Assembly: GCA_009760855.2 (NCBI GenBank)
Contig: WPIO01000009.1
Span: forward strand, 4,373,001-4,437,000
Length of the DNA stretch: 64,000 nucleotides
Direction: 5' to 3'
From: Cristatella mucedo
Taxonomy: Eukaryota > Bryozoa > Phylactolaemata > Cristatellidae
The notes under the pieces were generated by a model. The model was not told the origin of the DNA. It saw nothing but the letters and a program-made list of their open reading frames with translations, and ran no database searches. This document shows positions 1-64,000 of the stretch, one piece after another (within the stretch, counting starts at the first letter, position 1; every line of letters starts with the position of its first letter). Made by a program: the position numbers and the translations under genes.

Positions 1-195
1 ATGCTGCCTGCTCGCCTTAGACCGCTGACTCTGGAACTTGTTTCCTGCAGCCACTTCACTGAATCTTTCTTATTGGCAGATTTACTCAATACTCTATCTT
101 CTACTACCGTTGGCAGCTTGCAACTGCTGGCTGTGAGGTAGAATGTTAAAAACACATAGTCTTTACTTATGCCAATCTTTACCTTCTCGATCGTT

Positions 196-1919
196 GCATT
201 GATCTGCTGCTGCCATGCATAACTAACATCATTAATATGTCATTAGCCTCAGGTTATGTCCCAGTACCTTTCAAAAAAGCTGTAGTCAGGCCACTTCTCA
301 AGAAAGCTACACTAGACCAAGAGAACTTAAGCAACTACCGCCCAGTCTCCCTTCTACCATTCCTATCAAAGACACTGGAACGGGTCATTGCTGACCAGCT
401 GAACTCATATATCAAAACCTTACACCTTGCTAGTAAGTTCCAGTCTGGATTTAGAGCTAATCACTCCACCAAGTCAGCATTGCTTAGGGTATACAACGAC
501 CAACTTAGGAATGCAGACATGGGCAGAGTGTCTCTGCTTGGTTTGCTCGATCTTTCGGCAGCTTTTGATACCATCGATCACAAAGTTCTTCTAGAGCGCC
601 TCTCATCTCGGCTGTGCATCACTGGCACTGATGTGCAGTGGTTCAGGTCCCATCTCAGTGGGAGACTCTAGAGTATTGATGTGAATGGACTAAGATCATC
701 TGAAGTACCCCTGAAATATGGAGTACCTCAGGGGTCCGTGTAGGTCCGGTTCTTTTCACGGTTTATACTCTCCCTCTTGCTGATGTGATTGCCAAGCACA
801 ATCTAGGCTTTCACTTCTGTGCGGATGACACTCAGTTGTACCTTTGCTTTGATCCCTCCCAGCCCTCGAGCACCTCACATTCTCTCAACTCACTTGCTGC
901 ATGCATTGATGATATCTGAACATGGAAGGCAGCAAATTTTCTAAAACTTAACGATGATAAAACTAACTTACTAGTTATGGGCAAACCCAGTGTGATTCAG
1001 AGATTGGAAAGGCTGACTCTCAAAATTGGCTCTGCCAGCAAATCTCCAGTTGAATCAGCTCGAAATCTAGGTGTCATATTCCAAAGCGACCTCTCGTTAG
1101 ACGACCGTATCAGCTCCACGGTCAAATCTGCCTATTTTCAGCTTCATAACATTGTTTAAATTCGGGCTTGTTTAGATAAGGATACCACGTCCAAGTTGGT
1201 CCATGCATTCGTGACATCCCGTCTCGACTTCTGCAACTCACTGCTTACTGACCTGCCAGCATGTGCGATCAGGCGATTGCAGCTGGTGCAAAACTCTGCA
1301 GCTAGGCTTGTCTGTCGTGAGCGTCGCGGTTGCCACATTACTCCACTTCTCGCCGACCTGCACTGGCTACCAGTCAAGCAACGGATTGACTTCAAAGTTT
1401 TGTCGCTCACTTGTAGGTCCCTTCATTCTATGGCTCCATCCTATCTGTCAGCTATACTACCCCATCAGGCCAAGCAGCGTATCACCCGCTTTTCGGAATC
1501 CAACAGTCTAGAAATACCACGTACAAACCTCAAATCCTTTGGAGACCGTGCATTTAGTTCGTATGCTCCTATAGCCTGGCACTCCCTCCCGACCTGCGTC
1601 AGAACATCCCCTGACCTGACCACATTTAAAAGGAACTTAAAAACACACCTATTTAGGACAGCATTTAATGGGTCCCTGTGATTCGTCCTTGATGGGCTTG
1701 TGCGTGCTGACACTGTGCATGCGGCCACTAACCACAATTGCATGCTGACCCTGTGCATGTCACCCCTAACCATATTATTCATTTTGTTTGTTTTTCAAGC
1801 ATGATTTTACTTACCATTCAATTGCATTTCCCTTTGCAGCAAATGTAAAGCGCCTAGAAAGAGATTAAGTTCTCTGAGGGCGCTTTATCATGTGAATTAT
1901 TATTATTATTATTATTATT
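196..1919 (+). mobile_element. CR1/L2-like LINE-A, 5'-truncated, RT pseudogene, (ATT)n tail
   Basis: A non-LTR retrotransposon fragment. RT motifs are readable at 237-671 (YRPVSLLPFLSKTLERVI, then SAAFDTIDH) and the FCADDTQLY box lies near 810-840. The C-terminal domain continues at 977-1159 and 1196-1681 (RLQLVQNSAARLV, WLPVKQRID, KTHLFRTAF). Stops and frameshifts separate the segments, so it is dead. The 3' end is a hairpin-like module (agcgcctagaaagagatt...) followed by (ATT)n. The hexamer atcgtt at 190-195 recurs at 1920-1925 as a likely target-site duplication. Copy B of the duplication has the unoccupied site near 17983. Confidence 0.93.
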
Positions 1920-2140
1920 ATCGTTTCACCGATCGTTTAGCATCTAATGTGTACGGTTACATCATCGTTGGCTCCTATGCAGCTTGTGATGGTGAAAGCA
2001 ACCAACGAGCGACCTTTGACCGGTTGTGTTCATGCATTGCTCATCTTTCAGTCCGTGCTCACTTAGTGCTACTTCTAGTTCTAGGCTTGGTATGCTGGTA
2101 ACGCTGCGTCTTGCATTGCAAATGCTACGAATTTTTGTAG

Positions 2141-3149
2141 GCCGACTCCAGATGCAGCAGCAGCAGAAGCGAACGGCTGGCATGCATGACTGAAAATGGA
2201 ACGGCCAGTATGTCAACCAAGCCTGCCTCTCAGATAGACCTCCGAGCCACACCAAGTTTTGTTGCTGCTACCATCACAGCTTCTGTGCATTCACCGGCTA
2301 CAACGTATCGACAACAAGAACTTCGATTGTTCGGGCAGCACCAGCAGAAAGTGGCCAAACGCCCAATGCCTCCATATGCCCGTGGTGACGCCGGTGTAGG
2401 CCAGCCTCTTCCATCCACCAGCACCAGTGCGTCGGCTGCCACAGCCATGGTGCTGATGCGAGACAGCCCGGCTTTGCACAGCTTGCGTGGCTCATCAGAT
2501 GCGGGCATTCCGCTCGCCTGCCACCTGTGCGGCCATCGATTCGCTGAGTACATCGAACTCAAGGAGCACACGGTGCTCTTTCATCAAGGACTTGTCCAAC
2601 TGTTGAACTGCTGGCTATGCAGTACGAAGGGCTCGCTTCCAAGAAGTTTCAAATCGACAGCCTCGCTAGAACAACATCTGGTAAGCAAACACAGAATCGT
2701 CGTCAGCCGTCCATTGCCAGCATCAGCGATAGCTTCGGAACAAGGCGAAGTAAAATCTAGCAGTGGCAGCAAGTTTCACGGGAGGAATCGCAGTCGCCAC
2801 GAGTCCGCGATGCCGGACGTCAAATGGGGCAGCCGATAATGATGCGATCCTCGAAGAAGCCTGCACTGGCTACCGAAGGCAGAGCTGCCGGCACCCCCGG
2901 ATCCGCCGGGGACGCTGCCCTGACGTAGAGCGTCGGTGCAGCAGCTGCCGGTTCAGCAGCCGACGTCGAGAAGACTTTATGCTGCACATCAAGCAGCACG
3001 AGAAAAGTGACCAAGTGCAGTGCCCTGAGTGTGGCATGTGCTTGATTTTCGATGAAGCTTTGAGGTGGCATCTGTTTGTGGTGCATGGCATCCGAGACAT
3101 GGAAACCTTCTCTCAGGAGAAGATGACTGAGATACGATGCATAAGCTGA
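2141..3149 (+). pseudogene. C2H2 zinc-finger exon, copy A, frameshifted
   Basis: This is the paralogue of the exon at 18204-18830. A good acceptor (atttttgtag) ends at 2140. The frame from 2141 runs to a stop at 2837-2839 and encodes one finger with CHLC...H...H and a second starting CWLC and ending HLVSKH. Against copy B there are two one-base deletions, near 2821 and near 2919. They push the last two fingers (CSSC...HIKQH and CPEC...HLFVVH) into another frame, open to 3149. The 3' AATAAA of copy B is TATAAA here (3639-3644). Copy A keeps a finger that copy B has lost, so copy B is not simply the ancestral form. Expression of a shortened protein cannot be excluded. Confidence 0.75.
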
Positions 3150-3674
3150 GCCTTGCGACATCGTTGGCCGTTATAGCAGGATCCTGGCACCGTCTGCGGG
3201 GCCACTATTGGTGAGTCGACTTGGAACCTCGATGTACTGCGTGCAATCGGCGATTCACTTCTCATATTGCTGTGATGGTACACGTTCGGTCTCGTGGCAA
3301 GTTAAGCTTAACTGTTCTTGGTGCTCAGATCTGAGAGAGCAACTAGCTTCGCAGCAGTGATCGAAGTAACTATAAGGCATGTCGCTACGACTGCTGAAGA
3401 TTAGGAAAGCTGGCCCGTGATTTTGTTGCTCTAGATATCAGCCAGCGTCTGCTAACTGGATATGTTCACCTAGATCAATTAGTATAGGCCCTGACGCTAG
3501 ATGACTGTGTGAAAAATGAGTCGTGATTCACCTTGGTGCGAGTTCTTTATCCGGTTTTCAGCTTCCAAGAATTGACAGATGATGCAGTTTTGCTCATGCC
3601 TGGTCTGGTGCGATGCAATGGTTTCTTCAGCTACTTACTATAAATTCTACCTGACCAACAGTCTAATGTTTTGA

Positions 3675-3937
3675 TTTGAGGCAGCGCTCCAAGAGTTTCG
3701 CTCGACGCTTTGAGTCAATAAGTAGTTTGTGCCCTATGATTCAAGCCAGGCAGTTGAACTGCGCTGCGCTCTGATGACGAACTGTTGTACACTATGGCTG
3801 GTGCTGGACAGCAGCAGCCCTCCACGGCTGTTGCATACAAATACGAGGCTGTTGCATGCACCGCTCTTGTGCTACTGATGTGGGCTTGCTGTGGTGAGGT
3901 GCGAGCACGCGTTCTTCTTCACGGCTGATGTTTTTGC
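3675..3937. other. No gene seen
   Basis: Unique-looking intergenic sequence between the end of the duplication and a LINE fragment. Short open frames only. Confidence 0.5.
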
Positions 3938-5375
3938 TCGGGGCAGATGTTTTCGCACAGGCAACATTGATATAAAGGGCCTTGCGGTTTCGCAATTCAC
4001 ATGTGATTTTAGAGCAGGAGGGTACACATTGTAGACAGAATTAGATCTGCATTCGATCAGGTAAGCAGGATTCGGTTATATTTGCTGATGATAAAGTGAA
4101 ATTGCATGAGAAAATTGGGTCGAGTGTGTAACCCTTTGTGAGTAGGTCCGTGCACATGAGCAACAAGAGATAATAGGGCACTCAGTGCACGAAATTCAGT
4201 TCTAAAGACGTCAGATAAGGTATTAAAGCGACTGTCAAAATCCCCCATAACGAGGAAAGATCAATTTTGTGTGCATATAATCGAAATTTGACTGGAAAAT
4301 CAAAGATAGCGAACGATTTGGTACCTGTTGGGTGATTGACTACTGCCACCATCGGTAGCCTGTTGTCTGGTGAAATCGAGACAATAGATTCGAAAGCCAG
4401 CTTCGAGGGTACTGTAAAGGGCTTGAAGTCGAATTTCGAGTGTTTGATAGTAGCAACTCCACCTCCAGTTTTGATTGATCTTAGGGTGTGAAAGAATGAG
4501 AAACCAGTCGAGGAAGCATCTTTAATTGTCGGACAGTTTACCAATGTTAGCCAAGTTTTAGTCAAGGCGAGCAGGTCGAGGCCATTTTCAGAAATAAGGT
4601 CGCTTATTACAAGAGGGGCATTGCACATTGTACAGGTATTCCAAAGACAAGCCTTAGGTTGGGCCGTCGAGTGGTAACAGGCCTGATGACCACTAAGTCG
4701 GAGATTCACAGTGATGCATGCAGGGGAGCGTGCTGAGTGGTTTGCGACAATGCTAGTGTCGTTTGGTTTACGCACGCAGTGAAACGCCAGCCGATTACCA
4801 CTAACAACAGTATTGTAGGCTGTGCCCAGGCTGACCCCAATGATTCATCCGTGGCGAACCACGGTTGGGCAACGGCCGACTCTGATGGTGAATCCACCAT
4901 CTGTTCGCCAGCTGCTTACTGACCTGTGTCCAGCCACATGACAGGAGGACCGCAGTGTGCTCCGGCCCCTCTCGATGATACTTCCTAACTACAGCTAGAA
5001 ATACAAAACGTGCGGGTACGAAGCTCACAGAACGAGCCAGGCGAGTTTCGTCCACCCTTTCGGCCTCTGCTACCGCGGTGGCTGCTGGGTGCTTTTTCTT
5101 TGTTGATGCATAATTCGTGAATCTTAGTAACAGCACTAACATCTTCGGAATGTATGTGAACTACGATTAAGATGTGATTATAATTGCTCACCCTCATAAC
5201 TAACATGCAGGTTGATCGACACCGGTATAGCTTAGGCCTCAGCCGGCCTGGGAGACCCTGGAACCCGTAGCGATAAGCGCTTAGACGTCCACAGGCACTT
5301 AATATCGTATGTGGTCAATCAACAAGCATATCGGCTTTAAATAGGTATTATCTGTATCTATTTTTGTATACGATG
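3938..5375 (-). mobile_element. LINE-A 5' region and endonuclease domain fragment
   Basis: The minus strand at 4182-4775 encodes an APE-type endonuclease portion (ISENGLDLLALTKTWL; the usual TETWL glutamate is Lys). The fragment is homologous along its length to 22230-23590, the 5' third of the longer LINE-A copy, and both end at the same outer point (tatacgatgtt). It lacks RT and 3' tail, so it is an internal/5' piece rather than a normal 5'-truncated insertion. It carries about 180 bp near 4910-5070 that the other copy lacks. Confidence 0.85.
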
Positions 5376-5819
5376 TTTCTCCGAACCTTTGCATACATCA
5401 GCTTGCCATTCATCATCTTTGGTCTGGGAGAGCCTTCTAATACCTACGGCCGTCATTTGGCCAACGATTTCCCGTGTGCGAGGAAGCAGCCTCGCGTGTC
5501 AGACAAAGGCAGCAGCCCATAACGGCAGCAGGACTCCGAAGTCAAAATCCTGTGACAGGGATTTAAGAATTGCCCCCCTCAGGTGGAACCAAGTGCGCAC
5601 TTTTCTTCTGTGCATAAATAATAACTATTTGAACTCAACAACTTGTTTTGAAATAACAAACTGGTGATCCTGACATGACTGCGCTCCACTTATTATGTCG
5701 CAACCTACTACATTGCCGACGGAGCAGCTCCAGCTGGACAAGACGCTCCAAGTTAAAGATCGGTCACGCTAAACACACCGCCGTTCTTGCAGCCCCATCG
5801 TGCCCTTTGATTCGTTCAG
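5376..5819. other. No gene seen
   Basis: Intergenic. A 92-codon open frame at 5389-5667 has no recognisable motif. Confidence 0.45.
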
Positions 5820-6700
5820 CTAGACGCTCAGTTCACCTCGCGTGGCGTCATTAAGGAACTGACAAACCACCAAGTCTGTCAGGATCTTTGTACGACTTCT
5901 CCGCCGCTGAGGTTTACGTAGTTTCAACCTTTTCAACCAGCGTTGATCATTTAATCTTGAGCAATGAAGTGCAATCAATGGGCATCCGCAGGCGCAAGTA
6001 CGGCAATCCATTATGATCCATCGCAAATCACTGGAAAGTGACTGTGTCCAGATCAATTATATCTTACCTGTCACAGCGCACTGTATTTAAAGTGTAACCA
6101 CATTGCCTCAACCAACCGCTCACGTACAATCGCGAGCGATGAATGGCAATCGACAGCAATGGCCCGGGCCAATTCTCCAATTCGCGTCAAATTATTGAGA
6201 AATTGGCAGCTCGGAGCCCCAATTGTCATTACGTATAACATTCCGCTGCGTTCAAAGTAAAACTGTTGCATTTTTGAGATACTTTGCACGTTAACTGTCA
6301 GCAATGCACGGCAATCCACAGCGATAGTAGGGCCGATAGGGCAATCCGTGGAGAATTGACAAGATTGTCTGTAATAAACACCAACTCTCATTCCACGTAA
6401 CGTGTAGCTGTGGGCGAGCATATTGTTCACTCATCGTGCACCTTCAATTTACAGAAATGCACGACAATCGATGGCAAATCGACGGCCGGGTGAAATACGC
6501 CAATCCATAGAGGACAGTTACAAATGGACCGACGTGGCTGAGAGAAGCTCCAACTTTTCTTACGTATTGCACTACACTACACTACACTTACAAGTGCAGC
6601 CACATCCTTTTGTACAATCGACAAAGGCACAAGCGGGAGAAATTCACGGCAATCGACCGTAATGGCCCGGCCTCTACCGCAATCGGCTTCAAATTTATTT
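5820..6700 (+). repeat. Degenerate ~160-bp tandem repeat
   Basis: Variants of a core (gcaatcgacagcaatggccc and relatives such as caatccacagcgata, caatcgatggcaaatcgac, caatcgaccgtaatggccc) recur near 5985, 6150, 6313, 6465 and 6650, about 150-185 bp apart. Each is followed by a degenerate GGCC-rich segment. This looks like an old, diverged satellite-like array; I see no coding signal. Confidence 0.6.
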
Positions 6701-6786
6701 CGCTGATAGTTATAGGCTTGTTCTATAAATGCCAGTACGTTAAAACTGGAATGGAATATCTTCTATCTGAAATGGTGGGCTCTCTT

Positions 6787-7200
6787 TACTGTATTCTTGG
6801 TGTGAAAGACAGCTAAGCAATACACAATTGCAGTATTAGTTCCTTGATGAGTTTATTAGAGCACAAAGGAACTGCTATGGTGAGACCACTTACGTCTGTC
6901 TTTGCTAGGGTGGCCGGCCTCCTATACAATACCTATTCAAATTCAGGTGATTCGTTGCATTAGGGCCTGGCAATTGCTGATTCGCAGCAGTACCGGGCTA
7001 GTGGGCTGGCTGCATCCTGGTTGGCGTAGGAAATACATTTTACTTAGTGTGCACCATCCATTGGATCTTGATATGCCATAATTGTAAGTCGACAAATCTC
7101 GACTAGTTCGAGCATCTAGCCTTATGATTTACCCGCCAACCTTTGGCTGCGAGTCTTACTACCGTTTGGCAGATATAGGAACAGTAAAAAGGACTGGCAA
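6787..7200 (+). repeat. Second duplicated block, copy A
   Basis: Diverged homologue of about 19605-20035: shared tcttggtgtgaaagac, agcaatacac, cagtattaact/gttcctt, cagtaccgggct and gatacattttt-type segments in the same order. It may be a further part of the segmental duplication separated by later insertions, or a dispersed repeat. Confidence 0.7.
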
Positions 7201-8147
7201 ACAATTCTTGCGAAAGTTTTCAGTCAGGTGCGAAGTGTGCACCAGTGAACTCGTCAAACCGGCCCAGCAATCTAGCTGTTGATCTGCTTCTGGCTGTTCA
7301 TACGCACCTCGTAGCCAGGACAACACTTTATAGATAGTCTACTGATGGTGCTCATTTACGGCTCTCATCTCCTCCTTCCGACGCTCCTTCTCATCGTCGA
7401 GCTGTCTCTGACGAAGTTCTATCATGTTTACCCTAACGGTCCTTTTAGTTGTAGCTAATTTCCGTGCGATCTCATCCTTTCCTCATCGACAGAAAAGTTT
7501 TATATTTTTAAGAGGCGCATCACTAAAAAATACAACATTTGTGTTCAATAACTCGTCGGTGAGCAGAACGAAGCACCAAGCAATAACTGGGGAGAGTGTG
7601 AGCATTAGAGCCAGGTGAGGCGGCCGGCCTGGTCAATCCAGCCTATGCAAAATTGGAGCTACCGTGCGTCGGGACGGGGCTACAGCTGATTGGCGTAGGG
7701 CCTGGCCAACTGGCTGACGGCATCTTGATGCCCGAAAAGCCTTAAGGAGTCACTTCAAGGTCACGTGGTGGTGTGAGTTGAAGCCTTCATTGCGGCGATC
7801 CTCAGCTGTTCCACTTCAGCTTCCTTTCGTTAGGAGGCGTGTAGCATGGGAGCGTTGCCAAAGCGCACTTAAGCCAGGTGCCCCTGGATGGAATGCCACC
7901 TGCTACGATCGGAAGGCCTGGACAAGGACGAGGTTCAGCCTTGCCCGTAAAATGCACAGCAACCTAAACAGAATCATTAAACGGACGTTCCCATAAGGTA
8001 CGCTTTACATGGAAGGCAGTATTGGATAGATCGTTTAAAGTGTGAGACGCAGTGCTGCCGTGATGCAGCTCACTAGTCAATGGCAAGGAAAATTATTGCG
8101 CTTAACAAGCCGACAACCGACAAACACAAGGTTGACCATGATAAATA
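7201..8147. other. No gene seen
   Basis: Intergenic; only short open frames (for example 7424-7618 and 7778-7996) with no family resemblance. Confidence 0.45.
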
Positions 8148-8300
8148 AATAATAATAAATACTAGCTGAGTTAACAGCCTCTTTTGTATACAGACAGAAG
8201 AACCTTTATGGCTATCACCACCGCTTGCAGCGGCGATATTGGATTACCCACCGCAGGAATCGAACCCAGGAAACACGAAAGAAAACGATGCTACAAACAG
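8148..8300 (-). mobile_element. tRNA-derived SINE, family 1
   Basis: On the minus strand it has a tRNA-like B-box (gggttcgattcc), a conserved body (gcaagcggtggtgatagcc, ttctgtc..tatacaaaagaggctgtta) and an A/T-rich tail (atttattatt). Same family as 8575-8775, 29473-29650, 31235-31385, 50518-50690 and 60292-60490. Confidence 0.75.
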
Positions 8301-8574
8301 GTCCAATATATAGTAGTCCCAAACTAACACCATCGGACGAGTGAACCATCAAGCATAACAGTCTTAATGCCATAGGCTTCTCTTCAGAAGAGCACCCTGA
8401 TCAGCCGCAGCCGATGTGGCCGTGGCAGAGTGCAATTAGCTCAAGTGAACGGGACGTCCAACCAGTTATTATTCCTATTCGGCTCCAAAACAGACCTGGT
8501 ATTCTGAGTCAGCCAGTGCTGCACTGTAGGTCAAGGTGAAACCGCTTGGTGTAGTATAGGCACACTGGCTGTGG

Positions 8575-8775
8575 ATAAAAAAAAACCTAGCTGATTAAAC
8601 AGCCTCTTTTTGTATAGCGACAGAAGAGTCTTTACGGCTATCTCCACCGCTTGCAGTGGCGATAAAGGATCGCACACCGCAGGAATCGAACCCACGACCT
8701 CGGGACCGAGGTCGTGAAATTAGACAAATATAAGGCGCTGCTAGGTGAGGCTTCACCATGACTAGACAGCGAAGC
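8575..8775 (-). mobile_element. tRNA-derived SINE, family 1
   Basis: A fuller copy of the family. On the minus strand it shows a tRNA-like head, a B-box (gggttcgattcc), the body ending agaggctgtttaatcagct and a short T-rich tail. Next to a LINE-A insertion at 8781. Confidence 0.78.
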
Positions 8776-8780
8776 AGTCT

Positions 8781-9306
8781 TTGACTTCAAGGTTTTGTCG
8801 CTCACTTTTTGGTCCCTTCATTCTATGTCTCCAGCCTATCTTTCAGATATTCTACCCCATCAGGCCAAGCATCGTACCACCATCTTTTCGGAATCCAACA
8901 GTCTACAAATACCTCGTATAAACCTTAAATCCTTTGGAGACCGTGCATTTAGTTCGTATGCTCCCACAGCCTGGAACTCCCTCCCGACCTGCGTCAGAAC
9001 ATCCCCCGACCTGACCACATTTAAAAGAACCTAAAAACACACCTATTTAGGACAGCATTTAGCGGGTCCCTGTGATTCGTCCTTGATGTGCTTATGCGTG
9101 CTGACACTGTGCATGCGGCCACTAACCACATTCGCATGCTGACCCTGTGCATGTCACCCCTAACCATATTATTCATTTTGTTTGTTTTTCAAGCATGATT
9201 TTACTTACCATTCAATTGCATTTCACTTTGCAGCCAATGTAAAGCGCCCAGAGAGAGATTAAGTTCTCTGAGAACGCTTTATCAAGTGAATTATTATTAT
9301 TATTAT
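8781..9306 (+). mobile_element. LINE-A 3' fragment with (ATT)n tail
   Basis: Frame 8795-9034 encodes the LINE C-terminal domain (FSESNSLQIPR, SFGDRAFSSYAP, AWNSLPTCVRTSPDLTTFK). The 3' UTR module and (ATT)n follow. Strongly 5'-truncated. Confidence 0.9.
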
Positions 9307-9334
9307 AAGACTGGTGGCCAGCGGCCCTCCTACG

Positions 9335-9382
9335 GGGCGGAGTAGGGGCCAGGGGCAGGGGTCAGGGGCAGGGGTCAGGGTC
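9335..9382 (+). repeat. G-rich imperfect tandem repeat
   Basis: Four to five units of a ggggcaggggtca-type 12-mer, next to a hAT element. Confidence 0.7.
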
Positions 9383-9409
9383 TCATACATATTATGCATG
9401 TCTTTAGTC

Positions 9410-10150
9410 CAGAGGTCGGCAAACTCCGGCCTTTAGGCCAGATCCGGCCTAGCTAGTGCTCCAGTCCGGCCTAGCGGCCCCCTGGTTATTTATTGATGGA
9501 TCCGGCCTGATTGAGTTGTCGCGATATTCGTACCCTTCACTAGAAAGGTACTTACGACTTACGAGTATCCCAACCAGCGAGTTTCCGAGGTGCGAGCAGT
9601 CTCTCGGCCGCTTTTTGCTTTGAGTTAAGAGCTAACTGCTATCGTGCTTGATTTGCTTCTCGAGTTTCGCAGTACGATCTTAGAACTGCGACTTTGCTTT
9701 ACCCTCGGCTAGTGACGGCAGCCCTTAGCCTTGACAGATTTATGCCAGACAGTGTTAACGAGTGTAAATGGGTGTGCAAGCGAGGCAAGTAAAAGGGTGG
9801 AGAGAGGAACAGCGTGTGGTTATTAAGGCTGGTAAAGGAAGAGCAGCAGACTGCCGAAGCGTGACGTCAAGCGAGGGCCTGGCGGTTACCTCCGCGACCG
9901 AGTCGAGAAAGCCTTCGGTTTGAGACCGACTACGACTATACAGACACAAGTTCTGATGGCTATATCGCAAGGTTCACTAAAAATAGATGCAATTGCCGTG
10001 GGCATCTATGCGAACGTTTCGGCTGTTTGTTTTTTATCTGGCTGTGCACACTCCGCCGGCCTGGCGGAGTTCTCGCGGTTTCTTCTGGCCTAGTGTGCCT
10101 TCTTGATCTCCTAATGTGGCCTAGTAGTCCGCAAAGTTAGCCGAACTCTG
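9410..10150. mobile_element. Non-autonomous hAT element (741 bp)
   Basis: The left terminus cagaggtcggcaaactccgg matches the reverse complement of the right terminus (cagagttcggctaactttgc). Flanking 8-mers ctttagtc (9402-9409) and ctctagca (10151-10158) fit the hAT nnCTAGnn-type target with divergence. CAGnGGTCGGCAAACT is a typical hAT end. There is no transposase inside, so it is a deletion derivative or MITE. Confidence 0.75.
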
Positions 10151-10894
10151 CTCTAGCACTCGATCAGAGTCACTGACTGTATCAGGGTGGCGCCTAAATG
10201 AGTCCCTTATACTGGGGGGGGCGCCATGCGTTTTGCTCGTTGCCATTAACTCAAAAGACCAGGCCCGTTACTGCTGATGGGAGGAGCTACAGCTTTAGCA
10301 AACCTAACCCATGCAGTAATATGACGTCCCGTATGTTTGCCTGTAACTCAACGAAGGGTTAAGAAATGCGTGGTTGTCACCTTTGAGCAGTTTCTATGAC
10401 ACACTCAAAGATTTGGTTGTAATGCGGTAACTTTACCGAATACTTCTTTAGTAAAGCATAGTGTACCAAGCGACCTCTCTATATTTTCGCAATAAAGAGC
10501 ACTCTATCTAGAAACCACTCTCTCTCTCACACGCATACACACATACACTCTCATCGTATTAATCTCTCTTCGCCTCCATCTTTTTTTATTAGGTCATCGA
10601 TGGTCTTTTGATGGTCTGTAAAGTGTAGTCGTGTGATTAACCTTTAGAGAGAAGAAAGTTAGGTGCGGGTAAAAATCAAGCCTACATCAGACGTTTCAGC
10701 GGCACAAAGTGTACGATGGTAGAAGAGCCTTAGCGGTCACCGTCCTGCATCGAGGGGTCAGGATGCAGGGTTCAGGACCCAAACCCATAATCTTGGTCCT
10801 AAGTTTCAAACTTTTAATCTTCAGGCTAATCGAAAGGAAAGCACCTTCAAACGCCATCTCATGGAAAACAGTATACAAGGTTCACACAGCTGAG
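10151..10894. other. No gene seen
   Basis: Intergenic, with short CT/CA-rich simple sequence near 10517-10553. No supported coding frame. Confidence 0.45.
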
Positions 10895-11045
10895 TCGAGA
10901 GGGGATCGGTAAGTCAGAAGCGTAGAAGTAGCCTTGCAGAATGGCTGGCATAAGTACGCCACCTTCGGCAGCAGCAAAGAACTTCTCGTCGCATTCGGCC
11001 TAGTTCCGAGATGTTTCACATTAAATGCTCGTCAGTGGTATTGAC
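10895..11045 (-). mobile_element. LINE-B remnant
   Basis: Similar to 30000-30150 and 32195-32345 (tagaagtggc, ggctgg..ata..gcca, cggcagcag, attaaatgctcgtc segments). Short and diverged. Confidence 0.6.
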
Positions 11046-11416
11046 TACATATTAATTTCTATAGGGAAGCTGCTGTTGTGCTTTAAAAATGTGCTTGTGT
11101 GTCGTCGAAGACAGAAATTATTGCCAAATTAAAGCAAATCAATACTGTGGCCCAGTGGAGAACGGTTATAGCAAAATGTCCTGCTTCTCAAATGTATCTT
11201 ACTTAAGGATATTCTTTCCATCGACTGCGACTATTCTGTAGCTTCGATCCCTGGGTGGCTCAAGGTGCTGGACAAACCGAGTATAAAGATTCCGACTTGT
11301 TCATAGGGGTGAGCATACTTTTCGACTACCTAAGCTTTCTAATTATGGCTACGGGTACGTTCTTACCTGCAAGTAGAATGCATAGTACGCGTGACTGACG
11401 CGATGCGTAGACGACC

Positions 11417-11419
<3 letters not shown>

Positions 11420-11448
<29 letters not shown>
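11420..11448 (+). repeat. (GA)n microsatellite
   Basis: Uninterrupted GA dinucleotide run. Confidence 0.97.
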
Positions 11449-11451
<3 letters not shown>

Positions 11452-11867
11452 TGTACTTAAGCTTGGCACAGTGAGCTGGACAGCTAAGGTCGAGCCGTCG
11501 ACCGAAGGTGCAAAGAGCAGCGATGGCTCGCATTTGTTTGTTAGGTACTCCCCGTGTGAATCTCTTAAGCTCTAGCTTAGAGTTGCCGCTACGAAATCCA
11601 CAAGCTCTTCGAAACCATCTGCAGACTGGTTACGAACGTTAAGCTTTCAAAACTCCTAATGGATCTGGTACGTGAGTCAGCAGTTGCCGTTTTATCTCAG
11701 GCCACATCGGTCCCCTTTTACTCTCACGGAACTCCTGCCCAGTTTCATTCTAGGTAGACATGCCTATCAACTGTATCGCTTCTCCTCCTTGGTCGGTCTA
11801 AGGCACTCTGCTTCTCCCTTTTCCCAGTCACGAAGATATGTGCGGCATCATGTTAGTCGGATCTTTG

Positions 11868-12668
11868 TAATAATAATAATAATAATAATGCACTTGATAA
11901 AGCACCCTCAGAGAACTCAATCTCTTTCTAGGCGTTTTATATTTGCTGCAAAGGGAAACGAAATTGAACGGTGGGTAATATCATGCTTGATAAAAAAAAC
12001 ATGAATAACATGGTTAGGGGTGACATGCACAGGGTCAGCATGCAAATGTGGTTAGTGGCAGCATGCACAGTGTCAGCACTCATAACCACATGAAAGACGA
12101 ATCACGGGGACCCACTAAATGCTGTCTTAAATAGGTGTGTTTTTAGGTTCTTTTTTAAATGTGGTCAAGTCAGGGGATGTTCTGATGCAAGTCGGGAGAG
12201 AGTTCCAGGCTTTGGGAGCATACGAACTAAATGCACGGTATCCAATGAATTTGAGGTTTAGTTCGAGGTATTTGTAGACTGTTGGATTCCGAAAAGCGGG
12301 TGGTACGATGCTTGGCCTGGTGGGGGAGTAGATCTGAGAGATAGGCTGGAGCCAAAGAATGAAGTGACTTAAAAGTGAGCGACAAAACCTTTAAGTCAAT
12401 CCGTTGTTTGACTGGTAGCCATTGCAGGTCAACGAGAAGTGGTGTGGTGTGGCAACTGTGACGTTCACGACAGACAAGCCTAGCTGCAGAGTTTTTCACC
12501 AGCTGTAATCGCCTGATTGCACATGCTGGTAGGCCAACAAGCACAAGTTATAGAAGTCAAGACGGAATGTCACAAATGCATGGACCAAATTAGACATGGT
12601 ATCCCTATCTAAACAAGCCCGAATTTTAGCAATATTATGCATCTTAAAGTAGGCAGAGTAAATTGTAA
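11868..12668 (-). mobile_element. LINE-A fragment, minus strand
   Basis: Begins with (AAT)n, the reversed tail. The minus strand encodes the C-terminal domain in two frames (12227-12544 and 12496-12687; RLQLVKNSAARLVCRE, WLPVKQRIDLK). Frameshifted. Confidence 0.9.
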
Positions 12669-14139
12669 ATTTTTTATGTAATTTCACCTGTTTTCTGAAG
12701 CTACACTACTTCCATGAACCGATCAACATCTACGAGATACTTTGACCAAGTGCACTGAAGCATGGTGCCAATTTATGGAAAAACATTTCGCCTGTGTTCT
12801 GTCGCCTTTGCTGCCTTTTCAGTCGGTGGCATGAACGAGTTCTGGAGCGTGATTTAGAGCAGATGCGTTGAATAACAGGTACTACTGTTTACTTATTAAG
12901 AACTAAGTCAGACAGTAGATCACTAGAAGCTTTACAAATATTACGGCAGCGACGCAGCCGATAACCTGGGCATTGCGAAGCCCGTGCGTTCAATCGCGGA
13001 TAACATAGCCTATAACTAGCACCCAATCGCAGACGGTGTGGCTCACAGCAATCAGCCAATCTGGGATGGAATTGCTTCCAGCCTGCATGCAATCGATCGT
13101 ACTTCTTCTTCCTCATCGGCAATTTGCCAGACCTAAATTTAGTTGCCCGAGCAAGTGAAGACAGAAAAACTCTTTGAAGAGTCTCGATTGAGTCGCCTCA
13201 GCCGTTAAATGGCAGCAGGTTACTCACGAGCTAAACCGAGGCGACGCAACTAGGGCCAGCCCTACAGTTTCTCAAGTCTGCTTGAAAATTATTAAAGCCT
13301 TAAGGCCAGCGAAAACTTTGCATTCGCTAGCTGCACTAACCCTGAGCTATCGTGAGCTCCAAGTAAGAGTACCAAGAAGTAGGTAGGCATCGAAAGGTTA
13401 TCGTCCATGCAGATATGCTGGCGATGCACGAACATCTCGTAATGATGGTGTGACCAGTGATTATCTCTTAAAAGCAGCGAGCCGAGCTGCAAAATTAAGT
13501 TGAGCTGAATCCAAACCGAAGAAGGCTTTGTGGACTAGATGGAAGATTATTGGTCACTTTCTCACCCTGATTGCAGTGTTGGTTAGGATCTCTTTCGCGT
13601 TTTTCTAGCATTTTAGTTGTGGGCTTGAGCAAATTCATATCTAAATAAGTGTCACCGCTTTCCTAGACACGGATAAAACGTTCGCCTTCTGCCCGATGGC
13701 CTCAGTCGTTCGAAGCGCTATACCGACTCCAATGCATCGATTATGCACCCTATTGGCATGTGCTGAATGCAAAGCTGAGCAATCTAAATTTTTTAATGCT
13801 ACCTATGCAATAATTGATTATGTCTAAATATGGAATTTACAGTGCCTTGCCTTGATGGATTTTTCTGCAGGCTAACCCTTCCGCTGGCGGTTAGGCTGAC
13901 GCCATCTTGCTTACCTTGCCACGCCGAGCATTATAGGTGTCAAACATCCGTCTCTTTGTGCCTGTATAGTTGAATCCGAATCGACTTGATCGAATGGGCA
14001 TGCAAGTACACAATCGCAAGAGGTACCAGAAGCGAGTTGGAGAACTAGAGAACTAACTTCGGTAATACGCAGTTTTCTAATTTATGTTGTACTGTAGACT
14101 CGTCTGCTGACAAACGTTCCGTGAGTTACGTACGATTTG

Positions 14140-14141
<2 letters not shown>
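12669..14141. other. No gene seen
   Basis: Intergenic. Open frames on the minus strand (12889-13122, 13292-13492) show no recognisable motif. Confidence 0.45.
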
Positions 14142-14223
<82 letters not shown>

Positions 14224-14236
14224 CGCTCGCTCGCTC
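14142..14236 (+). repeat. (TC)n microsatellite grading into (GCTC)n
   Basis: About 79 bp of perfect CT repeat followed by four GCTC units. Confidence 0.98.
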
Positions 14237-15472
14237 TTTGCCTCAGATGGCTAGTCTGTCCTCACTTTGTGTGAGTTGATTGCAGCAGGCGGCCGGCCAT
14301 CCGGCCCATGTCGGAGCAGCACTCCCGAGAATCGTTTTTTTTCGCAGGAAATTTCCGGATCGGTGAACTTTTCTGGACTCCAAAGCACAGGTTAGTGTCT
14401 CGACCTTTGGCTTTTAGTAAAGGGATATTACTGTTGTATCTGTTTACCTCGCTAAGGCGATCAGAGTTTTATTGGAATCATTAAGGCAGGCTCACTTTTA
14501 TATTGCTTGGCTTTGTGATGCTGTAAAGCTGCAAAATAAAATAAAAGAATAAGGAGCTGGTTGATGAAGGCGCTGGCAGAACCGAGACCGGTATAGCACA
14601 GCCGCGCGGCTGCCATGGGTGCAACGTTAACAGCATGCATTACTGAGATATGAGCGTCCTCTGTTTTGCTAACTTCTTTCGTACAGCTGATCTTCATTGT
14701 TTCGTGTGTCATCGAACGACTGCATCGTTTCTCACACCCTGCGTATATGCTTTCAAAACCAGATGTATCATCTGTGCTCAGAGCCTAAGTTCATAACCAG
14801 CCTACGTAGTGGCAATAGGAAACAGTCAAGTCGGCTCATTTGTTGTCTGCCCGGTGAATTTCTGCTTAGTCCTTCTCGTTTTTAATGATATTCACGTTAT
14901 TGGCTGTATACTGGGTCTCACGATCGCAAAGCCGTTTTGCCTTGTGACATTGCCAGGTGGCTAATTACAGCCTTGGCACAGTGCTCAACGTCGATGACTG
15001 TTCTTGTTCTGGTGAATGGGTGTGGGTGCAACGAGTATGCCCTGACAGTGCCCACAGCTTTAAAATCGTATAAGGCGTTGGATATGTGTTTTTGATGGTG
15101 GTCTCCTCGATCTGGAGCTAGACTGTCTAAATACCGCGATACTCTCATAGATGCAGTGTAACTTCAGTGAACTTACGACGATCTAGCAAATGGCTAAATC
15201 TTGTAGCATGTTTCTAATCTACTGTTGCCGAAAAGCATGACCTGCTACATATAGTAATCTGCTATTGTGCCAGGGTGCTTGTCAGTTAATGATTCTGCAC
15301 GTGTCCCTTTAGCTTCAACGACCATGCGATCGGTTTGCTGAAACCACTTCAGCATGTGTTTTGTTTAGATAACTATGCTGGTTGCTGGCGTGCTATTATT
15401 CACGAATTACTGAGGTCCTCGAACGGCAGTGCTCGCACAGCAGCAGCAGTACGCTTCGGCAAGCTTCTCACG
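14237..15472. other. No gene seen
   Basis: Intergenic; nothing recognisable on either strand. Confidence 0.45.
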
Positions 15473-16075
15473 TAATGATAATAATACCAAAACACTAGAT
15501 GAAGCACCCTTAGAGAACTCAATCTTTTTCTAGATGATTTACATTTGCTTCCAAGGTAAAGCGTTCAAATGGTGAGGAGCATTGTTCTCTATAAGTAACA
15601 TGAATAACATGGTTAGGTGTGACATGCACAGGGTCACCAAGCAAGTGTGGTTACCGGCAGCATGCTCAGTGTCAGCATGCATAAGCACATGATGGACCAA
15701 TCATAGGGACCCAGTAAATGCTATCATAAACGGTTGCGATTTTTATTTCTTTTCAAATGGTCAAATCAGGGAATGTCGCGACTCAAGTCAGGAGTGAGTT
15801 CCATGCTTTAGGAGCGCACGAAGTAAATAAATGCACGGCCTGCATGGACTGGTAGCCAGTGAAGGTCGATAAGAAGTGATGCGATGCATCAACTTCGATG
15901 CTCACGACAGACAAGCCTAGCTGCAGAGTTTTGCACCAGCTGTAAACGCCTGATTGCACATGCCGGTAGGCCAGGAAGCAGTGAGTTCCAGTGGTCAAGA
16001 CAGGATGTCACGAACGCATGGACCAACTTAGATGTAGTATCTCTGTCTAAACAAGCCCGAATTTTAAAAAAGTTA
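15473..16075 (-). mobile_element. LINE-A fragment, minus strand, degenerate
   Basis: The 3' module is at 15473-15560. The C-terminal domain is recognisable at 15889-16158 (RLQLVQNSAARLVCRE, SKLVHAFVTS). There is an internal deletion relative to other copies. Confidence 0.85.
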
Positions 16076-16631
16076 CCACATACATTGTATATGTTACTTG
16101 AGCTACTCGCACGAGCACACCCAAGTGCAGACATGACGTCCAGAACATGTAGCTGCACTGCATTCCTAACAAGAACTGACAGCCTCAGTCAGACAGTGAC
16201 CGATATTTCGCCTGGAGCTCTACACTTTTTGTATTTTCGTATTAATCCCGGAGATTTCGTAAGAAGAACAGAAAGATTCTATCGGTTAAGGTATGTCGGC
16301 TTAAGAGCTTGACTGGTGTGCCTTAAATATTTAATTAATACATTAAGAGAATTATTCTAATAATAAATGACTTTGTGCCTTAATCCATTCAGGCTTCTAG
16401 AACCCGGTCGTCAATGCAGGTACCGTTGTACTAGGACAGTCTCGCCTTACCAGTATCTCAATGCTGCTGTCCCGCTAGCTCGCTTGCACTCCTCGTGCGT
16501 CTTGTGTTCGTTCGACGATATTCAGGGTGAGTCCAAAGTTTCGTCAAATGCAACGTACTGCATCTGCATCACGTTTTGTCTGTACGCCTGCAATCTGAAA
16601 TGTACACCACAAGATCCAGGCCGTAATCGTG

Positions 16632-17768
16632 ATGGCGCTTGCATTTGCCATGGTCCGAACACGATCGGAGGCGTTGCCACCCGTGACAGCCATCTTTGTG
16701 TCGAGCGCATCAGACGACGTTGCGATGCTTGCTACAGGTGCGATGCAGCGTTCCGGGCTCATGCCACCACCGCCCGGCTGGCCTTCATCCAGTGGCCACA
16801 CGATCGAAAAGGCGCTGAGCTGCACCGAGTGTCACTTGCCGTTCGAAGATCAGCCGAGCCTGGCGGCTCATTTCAACAAGCCCGCCAGCAATGGAGCACC
16901 AAGTCCTGTTTGTAGCATCACCTCGTGCCTCCACGAAATGCTCTCTCCCTGCGCACTTAGTGCGCATGCACGAATGCACTCCGGAAAACGACCCTTCGTC
17001 TGTCCCGAGTGCGCGACCACCATACCCGGAGAACACGACGTGTTCATGAAGCACGTGTTCTTCAAGTGCCTCCACCGCAGCCACGTGCTTGCATACCCGT
17101 GCGATGTGTGCTCGGACGTTTTCGACACAGCACAGGAGCTGAAGCAGCACTGGCTGAACTGGTCAATGCACCTGCTCATGGTGAACTACGGCCGCACGTT
17201 CTCGTGCTCAGGCTGCTCACTCACGTTCAGGTCGCCTGAGCTGCTTGAGGCACACAAGTCACAAGTAGGCAGCTTGCCATCGTGCCGTGCTGCAGCAGCG
17301 ATCTGCAAGTACGTGTGCAATGCCTGCCTGAGAGCATTCGACACGTTCGATCAGCTGGCGATGCACAACAGCCTCAAGCACGGTCTCGACCTGAGTCTCG
17401 TGAGACCGGCACAAGCCTCGTTAGTTTATCGTTGCCGGCGGTGCTCAACCTCAGCCGGCATAGCCTGCTATCCGAGGAAGTTCAAGTTCTTGCACGAGTT
17501 CGACATTCACTTGCAGCTGCAGCACGGTCGAGATGTCGTCTATCATATGTGCAACGTGTGCGGACGCGATTTCCCGACCCCCGAGCTGCTGGAGAGCCAT
17601 CTCGTAAGTGACGGGCATCTGGCATGTCATTTCACGTCCTTACTGCTCAATTTATGTGACTCTTCAGTCGTTTTCTCTTGCACGCAGATTGCCTTGCTAC
17701 GTCAACATTTAAGTGTGGCATGCTCCACTCCAACGCTTTTAGCTTTCCATGAGTGTGCTATGGTATAG
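16632..17768 (+). CDS. Multi-C2H2 zinc-finger protein, large exon (copy B gene)
   Basis: An open frame of 378 codons from the ATG at 16632; an in-frame stop at 16596 means any upstream coding must enter through an acceptor near 16613. There are at least seven zinc-binding pairs, at about residues 64-80, 124-148, 157-180, 192-208, 229-250, 268-298 and 307-329. Spacing is irregular and there are no TGEKP linkers, unlike KRAB/poly-ZF genes. The dispersed fingers with FxxxxELxxH cores recall the ZNF532/ZNF592/ZNF687 type, a resemblance from memory with low certainty. It is probably a nuclear nucleic-acid-binding or chromatin-associated protein. A perfect GTAAGT at 17604 and a pyrimidine-rich acceptor ending at 17687 bound an 84-nt in-frame segment. 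Joined with the exon at 18204 it would form one gene; the donor ending this exon is uncertain. Confidence 0.8.
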   Translation: MALAFAMVRTRSEALPPVTAIFVSSASDDVAMLATGAMQRSGLMPPPPGWPSSSGHTIEKALSCTECHLPFEDQPSLAAHFNKPASNGAPSPVCSITSCLHEMLSPCALSAHARMHSGKRPFVCPECATTIPGEHDVFMKHVFFKCLHRSHVLAYPCDVCSDVFDTAQELKQHWLNWSMHLLMVNYGRTFSCSGCSLTFRSPELLEAHKSQVGSLPSCRAAAAICKYVCNACLRAFDTFDQLAMHNSLKHGLDLSLVRPAQASLVYRCRRCSTSAGIACYPRKFKFLHEFDIHLQLQHGRDVVYHMCNVCGRDFPTPELLESHLVSDGHLACHFTSLLLNLCDSSVVFSCTQIALLRQHLSVACSTPTLLAFHECAMV

Positions 17769-18203
17769 GACGCTTTTCAACGTCTATACCTCCATGCTGC
17801 CTGCTCGCCTTAGACCGCTGACTCTGGAACTTGTTTCCTGCAGCCACTTCACTGAATCTTTCTTATTGGCAGATTTACTCAATACTCTATCTTCTACTAC
17901 CGTTGGCAGCTTGCAACTGCTGGCTGTGAGGTAGAATGTTAAAAACACATAGTCTTTACTTATGCCAATTTTTACCTTCTCGATCATTTCACCGAACGTT
18001 TAGCATCTAATGTGTATGGTTACATCATCGTCGGCTCCTATGCAGCTTGTGATGGTGCCAGTAACGAACGTGCGACTTTTGACCGATTGTGTTCATGCAT
18101 TGGTCATCTTTCAATCCGTGCTCACTTAGTGCTGCTTCTAGGTCTAGGCTTGGTGTGCTGGTAGCGCTGATGGTTGCATTGCAAATGCTACGGATTTGTT
18201 TAG

Positions 18204-18830
18204 GCCGATTCTAGATGCAGCAGCAGAAGCAAGCGGCTGGCATGCATGATTGAAAATGGAACGGCCAGTATGTCAACCGAGCCTGCCTCAAGTATGCCAG
18301 CCACGACGGCCTCACTTCCAAGAAGTTTCAAATCGACTGCCTCGCTAGAACAACATCTGGAAAGCGAACACAAAATCGTCAACAGCTGTCCATTGCCAGC
18401 ATCAGCAATATCTTCGGAACAAGGCGAAGTAAACTCCAGCAGTGGCATCAACTTTCACGGGAGGCATCGCAGTCTCAACGAGTCGGCGATGCCGGACGTA
18501 AGCATGGGGCAGACGGTAATGATGGAATCCTCCAAGAAGCCTGGCCTGGCTACCGAATGCGGCGCTGCAAGCACTCCCGGATCCGCCGGGGACACTGCCC
18601 CCGACGTAGAGCGCCGGTGCAGCAGCTGCCGGTTCAGCAGCCGACGTCGAGAAGACTTTATGCTGCACATCAAGCAGCACGAGAAAAGTGACCAAGTGCA
18701 GTGCCCTGAGTGCGGCATGTGCTTCATCGTCCGTGAAGCTCTGAGGAGGCATCTGTTTGTGGTGCATCGCATCCGAGACATGGAAACCTTCTCTCGGGAG
18801 AAGACGCCTCGACTGAGCGACGATGCATAA
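18204..18830 (+). CDS. C-terminal zinc-finger exon (copy B gene)
   Basis: A strong acceptor (gatttgtttag) ends at 18203. The frame is open for 208 codons to the TAA at 18828. It contains a Ser-rich linker, then two well-formed fingers, CSSC-x12-HIKQH and CPEC-x12-HLFVVH, followed by a short basic tail. The upstream part of the first finger seen in copy A has been replaced: about 400 bp there correspond to about 30 bp here, so an orphan H...H pair (QHLESEH) remains. The frame is intact where copy A has two one-base deletions, so this is the likely functional copy. It lies downstream of the large exon at 16632-17768 on the same strand. Confidence 0.75.
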   Translation, partial: ADSRCSSRSKRLACMIENGTASMSTEPASSMPATTASLPRSFKSTASLEQHLESEHKIVNSCPLPASAISSEQGEVNSSSGINFHGRHRSLNESAMPDVSMGQTVMMESSKKPGLATECGAASTPGSAGDTAPDVERRCSSCRFSSRRREDFMLHIKQHEKSDQVQCPECGMCFIVREALRRHLFVVHRIRDMETFSREKTPRLSDDA

Positions 18831-19324
18831 GCTGAACCTTGCGACATCGTTGGCCGTTATAGCAGGATCCTGGCACCGTCTGCGGGGCCACTATTGGCGA
18901 GTCGACTTGGAACTTCGATGTACTGCGTGCAATCGGCGATTCACTTCTCATATTGCTGTTATGGTACACGTTCGGTCTCGTGGCAAGTTAAGCTTAACTG
19001 CTCTTGGTGCTCAGATTTGAGGGAGCAACAAGCTTCGCAGCAATGATCGAAGTAACTATAAGGCATGTCGCTACGACTGCTGAAGATTAGGAAAGCTGGC
19101 CCGTGATTTTGTTGCTCTAGATATCAGTCAGCGTTTGCTAACTGGATATGTTTACCTAGATTAATTAGTATAGGCCCTGGCACTAGATGACTGTGTGAAA
19201 AATGAGTCGTGATTCACCTTGGTGCGAGTTCTTTATCCGGTTTTCAGCTTCCAAGAATTGGCAGGTGATGCAGTTTTGCTCATGCCTGGTCTGGTGCGAT
19301 GCAATGGTTTCTTCAGCTACTTAC

Positions 19325-19330
19325 AATAAA
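19325..19330 (+). promoter_or_regulatory. Poly(A) signal AATAAA
   Basis: Canonical hexamer about 0.5 kb after the zinc-finger stop and near the end of the conserved duplicated block. The homologous position in copy A is TATAAA. Confidence 0.5.
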
Positions 19331-19604
19331 TTTTACCTGACCAACAGTCTAACGTTTTGTATCTACTCGTAGGCAGCTGCTTCAGCCTTTGCACCACGTG
19401 AATGCATCGATTCGATATCGCTTTTTATACCAAGAGCCGTCAAAAGTGAATTAACAGATTCACATTGTGTGCGAAATCGGATGAGTCTTGGATGCCATTT
19501 TATAAGAACTTGATCTTCTCGTTCAGAAACTTACATGACTTTCCTAGGTTGAACTGAACGGGAATATTCTGTATACAAGTATGCTTGCTGGAATGTCTGT
19601 TGCT

Positions 19605-20035
19605 CTTGGTTGCATCCTTGGTGTGAAAGACACACTCGGCAGTCTTACAGTAAGTATAAGCAATACACGTTAGGCAGTATTAACTCCTTGACGAGCCTAT
19701 TAGAACACCTAGTAACAGCTCTGGAAAGACCTGTGAGACTGTATTTGGTCGGGCTGCCGGGCTGCTATACTGTGTCTATACCAATTCAGGTGCTTTGTTG
19801 CATTACAGCCGGGCTCTTCCGGATTTTCAACAGTACCGGGCTGATAGGTGGGCTGCATTCTGATGGGCATCGCAGATACATTTTTTGTACTGTGCATCAT
19901 CCGAAGGTTACTGATGTACGCAAAATGGCAAGTTGACACATTTTGACAAATTCTGGCTCTTTACTGTGCAATATACTCGCTAGCCTTTAGCTGCTAGTCT
20001 TTCTTCTGTCTGAGAGATATTTCAAGAGTATCAAG
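19605..20035 (+). repeat. Second duplicated block, copy B
   Basis: Diverged homologue of 6787-7200, lying just past the zinc-finger 3' end, which supports continuation of the segmental duplication. Confidence 0.7.
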
Positions 20036-20041
20036 AACTGG

Positions 20042-23000
20042 CTGACTAATAATACACTTGATAAAGTGCCCTCAGAGGACTTAATCTTTGCCTCGGGACT
20101 TTGCATTTGCTGCAAAAGAAACACGATCGAAAGGTAAGCGGTATTATTCTTGATAAATAACAAGAATAACATGGTCAGGGGTGATGTGCGCAGGGTCAAC
20201 AGGCAAGTGTGGTTAGTGGCAGCATGCACAGTGTCAGCACGTCTAAGCACATAAAGGATGAATCACAGGGACCCAGTAAATGCTGTCATAAATGGCTGCG
20301 TTTTGAATAACTTTTTAGATGTGGTCAAGTCAGGGGATGTTGTGACACAAGTCGGGAGTGAGTTCCAGGCTTTAGTAGCATACGAAGTAAATGCCTGGAC
20401 TGGCAGCAGTTTAGGTTGATGAGAAGTGATGTGATGTATCAACTGCGATGCTCACGACAGACAAGCCTAGCTGCATAGTTTTGCACCAGCGGTGAAATCC
20501 TGATTGCATATACCGGTAGACCAGCAAGCAGTGAGTTACAGAAGTCAAGATGGGATGACGTCTCTAATGCATGGGCCAACTTGGATGTGGTATCCCTATC
20601 TAACAAGCCCGATTTTTTGCAGCGTTATGTAGCTGGAGGTAGGCAGACTTGACTGTAGCTGATGTGGTCGTCTAATGAAAGGTCACTTTGAAGTATGACA
20701 CCCAGATTTCGTGCAGAATCAAAACGAGCCATGCTGGCAGAGCCCTGTTTTGAGCAATAGCCTTTCCAATTTCTGAATCATATTTGATTTGCCCATAACT
20801 AGTAAGGTAGCTTTATCATCTTTGAATTTAAGAAAATTTCCTTCAGTCCACGTGCAGAGGTCGTCAATACATGCAGCAAGGGAGTCGAGAGAATTCGACG
20901 TACTGGAGGGCTGTGAGGGATCAAAGTAATCGTACAACTGCGTGTGATCCACATAGAAGTGAAAGCTTTCATTATACTGGGCAATCACATTGGCAAGAGA
21001 AAGAGTATAAACCGTGAAAAGAACCGGACCACGTAAGGAGCTCTGAGGCACCCCATATTTCAAAGATATCTCGGATGCTCTTTGTCCAGTCACATCAATA
21101 CTCTGGAGTCTCCCACTGAGATGGAACCTGAAACTTTGCAGAGCAGTGCCAGTGTCTTTGATCAATCATCACGTCCGTCTGGAGCGTCTCTCATCCCAGG
21201 CGTGATGAGAGACGCTCAAGAAGAACGTGATGGTCGATAGTATCAAAGCTGCCGAAAGATCGAGCAAAACAAGCACAGATTCTCTACCCATGTGTGCATG
21301 CCTAAGTACATCGTAGCACACCCGAAGCAATGATGACTCTGTGGAGTGATTAGCTCGAAAGCCAGACTGTAACTAACTAGCAAATTTTGAAATTTCAGCT
21401 GGTCTGCCACGACTCTTTCCAGTGTCCTTGATAGGAATGGTAGAAGGGCGGTGGTTGTCGCTTAAGTAGAACTTGGCGGTAGTTGCTCAAGTTCTCTTTG
21501 TCTAGTGTCGCTTTCTTGAGTAGTGGCCTGACTACAGATTTTTTGAAAGAGGGTGGGACATGACCTAAGGCTAACGGCATATTACTCATGGTAGTTATGC
21601 ATGGCAGCAGTAGATCAGTGCAACTTAGGATCAGGACAGTGGGAATCATGCCCAAAGGACTTGTCGTTTTCTTTTATTCGGATGTGAACTTGAGGACGAA
21701 GTCATTAGTGACCTGATTAAATGTAGACATTGAGGTACTGCAAGGAGTCGAGGGACAGTATTCTAGGGGGTATGCTGCCATCGCAGGGATGAACTACCTG
21801 ATCTTGTTTATCTTTTGAACAAAGAAGCTAGAGAAATTATCAGGTAGATTATCACAAGGATCATCAGGTAAGGAGCTCACATAGGAGCGGTTGAGGAGAT
21901 GATAGATCGTCGACATCAGCATATTTTGATTGTGCATCTGTGATTTAGCAATTTTTTTATAGAAGCTAGACTTGGTCTTTTTTAAGGTTGATTGGTGCGA
22001 CCTACAGTAGTCCTCGTATGCCTATAGAAGGACAGTCCGTCCTGATTTTTTGTATGCTTTTTCAAGATTGTGACTAGTAGACTAAGCTCGTTTAATGTCT
22101 TGTAAACCATGGGCCGTCTGAGCGAAGGCACACAGTGCGCGAAGTCAGAGGTACAAACTCGTGGAGCATGTCAGCTAGTGTCGTGTTGTAGCTATTTACC
22201 AATGATTACAGGTCGGAAAGGGGACTAAGCTGCAGATGTTCTGGCACGGACAACATCGATATCAAGGTTCTTGAGGTTTCGCGATTCATATGAGATTTTA
22301 GAGGAGGCAGATACACATTGTGGACAGAATTAGATCTGGGTTTGGTCAGATAGGCAGGATTTGGTTATATTTTCTGATGATAAAGTGAAATTGCATGAGA
22401 AAATTGGGTCGAGTGTGTAATCCTTTGTGAGTAGGTCCGTGCACGTGAGCCACAAGAGATAATAGGGCACTCAGTGCACGAAATTCAGTTCTAAAGGCGT
22501 CAGATAAGGTATTAAAGTGACTGTCGAAATCCCCCATAATGAGGAAAGATCAATTTTGTGTGCATATAATCGAAATTTGACTGGAAAATCAAAGATAGAG
22601 AACGATTTGGTACCTGTTGGGTGATTGACTCCTGCCACCATTGGTAGCTTGTTGTCGGGTGAAATCGAGACAATAGATTCGAAAGCCAGCTTCGAGGGTA
22701 CTGCAAAGAGCTTGAAGTCGAATTTCGAGTGCTTGATAGTAGCAACTCCACCTCCAGTTTTGATTGATCTTAGGGTGTGAAATAATGAGAAACCAGTCGA
22801 GGAAGCATCTTTAATTGTCGGACAGTTTACCAATGTTAGCCAAGTTTTAGTCAAGGCGAGCAGGTCGAGGCCATTTTCAGAAATAAGGTCGCTTATTACA
22901 AGAGGTGTATTGCACATTGTGCAAGTATTCCAAAGACAAGCGTTAAGTTGGGCCGTCGAGTGGTAACAGGCCTGACGACCACTAAGTCAGAGAGATTCAC

Positions 23001-23590
23001 AGTGATGCATGCAGGGGAGCGTGCTGAGTGGTTTGCGACAACGCTAGTGTCGTTTGGTTTACGCACGCAGTGAAACGCCAGCCGATTACCACTAACAACA
23101 GTGTATTGCACGACGCACGGAGCAGAGGGAAACACAATTACCCTCGCCCGGTTTTCCCACTTGAGTCCCCTGCCCTCGACCATGGCTGTGCCCAGGCTGA
23201 CCCCGATGATTCATCCGAGGCGAACCACGGCTGTGCACCGGCCGACTCTGATGGGGAATCCACCCCTTTCGGCCCCGGCTACCGCGGTGGCTGCTGAGTG
23301 CTTTTTCTTTGTTGATGCATAATTCGTGAATCTTAGCAACAGCATTAACATCTTCGGAATGCACTTTAACTACGGTTAAGATGCGATTATAATTGCAAAC
23401 CATCATAACTAACATGCAGGTTGATAGACACCGGTATAGCTTAGGCCTCAGCCGTCCTGGGAGACCCTGGCTCCCGGAACGATAAGCGTTTAGACGTCCA
23501 CCGGCACTTAATTTCGTATGTGCTGCGGTCAATCAACAAGCATGTCGGCTTTAAATAGGTATTATCTGTATCTATTTATGTATACGATGT
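20042..23590 (-). mobile_element. LINE-A, nearly full length (about 3.5 kb), inactive
   Basis: The most complete copy in the window. On the minus strand, in coding order: a 5' region (23590-22920), an APE endonuclease domain (22471-22917, GLDLLALTKTWL with Lys for the expected Glu), a linker region, RT N-terminal part (21395-21655, KKSVVRPLLKKATLDKENLS), RT core (20719-21165, GVPQSSLRGPVLF, FYVDHTQLY), then a degraded C-terminal domain and the 3' module with a remnant ATT tail. The catalytic YADD is YVDH and several stops and shifts occur. It abuts the AT-rich polymerase block, which starts immediately beyond its 5' end. Confidence 0.88.
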
Positions 23591-23594
23591 TAGC

Positions 23595-24746
23595 AAGATC
23601 TTCGATTTTTGAAAGAATTCTGTAATGGACAATGAAAACGTATGAGCGCAATCTACGTCGGGAGGCGAGATCCACACAAAGCTCACATCCTAATTGTAAA
23701 AGTTACAACAGTAGCCTCCGAAACCAATTTAATATCTAAACGAGATGAATAAGGTTTAACAATTATTGATAAGTTAGAAGCTTATAATGTTATAGATACC
23801 AGACCGGTTTGTTAAGCAGTAACTAAGTTCACAGAAATCTCAGACAAATATTAATAATAATAACAATAATGCATTTGATGTAGCGTCCTCGGAGAATAAT
23901 CTCTTTTCAGTGCACTTTACGCTAATAAAATTTACATTATTATAGTTAATTAAGCAGGTAGCAGGAATAGTCGTGGCGATGAACCTACACGTAAAGCAAT
24001 AAAATTAGTAGTAAACAGACTTTCAGACTAATTTGGAGCAGCTTACTTTCTTACTACAACCGCCATTATTAATGACAAAGGGTTTTATCTTCTTGAAAAA
24101 ATATATAACGTTAAATACGTTCTAGCAGTAGCAGACGATCTTTATGCGGTTTCTCATAGAACTACTCCTATTTAAGATTCTGAAGCAAAGAAAAATTTAC
24201 CCAAATGAGCTGCCAAAAGCAAGCAACCACATTACAGGTAAAGACACAGACATAGCTCTAGCTGCTTCAATTACGTGATAGGCACGATGTATTTTACTTC
24301 GAAAAATTCAAGAAGTGATTAAGGTGGGAAATAAATTCTGTTATGTTGATACAGAGTTCCTGCAATCATACCAAAAAACCCTGAAGGACCTCTTCCGTGA
24401 GATTCTGTTTGACCTAGACGAAATCCTAGAAATGAATTACATCAATGCAATGTTCATAGCTCCTCAAATTTATTATTATTATATATAAAGAGAAGTAAAA
24501 AGAATTTCAAAGCTTTTTACCAAGGCAGAGAATATACTTGTACAGGCCTACAGTAGCTAAGTCATGCTAGATTCTGGACGTTCGTTATTCGAAGACCAAG
24601 TAGCATTCAAAGCAACTCCCCGAGCCTTAGGCTCAGGAATTACAACTCAGGAGTAGGCATTTAAAACCTGAAAACTTAAAGGAACTGAGTCAATCTGGAT
24701 CGCAGAAAAAGGAGTGATCAAAACTACCCTTGTAATGTATGAATAA
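23595..24746 (+). pseudogene. Family-B (protein-primed type) DNA polymerase C-terminal half, TGA=Trp code
   Basis: AT-rich sequence that reads as DNA polymerase B when TGA is Trp. Motif B: KLVVNRLSD-x-FG at 24002-24037, matching K-x3-N-S-x-Y-G-x-FG. The helix before motif C is at 24246-24287 (ALAASITW-x-AR; TGA at 24276, TAG at 24279 where Tyr is usual). Motif C is at 24339-24356 (CYVDTEF; DTE instead of DTD). A C-terminal AP-x-x-YYY segment is at 24459-24482. The terminal stop TAA is at 24744-24746. A frameshift separates motif B (frame ending 24175) from motif C (frame from 24171). The N-terminal exonuclease half is absent, cut at the LINE end at 23590. A small LINE-A 3' piece lies at 23862-23940. 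In linear mitochondrial plasmids such an enzyme replicates the DNA from a terminal protein. This copy is dead. The family assignment rests on motif order, not on an alignment. Confidence 0.78.
23862..23940 (-). mobile_element. LINE-A 3' terminal scrap
   Basis: (TAA)n followed by a diverged form of the LINE-A 3' module (gcgtcctcggagaataatctctttt), inside the polymerase block. Confidence 0.65.
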
Positions 24747-24954
24747 AGTATAACTCGGTTAAAAACTGTTGTGTTAACTTGGTATCCAGACGCAGTTATC
24801 AAGATTATACAAAAACCGATGTAAAACCTACAAAAACGTATTCAACTTTGATTTCAATAGATATTTCTCACCATTTAAATACGGAACGTAAGACAATTTC
24901 AATTAAAATGCTTTTAGCATAATTAGATGACATGTTTGAAGTTTTATGAAATTA
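24747..24954 (+). other. AT-rich continuation of the plasmid-like block
   Basis: Same base composition as the flanking polymerase sequences. Short open stretches only (for example LTWYPDAVIKIIQKP with TTGG Trp). It may be the RNA polymerase N-terminus or a spacer. Confidence 0.4.
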
Positions 24955-25225
24955 TAGTAATAATAATAGTAGCAATAACACTAGCACATATTTAAAAGCG
25001 CCTCAGAGAAACAAACCTCTTTCTAGGCACTTTACATAACATTTACATCAAAGGAAGCATGATTGAATGGTTAGTGGCAGCATGCTCAATGACAGCAAGA
25101 ATGACATGGTTAGAGGTGATACGCACAGGGTCAGGGTTAAATGCATATACCAATTTAGATGTAATATCTCTGTCTAAGCAAGCCTGACTTTTAACAATTT
25201 AATGTAGCTGAAGTTATGCAGAATA
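24955..25225 (-). mobile_element. LINE-A 3' fragment, degenerate
   Basis: (TAATAA)n-like tail and a diverged 3' module (gcgcctcagagaaacaaacctctttctaggc split by changes), then homology to the LINE 3' UTR and the SKLV region. Confidence 0.7.
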
Positions 25226-25311
25226 CATACCCTCAAAACACAACCATTTAAAATAGAGAAAATTCAATTCATTCACGAATTTTGAACTAATAAATATTAT
25301 TCGTGCCTCTC
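25226..25311. other. AT-rich spacer
   Basis: Between two LINE pieces; composition like the plasmid-like block. No motif. Confidence 0.3.
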
Positions 25312-27155
25312 GTCTCGCTTGGGTATAACTAGCACTGCTCTGCAATGGTTAAGGTCCTATCTCAGTGTGCGACTTTAGAGTACTGATGTAAATGGACAAA
25401 GCTTATCAGAGGAACCCCTGCAATATGGGGTACCTTATGGAACCGTGCTCGGTCCAGTTATTTTCACAGTGTATACTCTCTCTCTCTAGCCGATGTGATT
25501 GCCAAGCTTGATCTAGACTTTCACTTCTATGCGGACGACACTCAGTTGTACCTTTGCTTTTATCCCTCCCAGCCCTCTAACACGTCGAATTCTCTTCAAC
25601 TCCCTTGCTGTGTGTATTGATGACATCATCAGATGGCAGAAACGTATAAAATTAACTTCCTAGTTATGGGCAAACCAAGTATGATTCAGAAATTGGAAGG
25701 CTAACGCTCACAACCGGCTCTGCCAGCATATCTCCTGCTGAATCTGCACGAAATCTAGGTGTCGTGTTTCAAAGTGACCTTTCATTAGACGACTACACAG
25801 TCAAGTCTGCCTACCTTCAGCTACATAACGCTGCTAAAAGTCGGGCTTGTTTAGACAGGAATACTACATCTAAGTTGGTCCATGCATTTGTGACATCCCG
25901 TCTTGACTTCTGTAACTCACTGCTTGCTGGTCTACCGGCATGCGCCATCAGGAGCTTACAGCTGGTGCAAAACTCTGCAGCTAGGCTTGTCTGTCATGAA
26001 CGTCGCCGTTGCCACAGCATACCACTTCTCACCGATCTGCACTGGCTCCCAGTCAAGCAATGGATCGACTTCAAGGTTTTGTCACTCACTTTCAGGTTAC
26101 TTCATTCTTTGGCTCCAGCCGATCCCTCAGATCTACGCCCCCACCAGGCCAAGCATCGTATTACCAGCTTTTTGGAATCTGACTATTTAGCTATCCTTCG
26201 TACAAACCTTAAATCCTTTGGAGACCGTGCATTTAGTTCGTACGCTCCCAAAGCTGAATCTCACTCCCGACTTTGGTCACGACATCCCCTGACTTGACCA
26301 CATTTAAAAAGAAATTTAAAAACGCGCCTATTTATGACGAGTTTAGTGGGCCCTTGTGATTCGTCTTTTATGCACTGGCTACCAGTCATGCAACGGATTG
26401 ACTTCAAGGTTTTGTCGCTCACTTTTAGGTCCCTTCATTCTATGGCTCCAGCCTATCTCTCCGACATACTCCCCCATCAGGCCAAGCATCGTACCACCCT
26501 CTTTTCGGAATCCAACAGTCTACAAATACCTCGTACAAACCTTAAATCCTTTGGAGACCGTGCATTTAGTTCGTATGCTCCCAAAGCCTGGAACTCCCTC
26601 CCGACCAGCGTCAGAACATCCCCTGACCTGACCACATTTAAAAGGAACTTAAAAACACAGCTATTTAGGACAGCATTTAGTGGGTCCCTGTGATTCGTCC
26701 TTCACGTGCTTATGCGTGCTGACACTGTGCATGCTGCCACTAACCACAATTGCATGCTGACGCTGTGCATGTCACCCCTAACCATGTTATTCATTTTGTT
26801 TGTTTTTCAAGCATGATTTTACTTACCATTCAATTGCATTTCCCTTTGCAGCAAATGTAAAGCGCCTAGAAAGAGATTAAGTTCTCTGAGGGCGCTTTAT
26901 CAAGTGCATTATTATTATTATTATTATTATTATGTGCTTATGCGTGCTGACACTGTTGCATGTTGCCACTAACCATACTTGCATGCTGACTCTGTGCATG
27001 TCACCCCTAGTCCATGTTTTTCTTGTTGTTTATTGAGTATGCCACCACTAACCATTCGATAGTGCTTCCTTTGCAGCTATTTTAATGCACCTAGAAAGAG
27101 ATTGAGTTCTCTGAGGGCGCTTTATCAAATGTATTATTACCTTTATTATTATTCA
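25312..27155 (+). mobile_element. LINE-A, older copy, split by a younger LINE-A
   Basis: RT part from 25312 (TALQWL, GADDTQLY-type box near 25540: FYADDTQLY), C-terminal domain at 25764-26297, then broken at about 26371. Its own 3' UTR resumes at 26932 (tgtgcttatgcgtgctgac) and ends with the 3' module and an ATT-rich tail near 27150. Joining 25312-26371 with 26932-27155 restores the normal LINE-A 3' order. Confidence 0.9.
26372..26931 (+). mobile_element. LINE-A, younger copy nested in the older one
   Basis: Close to consensus: open frame to 26693 (LPVMQRIDFKVLSLTF, KTQLFRTAFSGSL), a complete 3' UTR and a clean (ATT)n tail. It interrupts the older copy at cttttatg, with ttatg/tatg repeated at the right junction as a possible short target-site duplication. 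Confidence 0.88.
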
Positions 27156-29472
27156 AAAGAGAAAAAATAATAATCGATTAATTATAATAATCAATTATTC
27201 AGTATCCTGAATCAGCGAGGAACCAAGTGACTAGGTTTCAGAGCTTCTCAATCACAAGATTTTCATTGTTGAAAATAAGATTATCAGTGAATTATATTCG
27301 AATGCAGTTAAGTAGGACTAAGGTATTTAATGACTCAATTCATAATTTTGCCTCAATTAGTTAACTATGAACGGATATATTCCTTGAAGATAGCAACAAT
27401 ACAACTCAACAGGACCACCCCTATAACTAAGATTGAATAACTACAAAACCAATTAAAATCATCACAAAAGCTATTACACGAGGTCATAAATGCTCATCCA
27501 ACAGTAGCTAAAATTATACAGTAAATATTATAAGATTATTTACCTTAACTAAAGGTATTTCTTAAAATCATACAATAAGCAATTAGAAACAGATATTTTA
27601 AAATACAATGCTTGGGAATACTTTACATAACTTAGAAAAAATGAACGTAAATACGATCAAATATGAGTGGGAAAATGTTTGATCAAAGCTTTGATCAATT
27701 CAACTTGAGAAATGCGGAAAGATGCCATTTTATTTGACACTCAAACTCGATCTTTTCATTTATGTAAACAATTAAATATTAAGCCCACATATGAGCGAGG
27801 AATCAAACTATCAGAAGCAACTTCTTTTGCAGCAACCACAGTGATAGTCTCACAACGACTGATTATGTTGAATGAAGGAGGTAAACCTATATTTAATAAG
27901 CAAGTTGGAGAATGCGAATATAGAGGTAAAAACTGAGGACGTGCCCCTAAATGAGTTGGATCATTGAATGTTATTATAATGCAATACATATTACACAAAT
28001 TAACAATATCTCCAGTATATTTAGAATCAGTAAAAATAATCAATTATTAGTCGTCAAGTTCAAAAGATAAAATAGATAGAAATAACAAAATTAACAGAGT
28101 TTATCTCGTTATTTATCTAATTAACATCTTATCCCATAGAATTCAAGAGCTCTTAAAAACCGATAGCTTCCGATCCTATAAAACGTCATTGATATGATGA
28201 AAGACTCGGACAGAATATGCTTGGGCAATAATAGAAACTAACATTATCTTTATGAATTTAGCTTATTTACGAACATCAATTAAATTATCGAATAGAACTA
28301 TTATCATAATAGTAATTTTATTGGTAGTCGCCGACGAGTATATCCTATGTTAACATTGTGTAGACATATAGGACCTAAATTAATACGGCCACTGTTTCAC
28401 CTTGGATGTTCAAGAATGAGAGTGCTTGATTTTGAGAGTACTTGATTTATCTCAGGTAGCTTTAATCCTAGGATCTTATGGCCTAAGAAGAGATCCAGAT
28501 TATTCATAGCGATAGCTAAGCAATTTAGACTGGAACTTAATGCAACAATCTCATTACAACAGTTTGTTGAAAGTAGATATTAACACAAGTTTTTTATTGT
28601 TGAATTGAAATCCTTAAAAATGTACAACAAAAGAACCAACATTAAAGAACATAATTTCAAATTGATACGAAAAATGTTGCTATTCAACATAAAGCAAAAC
28701 TTTTTAATAATCAAGAGAACATATGAGCAGTAGTATTACCTGGAGGAGATGAGGGTCTATATACGGGAGTAGCACGTGCAACCATGATTACTGTAAAACA
28801 CCACAGACGCATAGAATGAGCACACGAAATGTTAAGTAAAATACCCTATGAAGGAGAAAGACGTAGAGAAACACCAGCTATATCATGAAAAGTAGTCAAA
28901 CGTCCTGTGAGAGTCATTGACTACGCTGCGACTGAATATACTACGAAACAGTCCGTTAGAGGTGAACTCAAGGATCTCGGATCGAGCTTTTCTTTAGAAA
29001 CAAGAATCATTTATTGAAGTAGTGATTGACATAGCAATGGAAACTCCAAGTAAAAAATTAGAATTAATGACAAAAACACGCAAAAGAGGGTGAAAAATAG
29101 AAGAGGTAGATTATTTTGACCTTTTGGTAATCTTTCTGATTTAAATGCCCACTTGACTTATATGAGGAAAGAAAATTGAACAACCAAGGTAAGATTCAAT
29201 ATAAATAATCTACATACCACCTGTATTGTAATAACTGATCAGCCAGATGCACAGAAACTACGATTAGCAGCCTTTGTGAATATTATTCATTCATTAGATG
29301 CTTTACATTTACAACTAATTGTTGATGAATAAAATTAATTCAATTTGTTCACAATTAATGATGCTTTATTAGTTACACATAATGAAAAATGAGACATATT
29401 GAAAATAGCAGCAAATATATTTATGAATATTTATAATAATCGGAAGGCCTTTTCACCAATTATACGGGATCT
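27156..29472 (+). pseudogene. Phage/mitochondrial-type single-subunit RNA polymerase, TGA=Trp code
   Basis: AT-rich, read with TGA=Trp. Segment 1 (27568-28050) is open for about 120 codons after a TAA, with TGA at 27664, 27706, 27934 and 27952; VGKCLIKALINST fits the N-terminal domain. Segment 2 (28305-28583) has RRRVYP (T7-like RGRxY box), then NATISLQQF, a degenerate motif A with the catalytic Asp as Asn and one residue short. Segment 3 (28661-29014) has VVLPGGDEGLYTGVA (LP...IY..VA) and WKVVKRPV with DYAATEY, the motif B helix. Segment 4 (about 29120-29472) has FVNIIHSLDALHL and INDALLVTH, motif C with the Asp kept but His as Asn. Frameshifts separate segments 1/2, 2/3 and 3/4. The length, about 670 codons, fits plasmid enzymes of roughly 800. 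It would transcribe the plasmid inside mitochondria; here it is dead. It ends at a SINE. Confidence 0.85.
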
Positions 29473-29650
29473 AAAAAATACTAGCTGACTTAAGAGCCTC
29501 TTTTGTGTAGCGACAGAAGAGCCTAGATGGCTATCGCCACCGCTTGCGGCGGCGATAAGGGATCTCCCACCACAGGATTCGAACCCACAACCTTGGCACC
29601 GAGGTCGTGGAAAGAAACTGCCTTATCTAATGAGCCATCACGGCTCACCA
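29473..29650 (-). mobile_element. tRNA-derived SINE, family 1
   Basis: Complete-looking copy on the minus strand: head gagccgtgatggctcatta, A-box region, B-box gggttcgaatcc, body and A/T tail. It marks the right limit of the RNA polymerase pseudogene. Confidence 0.82.
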
Positions 29651-29699
29651 ATCTCAATCTATTGAAAGGGGTAGGCAGTAATATGATGGTGAAAGAGCT

Positions 29700-29782
29700 C
29701 AAATGTAAAGCGCCTAGAAAGAGATTGAGTTCTCCGAGGGCGCTTTATCAAGTGCATTATTATTATTACTATTATTATTAAT
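29700..29782 (+). mobile_element. LINE-A 3' module and tail only
   Basis: aatgtaaagcgcctagaaag...gcgctttatcaagtgc followed by an imperfect (ATT)n. Extreme 5' truncation. Confidence 0.85.
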
Positions 29783-29929
29783 GGATCAGCTTAAGTTCTC
29801 TTGTACAGTAATTACTCCTGTAGAAGCACGTATCGCATAAAAGCGATATGTTTTTAGCTTTACAAATTCTTAAACCGCTGAAGCTAAACTGCATTATTGT
29901 TCCCCTATAAATTGAAAACTCCCGATACC

Positions 29930-30240
29930 TAGGCTAAGACCCAAGGAAAACAAACTACAACAAATCCCATCTCACGCAACAAAGAGAAAAAGAGTAGTAT
30001 ATTGGGAGTCGGAAGGCCGGTTTAGGTAGTGAGTAGCATAGAAGTGGCAGTGCATGATGGCTGGAAATAATATGCCACAGTCGGCAGCAGCAAATATTTT
30101 CTGGTCGCTTGCGGCCTAATTCCTCGAGGTTTCGCTTTGCCTGGTAAGACCTAAAGACACAAAACCTAAGGGCAATAGCAACAGACTTCATCGCACGCAA
30201 CAAACAGAAAGTGCACGCGTGTGCTTATTTGTGTACGTAT
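29930..30240 (-). mobile_element. LINE-B fragment, diverged
   Basis: Shares cgcaacaaagagaaa, gagtagcatagaagtggcag and cggcagcagcaaa segments with other LINE-B 3' ends. Confidence 0.65.
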
Positions 30241-30274
30241 ATCCGTCAGTAGGTCCACAGAGACTATGTCAGCG

Positions 30275-30720
30275 TTGTGCATTGGGGTTTTGTATAGCTC
30301 ACTCAAGCCCAACGCTGCTTTCGGTACGCATTCAGTAGCCGACACACTTCATTTCACGCAACAAAGAGAAATAACTAAAAAGCATAGCTGATTCAGGAGA
30401 GTAGTTTACCTAGTGACTAGTATGGATGTAGAAGCTCAGGAAGGCTCGAAAGGATGTGTCATATTCGATAGCTGGAGAGACAGATGTCACTGCGTAAGAA
30501 TTGTGGACGTCACCTCTACCGTCTGGGGCTTGCAGAGCAAACGCTTCTGTCGCCAACGGTCCTTAAGCGGAGTAATTGAACAGCTAAAACGTGGTCCACG
30601 CAGGACCTAGGGCACGAGGGGGCTGAAACTGGTGCAGCACTTTAGCTTGATTGAAAGGAGCCAAGCCGTGGCCGGCCTTGATGGTCAGCGTAAGCGTATT
30701 AGCTTGGCTCTGTATTCTTT
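30275..30720 (-). mobile_element. LINE-B 3' fragment
   Basis: Minus-strand 3' region: ctttcggtacgcattcagtagcc, acaaagagaaa, gcgtaagaattgtgga, then cggtccttaagcgga, a colinear match to 43800-44200 and 48100-48540. Confidence 0.8.
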
Positions 30721-31234
30721 GATCATCTGGCAGCCATGCAAATTCTTTCAACAAAAGAGGCGCAAGTACAAACCCCTGGAGATTTTAAGCTAGCCGCGAA
30801 AACATCTTCATCAACAGTTGCCGTCACCCTAGTGGTTTTTTTAGTAGTTAAGCAAAAATGGAATTGCAAAAGCCTAGCCGAGACCGTACTAGGGAGCTAT
30901 TTAAAAATTTTGCAAGCCACAGTGGAAGACAGTTCCTAATCTTAGACAGGGATTGAACATGATTCCTAGCTATGGAAGCAGCCTTCTTAAGGAGGTTTTC
31001 AAATTTAGGGATCTTTCAAAGACAACACCTAAATTCTGAGCCCACGGTGATTGTCGCACAACGGTATCACCTATTACTATTAGAAGAGCCAAGTCTTCTA
31101 GTACGGCCACGCGCTTGGGGTGTCCTGCGAGTATCAGTTCCGTTGTATCGTCGATTTGTTTAAGGAAATTTGCTGAAATCCTCGATTGGATGTCAGCAAG
31201 GCAAGCATTCAGTTTAGGCCGCGATATCCCAGGA
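30721..31234. other. No gene seen
   Basis: Short plus-strand frames (30736-30939, 30972-31163) without recognisable motif; probably old repeat sequence. Confidence 0.4.
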
Positions 31235-31385
31235 GATAAGGTGCTCGCTGTTCACTACCGAGGTAATGGGCTCGAGCCCTGCAATGGGCGATCTTCTATT
31301 GCCAGATGTAAGCAGTGATGAAAGCCGTTAAGGCTCTTCTCCCGCTGTATAAATGAGTCTGTTAAATTAGCTAGTATTTATTTAT
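31235..31385 (+). mobile_element. tRNA-derived SINE, family 1, diverged
   Basis: B-box-like gggctcgagccc, body aagccgttaaggctcttctcc and gtctgttaaattagctagta, tail (tttattta)n. Confidence 0.68.
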
Positions 31386-31399
31386 TTATATGTAGCTGC

Positions 31400-32345
31400 C
31401 GCAGATTACGACGGTTTAAGTGACAAATGCAGCTAGATATCGTCAGCATGAAAGTAAGAGCCTACTACGTGGACCTCAATCACTTTTCCTACAGGCCCAG
31501 CATAAATGGAGAACACCAAAAGACCGAGGACAGACCCTTGTGGGACTCCATAGGCAACTGGTCTGGTGGATGAAACCTGACCCCTACACGACATGGATTG
31601 AACGCGACCAGACAAGTACGTCTGAATTTGAACCGCGCCAATTCTTTGCCTGCCAGACTGATCATTGTTCTCAATAGTCCAAAAAGGATACCGTGATCAA
31701 CGGTTTCAAAGGCAGCGGAGCAACGTAGTAGCTGAGATACGTGGGGCACGTGACGGTGACGTCATTGTTGCTGCATACGATTCATTAATTGCACGAAAGA
31801 GGGCAGCTTCAACGAAATGCGGCCTCTTGAACCCCGACTGAAATTTTTCTGAAAATTTATCCTTTTAAACGTGTGCTACAAGTTGCTTAGTGGCAATTTT
31901 TCAAAGATAATTGACAAAAAGAAAGAGGGGAGACTGGGAAATGGTTTTCAGGCACTTCTGAACCTAATGCCGACTTTCTAACTACCGGCCTAACGGTGGC
32001 CAATGTGAAGGACTTTGGTTCAACCCCCAATTCTAGAGTAGCATTAAGAATCTCAGTTACGGCTGGGCTAAACTTTTTCTACCGGCGAAGAGTACACAGG
32101 GAATGATATATGGTCTTCAGTGGACAAGCTATTTTTGCTAGACTTTATTAACGTACCCGTATCGCCTGCAGAATCCTCGGGAAATTGAGTCGCATTGCTG
32201 AGTCGGAAGGGCGGTCGAGAAAGTGAGTGGCATGGAAGTAGAATTACAGGATGGCTAGAAATGATACGCTAACAGTAGACAGCAGGACAGAACTTTCGGT
32301 CTCGCGTGGCCTTATTCCTCATGGTTTTGCATTGAAATGCTCGTC
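31400..32345 (-). mobile_element. LINE-B reverse transcriptase fragment
   Basis: The minus strand at 31433-31615 gives YGVPQGSVLGLLVF and FHADDI (RT motifs B and C). 31489-31749 gives SAAFETVDHGIL (motif A). Further degraded LINE sequence follows to about 32345. Frameshifted. Confidence 0.8.
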
Positions 32346-32533
32346 TGTGGCAATGGGATTGAATTAATTTTTGTTCTGGCGAAACTCCTGCTGGGCCTGG
32401 TTTTGTGCTCCCGTTTGCACATGGATGGATATTGCTGTCCTGATAACAGGCCCAAGTTTAGTGGTCCTGAGGTTAACCGGATTCAGGGAAATGTCGAAAC
32501 CCTTAAATCTTCTATTACATCAGGATATTCTTT

Positions 32534-33393
32534 TGTAACGAATTCCAGGGGTCAGAGGCTAATTCCCGCCAAACCCCGCCATACTCCGGCCGCGCTGCCG
32601 CTCGCCATGCCGCCGAGCTAGGGTAAGACGAGCGGCCGTCAGGTTAAACCTCTTTATAATAACGCACGCGCCAACAACAACAGGGGAACTAAACAAGTCT
32701 ATAGGGAGGGTCCTATACCCAGTACACTACGGGGGCGCAAGACGACGCAGCAAGCGCGAACAAACGTGTTAGTTGGAGTCAGTCGGCTTCTGCAGTCCTG
32801 TCGTTGAACCGACTCCGAGTCCAACAGTACGAGCGTACGCCGTCGACAACCCGGCTGGCTGAGTAACTGCTTGGCTAGTCCAAGTCGACAACTACCACAG
32901 TCGTAAGCTTCCACAGAAAGACGCCAACACACGGGGGTGGGATCACGAACACGCTACACGGGGAACGCGGAATATATAAGTCAACAATGAGCGAGCTATC
33001 CAGCTCCGCTCGGGCCTTGGGTACTCGTTCCCTTGCGTGCGTGGCAGCATCGCCGGAGCACGCCTGCACGAATCCAGGTGCATAACTCGGCGAGACCGGG
33101 AGCCTCCAACAACACGACTTACTTGGCCAACTTCCCGTACCCAAGAGCTCCAATGACCTCTCGTCACCACACATCCGGCAATGCATAGGTCCGACCCCGG
33201 ACTAGCCGGTGACCCTCATTACAGCCGCCTGGTCCCAGCCAACCGAACCCAGCCTGGGTACACTTGTATCAACTGCTAGTAGCTGCTGGATTCAATCCGT
33301 ACGTGGTTCACGCCAGCGGAACACCCAGATTGGGTGCAGATCCCCACTTTGTGAGGGTAGATATTGTCTTCGCCGGCAGCCCCATAAGTTACA
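32534..33393 (+). mobile_element. Possible solo LTR (about 860 bp)
   Basis: TGTAAC at 32534 and GTTACA at 33388-33393 are inverted 6-bp ends of the TG...CA form common in Ty3/Gypsy LTRs. A TATA-like tatataag lies at about 32972. Flanking 5-mers (tcttt and cttat) do not match well, so target duplication is not demonstrated, and there is no internal gag-pol. Confidence 0.35.
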
Positions 33394-33427
33394 CTTATGA
33401 TAATGACCAGGTCCTCACTTGCTTTGT

Positions 33428-33490
33428 TCAGTGCCTATAAAGAGATTGAGTTCTCTGAAGGAGCTATAACACATGCATTATTATTATCAC
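33428..33490 (+). mobile_element. LINE-A 3' module scrap
   Basis: cagtgcctataaagagattg...gagctataacacatgc plus a short ATT tail; diverged. Confidence 0.75.
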
Positions 33491-33855
33491 TAGGATGAGG
33501 AGAAAGAGTAAGGCTGACTGAGGTGGTGGCTTTATGGACCTCCGCAGAAAACTGAAATTTTTACTGGGAACGATGAGTTGCAAAAAGCGATTTACATCAA
33601 GTAGTAAGTTTACATCGGTAATCCTTACAGCTTTCTTGCTCTAGCCTAAGGCCCAGCGCAGGGCAAGTGCTTGCCGCAGCAGCAGACTCATCCTTCGGGC
33701 CGAGTAGTTTCGCATTCTGCCTCGCCAAGCTGGCCTCTGTCAAGGCAATTGTTGTTGAATGAGTCACTGAACTCTGTGACTCACACCTGGCCGCTTGTTA
33801 ACGAGTGCACTGCTCTTATGACGTTACAGCTACCCGTCTTATCCCTGGCTGCCTA
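33491..33855. other. No gene seen
   Basis: Intergenic, no motif. Confidence 0.4.
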
Positions 33856-34121
33856 GTCGGTAGCTACCGACTTTGCATATTTCATAATCTTTCGATCCGC
33901 GGCCGTCGCCACGGCGGCATCCTCGTCGCGGTCACGTGGGACCGCCACGTCGACGATAGCTGCGGTTGCCCCATCGTCGGCGACGAGGTTCGGGCGCACT
34001 GAGCTGTCACTCACCTTTGTCAGCCCATCTATTCGATATCTAGCCTCGCCTACTGTCACGTTAGCGACAGAAACTTGAAGTCGATACACCGGATAGAACG
34101 AGAGCCGTTGCTTCATGCAGG
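33856..34121 (-). mobile_element. R2-type LINE C-terminal endonuclease (RLE) fragment
   Basis: The minus-strand frame ending at 33853-33855 reads RPNLVADDGATAAIVDVAVP and then AADRKIMKYA. This matches the RPDLV...a.iVDVtv...A...K..KY pattern of the restriction-like endonuclease of R2/NeSL-type non-LTR elements. The catalytic PD position is PN. Upstream the frame runs into a TG/CA microsatellite, so the rest of the element is missing. Confidence 0.6.
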
Positions 34122-34200
34122 TAGGATGGACTCGGACAGATAACTGTATATGATTGCAAATGTGTGTATATTTACCTGTATATGCTCGTGCGTGCTCGCC

Positions 34201-34320
34201 AGTGTGTGTGTGCGAGAGCTCGCGCGAGCGTCTGCGTGAGTGTGTTCGCACGTGTGCGAGTATGTATGTGTGTGTGTGTGTGTGTGTGTACGTGTGTGTG
34301 TACGTGTGTGTATGCGTGTT
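34201..34320 (+). repeat. (TG)n-rich simple sequence
   Basis: Perfect TG run at 34269-34288 flanked by interrupted TGTA/CGTG units. The His-Thr repeat frames here are artefacts of it. Confidence 0.95.
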
Positions 34321-34712
34321 GAAGTGCACCAGCGCACGCATACTGTCTGGCAATGAGGCTTCACCATATCTTTCTCTTAATTTAAGGCACGATAACGTAT
34401 AGTTGCGATGCAGGTGTAAATATCGTTAATCGTGTGAATTGATGTGTCATTGGTACTCCAGGCTATTAGCTTGCGTCGAGCTACATTTACCCTTCATGCG
34501 CCTTTATCAGCTTCTGCTATCAGTATAAACGGATTTATTTACGGGTTATATAGTTGCAACCGTTACACAACTTTTTCAATAATCGCGTATCCGACGCCGC
34601 CGCTGAATGACGAATCTGCGAACTGCTTGATCTGCCTCCCTTGAAGAATCGCAGCTTCAGCGTGACGCCATCACTCGATGCAGTCGCTTTTGTCGGCGTA
34701 GTCGCCGATTGA

Positions 34713-35252
34713 TTATCTTTGAGTGTCAGACGATAAATCCACTGCCACCTCAGTTTCCTGCAACTCGGCCGCCGGTGATTGAGTTGCCACCGCGGGCAAC
34801 TCGACTGCCACCGTGGGCAACGTGGCCGTGGATATCTCAGCAGTCCGCATCTCGGGCGATGGAAAACCGACAACTGGCCAATCTGCTCTCGGTGAATCGG
34901 CTGTCACCAATTCAGCAGTTGGCGACTCCCGCGGATTCGTTGTCCTAGCAAGCGTGACTTTGCGGGGCTGAATTACCTTTAAGGCGTCATCAACTTCCGG
35001 TGGCGATACTTCGCTGTCGTTGAAATCAAACAAATCTTCTATTTCGAAGCAGAGAAGAGTCTCCACTACCTCAGACTTTAAGGCTCTATCCGTTGAGTCC
35101 GGGGTATCCCAAAAGGCACTTCGTCTGGCTTCTTCGAATTGAGCGTCAAAGAGAGCAAACGACTCATCTCTCGATTGGCAGTCAAAGCATGCCCTCAGCT
35201 GTCGGCCGAGATCCGTGAGCCTATGCCGCAGAGTTTTCAAAATATTGTTCAT
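34713..35252 (-). CDS. Unrecognised 179-codon ORF
   Basis: ATG at 35252, stop at 34713-34715. The product starts MNNILKTLRHRLTDLGRQL, has an acidic middle (FEIEDLFDFNDSEVSPPEV) and a Thr/Ala/Glu/Pro-rich C-terminal third with repeated TAE-type units. The codon pattern looks more gene-like than its neighbours, but no domain, signal peptide or membrane segment is visible. It could be a first exon, an orphan gene, or ORF1 of a transposon. Confidence 0.4.
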   Translation of the reverse strand: MNNILKTLRHRLTDLGRQLRACFDCQSRDESFALFDAQFEEARRSAFWDTPDSTDRALKSEVVETLLCFEIEDLFDFNDSEVSPPEVDDALKVIQPRKVTLARTTNPRESPTAELVTADSPRADWPVVGFPSPEMRTAEISTATLPTVAVELPAVATQSPAAELQETEVAVDLSSDTQR

Positions 35253-35510
35253 CTCTTACAGTGTGTTTGTTTGCCGATCCTGACGGATTCAGAGCTTACT
35301 TCACTGTGGCAAACGGCAGCGGCTGTGACGTCGTTCATTCAGAGCGTCACCACAGCAAGATCGAGCCAGAAAACGATTTGACAATAGCTAGGAGCAGAAA
35401 ATCGTTTGCAATGACCGGAGAGTAAAAATTTTCGCCTCTCGCAATCTTTAGTTTCTGGGCCCAGTATTTATCAGTTGAGCAATAGATAATACGTTACTAC
35501 AATGCAAAGT

Positions 35511-35532
35511 AATATATATATATATATATATT
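35511..35532 (+). repeat. (AT)n microsatellite
   Basis: Short perfect TA run at the edge of a LINE-B fragment. Confidence 0.9.
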
Positions 35533-35539
35533 ATTTTTT

Positions 35540-35756
35540 GTATATCACCGTCGTTAAGTCCACAAAGCCGCCAGGACTAAGTGGGTATTACGCAGCAAAG
35601 TTGTTAATAGCTCACTCGCAGCCTAAGCGGCTTTGAGTAAGCATAGGCTAAGACTTCATCTCAAACAACAGAGAAAGCGAGAAACAAGGGCGAGTCAGGT
35701 GGTACGTCGATGATTGAGTAGTATGGAAAGAGTGGCTCAAGATGGCGGAAACAATT
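35540..35756 (-). mobile_element. LINE-B 3' fragment, diverged
   Basis: tccacaaagccgccaggac, gggtattacgcag, cctaagcggcttt and gagtagtatgga match LINE-B 3' ends. Confidence 0.75.
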
Positions 35757-36175
35757 ATAGTAATAATATATTTATAGAATCCTCAGAGAAATAAATCTCT
35801 TTTTAGGCACTTCGCACATGCTGTAAGAGAAGCGCGTCAATGATGGCCACGTGATAACGTGAACTGAGCATAAGCAAAGCATAAGCAAATCAGGGGTGAT
35901 TCCCAGGGACCCAGCTAATGCAGTCAAGGACAGGTGCATTATTAACATCTTTTTAAATGCTGGAATGCCGGGTGGTATGGCGACGTCAGTCTGAAGTGAG
36001 CAACAGGCATTGGGAGCATACGAACTAGAGGCGCCACGCCTCCAAAAGACGAGGTTGCTACGAGGAACAGCTAAATTACTTGAGTCAGAAGTGCTAGCGA
36101 TTCGACGACCAGCCTGGTTGGAGTTTCGCTGAGAGATAGACTGGAGCCAGAGAATGAAAAGGCCTAAATATCAAA
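35757..36175 (-). mobile_element. LINE-A 3' fragment, diverged
   Basis: Reversed tail (TAATAATA), module cctcagagaaataaatctct, then colinear 3' UTR and C-terminal sequence (gaaatgccgggt..., ggagcatacgaact, gagccagagaatgaa). Confidence 0.8.
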
Positions 36176-36311
36176 GCAGCGTATGTGACTCGTTGGCCGT
36201 CCTATGGGGTATCACATTCACCTGTATTTGTCACGCCTCGCTTAAGGACTAGCACCGTCACCAGCACTGCGTTGTTGGCAACCAACCTCAGAGCAGAAAC
36301 GCTACAGCACG

Positions 36312-36376
36312 CTTGTGTGTGTGTGTTTATACATGTATATGTATATATATATATTTATTTATTTATTTATTTATAT
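36312..36376 (+). repeat. Compound GT / TA / TTTA simple sequence
   Basis: tgtgtgtgtg, tatatatata and (ttta)n in succession. Confidence 0.9.
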
Positions 36377-36766
36377 AGACACGACCCGTTGCATTGGCAG
36401 GCGACCGTTAACAAAAGCAGACTTTTTACCAGATTTTCTCTCGAGGTAAAGCTAATTACGAATAGCCAAGCGGCAAGCTTTAGCGGTCCTCTCGAACGCT
36501 CACTAATGATTGCAGATTATGCTACGCATAAACGCTCTGGAGATAAAAACCCAGCGAACCAAAAATTTCTGCTTGCACATTTAGAACACTCAAGCGTGGA
36601 ATTTTGCCATCAAGGCTTTTTTAAGAAAAATATTTCAGAGGAGACAAAGGGGGAGGAGACGGCATTTTCGGTACCAGGCAGGCGGCGTTCGACAAGCGCT
36701 AGCTCCAGAACTCTCGATTTTTTTCATGCGAGTATCCCTATACAAGTCCCGAGGGGTGCCAATTGA

Positions 36767-36945
36767 TAATAATTTACACTGTATATAATATCACTCATTC
36801 ATAAAGCGCCATAAGAGAGCCTAATATCTATTCAGACCCTTCAAATACGCCACGGGGCTGGAGCCCATGAACTGCTGATTTAAAAACACAAGCACTTACT
36901 TTTGTCGAGGTGAGCACCTTAACCACTGGGCCAAACCAGCACAGC
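36767..36945 (-). mobile_element. tRNA-derived SINE, family 2, with LINE-A-like 3' end
   Basis: On the minus strand the head is gctggtttggcccagtggtt aaggtgctcacc, with a B-box-like gggctccagccc. A 3' part follows (aatagatattaggctctctt...gcgcttta) resembling the LINE-A 3' module. Second copy at 58455-58602. Confidence 0.72.
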
Positions 36946-37164
36946 AATCATGGAGAATCATGTGATCACTGGAAACCGCTGGCATATTTGGAGTGGTCAG
37001 TTCATGCATGCACAACAGAAATGTAGAGTGCAGCTCGGCAATCAATTGCACATAAAAGTACTGGCACGCTTTTGGGGATTACGCCGACTCTTGGCGGCGG
37101 AATGTAACCAAGTGGTCACTTCGAGCCATGACTAAAGACCGTAAACTCAAGGAGCTTTGCTGAC

Positions 37165-37450
37165 GCAGCTGCGACGTCATCCGGTTGATCGATAGATACG
37201 GAGCAAAATTCTTATGCTGACCCAGAAGGCTCCTTAGCATGGCTCTTTCGTATCTATCTGAACTGTGGCCCCAGTTTTAGTCTCCTCTTGTGATAAATTA
37301 ATTGTATCATTATCTTTTTTATTTATTTGCTTTAAAAAAAGATGGATAATAGAAGCTTTATCTCTTTGTGTTATACACTCACTGCGGAACTCATTTCGAA
37401 TATTCTTACGCAAGGACATCATCTCTCTTGCTGCGTACTCTTGTACATCG
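37165..37450 (+). mobile_element. LINE-B fragment, strongly diverged
   Basis: agcaaaattcttatgctgac, gctctttcgtat..ct..ctgaact, agaagcttta and attcttacgcaaggacatc align in order with 39480-39710. The minus-strand 146-codon frame over this region is its shadow. Confidence 0.7.
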
Positions 37451-37879
37451 CGTGGGTTTGAGAAGTTCAAGGGTATGCGTCGTGCGGTGACAGCATCGCT
37501 TCCAGCGATGCTGCTAGTAACGTTTACCTCTTTGCAGGAGATTCGGCTGAACGGGAACATTTGTTCTTGAGCATCAAACCTCTTGCGCTCACGATGAGTG
37601 AAGTCGGCTATCCACCGCCACGATATCCGAATCGTGTGATAGCAACATCTTGAATCGCTGTCATTTGAGTCCACTCTTGACCAGTTCTAGCTGTATCGCT
37701 ATATTTTTGTTGAAGATTATGTCTTTCTCGTTCTTACTCAACTCGCTTACTGCTTATATTACAATATATTGTAAGCACTTACTTCTTTAACTTCTTTCGG
37801 TAAGGCACGAACAACAGTGTCTTGCCTACGCCCAACGATGACACATTTTCTTCCTTACTGCTTGTATTGCTGACAATCA

Positions 37880-38345
37880 CACTTGGATGGCAGCAATCTT
37901 TCTCAAATTTAATGACGATAAAACTAACTTTATAGCTATAGCAAACGTAGTCTGACCAAGAAATTAGAAAACCTATTTCTCGAAATGAGCTCGGTCTGTG
38001 CATCACATGTAGCATCTGCTCGAAATGAGTGTCCTGTTCCACAGCGACCTTTCACTAGACAACCACATCAGCTCTAAACTCAAGTCTGCCTACTTTCAGC
38101 TCTTTAAAGTTCAAGAATGTGGTCCATCGTCGACGGGGAAACTATATATAAGTTCGTCCATGCATTTTTGATTTCCCGTGCCGACTTCAGTAATATACCA
38201 CTTGCTTGTCTACAGGCCGTGTAAACAATAATGCGCTTACAGCAAAACTCAGCAGCCAGGCCTGTCTGTCGTGAGTGTCACAGGCGGCTCTCCACGTTAT
38301 ACAAATTCACGCTGACCTGTACTGGCTCCCATCTATTCAAACAGT
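37880..38345 (+). mobile_element. LINE-A fragment, strongly diverged
   Basis: Colinear matches to the RT/C-terminal region (tggcagcaa..ttctcaaatt, aatgacgataaaactaac, gcgacctttcactagacaac, catgcatttttgatttcccg, ctgtctgtcgtgagtg). Confidence 0.75.
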
Positions 38346-39214
38346 GAATCTATTTCAATGTATTCTCGCGTACGGCTAACGAGCTCCACGTGCTACTTGG
38401 ATATACGCAGACGATATCTATGCCGACGGCAGCGCAGGCAGAGCACCTCAGCAGGGCCGAGCAGTCATACCCTGAAGGAGCCAGTCCAAGTAACAAATAA
38501 AAAGTCCATGTCGCTAGTCTATGACAGTATATTAATTGTCCACAGAGAGGGACGACAACACAGGTGCAGCAACCAGAGCGTACAGCTGGCTCGTTAAAAA
38601 ATACAAGTGACTGACTATCTCTGGCATTGGTCTTTTTTATGCAGTCTACACACATAGACTATGAAATTCCTGTTACTAACACTCACAGTTCAGGCACCGA
38701 AAATAATTTATCAGCATGGTAACTATCTAACCACTTCGGCATGCAAACTTTTCAGTATTTACGTGGTTACGAAAAAAAATGTTCCTATTTATGGGGGAGC
38801 ACGCGCGCACTTCCACAAGAAGGCGGAACTTTGCAGTCCAAAGAGCGTTATGCTGGAGTGCTGCCGGAGCGCGAAAGCGTGCAGTTCGGCGGCGGCGTGC
38901 CTCCTACGCCGCCGCTGTGATTTATCACCTATATCCTGACAATAGCGTAGTATCTAGAAACTCTATCTCAAACTATTTGGGCCTTATTACTAGCCAGCGG
39001 ATGACAGAATTGCGGGAAGGGCTACATGCTTAACGCGTGAACTAGCATACGCATTGCGTAATGCGTACGCATTGCGTAATGCGTGAACTAGCATGCCGCA
39101 CGGTAAGGCCAAGTTAATTGGTAAACGTAAATTAACTATACAAAGCGCAGGTATATGACATAGGTTTCGGTGCCGTAAGCATAATTTTTATTCAAACATT
39201 TATTTTGAAAAAGT
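38346..39214. other. No gene seen; short nested repeat
   Basis: An 18-bp unit (tacgcattgcgtaatgcg) is tandemly doubled near 39051-39087 and flanked on both sides by gcgtgaactagcat. No coding signal. Confidence 0.6.
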
Positions 39215-39962
39215 CGATGAGTATCAGCCCGAAAAGGAAGCTTATACCAAGATTAGAAGCTGTCTCCCACAGTGGCTTGTAAAAAATTTAACTAGCTCTT
39301 TAGTTCTGTCTCGACTTGATTATTGTAATTCCCTTTTGGCTGGGCTGCCAAAGAAAGCAACTAGGCTACTGCAGCTGACTATGAATATGGCTGCAAGGCT
39401 AGTCTTCAAGTCCCAGCGGTTTGAGCACGCGTCACCTTTGCTGAAAGAGCTAGGATGGTTGCCGGTTGAGCAAAGGATACAGAGCAAAGTTCTTACGCTG
39501 ACCCACAAGGCCCGCCACGGCTTAGCTCCTTCGTACCTAGCTAAACTGCTGCATCAGTTTCAGCCTGTTCGCGCCCTCAGGTCCTGTGTGGAAAATAAAT
39601 TAGCTGTCCCATTCCTCCGCTTAAAGACAGTTGATGACAGAAGCTTTAGCTCTGCAGGTCCTAGACTGTGGAACTCGCTTCCACAATTCTTACGCAACGA
39701 CATCTACTCTCCAACTGCCGACTATGGCACATCTTTTTCAGCGGTCCTGAACTGCTACTTCTATGCTACTCACTACCTCAACTGCTCTCCTGACTCTGCT
39801 ATGCTTCCCACTTTCTCTTTGTTGCGTGAGACGAAGTCTGTTGGGTACCGAATGCGTACCGAAAGCCGCTTAGGCTGTGAGTGCGCTATACAAAACTCTC
39901 CTGCGTAACACCCACATGGTCTTTTTGACTTTGTTGAGTTACTGACGGAGATACATTACATT
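39215..39962 (+). mobile_element. LINE-B 3' part with open C-terminal frame
   Basis: The frame 39336-39908 is open for 190 codons and encodes the second LINE family's C-terminal domain (RLLQLTMNMAARLVFK, LGWLPVEQRIQSK, GPRLWNSLPQFLRND). It ends with a CATTA-type tail at 39950-39962. This is the reference copy for LINE-B in this window. Confidence 0.87.
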
Positions 39963-41625
39963 ACCATCAATGACGTCACTCCCGTTCCCTCTTTCTAGCC
40001 CTACTTTGTCCGGTCCTGGGTGGTGCAGATGTTATAATAATATCTGCGTAGAATTCCACCATCACTATCCTCTGTTGGCTGGATTAGTGAAATATTTTGC
40101 AACAGAAAATAGCTCGAAAGTCACGGATTTTGAAAGGGAGCTAACCTTAACTGCGACTAGCTTGCTAAGCTGCACTTACTTTGAAAGTACGCTCGGAATA
40201 ATAACGAAGTGAGAAACCAAAAAAAACAGTCTCCAAGCAAACTAATGCGGACGGCACTAAAACCAAAATTAGAAGGTGCAAATTGTGGGTGTGCCTAAAC
40301 CGTAGTTAGCGGCAAGTTTATATTGCTTAAATTTAGAGCCTACTTTGCCACGTTAGCAGGCCTTGCTTATTTAAACGCTTAATTGAGCCAAGCAGTAACT
40401 CTTTTTGGCCATTTGAATAAAGAGCCTGTTCGTGCCACGTCATCGTGCGACGAATATTTGTCACGAGCCTAACATCTTCAGCGCAGCTCTTTGAAGAGAT
40501 TCTGCTATTTCAAATAGTAAAAAGAGCAGAGCACTGTTTGCCTTCTATTTACATAAAAAGCCTGTGCGACACTTTGGTTTTTTGTCTCCGATGTACCGGA
40601 TCGTGCAGATGGCGGCAGGTGCGGCTTCCTCTCAGGACTGCTGCTCTAAGAAGTCTATTGATAGCCTTGCAGGGCATGTGAGACAACCATTCTCCAATAC
40701 AAAAAACCTAATTTTCCACGCAGCAATATTTTTCTTCCATTAAGGATGGCTAGATTTAAACGGCTGTGCGTAGAGTTGGAATAAATGTGAGCCAAACTAA
40801 ACGAAATCTGGCAAATGCGAAGTGCTTATTTGTCTCCTTGCATTACCTTGCGAGACTCAACGAACGGTCACTGTGTACTCCCTCTAGAGAAATATTAAAG
40901 CTGCATGCAAGCATTTGAAGGTAAAAATATGCGCAAAATCTTAGTGATTATTATTTAATCCGCAAACCATTTTCCCTAAATTTATTCCTCGGATGAAAAA
41001 CGATGTTAAATTGACTGAATTGATCATTTACTGCTTATTAGTTAACAAGCTGATCAGTAGTTACAAGAAAACTAAGGTGACTGGATACGTGATTCTTCTA
41101 CTGCAGGCTGATGCCGAGTGCCCCAGAAAAATTCGTCCACATATCTCATACCTTTATAGTTTGGCGAGGACTAAAATATTGTAATTTCTACCAAAATTGA
41201 AAATTCCGAGCTTCGTCGGCAAAAACATGCATAATGTATTGTGATGCCCTGAAATGCCTGGAACTTTTTAAAGACTTCAGACTTTAGCTGCAGATTACCA
41301 TGAATAGTTTATCCAAAAGTGTTCATCACTAGATCGCAGCCATTTTCACTGATGTCAGCACACTTATTGTTTGCTTCATCAGTTGCTTGAATTCAGTGGT
41401 GCTATTCATTACGACATAGTACAAGCGTTTGAAAAAATAAATGCCTTTGATGTATTTCAAAAATGTTCATGCCATTTCTTCTGTAGACCATGCTATTACT
41501 TCTACACAATAATGTCCCATGTTGATTTGTTTACAATAATTTTGCAATCATTCGTTAAGGCCTTAACGCATTTCGCCTCTAAGTTTCTAAAGCTTGTGAG
41601 CTATGTCAGCTGGGAGACTTAACAA
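39963..41625. other. No gene seen
   Basis: Intergenic; frames up to about 83 codons without motif. Confidence 0.45.
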
Positions 41626-42145
41626 TACTAATAACACACTTGCACAGCGCCCTCTGAGTACTTAATATTTTTCTAGGCACTTTAAAAAAGCTGTAATGAA
41701 AAAGCACGATCAAATGATTATTGCTAACATGCACAATGTCAACAAGTATAACGTGGTTAAAGGTGACGCGCACCGATTCAGCATGCACACTGTCAGCATC
41801 CATAGGTACACAAAGAACGAATCACGGGGATCCACTAAAGGCTGTAACAAACAGGTGCGTATTTAGCTTATTTTAAAATTTCGTCGTCATAAGATGTCGT
41901 GACTTCAGCCCGGAGTGAGCTCCAGGCTTTGGGAGCTTACGAACAAAAGGCACGGTCTCTAAAGAATTGTTGGTTCGTGCTAGGCATAGCCAAACGCTTT
42001 TATTCTGAAAAGCTAAGGGTACTATGCTTAGCCAAGTGTAGGAGTAGTTCTGGTAGGCAGGCCGAAGCCAGAGAAGGAAGGGCTCTGAAAGTGAGAGACA
42101 GAACCTTTAGGTCGATGCGTTGCCTCGACTTCAAAATACAGTTTA
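41626..42145 (-). mobile_element. LINE-A 3' fragment, diverged
   Basis: Module gcgccctctgagtacttaat..ctaggc, the 3' UTR and C-terminal domain remnants up to the pogo element. Confidence 0.8.
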
Positions 42146-42162
42146 TTCAGTGATTCAAGATA

Positions 42163-44736
42163 CGGTTTTGTCTCCCGTTCAAGTACGCAACTTGAACCTG
42201 CGAAGTTTGTGCGTACTTAGCCGGTAGGTGCATACTTTTTAGTATGCCGCGCACTTTCCGCGAGCGCTCGTTTGTACCGGGCAGCATGGTGCCCATCGTG
42301 ACGCCCACGCGCGATCTGACGGATCCGTTCGACATCTGAGCGTTGCTTGTTGTTGACTTGCCTCGCAATTCTCTGTTTCCGCTTTCTGTTCATCCTTTGA
42401 TTTATCCATCTCGTTCCTTAAACCTGTTCCATTCCTTACAGCTTCGACTTTGCCGCGATTTTGAAGAAACCAGACGAGCAAGCGCCTCGATGATGAATAT
42501 TAGCGATGCGAAATCCTCTCGAAGCTAAGCAAAGCGTCTGTACCAGTATATGGGCCATAGCGCAGGAGTACGACGTTAGTGGAGGCGCCATGCGAACAGT
42601 GTGGCAGAACCGTGAAGCGATCCGAGAAGGATCTGTCCTGACGACTGAAGAGGCTCAGGAGGAGACTTTTTCCGAGCTTCCCAGTTGGACGATTTATGAA
42701 GCTTGAGAACGAGGTTTTTGTTCGGATCAACAGCGTGCGTGGTGCCAGCCTTCCTGTCCCACCATCCCTTGACATGGCCAAAGCGAAAGCATCGCTTCCA
42801 GCCTCTCAATTCCGGAATAAGATTTTAAGGCATCTTGGCAGTGGGTAAGTCGATTCAGAGTTCGGCGTGGATTGCAGAAATCCTCGTTCACGGAGAGGGG
42901 GCAGAAGTCAACAAGAACGATCCGGTATCGTTAGCTGCTTTAGGAAATCTTTACGCGATGATCGCGGAATGTGACCCAGAAAATGTCTACAACATGAACG
43001 AGACCGGTTTGCTTTTTCAATTGCTTCCAGATATAGTCTTCTTATGCTAGACGATTATATTTCAACCAATAGAGGCAAAAATAAGGCGAAAGATCGAGCT
43101 TCTCAGATTGTTTGCGCCAACAAAACCGGAACTCAAACAATTTCTTGCGCTTTGATCGGAAACCAAGGACCCAGCGTGTTTTTCGGACCGACATTGGCCA
43201 GCTCCTTATTTCAACCAAGCGAAAGCTTAGATTGATGTAGGAGCCGGTTGGAAGGGGTTCAATGAAGTGTTTTTTCCAGAAGTGAAAAAACGAACAGGAC
43301 GTCACGTTCTATTGCTGATGGACAACGCTCCGGAAAATTTTGAAGCCTTCGAATGCGAAAGTATTCGAATTGTTTTCTTTACCCGAATTTTAAAACCTAG
43401 AAACAGCCTTGTGACCTGGGAATAATCGCAGTACTTAAAGAGCAATACAAGTATTTGTACCTCAAGGATGCTCTTTACTTTTACGAACTTGACGAGGAGA
43501 CGAAAAGTCAAAAGAAAGATCAAGGGCGAAGATTGTGACGAGGTGCTGCAGGGGTCTCTTGCGGGAGCACGCACCTGCTCGATGCTGCAAGTTATGTGAC
43601 AGAAGCTTGGGATTCTGTTTCTCCGAGCTCGATCAAAAATGCTTTCGTCAAGGCCGAACTAATTACCTTAGAACCAGAATTGGAAGCTGGTAGAAATCTT
43701 GAAGATGTAGGTACTGAGCTTGCAAATGTAATGTAATGTATCTCCGTCTGTAACTCCACAAAGTCATGAAGACCATTTGGGTGTTACGCAGGAGAGTTTT
43801 GTATAGCGCACTCACAGCCTAAGCGGCTTTCGGTACGCATTCGGTACCCAACAGACTTCGTCTCACGAAACAAAGAGAAAGTGGGAAGCATAGCAGAGTC
43901 AGGAGAGCAGTTGAGGTAGTGAGTAGCATAGAAGTAGCAGCTCAGGACCGCTGAAAAAGATGTGCCATAGTCGGCAGTTGGATAGTAGATGTCGTTGCGT
44001 AAGAATTGTGGAAGCGAGTTCCACAATCTAGGACCTGCAGAGCTAAAGCTTCTGTCGCCAACGGTCTTTAAGCGGAGGAATGGGACAGCTAATTTATTTT
44101 CCACACAGGACCTGAGGGCGCGAACAGGCTGAAACTGGTGAAGCAGTTCAGCTAGGTACGAAGAGGCCAAGCCGTGGCGGGCCTTGTGGGTCAGCGTAAG
44201 AACTTTAGCGAAGGCTTTTTCAACATTGAATTTATCTATCGCTTCATCAGAACTGGAAGACTTCGTTCACGTTGATGACGAGAACAACGAAGAAAATGTT
44301 GCTGCAGTATTGGAAGATGTTGACGAGCTTTTGGATTCGATGAAGATCTTTAAAAGTGTGATGGATGACGATGAGGACGTTAATCCTCAAGATCTCAATG
44401 CCAGTTTGGAAAGTGGAGTTGTATTTCAGGGGTTCGAATCCCTTTATAAGCAGGTTCTCGACATCGAGGATCGGCTGCTCTGCTCTGAAGTTCAAATTGA
44501 AGCTGATGATACATTCAACGATCTTAAGAAATCGTTGGAATCATTTCAGAGCGATTCATTCAAGATCCGGGCGGTCTCCCTCAAAGCCAAACGCAAGAAA
44601 CTTCAAAACCTGCACCAAATGACGATTCGTGACATGTTTAACTAATAAATCTGGAACCCAGAACTTTAGGGGGAAATATGCTTACTTTACCAGGATGCGC
44701 ACTTAGACGGGTGCGTACTTCAGCGGGAGGCTACTA
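42163..44736 (+). mobile_element. pogo/Tigger DNA transposon, broken, about 2.6 kb
   Basis: The ends are inverted (left gtctcccgttcaagtacgca, right, reversed, gcctcccgctgaagtacgca) with TA on both flanks (42161-42162 and 44737-44738). The transposase is in pieces on the plus strand. An N-terminal HTH is at 42506-42706 (IAQEYDVSGGAMRTVWQNRE) and a CENP-B-like part at about 42695-42830. The DDE domain follows: NMNETGL at 42993 (first catalytic Asp is Asn), a CANKTGTQTISCALIG segment, LLLMDNAPEN near 43310 and QPCDLGII near 43415. An acidic C-terminus ends at 44645. Stops, shifts and a nested LINE-B (43727-44213) inactivate it. Confidence 0.85.
43727..44213 (-). mobile_element. LINE-B nested in the pogo element
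   Basis: Reversed tail (TAATG)n at 43727, then a frame at 43784-44170 colinear with 39520-39908 (VRALRSCVENKLAVPFLRLK). Close to the 39.3 kb copy, so relatively young. Confidence 0.88.
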
Positions 44737-44738
44737 TA

Positions 44739-45500
44739 CAGCTCATTCATCATACATTCATGATCCAGTTTTATAAGTACTTTAAATATCGCTACTGGCC
44801 AAAAATATTCGCGACATTGCGTTTCGTTCCTTGCATGACCGGTTTTCTGAAACAAGGTCTCCGTGTTCTGCAAAATGTGCTAGTTTTTTTATTTTTAATG
44901 ATTACAGACGGCCAGCTTAAGGCTTACTCTTGAAGGCATTCGTAGTATTTTTGCTGATGGGCGTGTGAGCGTATCCTTCCCCAATCGCAAACTTATTTCC
45001 TCGATCTGGCTTTTCTATTTTCTGGCACAGCTTCTGGCCACACCAAATCGCTAGAATTAACAAAGCCTAGAAAGCAAGGGTGAATCGCATGTAAGGGTGA
45101 GAGTTATGCCCCCATCCCTATACGATGTATCTCCCTCACACCACATTTATTGGTATTTCTCAAATACTAATGGGATGATAGGCATGCAAATTGGCAAAAA
45201 CAACAAGGGTATATGATTCATCTTTTGATGTAACCATAGCTGTTTTGATGACCTTCCGATGACCTGTGAAGGTCAAGGTCACATTTTTCAGCTGAGATTT
45301 GCCAAAAATTGCGATCTTCTAAATTCAACAGAATCAATACCATGCACAGTAAAAATATGCCAAACCTCTCAAAAATACAAGAAACCATTTGGAAATTAAT
45401 TTGTCTCTACAAAAAATTTAAAAAATGATGCGTCGAACGTCACTGTCATTATCAAAAGTCGATAATGTAACATTTAATGGGATTGGTGCTTTACTTACTT
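44739..45500. other. No gene seen
   Basis: AT-rich; holds aaggtcaaggtcac near 45286, which looks like old repeat sequence. Nothing supported. Confidence 0.4.
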
Positions 45501-46580
45501 AATAATAATAATAATAATAATTCACTTGATAAAGCGCCCTCAGAGAACTTAATCTCTCTCTAGGCGCTTTACATTTGCTGTAAAGTGAAATGCAATTGAA
45601 TGGTAAGTAAAATCATGCTTGAAAAAACAAACGAAATGAATAATATGGTTAGGGGTGACATGCACAGGGTCAGCATGCAAATGTGGTTAGTGGCAGCATG
45701 CACAGTGTCAGCACGCATAAGCACATCAAGGACGAATCACAGGGACCCACTGAATGCTGTCCTAAATAGGTGTGTTTTTAAGTTCCTTTTAAATGTGGTC
45801 AGGTCAGGGGATGTTCTGACGCAGGTCGGGAGGCAGTTCCAGGCTTTGGGAGCATACGAACTAAATGCACGGTCTCCAAAGGATTTAAGGTTTGTACGAG
45901 GTATTTCCAGACTGTTGGATTCCGAAAAGCGGGTGTTACGATGCTTAGCCTGATGGGGTAGTATATCTGATAGATAGGCTGGAGCCATAGAATGAAGGGA
46001 CCTAAAAGTGAGCGACAAAACCTTGAAGTCAATCCGTTACTTGACTGGTAGCCAGTGCAGGTCGGCAAGAAGTGGAGTAATGTGGCAACTGCGACACTCA
46101 CGACAGACAAGCCTAGCAGCAGAGTTTTGCACCAGCTGCAATCGCCTGATCGCACATGCTGGTAGGCCAGTAGGCAGTGAGTTGCAGAAGTCGAGACGGG
46201 ATGTCACCAATGCATGGACCAACTTGGACGTGGTATCTTTATCTAAACAAGCCCAAATTTTAGCAATGTTATGAAGCTGAAAATAGGCGGATTTGACTGT
46301 GGAGCTGATATGGTCGTCTAACGAGAGGTCGCTTTGGAATATGACACCTAGATTTCGAGCTGATTCAACTGGAGATATGCTGGCAGAGCCAATTTTGAGA
46401 GTCAGCCTTTCCAATCTCTGGATCACACTGGGTTTGCCCATAACTAGTAAGTTAGTTTTATCATCGTTAAGTTTTAGAAAATTTGCTGCCATCCATGTGC
46501 GGATGTCATCAATGCATGCAGCTAGTGAGTTTAGAGAATTTGAGGTGCTCGAAGGCTGGGAGGGATTAAAGCAAAGGTAC
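45501..46580 (-). mobile_element. LINE-A, well preserved 3' kilobase
   Basis: Reversed (ATT)n tail, complete 3' UTR, then a minus-strand frame running from 46591 to about 45737 in which I see a single premature stop (TAA in place of the CAA of LPVKQRID). It is among the youngest LINE-A copies here and 5'-truncated inside the RT. Confidence 0.9.
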
Positions 46581-47045
46581 TTTACATACAACCAAACTGA
46601 GTGACATCTATTTTCAAAAATTCAACCAGAGAATATATTATAAATTTCAAGTTGATGTGGCCATGATTGGCAAAGCTGTAGAATTTTGGAATTAATAAAG
46701 AGCAAATTTACGACAACTGTGTTGAAGACAAGTGATGATTAAAGCTTGCAAACAATTCAAATAAGGGACCGATTCACTCAGTTTACTATCATACAAATTT
46801 GAAGCACATATCAAGGAGTGTGTGCCTTAAGTTTTCCGTTGATTCTGTCATTATTAACAAATCTGTGACATTTGCAAGACACCTTGGTAGCATTATGACA
46901 AAAAGTTGTGTACGACAAAAAGCCAACTCACCATCAAAATAGGTCTAATACTAAGGACCAGCATGCACGCGAGATGTTTGAAATGATGTGTAATCATAAA
47001 AAGTTGTGCATTCCAAATTTTAAGTTTATCGGATCACTTTAATTG
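46581..47045. other. No gene seen
   Basis: AT-rich intergenic sequence. Confidence 0.4.
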
Positions 47046-47057
47046 GAGATATGACCA

Positions 47058-47110
47058 AAGGCGTAGCAGGGGTGGGCAGGGGGACAGATGTCCCCGGGCG
47101 CCAAGATCAA
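47058..47110. mobile_element. hAT-like left terminus
   Basis: aaggcgtagcaggggtgggcaggggg...ccccgggcgcca has the G-rich GGCGTAGC form of one hAT end type. Probably the left end of the element whose transposase C-terminus lies at 48836-49230. The matching right end is not identified. Confidence 0.45.
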
Positions 47111-48055
47111 AGGGACACAAAAGTAAAATGGATTGCTCATATTTTTTGGAAAAATTTTCATTTGAGAATAAAAATCTTGATTTCAAGCTAGTCCTTGTTT
47201 CAAAGGACTTGACTATTGCAGGCAGAGCTTGTTAAGTATGTTTACCGACTTAGACCAAGCTATAGCTTGACGCTCTGGAGGCATACACGCGACGATACTG
47301 AAACACAGACCAAGGGCGAGCCCAGCCTGCTGCACCGCTTCGAGGGCGAGCCAGAGTGCAGTGGCTGAGCACCAACACACTACTAGATCCCACAAGCTAG
47401 GCTAACTTAACTGGCTGTGCTACGACAACGCAGCAGTCATGCCTGGCCACTTATCAGGTGTCAAAAGAGAATACTGTCCGGAAATTAGAAGGCAATTTTT
47501 GTAAACTGTGGTATTGTGACAGCCCTGTCGTCGGGCTGGGTATCACGACCGAGCAACAAGCCTGCTGGCTCCAACACCAAGCACTTTATTCTCCAAAACC
47601 ACGCCGGCCATGCCCAGTCTACACACACTCGAGACGGCTGCCGGCGTCGAGGGATCTCTCCTTCCCCTCCCGTTGTACTCCTTTGGCAGCCCTTACATTC
47701 CATGCATGCGTTGTTTTTCGCACTGTCGGGCCATTGTTCGTTCCGAACCCGCCCGACAGCTGACGGCAGTTTGTTGTAGATGGATGTCCCCACAGATGCC
47801 GCCAATGCATGGATTTGGGCAGGACTACCGAGTCATCATCTGCCCTTCACCGCCCGTGAGCTTGCGGCTTCTTAGGCAGTCTGAGCCCTCGTAGGGCCTC
47901 CGCCCAGTGCTCGCAGGCTGCAAAGTCATGTTCCCTCACAGATAACCACAGCTTTAACCTGGCAGGAGTACTCCTATAAGTAAAGTTTCGTTTTCATTAC
48001 CCTTTTTTGAACAATAGAGAACACCTACTTATTCTTTTCAAGAGAAACTCGGGGG
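47111..48055. other. Interior of hAT remnant, unidentified
   Basis: Contains a GC-rich stretch (about 47480-47900) unlike its surroundings, possibly another insertion. No motif found. Confidence 0.35.
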
Positions 48056-48059
48056 TAGT

Positions 48060-48560
48060 GTAAGGTAATGTTTCTCCGTCTGTAACTCCACAAAGCCATA
48101 AAGACTATGCAGGTGCTACGCAGGAGAGTTTTGTATAGTGCACTCACAGCCTAAGCGGCTTTTGGTATGCATTCGGTAGCCAACTGACTTCGTCTCACGA
48201 AACAAAGAGAAAGTGGGAAGCATAGCTGAGTCAGGAGAGCAGAAGAGGTAGTAAGTGGTACGGAAGTGGCAGCTCAGGACGGTTGGAAAGGATGTGTCGT
48301 AGTCGGGAGCAGGAGAGTTGTTGTCGTTGCGTAAGAATTGTGGAAGCAAGTTCCACAGTCTGGGACCTGCAGAGCTAAAGCTTATGTCGCCAATGGTCTT
48401 TAATCGGAGGAATGAAACAGCTAATTTATTGTCCATTTAGGACCTGAGGGTACGAGGAGGCTGAAACTGGTGCAGCAGTTCAGCTAGGTACGGAGGAGCT
48501 AAACCGTGGCGGGCCTTGTGGGTCAGCGTAAGAACTTTGCTCTGTATCCTTTGATGATAA
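48060..48560 (-). mobile_element. LINE-B nested in hAT remnant
   Basis: Tail (taatg) at 48065, 3' UTR, and a frame at 48116-48436 (DNKLAVSFLRLKTIG, SSAGPRLWNLLPQFLRND). Confidence 0.87.
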
Positions 48561-48835
48561 GAACTGACGAAAGTCTTAGTCATCACTGTCAAACGTTACT
48601 CTGCAACAAGGTAAAGTGCGAGAGTGGAGGCTTTGTAAGCTAGCAGTGATGGACTGAACAGCACTGTAGGTCTTTCAGAGCAACTATCTTAGGATACAAG
48701 TGGAACACTTAAAAAAAGAAGTGAAGCTGCGCTGCATCTGCTGCTGCAGCTGCTGCTGCTGCATCTGCAGCTGCTGCCGGGCATGCGCCAGCAGTTTTCC
48801 CAGCTCACAGATATGATGATGATTGATGGTCATCG

Positions 48836-49230
48836 ATGATTGATCTGATGATGATGATTGATGCCAAACTTGATTTCTTGTGGGAAGTTAAGAAGCTTTT
48901 GAAGACACTTGACCAGACCAAACTGCGCGAGCAATTTCTAGATCGTGGAGGCTTCTGCTGTTCAGACATTGATGGAACAGAGCTGTACAACGAAATATGT
49001 GACTGCAAAATGCTTGCCACACGTCAAGACTCGGCACTAAAGACATCACTGGAACTCATGTCTTTCATTGTCAGTTGATGAAGAATGGTTTCCTTGAGAA
49101 GATGCATTTCCTAATTTGAGAGTTGCCTTGCAAGCTCTTTTTACCATAGCTGTACCAGTTGCCAATTGTGAACGTTCTTTTAGCAAGCTGAAGATAATCC
49201 TGTCTTATATGAGATCATCATAAAGCTAGG
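48836..49230 (+). pseudogene. hAT transposase C-terminus (dimerisation domain)
   Basis: The frame 48836-49078 is followed after a stop by FPNLRVALQALFTIAVPVAN and CERSFSKLKIILSYMRSS (about 49111-49221). This is the hAT C-terminal dimerisation signature (P.l..a......p....ERsFS.LK....y.Rs.). Plus strand. The DDE core is missing or unreadable upstream, where a LINE-B and a CTG-rich stretch occur. Confidence 0.78.
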
Positions 49231-49270
49231 TCGACTCTCGTTTTGGCTTTGTAAAGAACAGAATAAGAAA

Positions 49271-50390
49271 CACTTGAAAATATTGACTTTTAAACTGTAA
49301 TAGACCAGCTTGCTAGGTCCAAGGCCAGAAAATTGGCTTAAGTTAAAAGCTGTGATGGCTATCTTGTACCTTTACTACGGTTAATACAACTTTCTCGACT
49401 CAAGATGCCTGCTAGCATATGTTTTTTGCATTTTGTCTGCGGTGGAGCTATTTTGCAGCAATTTTTGACAAGGAGAGGAGGCGCCATTTTTAGCTTTGTC
49501 CCCGGGTGCCGAAAGGTCTCACGACACTGCCTCTGCTCAGCGGTCAGGCAGGCAGTCCCTGGCAATCCCGGAAGTGGAGGTTTGGATCTTGACAGAATAC
49601 TGGCGAAAGCCAGCGAAGCGCTTCGTGGCAGAGAAGAGCTACACAGCGCTACAGAAAGCAAAAACAGCGCGTGCAGGAGAAATAGCGCTTGCTGACTCAA
49701 GAAAGCCGGCGAAAGTGCTGCGTGGCAGCAGATCGACTGCACATCGATAGACAGTGTAGAGCGAGCCGACGGCAACTGACCTCGTCGCTTTTATGAATCA
49801 GCGGCTACTACTCGTGCCCCCAATGAGTACAGACATGGCGGCACTAGAATACAAATATTCTGCTCATAGGAAGCCTTCCAGCAACCGATAGGCTTAATTA
49901 AGAAGTAAATTGGTCTCTTGACAAGTGCTGTGTCCATTATGTGATTAGTTTCTGAGATAGAGTGAGCTAGTGAGAGAGAGAGCTCTCTAGATGACTTTAG
50001 CCGTCGCATTTCTAGCTTAAGTTCTAAGTAATGTGATAAAATAGTATCCCTTCTCCAGGCGACCAACATCATTACTCTAAATAACCACACGCTGTAGCGA
50101 CGTCCTAGCTTGTTTATTATGAGTGACTCTAGGATCAGCTTCGAGGCTCTTGCAAGCTCTCTTAGGACTGAGCATGTTGCACACGATCAGCTGATTCAAA
50201 GATAATGTGCCCGCACAGGACATCGGAATGAGTCAACGCATACAATAGCGACATGGGGAGGGGCATGGATTTTTTTAATTCCCCGCTGTATTAGCACGAA
50301 ATCGTAATTATGTACGATGCACGCAATCGTATCCGCTCTGGTGTCACATCAGGACTCCAGGCCGCCTCGTGTGCTTTATGAAGACTAAAA
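49271..50390. other. No gene supported
   Basis: Both strands have frames of 80-140 codons around 49359-49775 with Ala/Ser/Lys-rich composition and no motif. Confidence 0.4.
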
Positions 50391-50394
50391 GGGT

Positions 50395-51130
50395 GCCATG
50401 TTGGAGAGCTTTCTGTCGCGAACTCTAGACAGCCTAGGCGGCTTTCGGTGAGCAGTCGGCAGCCAACAGGCCACTCAACTCACTCAACAAAGAGAAAGTG
50501 AAAAGCGTGTCACGAGTAAAAGTAAAGGTTAGCTAATCAAGCAGCCTCACTTGTGTAGCAGCAGAAGAGCCTTAGCGTCCATCGCCCGGCTAGCAGTGGG
50601 TAATAAATGATTGCTTGCTGCTGGACTCGACCCCACCACCTTGGTGGTGAAAAGCAAGCACCTTACACCTGGGCCCAGACCGAGGTGAGGCGAGGACAGT
50701 CGAGCAACTGAGCAGCATAGAAGTGGCCGCAAAGAGCGGCTGGAAATGACGTGCCAGAGATGGCAGCAGGAGAGACAACATCGGTGCCCATGACTAGTGA
50801 ATGAGAGGTCTACTTCAACGACCGTTGGAGCTAAAGCTGCCTGTACCGAAACGTTTTAAGTAAAAAATTCGAACAGCTAATATATCGTTCATTGAGAACC
50901 AGAGAGCAGGACGAGGCTGGCAGTGGTTGTAGCAGCTCTCAGCAGGGAGGTGTGGAGGATCCCTTCCTCAAGGCTGGTCTCGTGGGTCAGGGCGAGAATT
51001 CTGCTCGGTACGAAATGATCGACCAGTCATCGACCAGATCGACCAGACCTTTAGGTACCTCTAGCACTTCTGCTGGCCGTCATCGTCTGCACCATCGCCC
51101 TATCTAAAGCCAGAATAAACCTGACTCTCG
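50395..51130 (-). mobile_element. LINE-B fragment, diverged, with nested SINE
   Basis: gcctaggcggctttcggtga, acaaagagaaagtg and cagcatagaagtggccgc fall in LINE-B order on both sides of a family-1 SINE at 50518-50690. Confidence 0.75.
50518..50690 (-). mobile_element. tRNA-derived SINE, family 1, nested in LINE-B
   Basis: agctaatcaagcagcctc, agcagaagagcc, the body, a B-box-like ggggtcgagtcc and a tRNA-like head ending near gtctgggcccagg. Confidence 0.75.
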
Positions 51131-51176
51131 GGTAAAAGTGAAAAATCCTCTCAGCCTCACAGGTCGAGCCGTGGGA

Positions 51177-51905
51177 TGTAATGTGATGTATCTCCATCTG
51201 TAACTTCACAATGTCACAAAGACTTGTTTGATTTTACTCGAATTTTCTTTAGCGAAATCAAAGCCTAAGCAGATCTCGGTAATAATAATAATAATAATAA
51301 TAATACACTTGATAAATCGCCCTCGGAGAACTCAATCTCTTTCTTGGCGCTTCACATTTGCTGCAAAGGGAAACGTGATTGAATAATGAGGGATATCATG
51401 CTTAGTGGTGACATGCACAGGGTCAGCATGCAAGTGTGGTTAGTGGCAGCATGCACAGTGTCAGCACGCATAAGCACATAAAGGACGAATCACAGGGACC
51501 CACTAAATGCTGTCCTAAATAGCTGTTTTTAAGTTCGTTTTAAATGTTGTCAAGTCAGGGGATGTTCTGACGCAAGTCAGGAGTTAGTTCCAGACTTTGG
51601 GAGCAAATGAACTAAATGCACGGTCTCCAAAGGATTTGAGGTTTGTTCGAGGTATTTGTAGGCAGTTGGATTCCGAAAAGCAGGGGGGTACGATGCTTGG
51701 CCGGATGGGGGAGTTTATCTGAGAGATATGCTGGAGCCAAAGAATGAAGTGACCTAAAAGTGAGCGACAAAACCTTGAAGTCAATCCGTTGCTTCAAGGT
51801 TTTGTCGCTCACTTTTACGCATTCGGTAGCCAACAGACTTTAATCTTATGCCGTAAACAGAAAGTGAGAAGCACAGCTGAGTCAGAAGGACAGTTAATTT
51901 GATTC
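51177..51905 (-). mobile_element. LINE-B fragment split by LINE-A
   Basis: The 3' part at 51177-51279 (tgtaatgtgatgtatctcc...gcctaagc) continues at 51817-51905 (acgcattcggtagccaacagac). The LINE-A at 51280-51816 lies between. Confidence 0.82.
51280..51816 (-). mobile_element. LINE-A insertion with a perfect fold-back at its 5' end
   Basis: Reversed (ATT)n tail, 3' UTR and C-terminal sequence. At the 5' truncation point, 51756-51780 is followed after an 11-nt loop by its exact 25-bp reverse complement at 51792-51816. Confidence 0.88.
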
Positions 51906-52743
51906 GGTAATGCGACTATACCACCTTACAGAAAAAAATCTCGATCAATTACATTGCACGTCGAGCACAATGGAACTTGAGAAACTGCCAGCAAAACTCC
52001 AATTCGAGCCCAGCCAAATTGTCAGCCGATTACTTCACACGGCTCTCGTCCAATGGGAAAACAGAAAACGAGTCTTCGACGAGTCATCAACGTGTTTATT
52101 TGAGAGCATTTTATAAGCAAGGCAACTTGATTCCATTACCACCGCGTGCAGTGCCATGACTGGAACAAATTGGCCTCCCAAACTGCCTTCGCTCGATAGT
52201 GGCAAGCAGTGGAACAGACGTTTCCTTCCTTCAACCGTTATACCGGAAGTGCTGCCAGACGGCGAGTGGCTGTGGCAAATTGCTCTTCGACACAACACAA
52301 ATTGCCGTGTGACACCGAACATACGAACGATTCACTTACCTATGCCATCTCGTGTGTGAAGATTGAGCTACCATTGACGGTCAAGTCGTATGGCGCAGAA
52401 AGCGCATACAATACAAATCTGTGCAAACAAGTGAGCTACTAGCTACGACAGACAGAGACCAGCTTACAGCAAGTGTGAGGACACGTGTGACTAGCTTCGT
52501 GCCGCCAATGAACGGGCATCATTGCTGCCACGGAGGGCTCGCAGTCGCTGACTCACTCCTCGCTGTCGGCATCCCGATGCTACCGGCGCCACGTGCCGAA
52601 GGGCAGACACAGCAGGCACGCTCGCCGAGAGGCACCGAGGGAAACCTGTGCCCTCGTCGTCCTGACGAGATCGCTGGTCGGGCAAACGACGCGACACGGC
52701 TGGCAGAGCATGGCCGGCGCTGGTTCGCCGCGCCGTCTCCCGC
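51906..52743. other. No gene supported; transition to GC-rich region
   Basis: Several overlapping frames on both strands, none with a motif. From about 52480 GC content rises and probably includes the 3' UTR of the minus-strand gene. Confidence 0.4.
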
Positions 52744-52920
52744 CTAGCTATGGCCACAACGGGTGAGTCCGACGGTGGCGGCAGCACATTCGAGCTCGGC
52801 AGCATGCTTTCGGACCACGTCCAGTTCGGCCTCCAGTTCCACGATCCTCTTCTCTTTGGCTGACACCTGGTGTCGCAGCGACTTGATCTCTTCGACCTGC
52901 TTGAAATACGTCTTGTGGAG
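52744..52920 (-). CDS. Terminal exon, coiled-coil C-terminus of an unrecognised gene
   Basis: On the minus strand an acceptor (gactgccgttgcag) precedes CTC at 52920. The frame reads LHKTYFKQVEEIKSLRHQVS and then AKEKRIVELEAELDVVRK, a clear heptad coiled coil of about 40 residues, and ends GLTRCGHS-stop at 52744. Such a zipper implies dimerisation or partner binding. The family is not recognised. Confidence 0.6.
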   Translation of the reverse strand, partial: LHKTYFKQVEEIKSLRHQVSAKEKRIVELEAELDVVRKHAAELECAAATVGLTRCGHS

Positions 52921-53544
52921 CTGCAACGGCAGTCATTCAGCGAGGCATGCAATCACCAACGAGCTGGAACGGAAATGCGAAATCCGAGAGGGGGGTCGAT
53001 CCTCAAAGTAAATATACGACCCAAAGTCGTGGCAGACGGCCACTTGCACTTCGGCGGTTGACAAAGGACTACTATTCTAGCGCTATTAGCTACCACGACG
53101 GACGCGAAGGGTGGGACTCTTCGATAAGGTTTCGCTTATCGATCGCGCTAGCAGCTCAATGCCCCTCCGAGCATGCCCGACCACGATCTCAGCAAGCCAC
53201 GCATGACTCAAGGCAGTCTCAGGGGGCCTGACAGAAGGACGAGAGGACAAAGGAGAGCCGGCATGGATCAGCTTCGGCATGCATATAAATAAATATGTGT
53301 GCATGCGCGTGCTGGCGTGCGTGTAAGGGTATGTAGCACGTGGGAGCTTCAAGGGCAGCAGTTTTCCATAGCAGCAGCAGAATGGTCTCGGTCCATGATA
53401 TGAAGATTCACTTGCATGGGGGAGAGTTCACACGGGACACTATCAGACACAGACACGGTGACTGGCACTGCGACCGGTGGCGGACCGAAGGGGGGGGGGC
53501 AGCTGCTCGAAGAACGAAGGTATAAGCGGTACAGAGGACTGGGA

Positions 53545-53738
53545 GGCAGTTTTTTCGACTCCAATGCTGACAGTGGGCATGGCACTGGCCACGCCGCAGA
53601 CAGCGCCGGCCGCAATGCGGCACCGTCGTTTACCTCGTCGTTAGACAAACTGCTTCCATTGACTTCGTGTGGGGGCGGCGGCGACGTCAGCTTGTTCTGC
53701 GCTGCAGCCGACGGCGTCCTGCAGTTCTTCTCTGTCAG
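53545..53738 (-). CDS. Candidate internal exon, Pro/Ser-rich
   Basis: The minus-strand acceptor gctcagacctgacag is followed by a frame reading KNCRTPSAAAQNKLTSPPPP, HEVNGSSLSNDEVNDG and LESKKLPPSPLYR. The composition suits a disordered exon. The donor is uncertain, and the opposite strand has an overlapping 117-codon frame (53416-53769), so the strand is not certain. Confidence 0.35.
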
Positions 53739-54253
53739 GTCTGAGCCGCCAGAAGGACCTACGACCTAAGGTCAAGGTCAAGCCGTCAAATCAAAAGTTA
53801 TATCAAGCCGCGCCCACGCAGTGACGCAAGCGTCCGACGGCAGGCGAGCGCTGATTGGTCGAGCCCGGTGCCACCGCGAACGATCATTGCAAAGACACGT
53901 TAGACGAGCTTGGCGCGATCGCGTGGCGTGACCTCTAACGCAGGCTTCCGCAGTCGGCTGCTTGAGAGCACCGTACTGAGAGCCACACGAGAATGTCTCT
54001 GCAGCAGCAGGAAGCAGCACACTGCGGGAGTAACAGCGGCAACCTGCCCAGGTCTGCGAGCAGACTTGGTCGTTCGGTTGCGCACTGATAGCACTGAGTA
54101 GGGGGGCAGCTCCCATGCTGTGAGATCGCCTGCCGGCTGGTTGAGGTCAAGGTCTGCTAGATGTCAAGGTCATGCAGGCGCAGGTGGTTGCACTCACAAG
54201 CACCCGCCTAGGTTCTTCCAGCAGTCTAGTTGCCGGGCGACGTGCCGTGCCAG

Positions 54254-54257
<4 letters not shown>

Positions 54258-54286
<29 letters not shown>
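54258..54286 (+). repeat. (CAG)n run
   Basis: About nine AGC/CAG triplets; intergenic or intronic relative to the supported exons. Confidence 0.9.
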
Positions 54287-54689
54287 CACTGCCCGCGCTG
54301 AGGAAACCGAAGAGGCAAGGCTGCATACGATAGGCATTCCTATAGGGGCTCATCAATTGTCGGCAAGTATGTGCTACGCTATTTTTCTTTAAAGCACTAC
54401 GCCTGCTGGCACGTGATAGTGAGGGCGCTAAGGGGAGGGAGACTACAGGGGGCGGAGACGGCGGGTTCGAGTGGAGCCTAACATTCTTCGATAACGAGCC
54501 AAGATGCAATGCTCCGACTGCCGACAGGCATGTCTGGGATGCTTTGCGAGCTAGGTCGGCACGCAGGACGTCAGCGGGGGTCAGTGGGCGAGGACTTGGC
54601 TTCCGGCGCTCCTTACTGCCGTGCCGTGCTGCCACTGCAGAGCAGCGGACGGCTGGCTGCTGCCGACGTCGGCGCCAGCTCTCACCACA

Positions 54690-55748
54690 CACTGTACGGC
54701 TGGCACTGCTGCAAAACTGGGAACGCCGCCGCCGTCACACACTGCCTCCGGTGAGGTTCGGCATTGGGCGGAATCGACGTCGACCGGCAGCGCAGGGCAG
54801 CCACAGACGATCTCTGCGGCTCCCACGCTCTCGTGCGCACTTCGATCGCCTTCGTCGTCGGCTGCACGCGAGCGCTGGCCGCAAGCCACGCTTTCGCTGC
54901 TGCTAGCGCTGCCCGAGTCGTCGGCTGTGCCGTCAGCTTCAAAAGCTGCCGCAGCAATGACGGTGATGCAGACGGTGGAGGCAGCACCGTCGCAGGCCGC
55001 CGAGTGCACATCGAAGGTCAGACGCCGAGTGGGCATCTGCAGCTCCTGAGAATCGCCAGGCAGGCTCTGATCGTTGAGTAGCCAGTCCGGTCCAAGCGCC
55101 TCTCCCCCTCTGCCACCGCCGCTGCTGCTGCCGCTTCTGCCGTCGGCCGAACGTGGAGCCACGAGCAAGTGTCTGATGGCATCCAGTTTGTCATAGGCCA
55201 AGCTTAGTTTGCTGCCGCTTGTTGCGCTGTCGCAGCCACCACTGCCGCTGCCATGGCTACCGATGGCAAGAGCGACGACCTTATCGTCGACCGAAGGCAC
55301 GACCTTCTTGCTAGCTGCTGCACCGTCAGACGGGCTGTCACCCATAGGCTCCACGGCAGCCGATGCCGCTGTGATACCGGCACTGGCAACGCCATCGCTA
55401 CACATTTCCGCATTTCCACCGAAAGCGGCCACGTGCTGCTCTTGGGCGGATTGAGACAGGCGAGGCGTGGCTGCCACTGCACCGCTTGCTGCACCGTCTG
55501 CTACTGCTGCTGCCGGTTTGCCTGCTGCACCGACTGCCTCTGGTGTCGACTGCGGTGACCAGCAGTCGCACGCGTCCTTATCAATCCGATCGAGCGGCCT
55601 CGATGACGTCGGGTCCGCGTGTCCTTTGCGTGCGGCACGTGGGATCACGCCTTCCAAAGATGTGGCAAAGGCTGCTTCGCTACGATGCGGCCTTGTCACT
55701 GCTTGGATGGCATCGACAGACGCAGCCTGCATGAGCGCACCTCCACTG
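54690..55748 (-). CDS. Candidate large exon of minus-strand gene, Ser/Ala/Gly-rich
   Basis: A minus-strand frame of about 350 codons, from a possible acceptor (gagctatgtcag) to a donor-like GTGAGA at 54689. The content is low-complexity and acidic, with a more ordered island SLAYDKLDAIRHLLVAPRS and a GPDWLLNDQSLPGDSQEL segment. No catalytic domain is seen. It is the longest frame in this region, and short ordered islands in a disordered chain suggest a regulatory or scaffold protein. It would precede the 52744-52920 exon in transcript order. GC-rich triplet repeats keep several frames open here, which lowers confidence. Confidence 0.45.
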
Positions 55749-56126
55749 ACATAGCTCGGCTCCTACCAAGTGCGGATGGCCGTGGAAACAGGCACGCTGC
55801 TACACCTCTTTCAGGTGCAGATCACTGCACAAGCAGTTGAGCACGGCCCATAAATGTGGACAGACACGCATATGCGCACAAACTGACGCACGTGCGAGCA
55901 AGCATACACGCCTGTCCATACAAGACCGTGTTCTGCATTTGCCTTTTTTCGAATGACAAGCACCGTAAGTTCTTAATTCACACGGAACTTTTCTTGCTGT
56001 GCCAATTATCACGACTTCGATTGTCATGATATTCACGATTGGCGCGACTGAGACTAGCCAGCAGCGGCTGAATTCACAGCGGCGATTGGGCAGCTGTGCA
56101 GGTCAAACCACCACACTTCAGGGGCA

Positions 56127-56345
56127 GTCCACAGTGGGTACATGCGATTCGTCCTTTGTGTGCTTATGCGTGTTGATAGTGTGCATGTTGCCACTAACCA
56201 TGTTATCCTTGTTGACATTGTGTATGCCATTACTAACCATATGACCATGCTTCCTTTACAGTATACGTAAAGTCCTTACAAAGAGATTAAGCTCTCGGAG
56301 GACACTATACACATGTATTATTATTATTATTACTAGTATTATCAT
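56127..56345 (+). mobile_element. LINE-A 3' fragment
   Basis: gcgattcgtcctttgtgtgc, the 3' UTR, the module (taaagtccttacaaagag) and an ATT tail. It lies in a presumed intron of the minus-strand gene. Confidence 0.82.
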
Positions 56346-56931
56346 TAATATTACTGTCAGTCGGAATGTGTAAGCCGGTATGGTGCTGTCTCCTGCGGTT
56401 TCACGTATCACAAGTTCAATCCATGAGTGATAGGGCCGATTGCTCTCTTTCTATTTATCTACTTGGCGATTGTCGGTTGGTGTGCAGCAAATGCGGCTGA
56501 CGGTGCACTTGCTTGTACAGTTATGTGACGTCTGGGCAGTCAACTCATGCATCTGATGAAGCCGTATCAGTAGGCCGCCAAATGCGCACTCCCACACTCA
56601 CGCCCTGTCGGCAGGTCGGGCTGCCTGCTCGCCTAGTTAACTAGTGACCACACCAAGCCAATAAGACTGCAGGGAACTGCTGACAATATGCTCGCTCGGA
56701 TCAGCCTGCCCGCTTGCATCATCGCAGGGATTGCTGGCTGCGCCGCCACGCCCCCTCCCGAGCAGTCAGCCGAGCAGTAAGATGATGGCACTGCACTCAG
56801 GCGGGGCCACGGGATTCGAGTCGTTCAGCACACTCAGCAGCAGCAGCAGGGTAGACAACCATCGCTGCACAGCAGTCTGCAGCTGCTGCGGATGCACTGG
56901 CAAACACGTGTTGCTGAGTAAGCCACTCCCT

Positions 56932-57705
56932 TCACTGGTGGCGGGCAGATCTCGCCAGCCTAGCGGTTGCTAGGCGAGCAGGAGACCGGCAATCGCTCTG
57001 CTTCTTATCCCGCCTCGGCTGCTCACCTCTCAAAGCAATCCGCACAGGACGAAGCTGTGACAGCGACTCCCGCTCGGCAGCAGCCGAGACAGATCGAGCT
57101 CGCTGCTTGCTCTTGCCCGAGCTCAGCCTGAGAGGGCGAAGGTCGGGAGATCGAGCCGGGCTCTCACGCAAAGCTGCTGCTGCTGCTGCTTCGGCAGCAG
57201 CATATTTCCGACTACCAGCAACGACGAGGCTGGAGCCGGACGGCATGCTCGACTGCCGCGCGAAGCTGGCGTGCGCCCGAAGACCCTCTCGCTGCGAGGC
57301 CGCATCAGGCATCGGCGGGCAGCAGGGAAGACGCTCCGGAACATGGCCGAGCAGCGTTGCCATGGCACTGGGACGAAGCAGCATCATCGATAGATGGACA
57401 ACCGCCGGTCCCGGGGGGGGGGGGGGAGGAGGAGCAGGCAGGAAGGAGCGTCCAATGATGAGCAGCAGCAGCAGCACAGACCAGCAGATCCGGACGTGTG
57501 GACAGAAGAAGAGGGAGGAAGAATTCATGAGAAGTAGGGTTCGAAGCGAATCGTCCGCTGCACTGCAGCGCACAGCACTGATGGTGGCGCGTGCGCCAGC
57601 ACCCAGCAGGCGAGCGGCACTCGCGTCAAACTCCACCCTCCTCAGAGCAGCAGCAGCACTGTTGCGACTTCCCACGATAGGGCTCGGAGAGTTGGGCTCC
57701 GGCAC
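56932..57705 (-). CDS. Doubtful 257-codon frame, Ala/Ser/Arg-rich
   Basis: A minus-strand frame with SSGKSKQRARSVSAAAERES and SLVVAGSRKYAAAEAAAAAA. The plus strand has an equally long frame (57107-57898), and CTG/CAG triplets and a G14 run keep both open, so this may be no gene at all. Confidence 0.2.
   Translation of the reverse strand: MPEPNSPSPIVGSRNSAAAALRRVEFDASAARLLGAGARATISAVRCSAADDSLRTLLLMNSSSLFFCPHVRICWSVLLLLLIIGRSFLPAPPPPPPPGPAVVHLSMMLLRPSAMATLLGHVPERLPCCPPMPDAASQREGLRAHASFARQSSMPSGSSLVVAGSRKYAAAEAAAAAALRESPARSPDLRPLRLSSGKSKQRARSVSAAAERESLSQLRPVRIALRGEQPRRDKKQSDCRSPARLATARLARSARHQ
57413..57426 (+). repeat. G14 homopolymer
   Basis: Uninterrupted run of G, a likely assembly or sequencing weak spot. 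Confidence 0.95.
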
Positions 57706-58015
57706 TTACGACCCCAGGGGCTGGAATCTGACGGACGAAAAAAACCGACGACGATGCCACGCGCGCGTACGAACGGTGAGCGAGGACGGTGCACATCTGG
57801 CTGCCTGCGGCTGGCCCTTTCAATGCACTCTAGCTTGGAGCCATCAAGGCTCCGTCACACGTGAGACCTTGGCAACTACTGTGCGCCGAGGTCTCTGACC
57901 ATCCCACAGTGGGCAGCAGCAGCAGCAAGCGGGAGCCGGCCAGTCGGGCAGAACAAGAGGCGCAGCAGAATTGAGGTCATCCATCAGGCTGCGAGGTCGG
58001 GACTCATCAGAGTGC

Positions 58016-58441
58016 TCACGGCCGAAAGGCAACAGCAGCAGCAGCAGCGACCAGGCGAATCAGCATTGCTAATTTGCCCGGGCAGGCGCCGACTCGTGCG
58101 GCAAGTACCTGTGGCTGAACGAGGCGTCCGCTGTGCAACCGACGCGGCAAGGCTGCTGACTGCGAATCCTCTGGTGGCTGCACTGGCAGGGCAGGCTGCT
58201 GCCACGCCGAGTTGTCCCGCCACGTCTTGGGCCGAGCGCGCAGCTGCTGCAGCTGCTGCTGTTGCAATGACTCTGCCGAAGCTGCTGCCACTGGACTGAC
58301 GTCGGCAGCATCCTCAATCGGACTGGACGCAGGGTGGAGCTGCTGCTCTGTAGATGCACTGGCCGACACGAGCTGCTGATTGCTGCAAACGACGAGAGCA
58401 ATTGCAGATCTGGCCGCCTCCATGGTGCTGCAGCAGGCCAT
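58016..58441 (-). CDS. Candidate exon, Gln/Ala-rich
   Basis: A minus-strand frame containing STEQQLHPASSPIEDAADVS, a short polyQ and RARPKTWRDNSAWQQPALPV. It is compatible with an exon of the same minus-strand gene. Splice sites are not clear. Confidence 0.3.
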   Translation of the reverse strand: MACCSTMEAARSAIALVVCSNQQLVSASASTEQQLHPASSPIEDAADVSPVAAASAESLQQQQLQQLRARPKTWRDNSAWQQPALPVQPPEDSQSAALPRRLHSGRLVQPQVLAARVGACPGKLAMLIRLVAAAAAVAFRP

Positions 58442-58454
58442 CTTTTATTTTTAC

Positions 58455-58602
58455 TAATTAATTATAATTCATTCGTATAGCGCCCCAAGAGAACTTAATC
58501 TCTATTCAGGTGCTTCACATATGCCTCGGGGCTCGAGCCGACGATCTCAGCCAGACCTTGGTCGGGGCGAGCACCTTAACCGCTTGACCAAACCAGCTTT
58601 AT
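58455..58602 (-). mobile_element. tRNA-derived SINE, family 2, with LINE-A-like 3' end
   Basis: On the minus strand: gctggtttggtcaagcggtt aaggtgctcgcc (A-box region), B-box ggctcgagcccc, then a 3' part gaatagagattaagttctct with gcgctatacgaatg mirroring the LINE-A 3' module, and an ATTAATTA tail. Confidence 0.85.
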
Positions 58603-58983
58603 CGTCCGCATCAAGATGAAGCAATACCGCTTAGGCTCATCTGCCAATGTGTAAGTGAAGATGTTGACCTTGCCGACCTTCACTTTTCACCTCGCTGACC
58701 TTCGCCTCGAGCTTGTCCGAGGTATACTGGCTGCGCTGCTCTGGAGCCAGGTGCTTCGAGCCACCACAGCAGGTTGCCTCGTGCAACACTCCGGAAGTGA
58801 GCGCAAACGCAAGCTAATCCCAGTCGACAGCAGCTCGGCCAGCAGCGCCTTGGCTGGAGACAATTAGCTATGCGTGATACGGGGTGCCGAGCACGGCCAA
58901 AGCCTGCACGCAATGACTCACAAGCCGATGTGTGCGAGCGAGCTCTTCCGCAGAAACCACCTTCTGTGGCGCCCTCACCTTGA

Positions 58984-59587
58984 CGCGGTGGCAAGTCGAC
59001 TGACGTGCTGAGGATCCGAATCGCTGGTAACACTAGCCGCAGCAGCAGAGTTGCTGTCTGCTCGCCCGCAAGCAGCCCTATGAGCTTCGTTGCTGCTGCT
59101 GCTGCTCTTGCAGCTGTCAGAACGCGTCGCCGACAGAACTGTGACGCATTCGGCTTGCTGCTGCTGCTGCTGCTGCGGCACAGCTCGCTCTGTCTGGCTG
59201 ACATCGAGCGACGACGCGTCACGCTGAGCGACGACGGGTGCTGGCAGCTCTGGCGGATGCAGGTGGCCATCCGACGGACCAACGGGTGACCGCAGCGACT
59301 GGGACGAGGCCGCTGGCTGCGTGCCGGCGCCCTCACTCGCAACCGCTGCTGCGACGCGGCTCTCGACAGCACCCGCCGCTGCCGGCGAAGCGAGCCCGTC
59401 CTCGGTGGCGGCTGGAGCGTCCTTTCCAGACGGACTCGCGACGCACGACGGGCCGGCGGCCGGCTTTGCGGCGACGGCGGCCACCACGTGACTCGGGTCG
59501 GTGCTGAGCTTGAGGATGTTGCGCAACGAGGCTGGTGCCGTGGCTGGCAGCTGGACCGATGGCATCGGAGCGGCAGGCATGTGCTGT
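58984..59587 (-). CDS. Exon with polyQ tract, unrecognised gene
   Basis: On the minus strand a good acceptor (atttcgttcttgacag) precedes 59587, and a donor CAAG|GTGAGG lies at 58983. The frame is open throughout, about 200 codons. It has an ordered N-terminal island (APASLRNILKLSTDPSHVV), an Ala/Ser-rich middle, a polyQ of seven near residue 135, then Ser-rich sequence. Bounded by consensus sites at both ends, it is the best supported exon of the minus-strand gene. Function unknown; probably a disordered regulatory protein. Confidence 0.55.
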
Positions 59588-59852
59588 CAAGAACGAAATT
59601 TGCTCAGAGCTACAGAGAGCAAGCAAGCATCGCTACCCGAGCCGGCAGTGAAAGAACCTGCTCCTATGGATCGATGCCCTAATGGTCATGCGGAGAAGGC
59701 CAATCATCACGGACACGCCAGTCCATGATGGGTGGCAGCAAGACTTCTCGCTCAACACTTGAATTTGCAGGCAATGCACCGACTTCAAGAGCATCAGCAC
59801 AGCGCCCAACATGCAGCTGCTCAACCTCTGTCGAATAGATTGCTCTCTAGCA

Positions 59853-60640
59853 AAATAATAATAACAATAATAATAATAATAACAGGATATTTGTATATCA
59901 TGCCGAGAGAATCAAATATCTATCTAGGCGCTTTACACCTTGCTCCGAGAAAAGTAATACACAAGAGTTAATGTCAAGCTAAACATCATGCTTAGAGCAG
60001 CACACCAGAGCACACAAAAAGACACTCGGACCCACAGGTTAGTAGGACCCCTGGTTAGCTAGCAACATGCACCTAGCACGCATTGAAAGTTGATGTGTCT
60101 TTAGCTGAGACTTAAAATATGCAAAGTCATTGCAGGTGGTGATAGAGGCAAGAAGCAAGTTCCAGACTTTCGGTGCATACAAATTGAAGGCCTGATCACC
60201 AAATTTCATCGCGAATAACGGTGAGACGACTGTAAATCATGGAGTAGGTGATCTGGAGGAGCAAGGAGTTTAGATGAGGTAGGCTGGTGCAGGTGAGCCG
60301 TGATGGCACACTAGGTAAGGCGGTTGCTTTTCACAACCTCGGTTCCGAGGTCATGGGTTCGAACCGTGCGGTGGGCCATGTGTGGCTGTATTGCCACTGC
60401 AAGCGGTGGTGATAGCCGTCAAGACTCTTCTGTCGCTATACAAAAGAGGCTGTTAAATCAGCTAGTATTTACTTTATTTTTTTATTTGCAAGCGAGTGAT
60501 GCAACCTATCAACTAGAAACAGACAGACAGATGATATCGAGGCCAATTCGAGGCTTAATAAGGAGCCGATGAAGCCCAGTGAATAGCAAGGACTTGTTTT
60601 GACTGCAAGATGTGAAAATACCTAACCATGATAACATGAA
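59853..60640 (-). mobile_element. LINE-A-related 3' fragment, other subfamily, split by a SINE
   Basis: Reversed (ATT)n tail, module ctaggcgctttacacc, a 3' UTR diverged from the other copies, then C-terminal remnants (gttccagactttcggtgcat, aggcctgatcacc). Resumes after the SINE at 60491. Confidence 0.72.
60292..60490 (+). mobile_element. tRNA-derived SINE, family 1, complete copy
   Basis: gagccgtgatggcacactag (head), B-box gggttcgaacc, body gcaagcggtggtgatagcc and caaaagaggctgttaaatca, tail (tttattt). It is inserted in the flanking LINE. Confidence 0.88.
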
Positions 60641-62067
60641 ATATTATGCAAAATGCAACCATGTGCAGGCTACAACCACTTTAACATAATTAGAGCGATA
60701 CGTTATGTTCAATTACTTCTGGTGATGGGCCAAAGAATGGAACAATTTTCTCAGTGTCCTCACCCCTTTGAGCCATATAGAGAGCACCACAAAGCATTAT
60801 AACCTGATCATCATGACTCGGTAGTAGCTACAAATAGAAATTGAGGCAAGCACACCCTCGAAATGTACAAACAAGCCTATATACACCTCCAACTCTAATG
60901 TCTCGCATAGCACGTGACAGCATTTGATGCTGTGGATTTTTTCTAGGTCCATCCCACACGAGCCGTTCAAGACCAGCCATTGCTAGATATTGAGCGTCTA
61001 CACCTGTCGAGGCCATGGTTTGCCCAGCTTAAACGCAGGCACGGCAATGGCACGTGAGAGCATGCGACCTGTTTACTAGAGCAGACCGTGTACTCATAAA
61101 TGGTCTAACTCTGGATAAAAAGCAGAAAGACGGCTATTTTAGCTTGAGACACGTGAAGTTCAATGTCACTCTCAAAATAATATCAACACACTGGCGCACG
61201 ACCTGCCGGCTCCTGAAATGCAATGCCCATAATTACGACCGCTGAGCACGGCCATTGACATTGAGCTAGACACCGAAAATAAATAAGCAGGCTTACGAAC
61301 AGCGAGATTCGAAGAGCGAACAGAGATGTTCAATTATGTAGCACTATCTTTCAGGGATTGATTTACGATTTCCGTTCCGGCTAATCCATCAAGAGCAGTC
61401 CCTTACAGTGCCGGTCTGCCGATCGATGAGTCGTTGAAATGAAGGCTGCATACAGCCTCCAAGAGAGTCTTTCTGAGTCACCTGTCGAACCAACGATCTA
61501 AGGTAGCTTTGCTACTAAAGGCGGGTACTTGATAGTGCTGCTTCAAACATTTTCGCTAGGTTCTTACCGTTAGGTGTGCTACAGGTGCCAGGACCAAACG
61601 TTTGACATGCTGTACCGTTCCTCACCCCTGTGATAGATTGGCAGACGTAACAGTAACAACATGCACATTACGTTACGATAGAAACGTTTCCAAACCAGAG
61701 TTGTGCGATTCCTGTGGATTCTTGCAAAACGAACGAGTGTGGTTTTGAACCATGCAAATAGGAACTGAGAAGTGCTGCTCAAATTAATGTAAAGTGAACC
61801 GGCTTGCTATGACCTTCGTAAAGAAAACAAGACACGCATAACTGGTTGCCTTAAAAATGATCAGCCCTGGGCAGAGACACCGTCTAGGAAGCAGGAAATA
61901 TCCTCGAACGATGGTTGCCAGTTCCAAACACGGTTAAATTTTGGATGTGGTATAGCTTCATAATATTGTCTGTGCAATTACCGACTTTCAGAGTTCGTCA
62001 GTGAACGAGCATTCTCACTTTCAGTTTGCATGTTCTATTTTCTCATAGCACCAATACGTTTCTGACT
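60641..62067. other. No gene seen
   Basis: Intergenic; frames below 70 codons without motif. Confidence 0.45.
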
Positions 62068-62146
62068 GTAACTCGGTAACTCCGCAATGCCACCAGGACC
62101 AAGCGGTTTTGCACTGGGAGTTTCCTATAGCACACGCCAAGCCTAG
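62068..62146 (-). mobile_element. LINE-B 3' end scrap
   Basis: ctgtaactcggtaactccgc, ccaccaggacc and tatagcacacgccaagccta match the LINE-B terminus. Confidence 0.65.
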
Positions 62147-62875
62147 ATGACTAAATTTCGACGCTCATTCTGCATGCGGATAAAGTCGAAGACGATCAGA
62201 GTGCGATTTGTGCAAGCTCGCATCAGCAGGAACATCAGCAAGAGCATCAAGCACGAGTCATCGGCAGGCAAAGTCGCCGCCCAAGAGCAAGCCGGCAAGT
62301 TGGCAGGGGGGGCTGACATGAGACCATACCGCGAATGCGGCTTTGCTATCCTTCGATGGGCTGCCGCCGCCGTGCCTGGATGGACTGCCTGTACCCTTTG
62401 GCTGCAGACGTGCGTACACATCCTGAAACGAGGAGAACCACGCGAATGTGACAGCAAGATGAGGTTAGGACGAGACGAAGACAAACCACTAGTTCAATGG
62501 GGGAGAGCTCATGGGATCGGCGCAGTATCAGTACACAAAGCGAATTGCTCTCGTCTGCCGATGGCCAGGGAGCCAATCGATCTGTGCTCGTGCACGGCGT
62601 CTTACTCGCACAGCACCGCCGCCGCCGGGGCCCCCCCCACCTGCACCACGGAACTCATGCGGAGCAGCTCACTCTTCGCTCACACGATCGCTCTTGAGCG
62701 CAGCATGGGCACGGAATGCGTGCCTGGAGTGCGCCATACAGAGAACTCACGGGCACAGCACGGGCTGCAATCGTGCAAACCTGCTACTAACACTAATCAG
62801 TTGCTATGCTTTCTATCCAGCTTATGCGAGTGCCTAGAAAGAGATTTGGTTCGTGCTCAGGCGATAGAAAAATGA
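62147..62875 (+). CDS. Unrecognised 242-codon ORF, doubtful
   Basis: ATG at 62147, next to a LINE-B end. Basic, Arg/Ser/Cys-rich product with no domain. The final part overlaps a sequence like the LINE-A 3' module (gtgcctagaaagagattt), which argues against a real gene. Confidence 0.2.
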   Translation: MTKFRRSFCMRIKSKTIRVRFVQARISRNISKSIKHESSAGKVAAQEQAGKLAGGADMRPYRECGFAILRWAAAAVPGWTACTLWLQTCVHILKRGEPRECDSKMRLGRDEDKPLVQWGRAHGIGAVSVHKANCSRLPMAREPIDLCSCTASYSHSTAAAGAPPTCTTELMRSSSLFAHTIALERSMGTECVPGVRHTENSRAQHGLQSCKPATNTNQLLCFLSSLCECLERDLVRAQAIEK

Positions 62876-63635
62876 GCTGCTATTCTATTATTAATTACCA
62901 TAAGTCGGTTAACCGTAAGCCGGATGTATACAGCCTTACAAACCTAAAAGTTAAGATGCTACTGGAAGAAAAGAAAAAACATCGTATGTCACCCTCGGGA
63001 GTTGAACCGGTGACGCTGCAACCAGAGGTGAGAGCCATACCGAGTTGCCCATCACCATCGATGCCCTCTCTGATTTTCTTTCTCTACTAACAGGCTGGCA
63101 GGGAAGCAAAGGACGGGAAGCTGCTATAACGGCAACAACCCCACAGCAGGTGCAGCAGTGGCCACTGCCCTTGGAGCAGTCTGACACTCAACGAGCGTCA
63201 CGTGGTTGCCTGGTCACCTGATCGCCGGGCTGGTGTTTCTACTGTCACGCAATGTAATGAAGTCTGTCAGGTGAGTGCGCAAGGCCGTGTCGGCTCTTTA
63301 ACAAAAATGGCACAGAGCAAATGTGCATCCCATTCAGCGAGTTAATGGTTTGGGGACTGCCAGTGTCCTCTCGAGTTTCCAGCCAGAACACTGGAATGGC
63401 CCTTCTGAAACGATCGCTCTCTATAAGCAAACCGGCACCACTCACAGTTAGAATAGTAGACTGCTCGACAGCCCTCCACAGGACTCGAGCCCTGCGGGAT
63501 AAGTAAAAAGGCCTGGGTAGAGATTAAAGTTCCTTAAAAATCTATGCAAACTAACTAATCTGTATCTTCGGTGCTATCCGAGCAAAGCGCTGTGGCCACT
63601 GACTGGCAGTCGAGTAAAAACGACCGACGAGCAAA

Positions 63636-63854
63636 ATGGCGGTGGGCCAGTGTCAGCGAACTCACGCACTCTTCCATTGGGCAGATCATCGCCACGCGCC
63701 AGGAGCTCCGCAGCAAAACTCGCTCGCACTTCAGCAAGGAGGAGGCGACTCCCACGAGGAAGCCTTTGCGTGGAAGCCGGATGCCCGCAATACCGAGTTC
63801 GACGGGGCATACAGAGCTGAAGTAGCCACTTTGCGAACGACCGCAAAATGCTAG
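63636..63854 (+). CDS. Short ORF with good start context, doubtful
   Basis: AAAATGGCG context and 72 codons ending in AKC-stop. Overlapping frames exist on both strands. No motif. Confidence 0.2.
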   Translation: MAVGQCQRTHALFHWADHRHAPGAPQQNSLALQQGGGDSHEEAFAWKPDARNTEFDGAYRAEVATLRTTAKC

Positions 63855-63900
63855 GACACGCTCGTGGCTCGGACACGCTCGTGGCTAGGACACGCTCGCC
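63850..63900 (+). repeat. 17-bp tandem repeat, three units
   Basis: gctaggacacgctcgtg, gctcggacacgctcgtg and gctaggacacgctcgcc in direct succession. Confidence 0.95.
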
Positions 63901-63933
63901 GGCAGCCGGCCGCAGGCGCCAGATCCACTAGGC

Positions 63934-64000
63934 CAGCGGCTCTCAACCTGCGGGTTGCGACCCCTCTGGGGGTCGAACGACCCTTTCACAGGGGCCGCTT
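63934..64000 (+). mobile_element. hAT transposon terminus (SPIN/Charlie-like), cut by window end
   Basis: cagcggctctcaacctgcgg followed by gttgcgacccc and gggggtcgaacgaccctttc is the typical start of hAT-Charlie/SPIN-type elements. It is preceded by the 8-mer cactaggc (63926-63933), compatible with the hAT CTAG-centred target. The rest lies outside the window. Confidence 0.75.

Follow-up and report, generated by a model that had tools for sequence, protein, structure and literature searches.

The window, a 64,000-nucleotide stretch of the Cristatella mucedo genome (contig WPIO01000009.1), carries the remains of a plasmid-like element with two disrupted polymerase regions on the same strand: a family-B DNA polymerase at about 23,666-24,900 and, downstream of it, a T7-type RNA polymerase at about 27,330-29,840. 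The nuclear relic spans 23592-29905 on the forward strand; on the left it is cut by a LINE, which we take to be CR1-type, that ends at 23591, and its right end (29905) is the element's own terminus. Both polymerase regions are interrupted by host LINE and SINE copies, mapped by self-blastn, and these inserts bear out the view of a preliminary description that the relic is nuclear, integrated and old. That description had found the correct place, but its interval, 23595..29472, was too short. The features are listed below, where C226, C442, C222 and C668 are other copies in the same genome.

23592..29905 (+): nuclear relic of the element (self-blastn insert map; right-end motif common to C226 and C442, similar in C222)
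23666..23833 (+): piece of the DNA polymerase B that corresponds to C668-frame residues 124-180 (tblastn with code 5, E=2.4e-4)
23847..23921 (-): 3' tail of a host LINE/SINE within the DNA polymerase (self-blastn, several copies in the window)
23969..24470 (+): DNA polymerase B between motifs B and C, corresponding to C668-frame residues 380-548 (tblastn E=2.6e-26)
24561..24806 (+): C-terminal extension of the DNA polymerase (tblastn E=4e-15)
24952..25222 (-): host LINE fragments (self-blastn)
25305..27160 (+): host LINE copies, presumably CR1-type, between the two polymerase regions (self-blastn)
27330..28430 (+): N-terminal and middle part of the RNA polymerase (E=1e-16 and 1e-21 in tblastn with pieces of C226)
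28658..29473 (+): catalytic part of the RNA polymerase (tblastn E=2e-40; RNA_pol E=1e-8)
29467..29780 (+): host SINE with a LINE-type tail near the RNA polymerase C-terminus (self-blastn; tRNA-derived type assigned by eye)
29781..29840 (+): final RNA polymerase codons 3' of the SINE, with the stop TAA at 29838-29840 (by eye, from comparison with the C442 C-terminus)
29828..29851 (+): hairpin around the stop codon (z of -3.3 relative to 200 mononucleotide shuffles)
29892..29905 (+): right terminus motif (a single occurrence on the two strands of the 64 kb; C226 and C442 have the same end, C222 a similar one)

The DNA polymerase segment at 23969..24470, whose bounding motifs are, we assume, motifs B and C, contains a single frame switch near 24200, and tblastn found no counterpart in the window copy of C668-frame residues ~181-379. 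The LINE family inserted at 25305..27160 is characterized by RVT_1 matches on its other copies. The stop-codon hairpin occurs in the same place but with other bases in C226, C442 and C222 (z -3.2 to -3.6), with a z of -1.7 in C387. Rfam and ARAGORN scans of the window, and an Rfam scan of the C226 element, gave no matches.

The element's DNA polymerase is, judged by homology, a family-B enzyme of the protein-primed type, and priming by a protein would be expected of it. A purpose-built profile of 84 protein-primed-type phage polymerases ranked 24003-24752 first in the window (E=1.9e-5), with the best chunk outside the block at E=1.7, and a query from another copy in the same genome matched the window copy at 1e-18 with 35% identity. 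The window pieces matched PHROG 1907 'DNA polymerase' at 0.0038, and they had no matches in Pfam. DNA_pol_B_2, proposed earlier as a check, thus does not match the window on its own, but it is found in the better-preserved copy L113 at 2e-45 (PF03175, 'organellar and viral'). Searches of PDB with the window pieces matched no polymerase, and the same was true of the DNA polymerase frame of C668 with E limited to 0.1. As the preliminary description had recognized, the window holds the C-terminal half of the enzyme, and both C226 and C442 retain it from its start. No separate terminal protein was found. In a comparison set of polymerase loci, 80 kept out of 159 confirmed, not one had an RNA polymerase in its frames of at least 120 residues.

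The RNA polymerase is by its sequence a single-subunit enzyme of the T7 type. When TGA is read as Trp, the frame of 28655-29490 matches Pfam RNA_pol at E=1e-8, in line with the check suggested earlier; its two open pieces taken separately score 0.0032 and 0.00094, both below the curated cut-off of the family. The same stretch was top-ranked (E=6e-12) by a profile built from 15 RNA polymerases of viruses, several of them near-identical, among 1026 six-frame chunks of the window from which those of 50 residues or fewer had been excluded, and the best chunk outside the block reached E=5.7. A query from another copy in the genome found the window copy at 1e-39 with 48% identity, better-preserved copies match Pfam RNA_pol at 2e-15, and PF00940 was found in the window as well as in the copies. 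The two polymerases on one strand that had been proposed for this locus are therefore confirmed by these profiles. In viral and phage collections the only matches were distant RNA polymerases of the phage type (3 and 12 records), and neither the viral nor the prokaryote collections contained a close relative.

The genome (572 Mb) contains at least 11 loci of the element, and the order DNA polymerase then RNA polymerase on the same strand is firm at 8 of the 11, with a ninth supported by a weak match. C226 and C442 have both ends in common, as read by eye, and measure ~5,103 and ~5,045 bp, which gives an element length of ~5.05-5.1 kb that the two polymerase regions occupy entirely. Neither end motif is present in five older copies. 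A test for terminal inverted repeats at the element ends did not rise above shuffles; the outermost bases are complementary only as a G-run on the left and a C-run on the right (by eye), terminal complementarity extends over a few bases at most, and no inverted repeats other than host or simple repeats were found (the 25 pairs listed out of 43 are all host repeats). No target-site duplication was seen by eye at C226 or C442. Pfam searches of 10 frames from four copies detected no capsid, integrase or viral protease, and beyond the polymerases gave sub-cut-off matches only.

Both polymerases appear to belong to one frame of ~1,660 codons. Across 786 codon columns before the common stop, three copies have no stop in common between at least two of them and 8 private stops, the whole-element codon projection being used for private stops in its first part only (to about codon 1,010). 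At the junction of the two polymerases there is one private TAA in C226, there are two in C442 and none in C222 or C668. Such a single uninterrupted frame suggests that the polymerases would have been made as a fusion or polyprotein.

The codons of the element point to the invertebrate mitochondrial code (table 5), in which TGA is Trp, ATA is Met, AGR is Ser and AAA is Lys. Exchanges were counted in 7,703 codon pairs from five copies, which are not independent and which, as for the dN/dS estimates, come from alignments filtered at 50% local identity or more (30% for the window copy). TGA was conserved 61 times and exchanged with TGG 10 times, with AGR 7 times and with CGN 7 times. ATA was exchanged with ATG 81 times versus 17 for ATY, and AAA with AAG 121 times versus 12 for AAY; the ATA pattern resembles that of two-codon families and is unlike that of four-codon families. 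AGR was exchanged with Thr codons 29 times, with Ser codons 28 times and with CGN 6 times. Against outside profiles, AGR favours Ser (+17.8) over Arg (-38.5) in 53 columns, and ATA favours Met (+0.1) over Ile (-28.5) in 56 columns, with Thr (-0.5) nearly equal to Met. In the same profiles Trp is disfavoured for TGA (-18.9; best Lys, +2.0; 12 columns), and the control codon AGT (14 columns) failed to come out as Ser. Among the copies, 17 positions carry TGA or TGG in at least two; in the window, the TGAs at 29027 and 29117 align with columns in which 13 and 15 of the 15 viral RNA polymerases have Trp, 7 of the 9 TGAs lie off Trp columns, and two further Trp-rich columns carry AAC and, in one of two alignments, ATG. 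The cox1 of the host, on a 21-kb contig, uses the element's code, with TGA at 10 of 11 Trp positions, ATA at 9 of 10 Met positions and AGR at none of 8 Arg positions. The code is not code 4 or the standard code, which a fungal or plant plasmid would be expected to use, and codons that fit the invertebrate mitochondrial code imply that the lineage was translated in such mitochondria over a long period.

Between C442, C226/C668 and C222, dN/dS is ~0.05-0.1. Since the differences lie mainly at silent sites, these lineages were still functional when they diverged, and they probably reached the nucleus on several occasions; as read from the codon comparisons, purifying selection demonstrably preceded nuclear integration.

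The mitochondrial-plasmid-like character proposed at the outset is supported, but the label of a kalilo/maranhar-type invertron, a class to which we take maranhar to belong, is not: the two genes share a strand and, it appears, a reading frame, long terminal inverted repeats were not found, and the code is that of table 5, not table 4. As far as the cited sources describe them, the invertrons kalilo and pAL2-1 carry DNA and RNA polymerases in opposite orientation on 5-15 kb with terminal inverted repeats and use the mould mitochondrial code (PMC9925561); the element shares the polymerase pair with these and maranhar, but differs in its fused same-strand genes, its code and its ends. The Calocybe plasmids pCGr and pCC2 are described with both genes on one strand and terminal inverted repeat caps, and pMR1 of Moniliophthora roreri as a non-invertron mitochondrial linear plasmid (PMC9925561). 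The element resembles the former in strand arrangement and pMR1 in its non-invertron structure, but it has no inverted repeats beyond a few bases, unlike pCGr and pCC2, and differs from all three in its one continuous frame, code 5 and animal nuclear copies. A 5,877-bp linear plasmid reported from the protist Marophrys has dpo and rpo, UGA as Trp, inverted repeats at both ends and a copy integrated in mtDNA (PMC6425028), and is thus similar in gene pair, size, UGA usage and integration, whereas the copies described here are nuclear and no such end repeats were found. In medusozoan mtDNA, polB and ORF314 are thought to be the remnant of a linear plasmid, with TGA as Trp the sole code change; this too is an animal family-B polymerase, but it lies in mtDNA and no RNA polymerase is described beside it in that account (PMC3519871). 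In the literature consulted, plasmids with both polymerases are reported from fungi, plants, a slime mould, a ciliate and a centrohelid, and the jellyfish polB remnant is the sole animal case encountered.

Very probably, the copies are fossils of a ~5-kb linear plasmid-like DNA with fused polymerases and code 5 that was resident in the mitochondria of this animal lineage. It is very improbable that a fungal invertron of the kalilo/maranhar type, or a plant or protist plasmid, moved horizontally into the animal nucleus: the gene pair, size class and TGA as Trp, also found in code 4, would agree with this, as would the same-strand types in Calocybe and the non-invertron in M. roreri (PMC9925561), but ATA as Met, AGR as Ser and AAA as Lys misfit code 4 and the standard code and equal the host cox1 code, and both polymerases lie here in one frame without the canonical inverted orientation. 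Replication in the mitochondria of another animal, such as a parasite, prey or symbiont, followed by horizontal transfer, is unlikely. Code 5 is common among invertebrates and several diverged lineages are present in the genome, both compatible with such a source, but the element's code is that of the host, and repeated long-term integrations of one family are most simply explained by a resident source.

A virus-like or Polinton-like nuclear element, or a nuclear transposon, would account for the family-B polymerase and the many nuclear loci; it is nonetheless a highly unlikely origin, given that the polymerase regions fill the 5.1 kb, that the copies show mitochondrial codon behaviour and diverged under selection in that code, and that no target-site duplication accompanies C226 or C442 by eye. 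The matches were also not confined to host POLRMT or Polinton polymerases, an outcome that the preliminary description had considered. The host does have a POLRMT-like gene, a set of exon-sized matches, but at a separate locus (C122), and the window RNA polymerase frame had no match among the RNA polymerase chains of PDB with E limited to 1, whereas a control phage RNA polymerase matched mitochondrial RNA polymerase chains at ~7e-41. A chance neighbourhood of pseudogenes of POLRMT and of a host or numt-borne polymerase is excluded for practical purposes, because 8 of the 11 loci show the two genes in this order.

To conclude, the window relic would belong to a set of at least 11 nuclear fossils left by a resident mitochondrial plasmid-like DNA, presumably linear. 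This DNA would have inhabited the mitochondria of the host lineage, rather than those of another code-5 animal, and been translated there; it would have copied itself by its protein-primed-type polymerase and transcribed itself by its T7-type polymerase. Copies of several diverged lineages would have joined nuclear DNA at different times and then decayed, two of them end to end at full length, possibly by end joining. To our knowledge, animal mitochondria are usually thought to contain just their small chromosome, and since elements of this kind were known from fungi, plants and protists, an animal-adapted lineage would be a new finding. We consider it somewhat probable that the mitochondria of bilaterians carry, or carried until recently, an autonomous linear 5-kb replicon with fixed ends, a replicase-transcriptase polyprotein, the animal code, several lineages and repeated nuclear leakage, and a free form may still be present in this species. 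The element presents a DNA and an RNA polymerase apparently joined in a single frame, its nuclear copies would record the history of selfish mitochondrial DNA in the form of molecular fossils, and whether animal mitochondria carry plasmids becomes a directly testable question.

Read with TGA as Trp, the window frame at 28655-29490 scores 34.9 bits with Pfam RNA_pol (cut-off 22; E=1e-8), and PHROG 414 'RNA polymerase' recognises it at 2.7e-8; its open pieces taken singly give RNA_pol values of 0.0032 and 0.00094, both below the cut-off. Furthermore, a profile of 15 viral RNA polymerases, 12 of them from viral contigs and 3 from phage records, with several near-identical, placed three chunks of the AT-rich block on top (6e-12, 3e-5 and 0.0017), with the next at E=5.7, among six-frame window chunks (1026 made, those of 50 residues or fewer omitted). 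The RNA polymerase claimed in the preliminary description is thus borne out, also by the HMM search that it proposed. The family B DNA polymerase claimed beside it is confirmed as well. A profile of 84 viral family B polymerases (four phages and 80 of 159 loci) ranks 24003-24752 first among the same chunks (1.9e-5) and an overlapping chunk second (2.7e-5), followed elsewhere by E=1.7, and PHROG 1907 'DNA polymerase' matches the window pieces weakly (0.0038), but no Pfam family naming a polymerase matched them. The DNA_pol_B_2 match that had been expected was likewise absent from these pieces; this 'organellar and viral' family matches better-preserved copies on the extracted stretches L113 (2.3e-45) and L108 (2.2e-44), and RNA_pol matches the better copies at 2.3e-15.

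The relic is what remains of 23592-29905 outside the host repeats that a self-comparison of the window delimits in and beside it:

23001-23102, host repeat
23184-23591, host repeat
23847-23921, host repeat
24952-25134, host repeat
25139-25222, host repeat
25305-27160, host repeat
29467-29649, host repeat
29700-29793, host repeat

These repeats bear out the view that the block is integrated and old, with host LINE and SINE sequences inside it. The LINE is CR1-type, of a family with an RVT_1 match on other copies, and the SINE is tRNA-derived as judged by eye. Elsewhere in the window, 16599-17765 is an extended open frame encoding C2H2 zinc fingers (zf-C2H2 in Pfam, 4.7e-11), and the G+C-rich stretch 53352-59603 (about 52-63% per kb) carries long serine/alanine/glutamine-rich open frames that are perhaps exons of one host gene.

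In the 572-Mb assembly (688 contigs; window at G000:C687:4373001-4437000), RNA_pol has 13 matches. Six lie in a row on contig C122, arranged like exons of a POLRMT-like gene, and seven lie on C442, C226, C387, C222 and C668, several of them with in-frame TGA. Host POLRMT is ruled out as the source of the relic, since the window RNA polymerase frame, searched against the PDB with E values allowed up to 1, hit no RNA polymerase, whereas a phage enzyme used as control picked up mitochondrial RNA polymerase chains (about 7e-41); matches to host POLRMT alone, which would have spoken against the plasmid-like origin, were therefore not what was found. The C668 DNA polymerase and the C442 RNA polymerase as queries each gave 13 assembly matches, the window copy among them (1e-18 and 1e-39, respectively), and together they added old copies at C387:2.04 Mb, C222:6.42, 6.45 and 6.46 Mb and C210:74 kb. 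The element is present at no fewer than (at least) 11 loci, with both genes in the same order and strand at 8 of the 11; at a ninth, C222:6.46 Mb, the RNA polymerase match is weak (0.004), and two have the RNA polymerase alone. Three old DNA polymerase fragments lie on one strand within 45 kb at G000:C222:6416945-6461824, with RNA polymerase matches nearby, which represent either clustered insertions or a duplicated stretch.

Codon exchanges, outside profiles and TGA conservation, taken in sum, identify the code of the element as NCBI table 5, the invertebrate mitochondrial code. The exchange set comprises 7,703 codon pairs from five copies at a 50% local identity filter, which favours conserved stretches; because the alignments were built under code 4 (ATA=Ile, AGR=Arg), they are biased against ATA=Met and AGR=Ser and towards TGA=Trp. 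ATA exchanges with ATG 81 times versus 17 with ATY, and it therefore pairs with ATG when set beside two-codon families (AAA 121:12, GAA 99:28, CAA 73:3, TTA 55:6) and four-codon families (such as GTA 33:41, ACA 16:107). AGR exchanges with Thr (29), Ser (28), Asn (14) and Lys (13), and with CGN just 6 times, AAA remains with AAG, and TGA is unchanged in 61 pairs, its partners otherwise including TGG (10), AGR (7) and CGN (7). The pattern is unchanged without C668 (3,827 pairs). In the outside profiles, AGR favours Ser (+17.8; Arg -38.5; 53 columns) and ATA favours Met (+0.1) over Ile (-28.5), with Thr near (-0.5; 56 columns); the controls ATG, ATT, CGA and TCA were correct, and AGT (14 columns) did not recover Ser. 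The 12 TGA columns show no preference for Trp (-18.9; best Lys, +2.0), hence the evidence for TGA is its conservation, with TGA or TGG in at least two copies at 17 positions.

Two of the nine TGA codons in the window RNA polymerase frame align with Trp columns of the viral enzymes (Trp in 13 and 15 of 15). To the contrary, another TGA aligns with an Arg column (15/15), AAC stands at a column that is Trp in 9/15, and a further column with Trp in 13/15 has ATG in one of the two alignments but is gapped in the other. This frame has TGA versus TAA+TAG at 9:3 and no TGG, against 37:73 in the other five frames (Fisher p=0.009); the window DNA polymerase frames have no comparable TGA excess. On the host mitochondrial contig, G000:C688 (21,008 bases), a cox1 match in code 5 covers nearly the whole gene; weaker cox1 matches on C166, C83, C549 and C299 resemble nuclear copies of mitochondrial DNA. 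Compared with one solved cox1 chain, the host gene reads the same code as the element, with TGA at Trp in 10/11, ATA at Met in 9/10, AAA at Lys in 2/2, and AGR at Ser 3, Ala 3, Thr 1, Gly 1 and Arg 0/8. Together with the C2H2 zinc-finger frames and the CR1-type LINEs, this code-5 cox1 indicates that the host is probably an invertebrate animal.

The ancestor was most likely a single frame of about 1,660 codons, as stops are private to one copy and none is shared before the common RNA polymerase stop. Four copies have no common stop in the polymerase border region: C226 has one TAA (Thr or Ser in the others), C442 has two (Gln in the others), and C222 and C668 have none, with private small indels just after in C222. 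From the DNA polymerase end to the common RNA polymerase stop, 786 codon columns in three copies hold no shared stop and 8 private ones, and each of 11 stops up to codon 910 is confined to one copy. None of the copies read keeps the whole frame intact. The first ~20 residues of the C442 DNA polymerase look hydrophobic by eye.

C226 and C442 have a common left start and right end, with lengths of ~5,103 and 5,045 bp by eye, and blastn aligns them across the whole ~5.1 kb. The C222 right end is similar, the C668 and C387 copies are truncated, and the window copy keeps its right end at 29892-29905, a motif with a single occurrence across the two strands of the 64-kb window; five older copies examined have neither end motif. 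The outermost bases are G-rich on the left and C-rich on the right. No terminal inverted repeat at the ends was better than shuffles, and blast for inverted repeats found nothing besides host and simple repeats. A hairpin encloses the RNA polymerase stop codon in the window and in C226, C442 and C222 (z -3.2 to -3.6, mononucleotide shuffles; C387 z -1.7); in the window copy it is built from different bases. A long hairpin also lies at the left end, directly before the start codon, at L108:975-1100 and L109:2607-2720.

Among C442, C226/C668 and C222, dN is 0.12-0.14 and dS 1.5-2.5, which is near saturation, in alignments filtered at 50% local identity (30% for the window copy) that favour conserved stretches; third positions differ by 44-49%. 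As dN is low relative to dS, these lineages split while still protein-coding, which points to independent integrations. C226 and C668 are a close pair (dN 0.07, dS 0.17), whose changes are mostly post-integration or under weaker constraint. The window copy, which shares 49-60% of its amino acids with the five others across the codons read and has 13 TAA/TAG in 653 codons, represents a lineage that is older or more distant.

According to PMC9925561, invertrons carry the two polymerase genes inverted between terminal inverted repeats, unlike the same-strand order at 8 loci here, whereas two Calocybe plasmids have both genes on one strand, as here, and an M. roreri plasmid is likewise non-invertron. 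PMC6425028 describes a 5,877-bp Marophrys plasmid with UGA=Trp, as here, and its 2019 listing covers fungi, a slime mould, plants and a ciliate; PMC3519871 describes polB and ORF314 retained in medusozoan mtDNA. Among the top literature matches listed, no animal or nuclear case appears beyond this jellyfish remnant.

The genes, code, ends and selection are read from the sequence itself, and the families make the following working most likely. The element would be a linear mitochondrial molecule that its own DNA polymerase copies from the ends and its own RNA polymerase transcribes, with one transcript stopping near the stop-codon hairpin, and an occasional molecule would reach the nucleus and be joined in.
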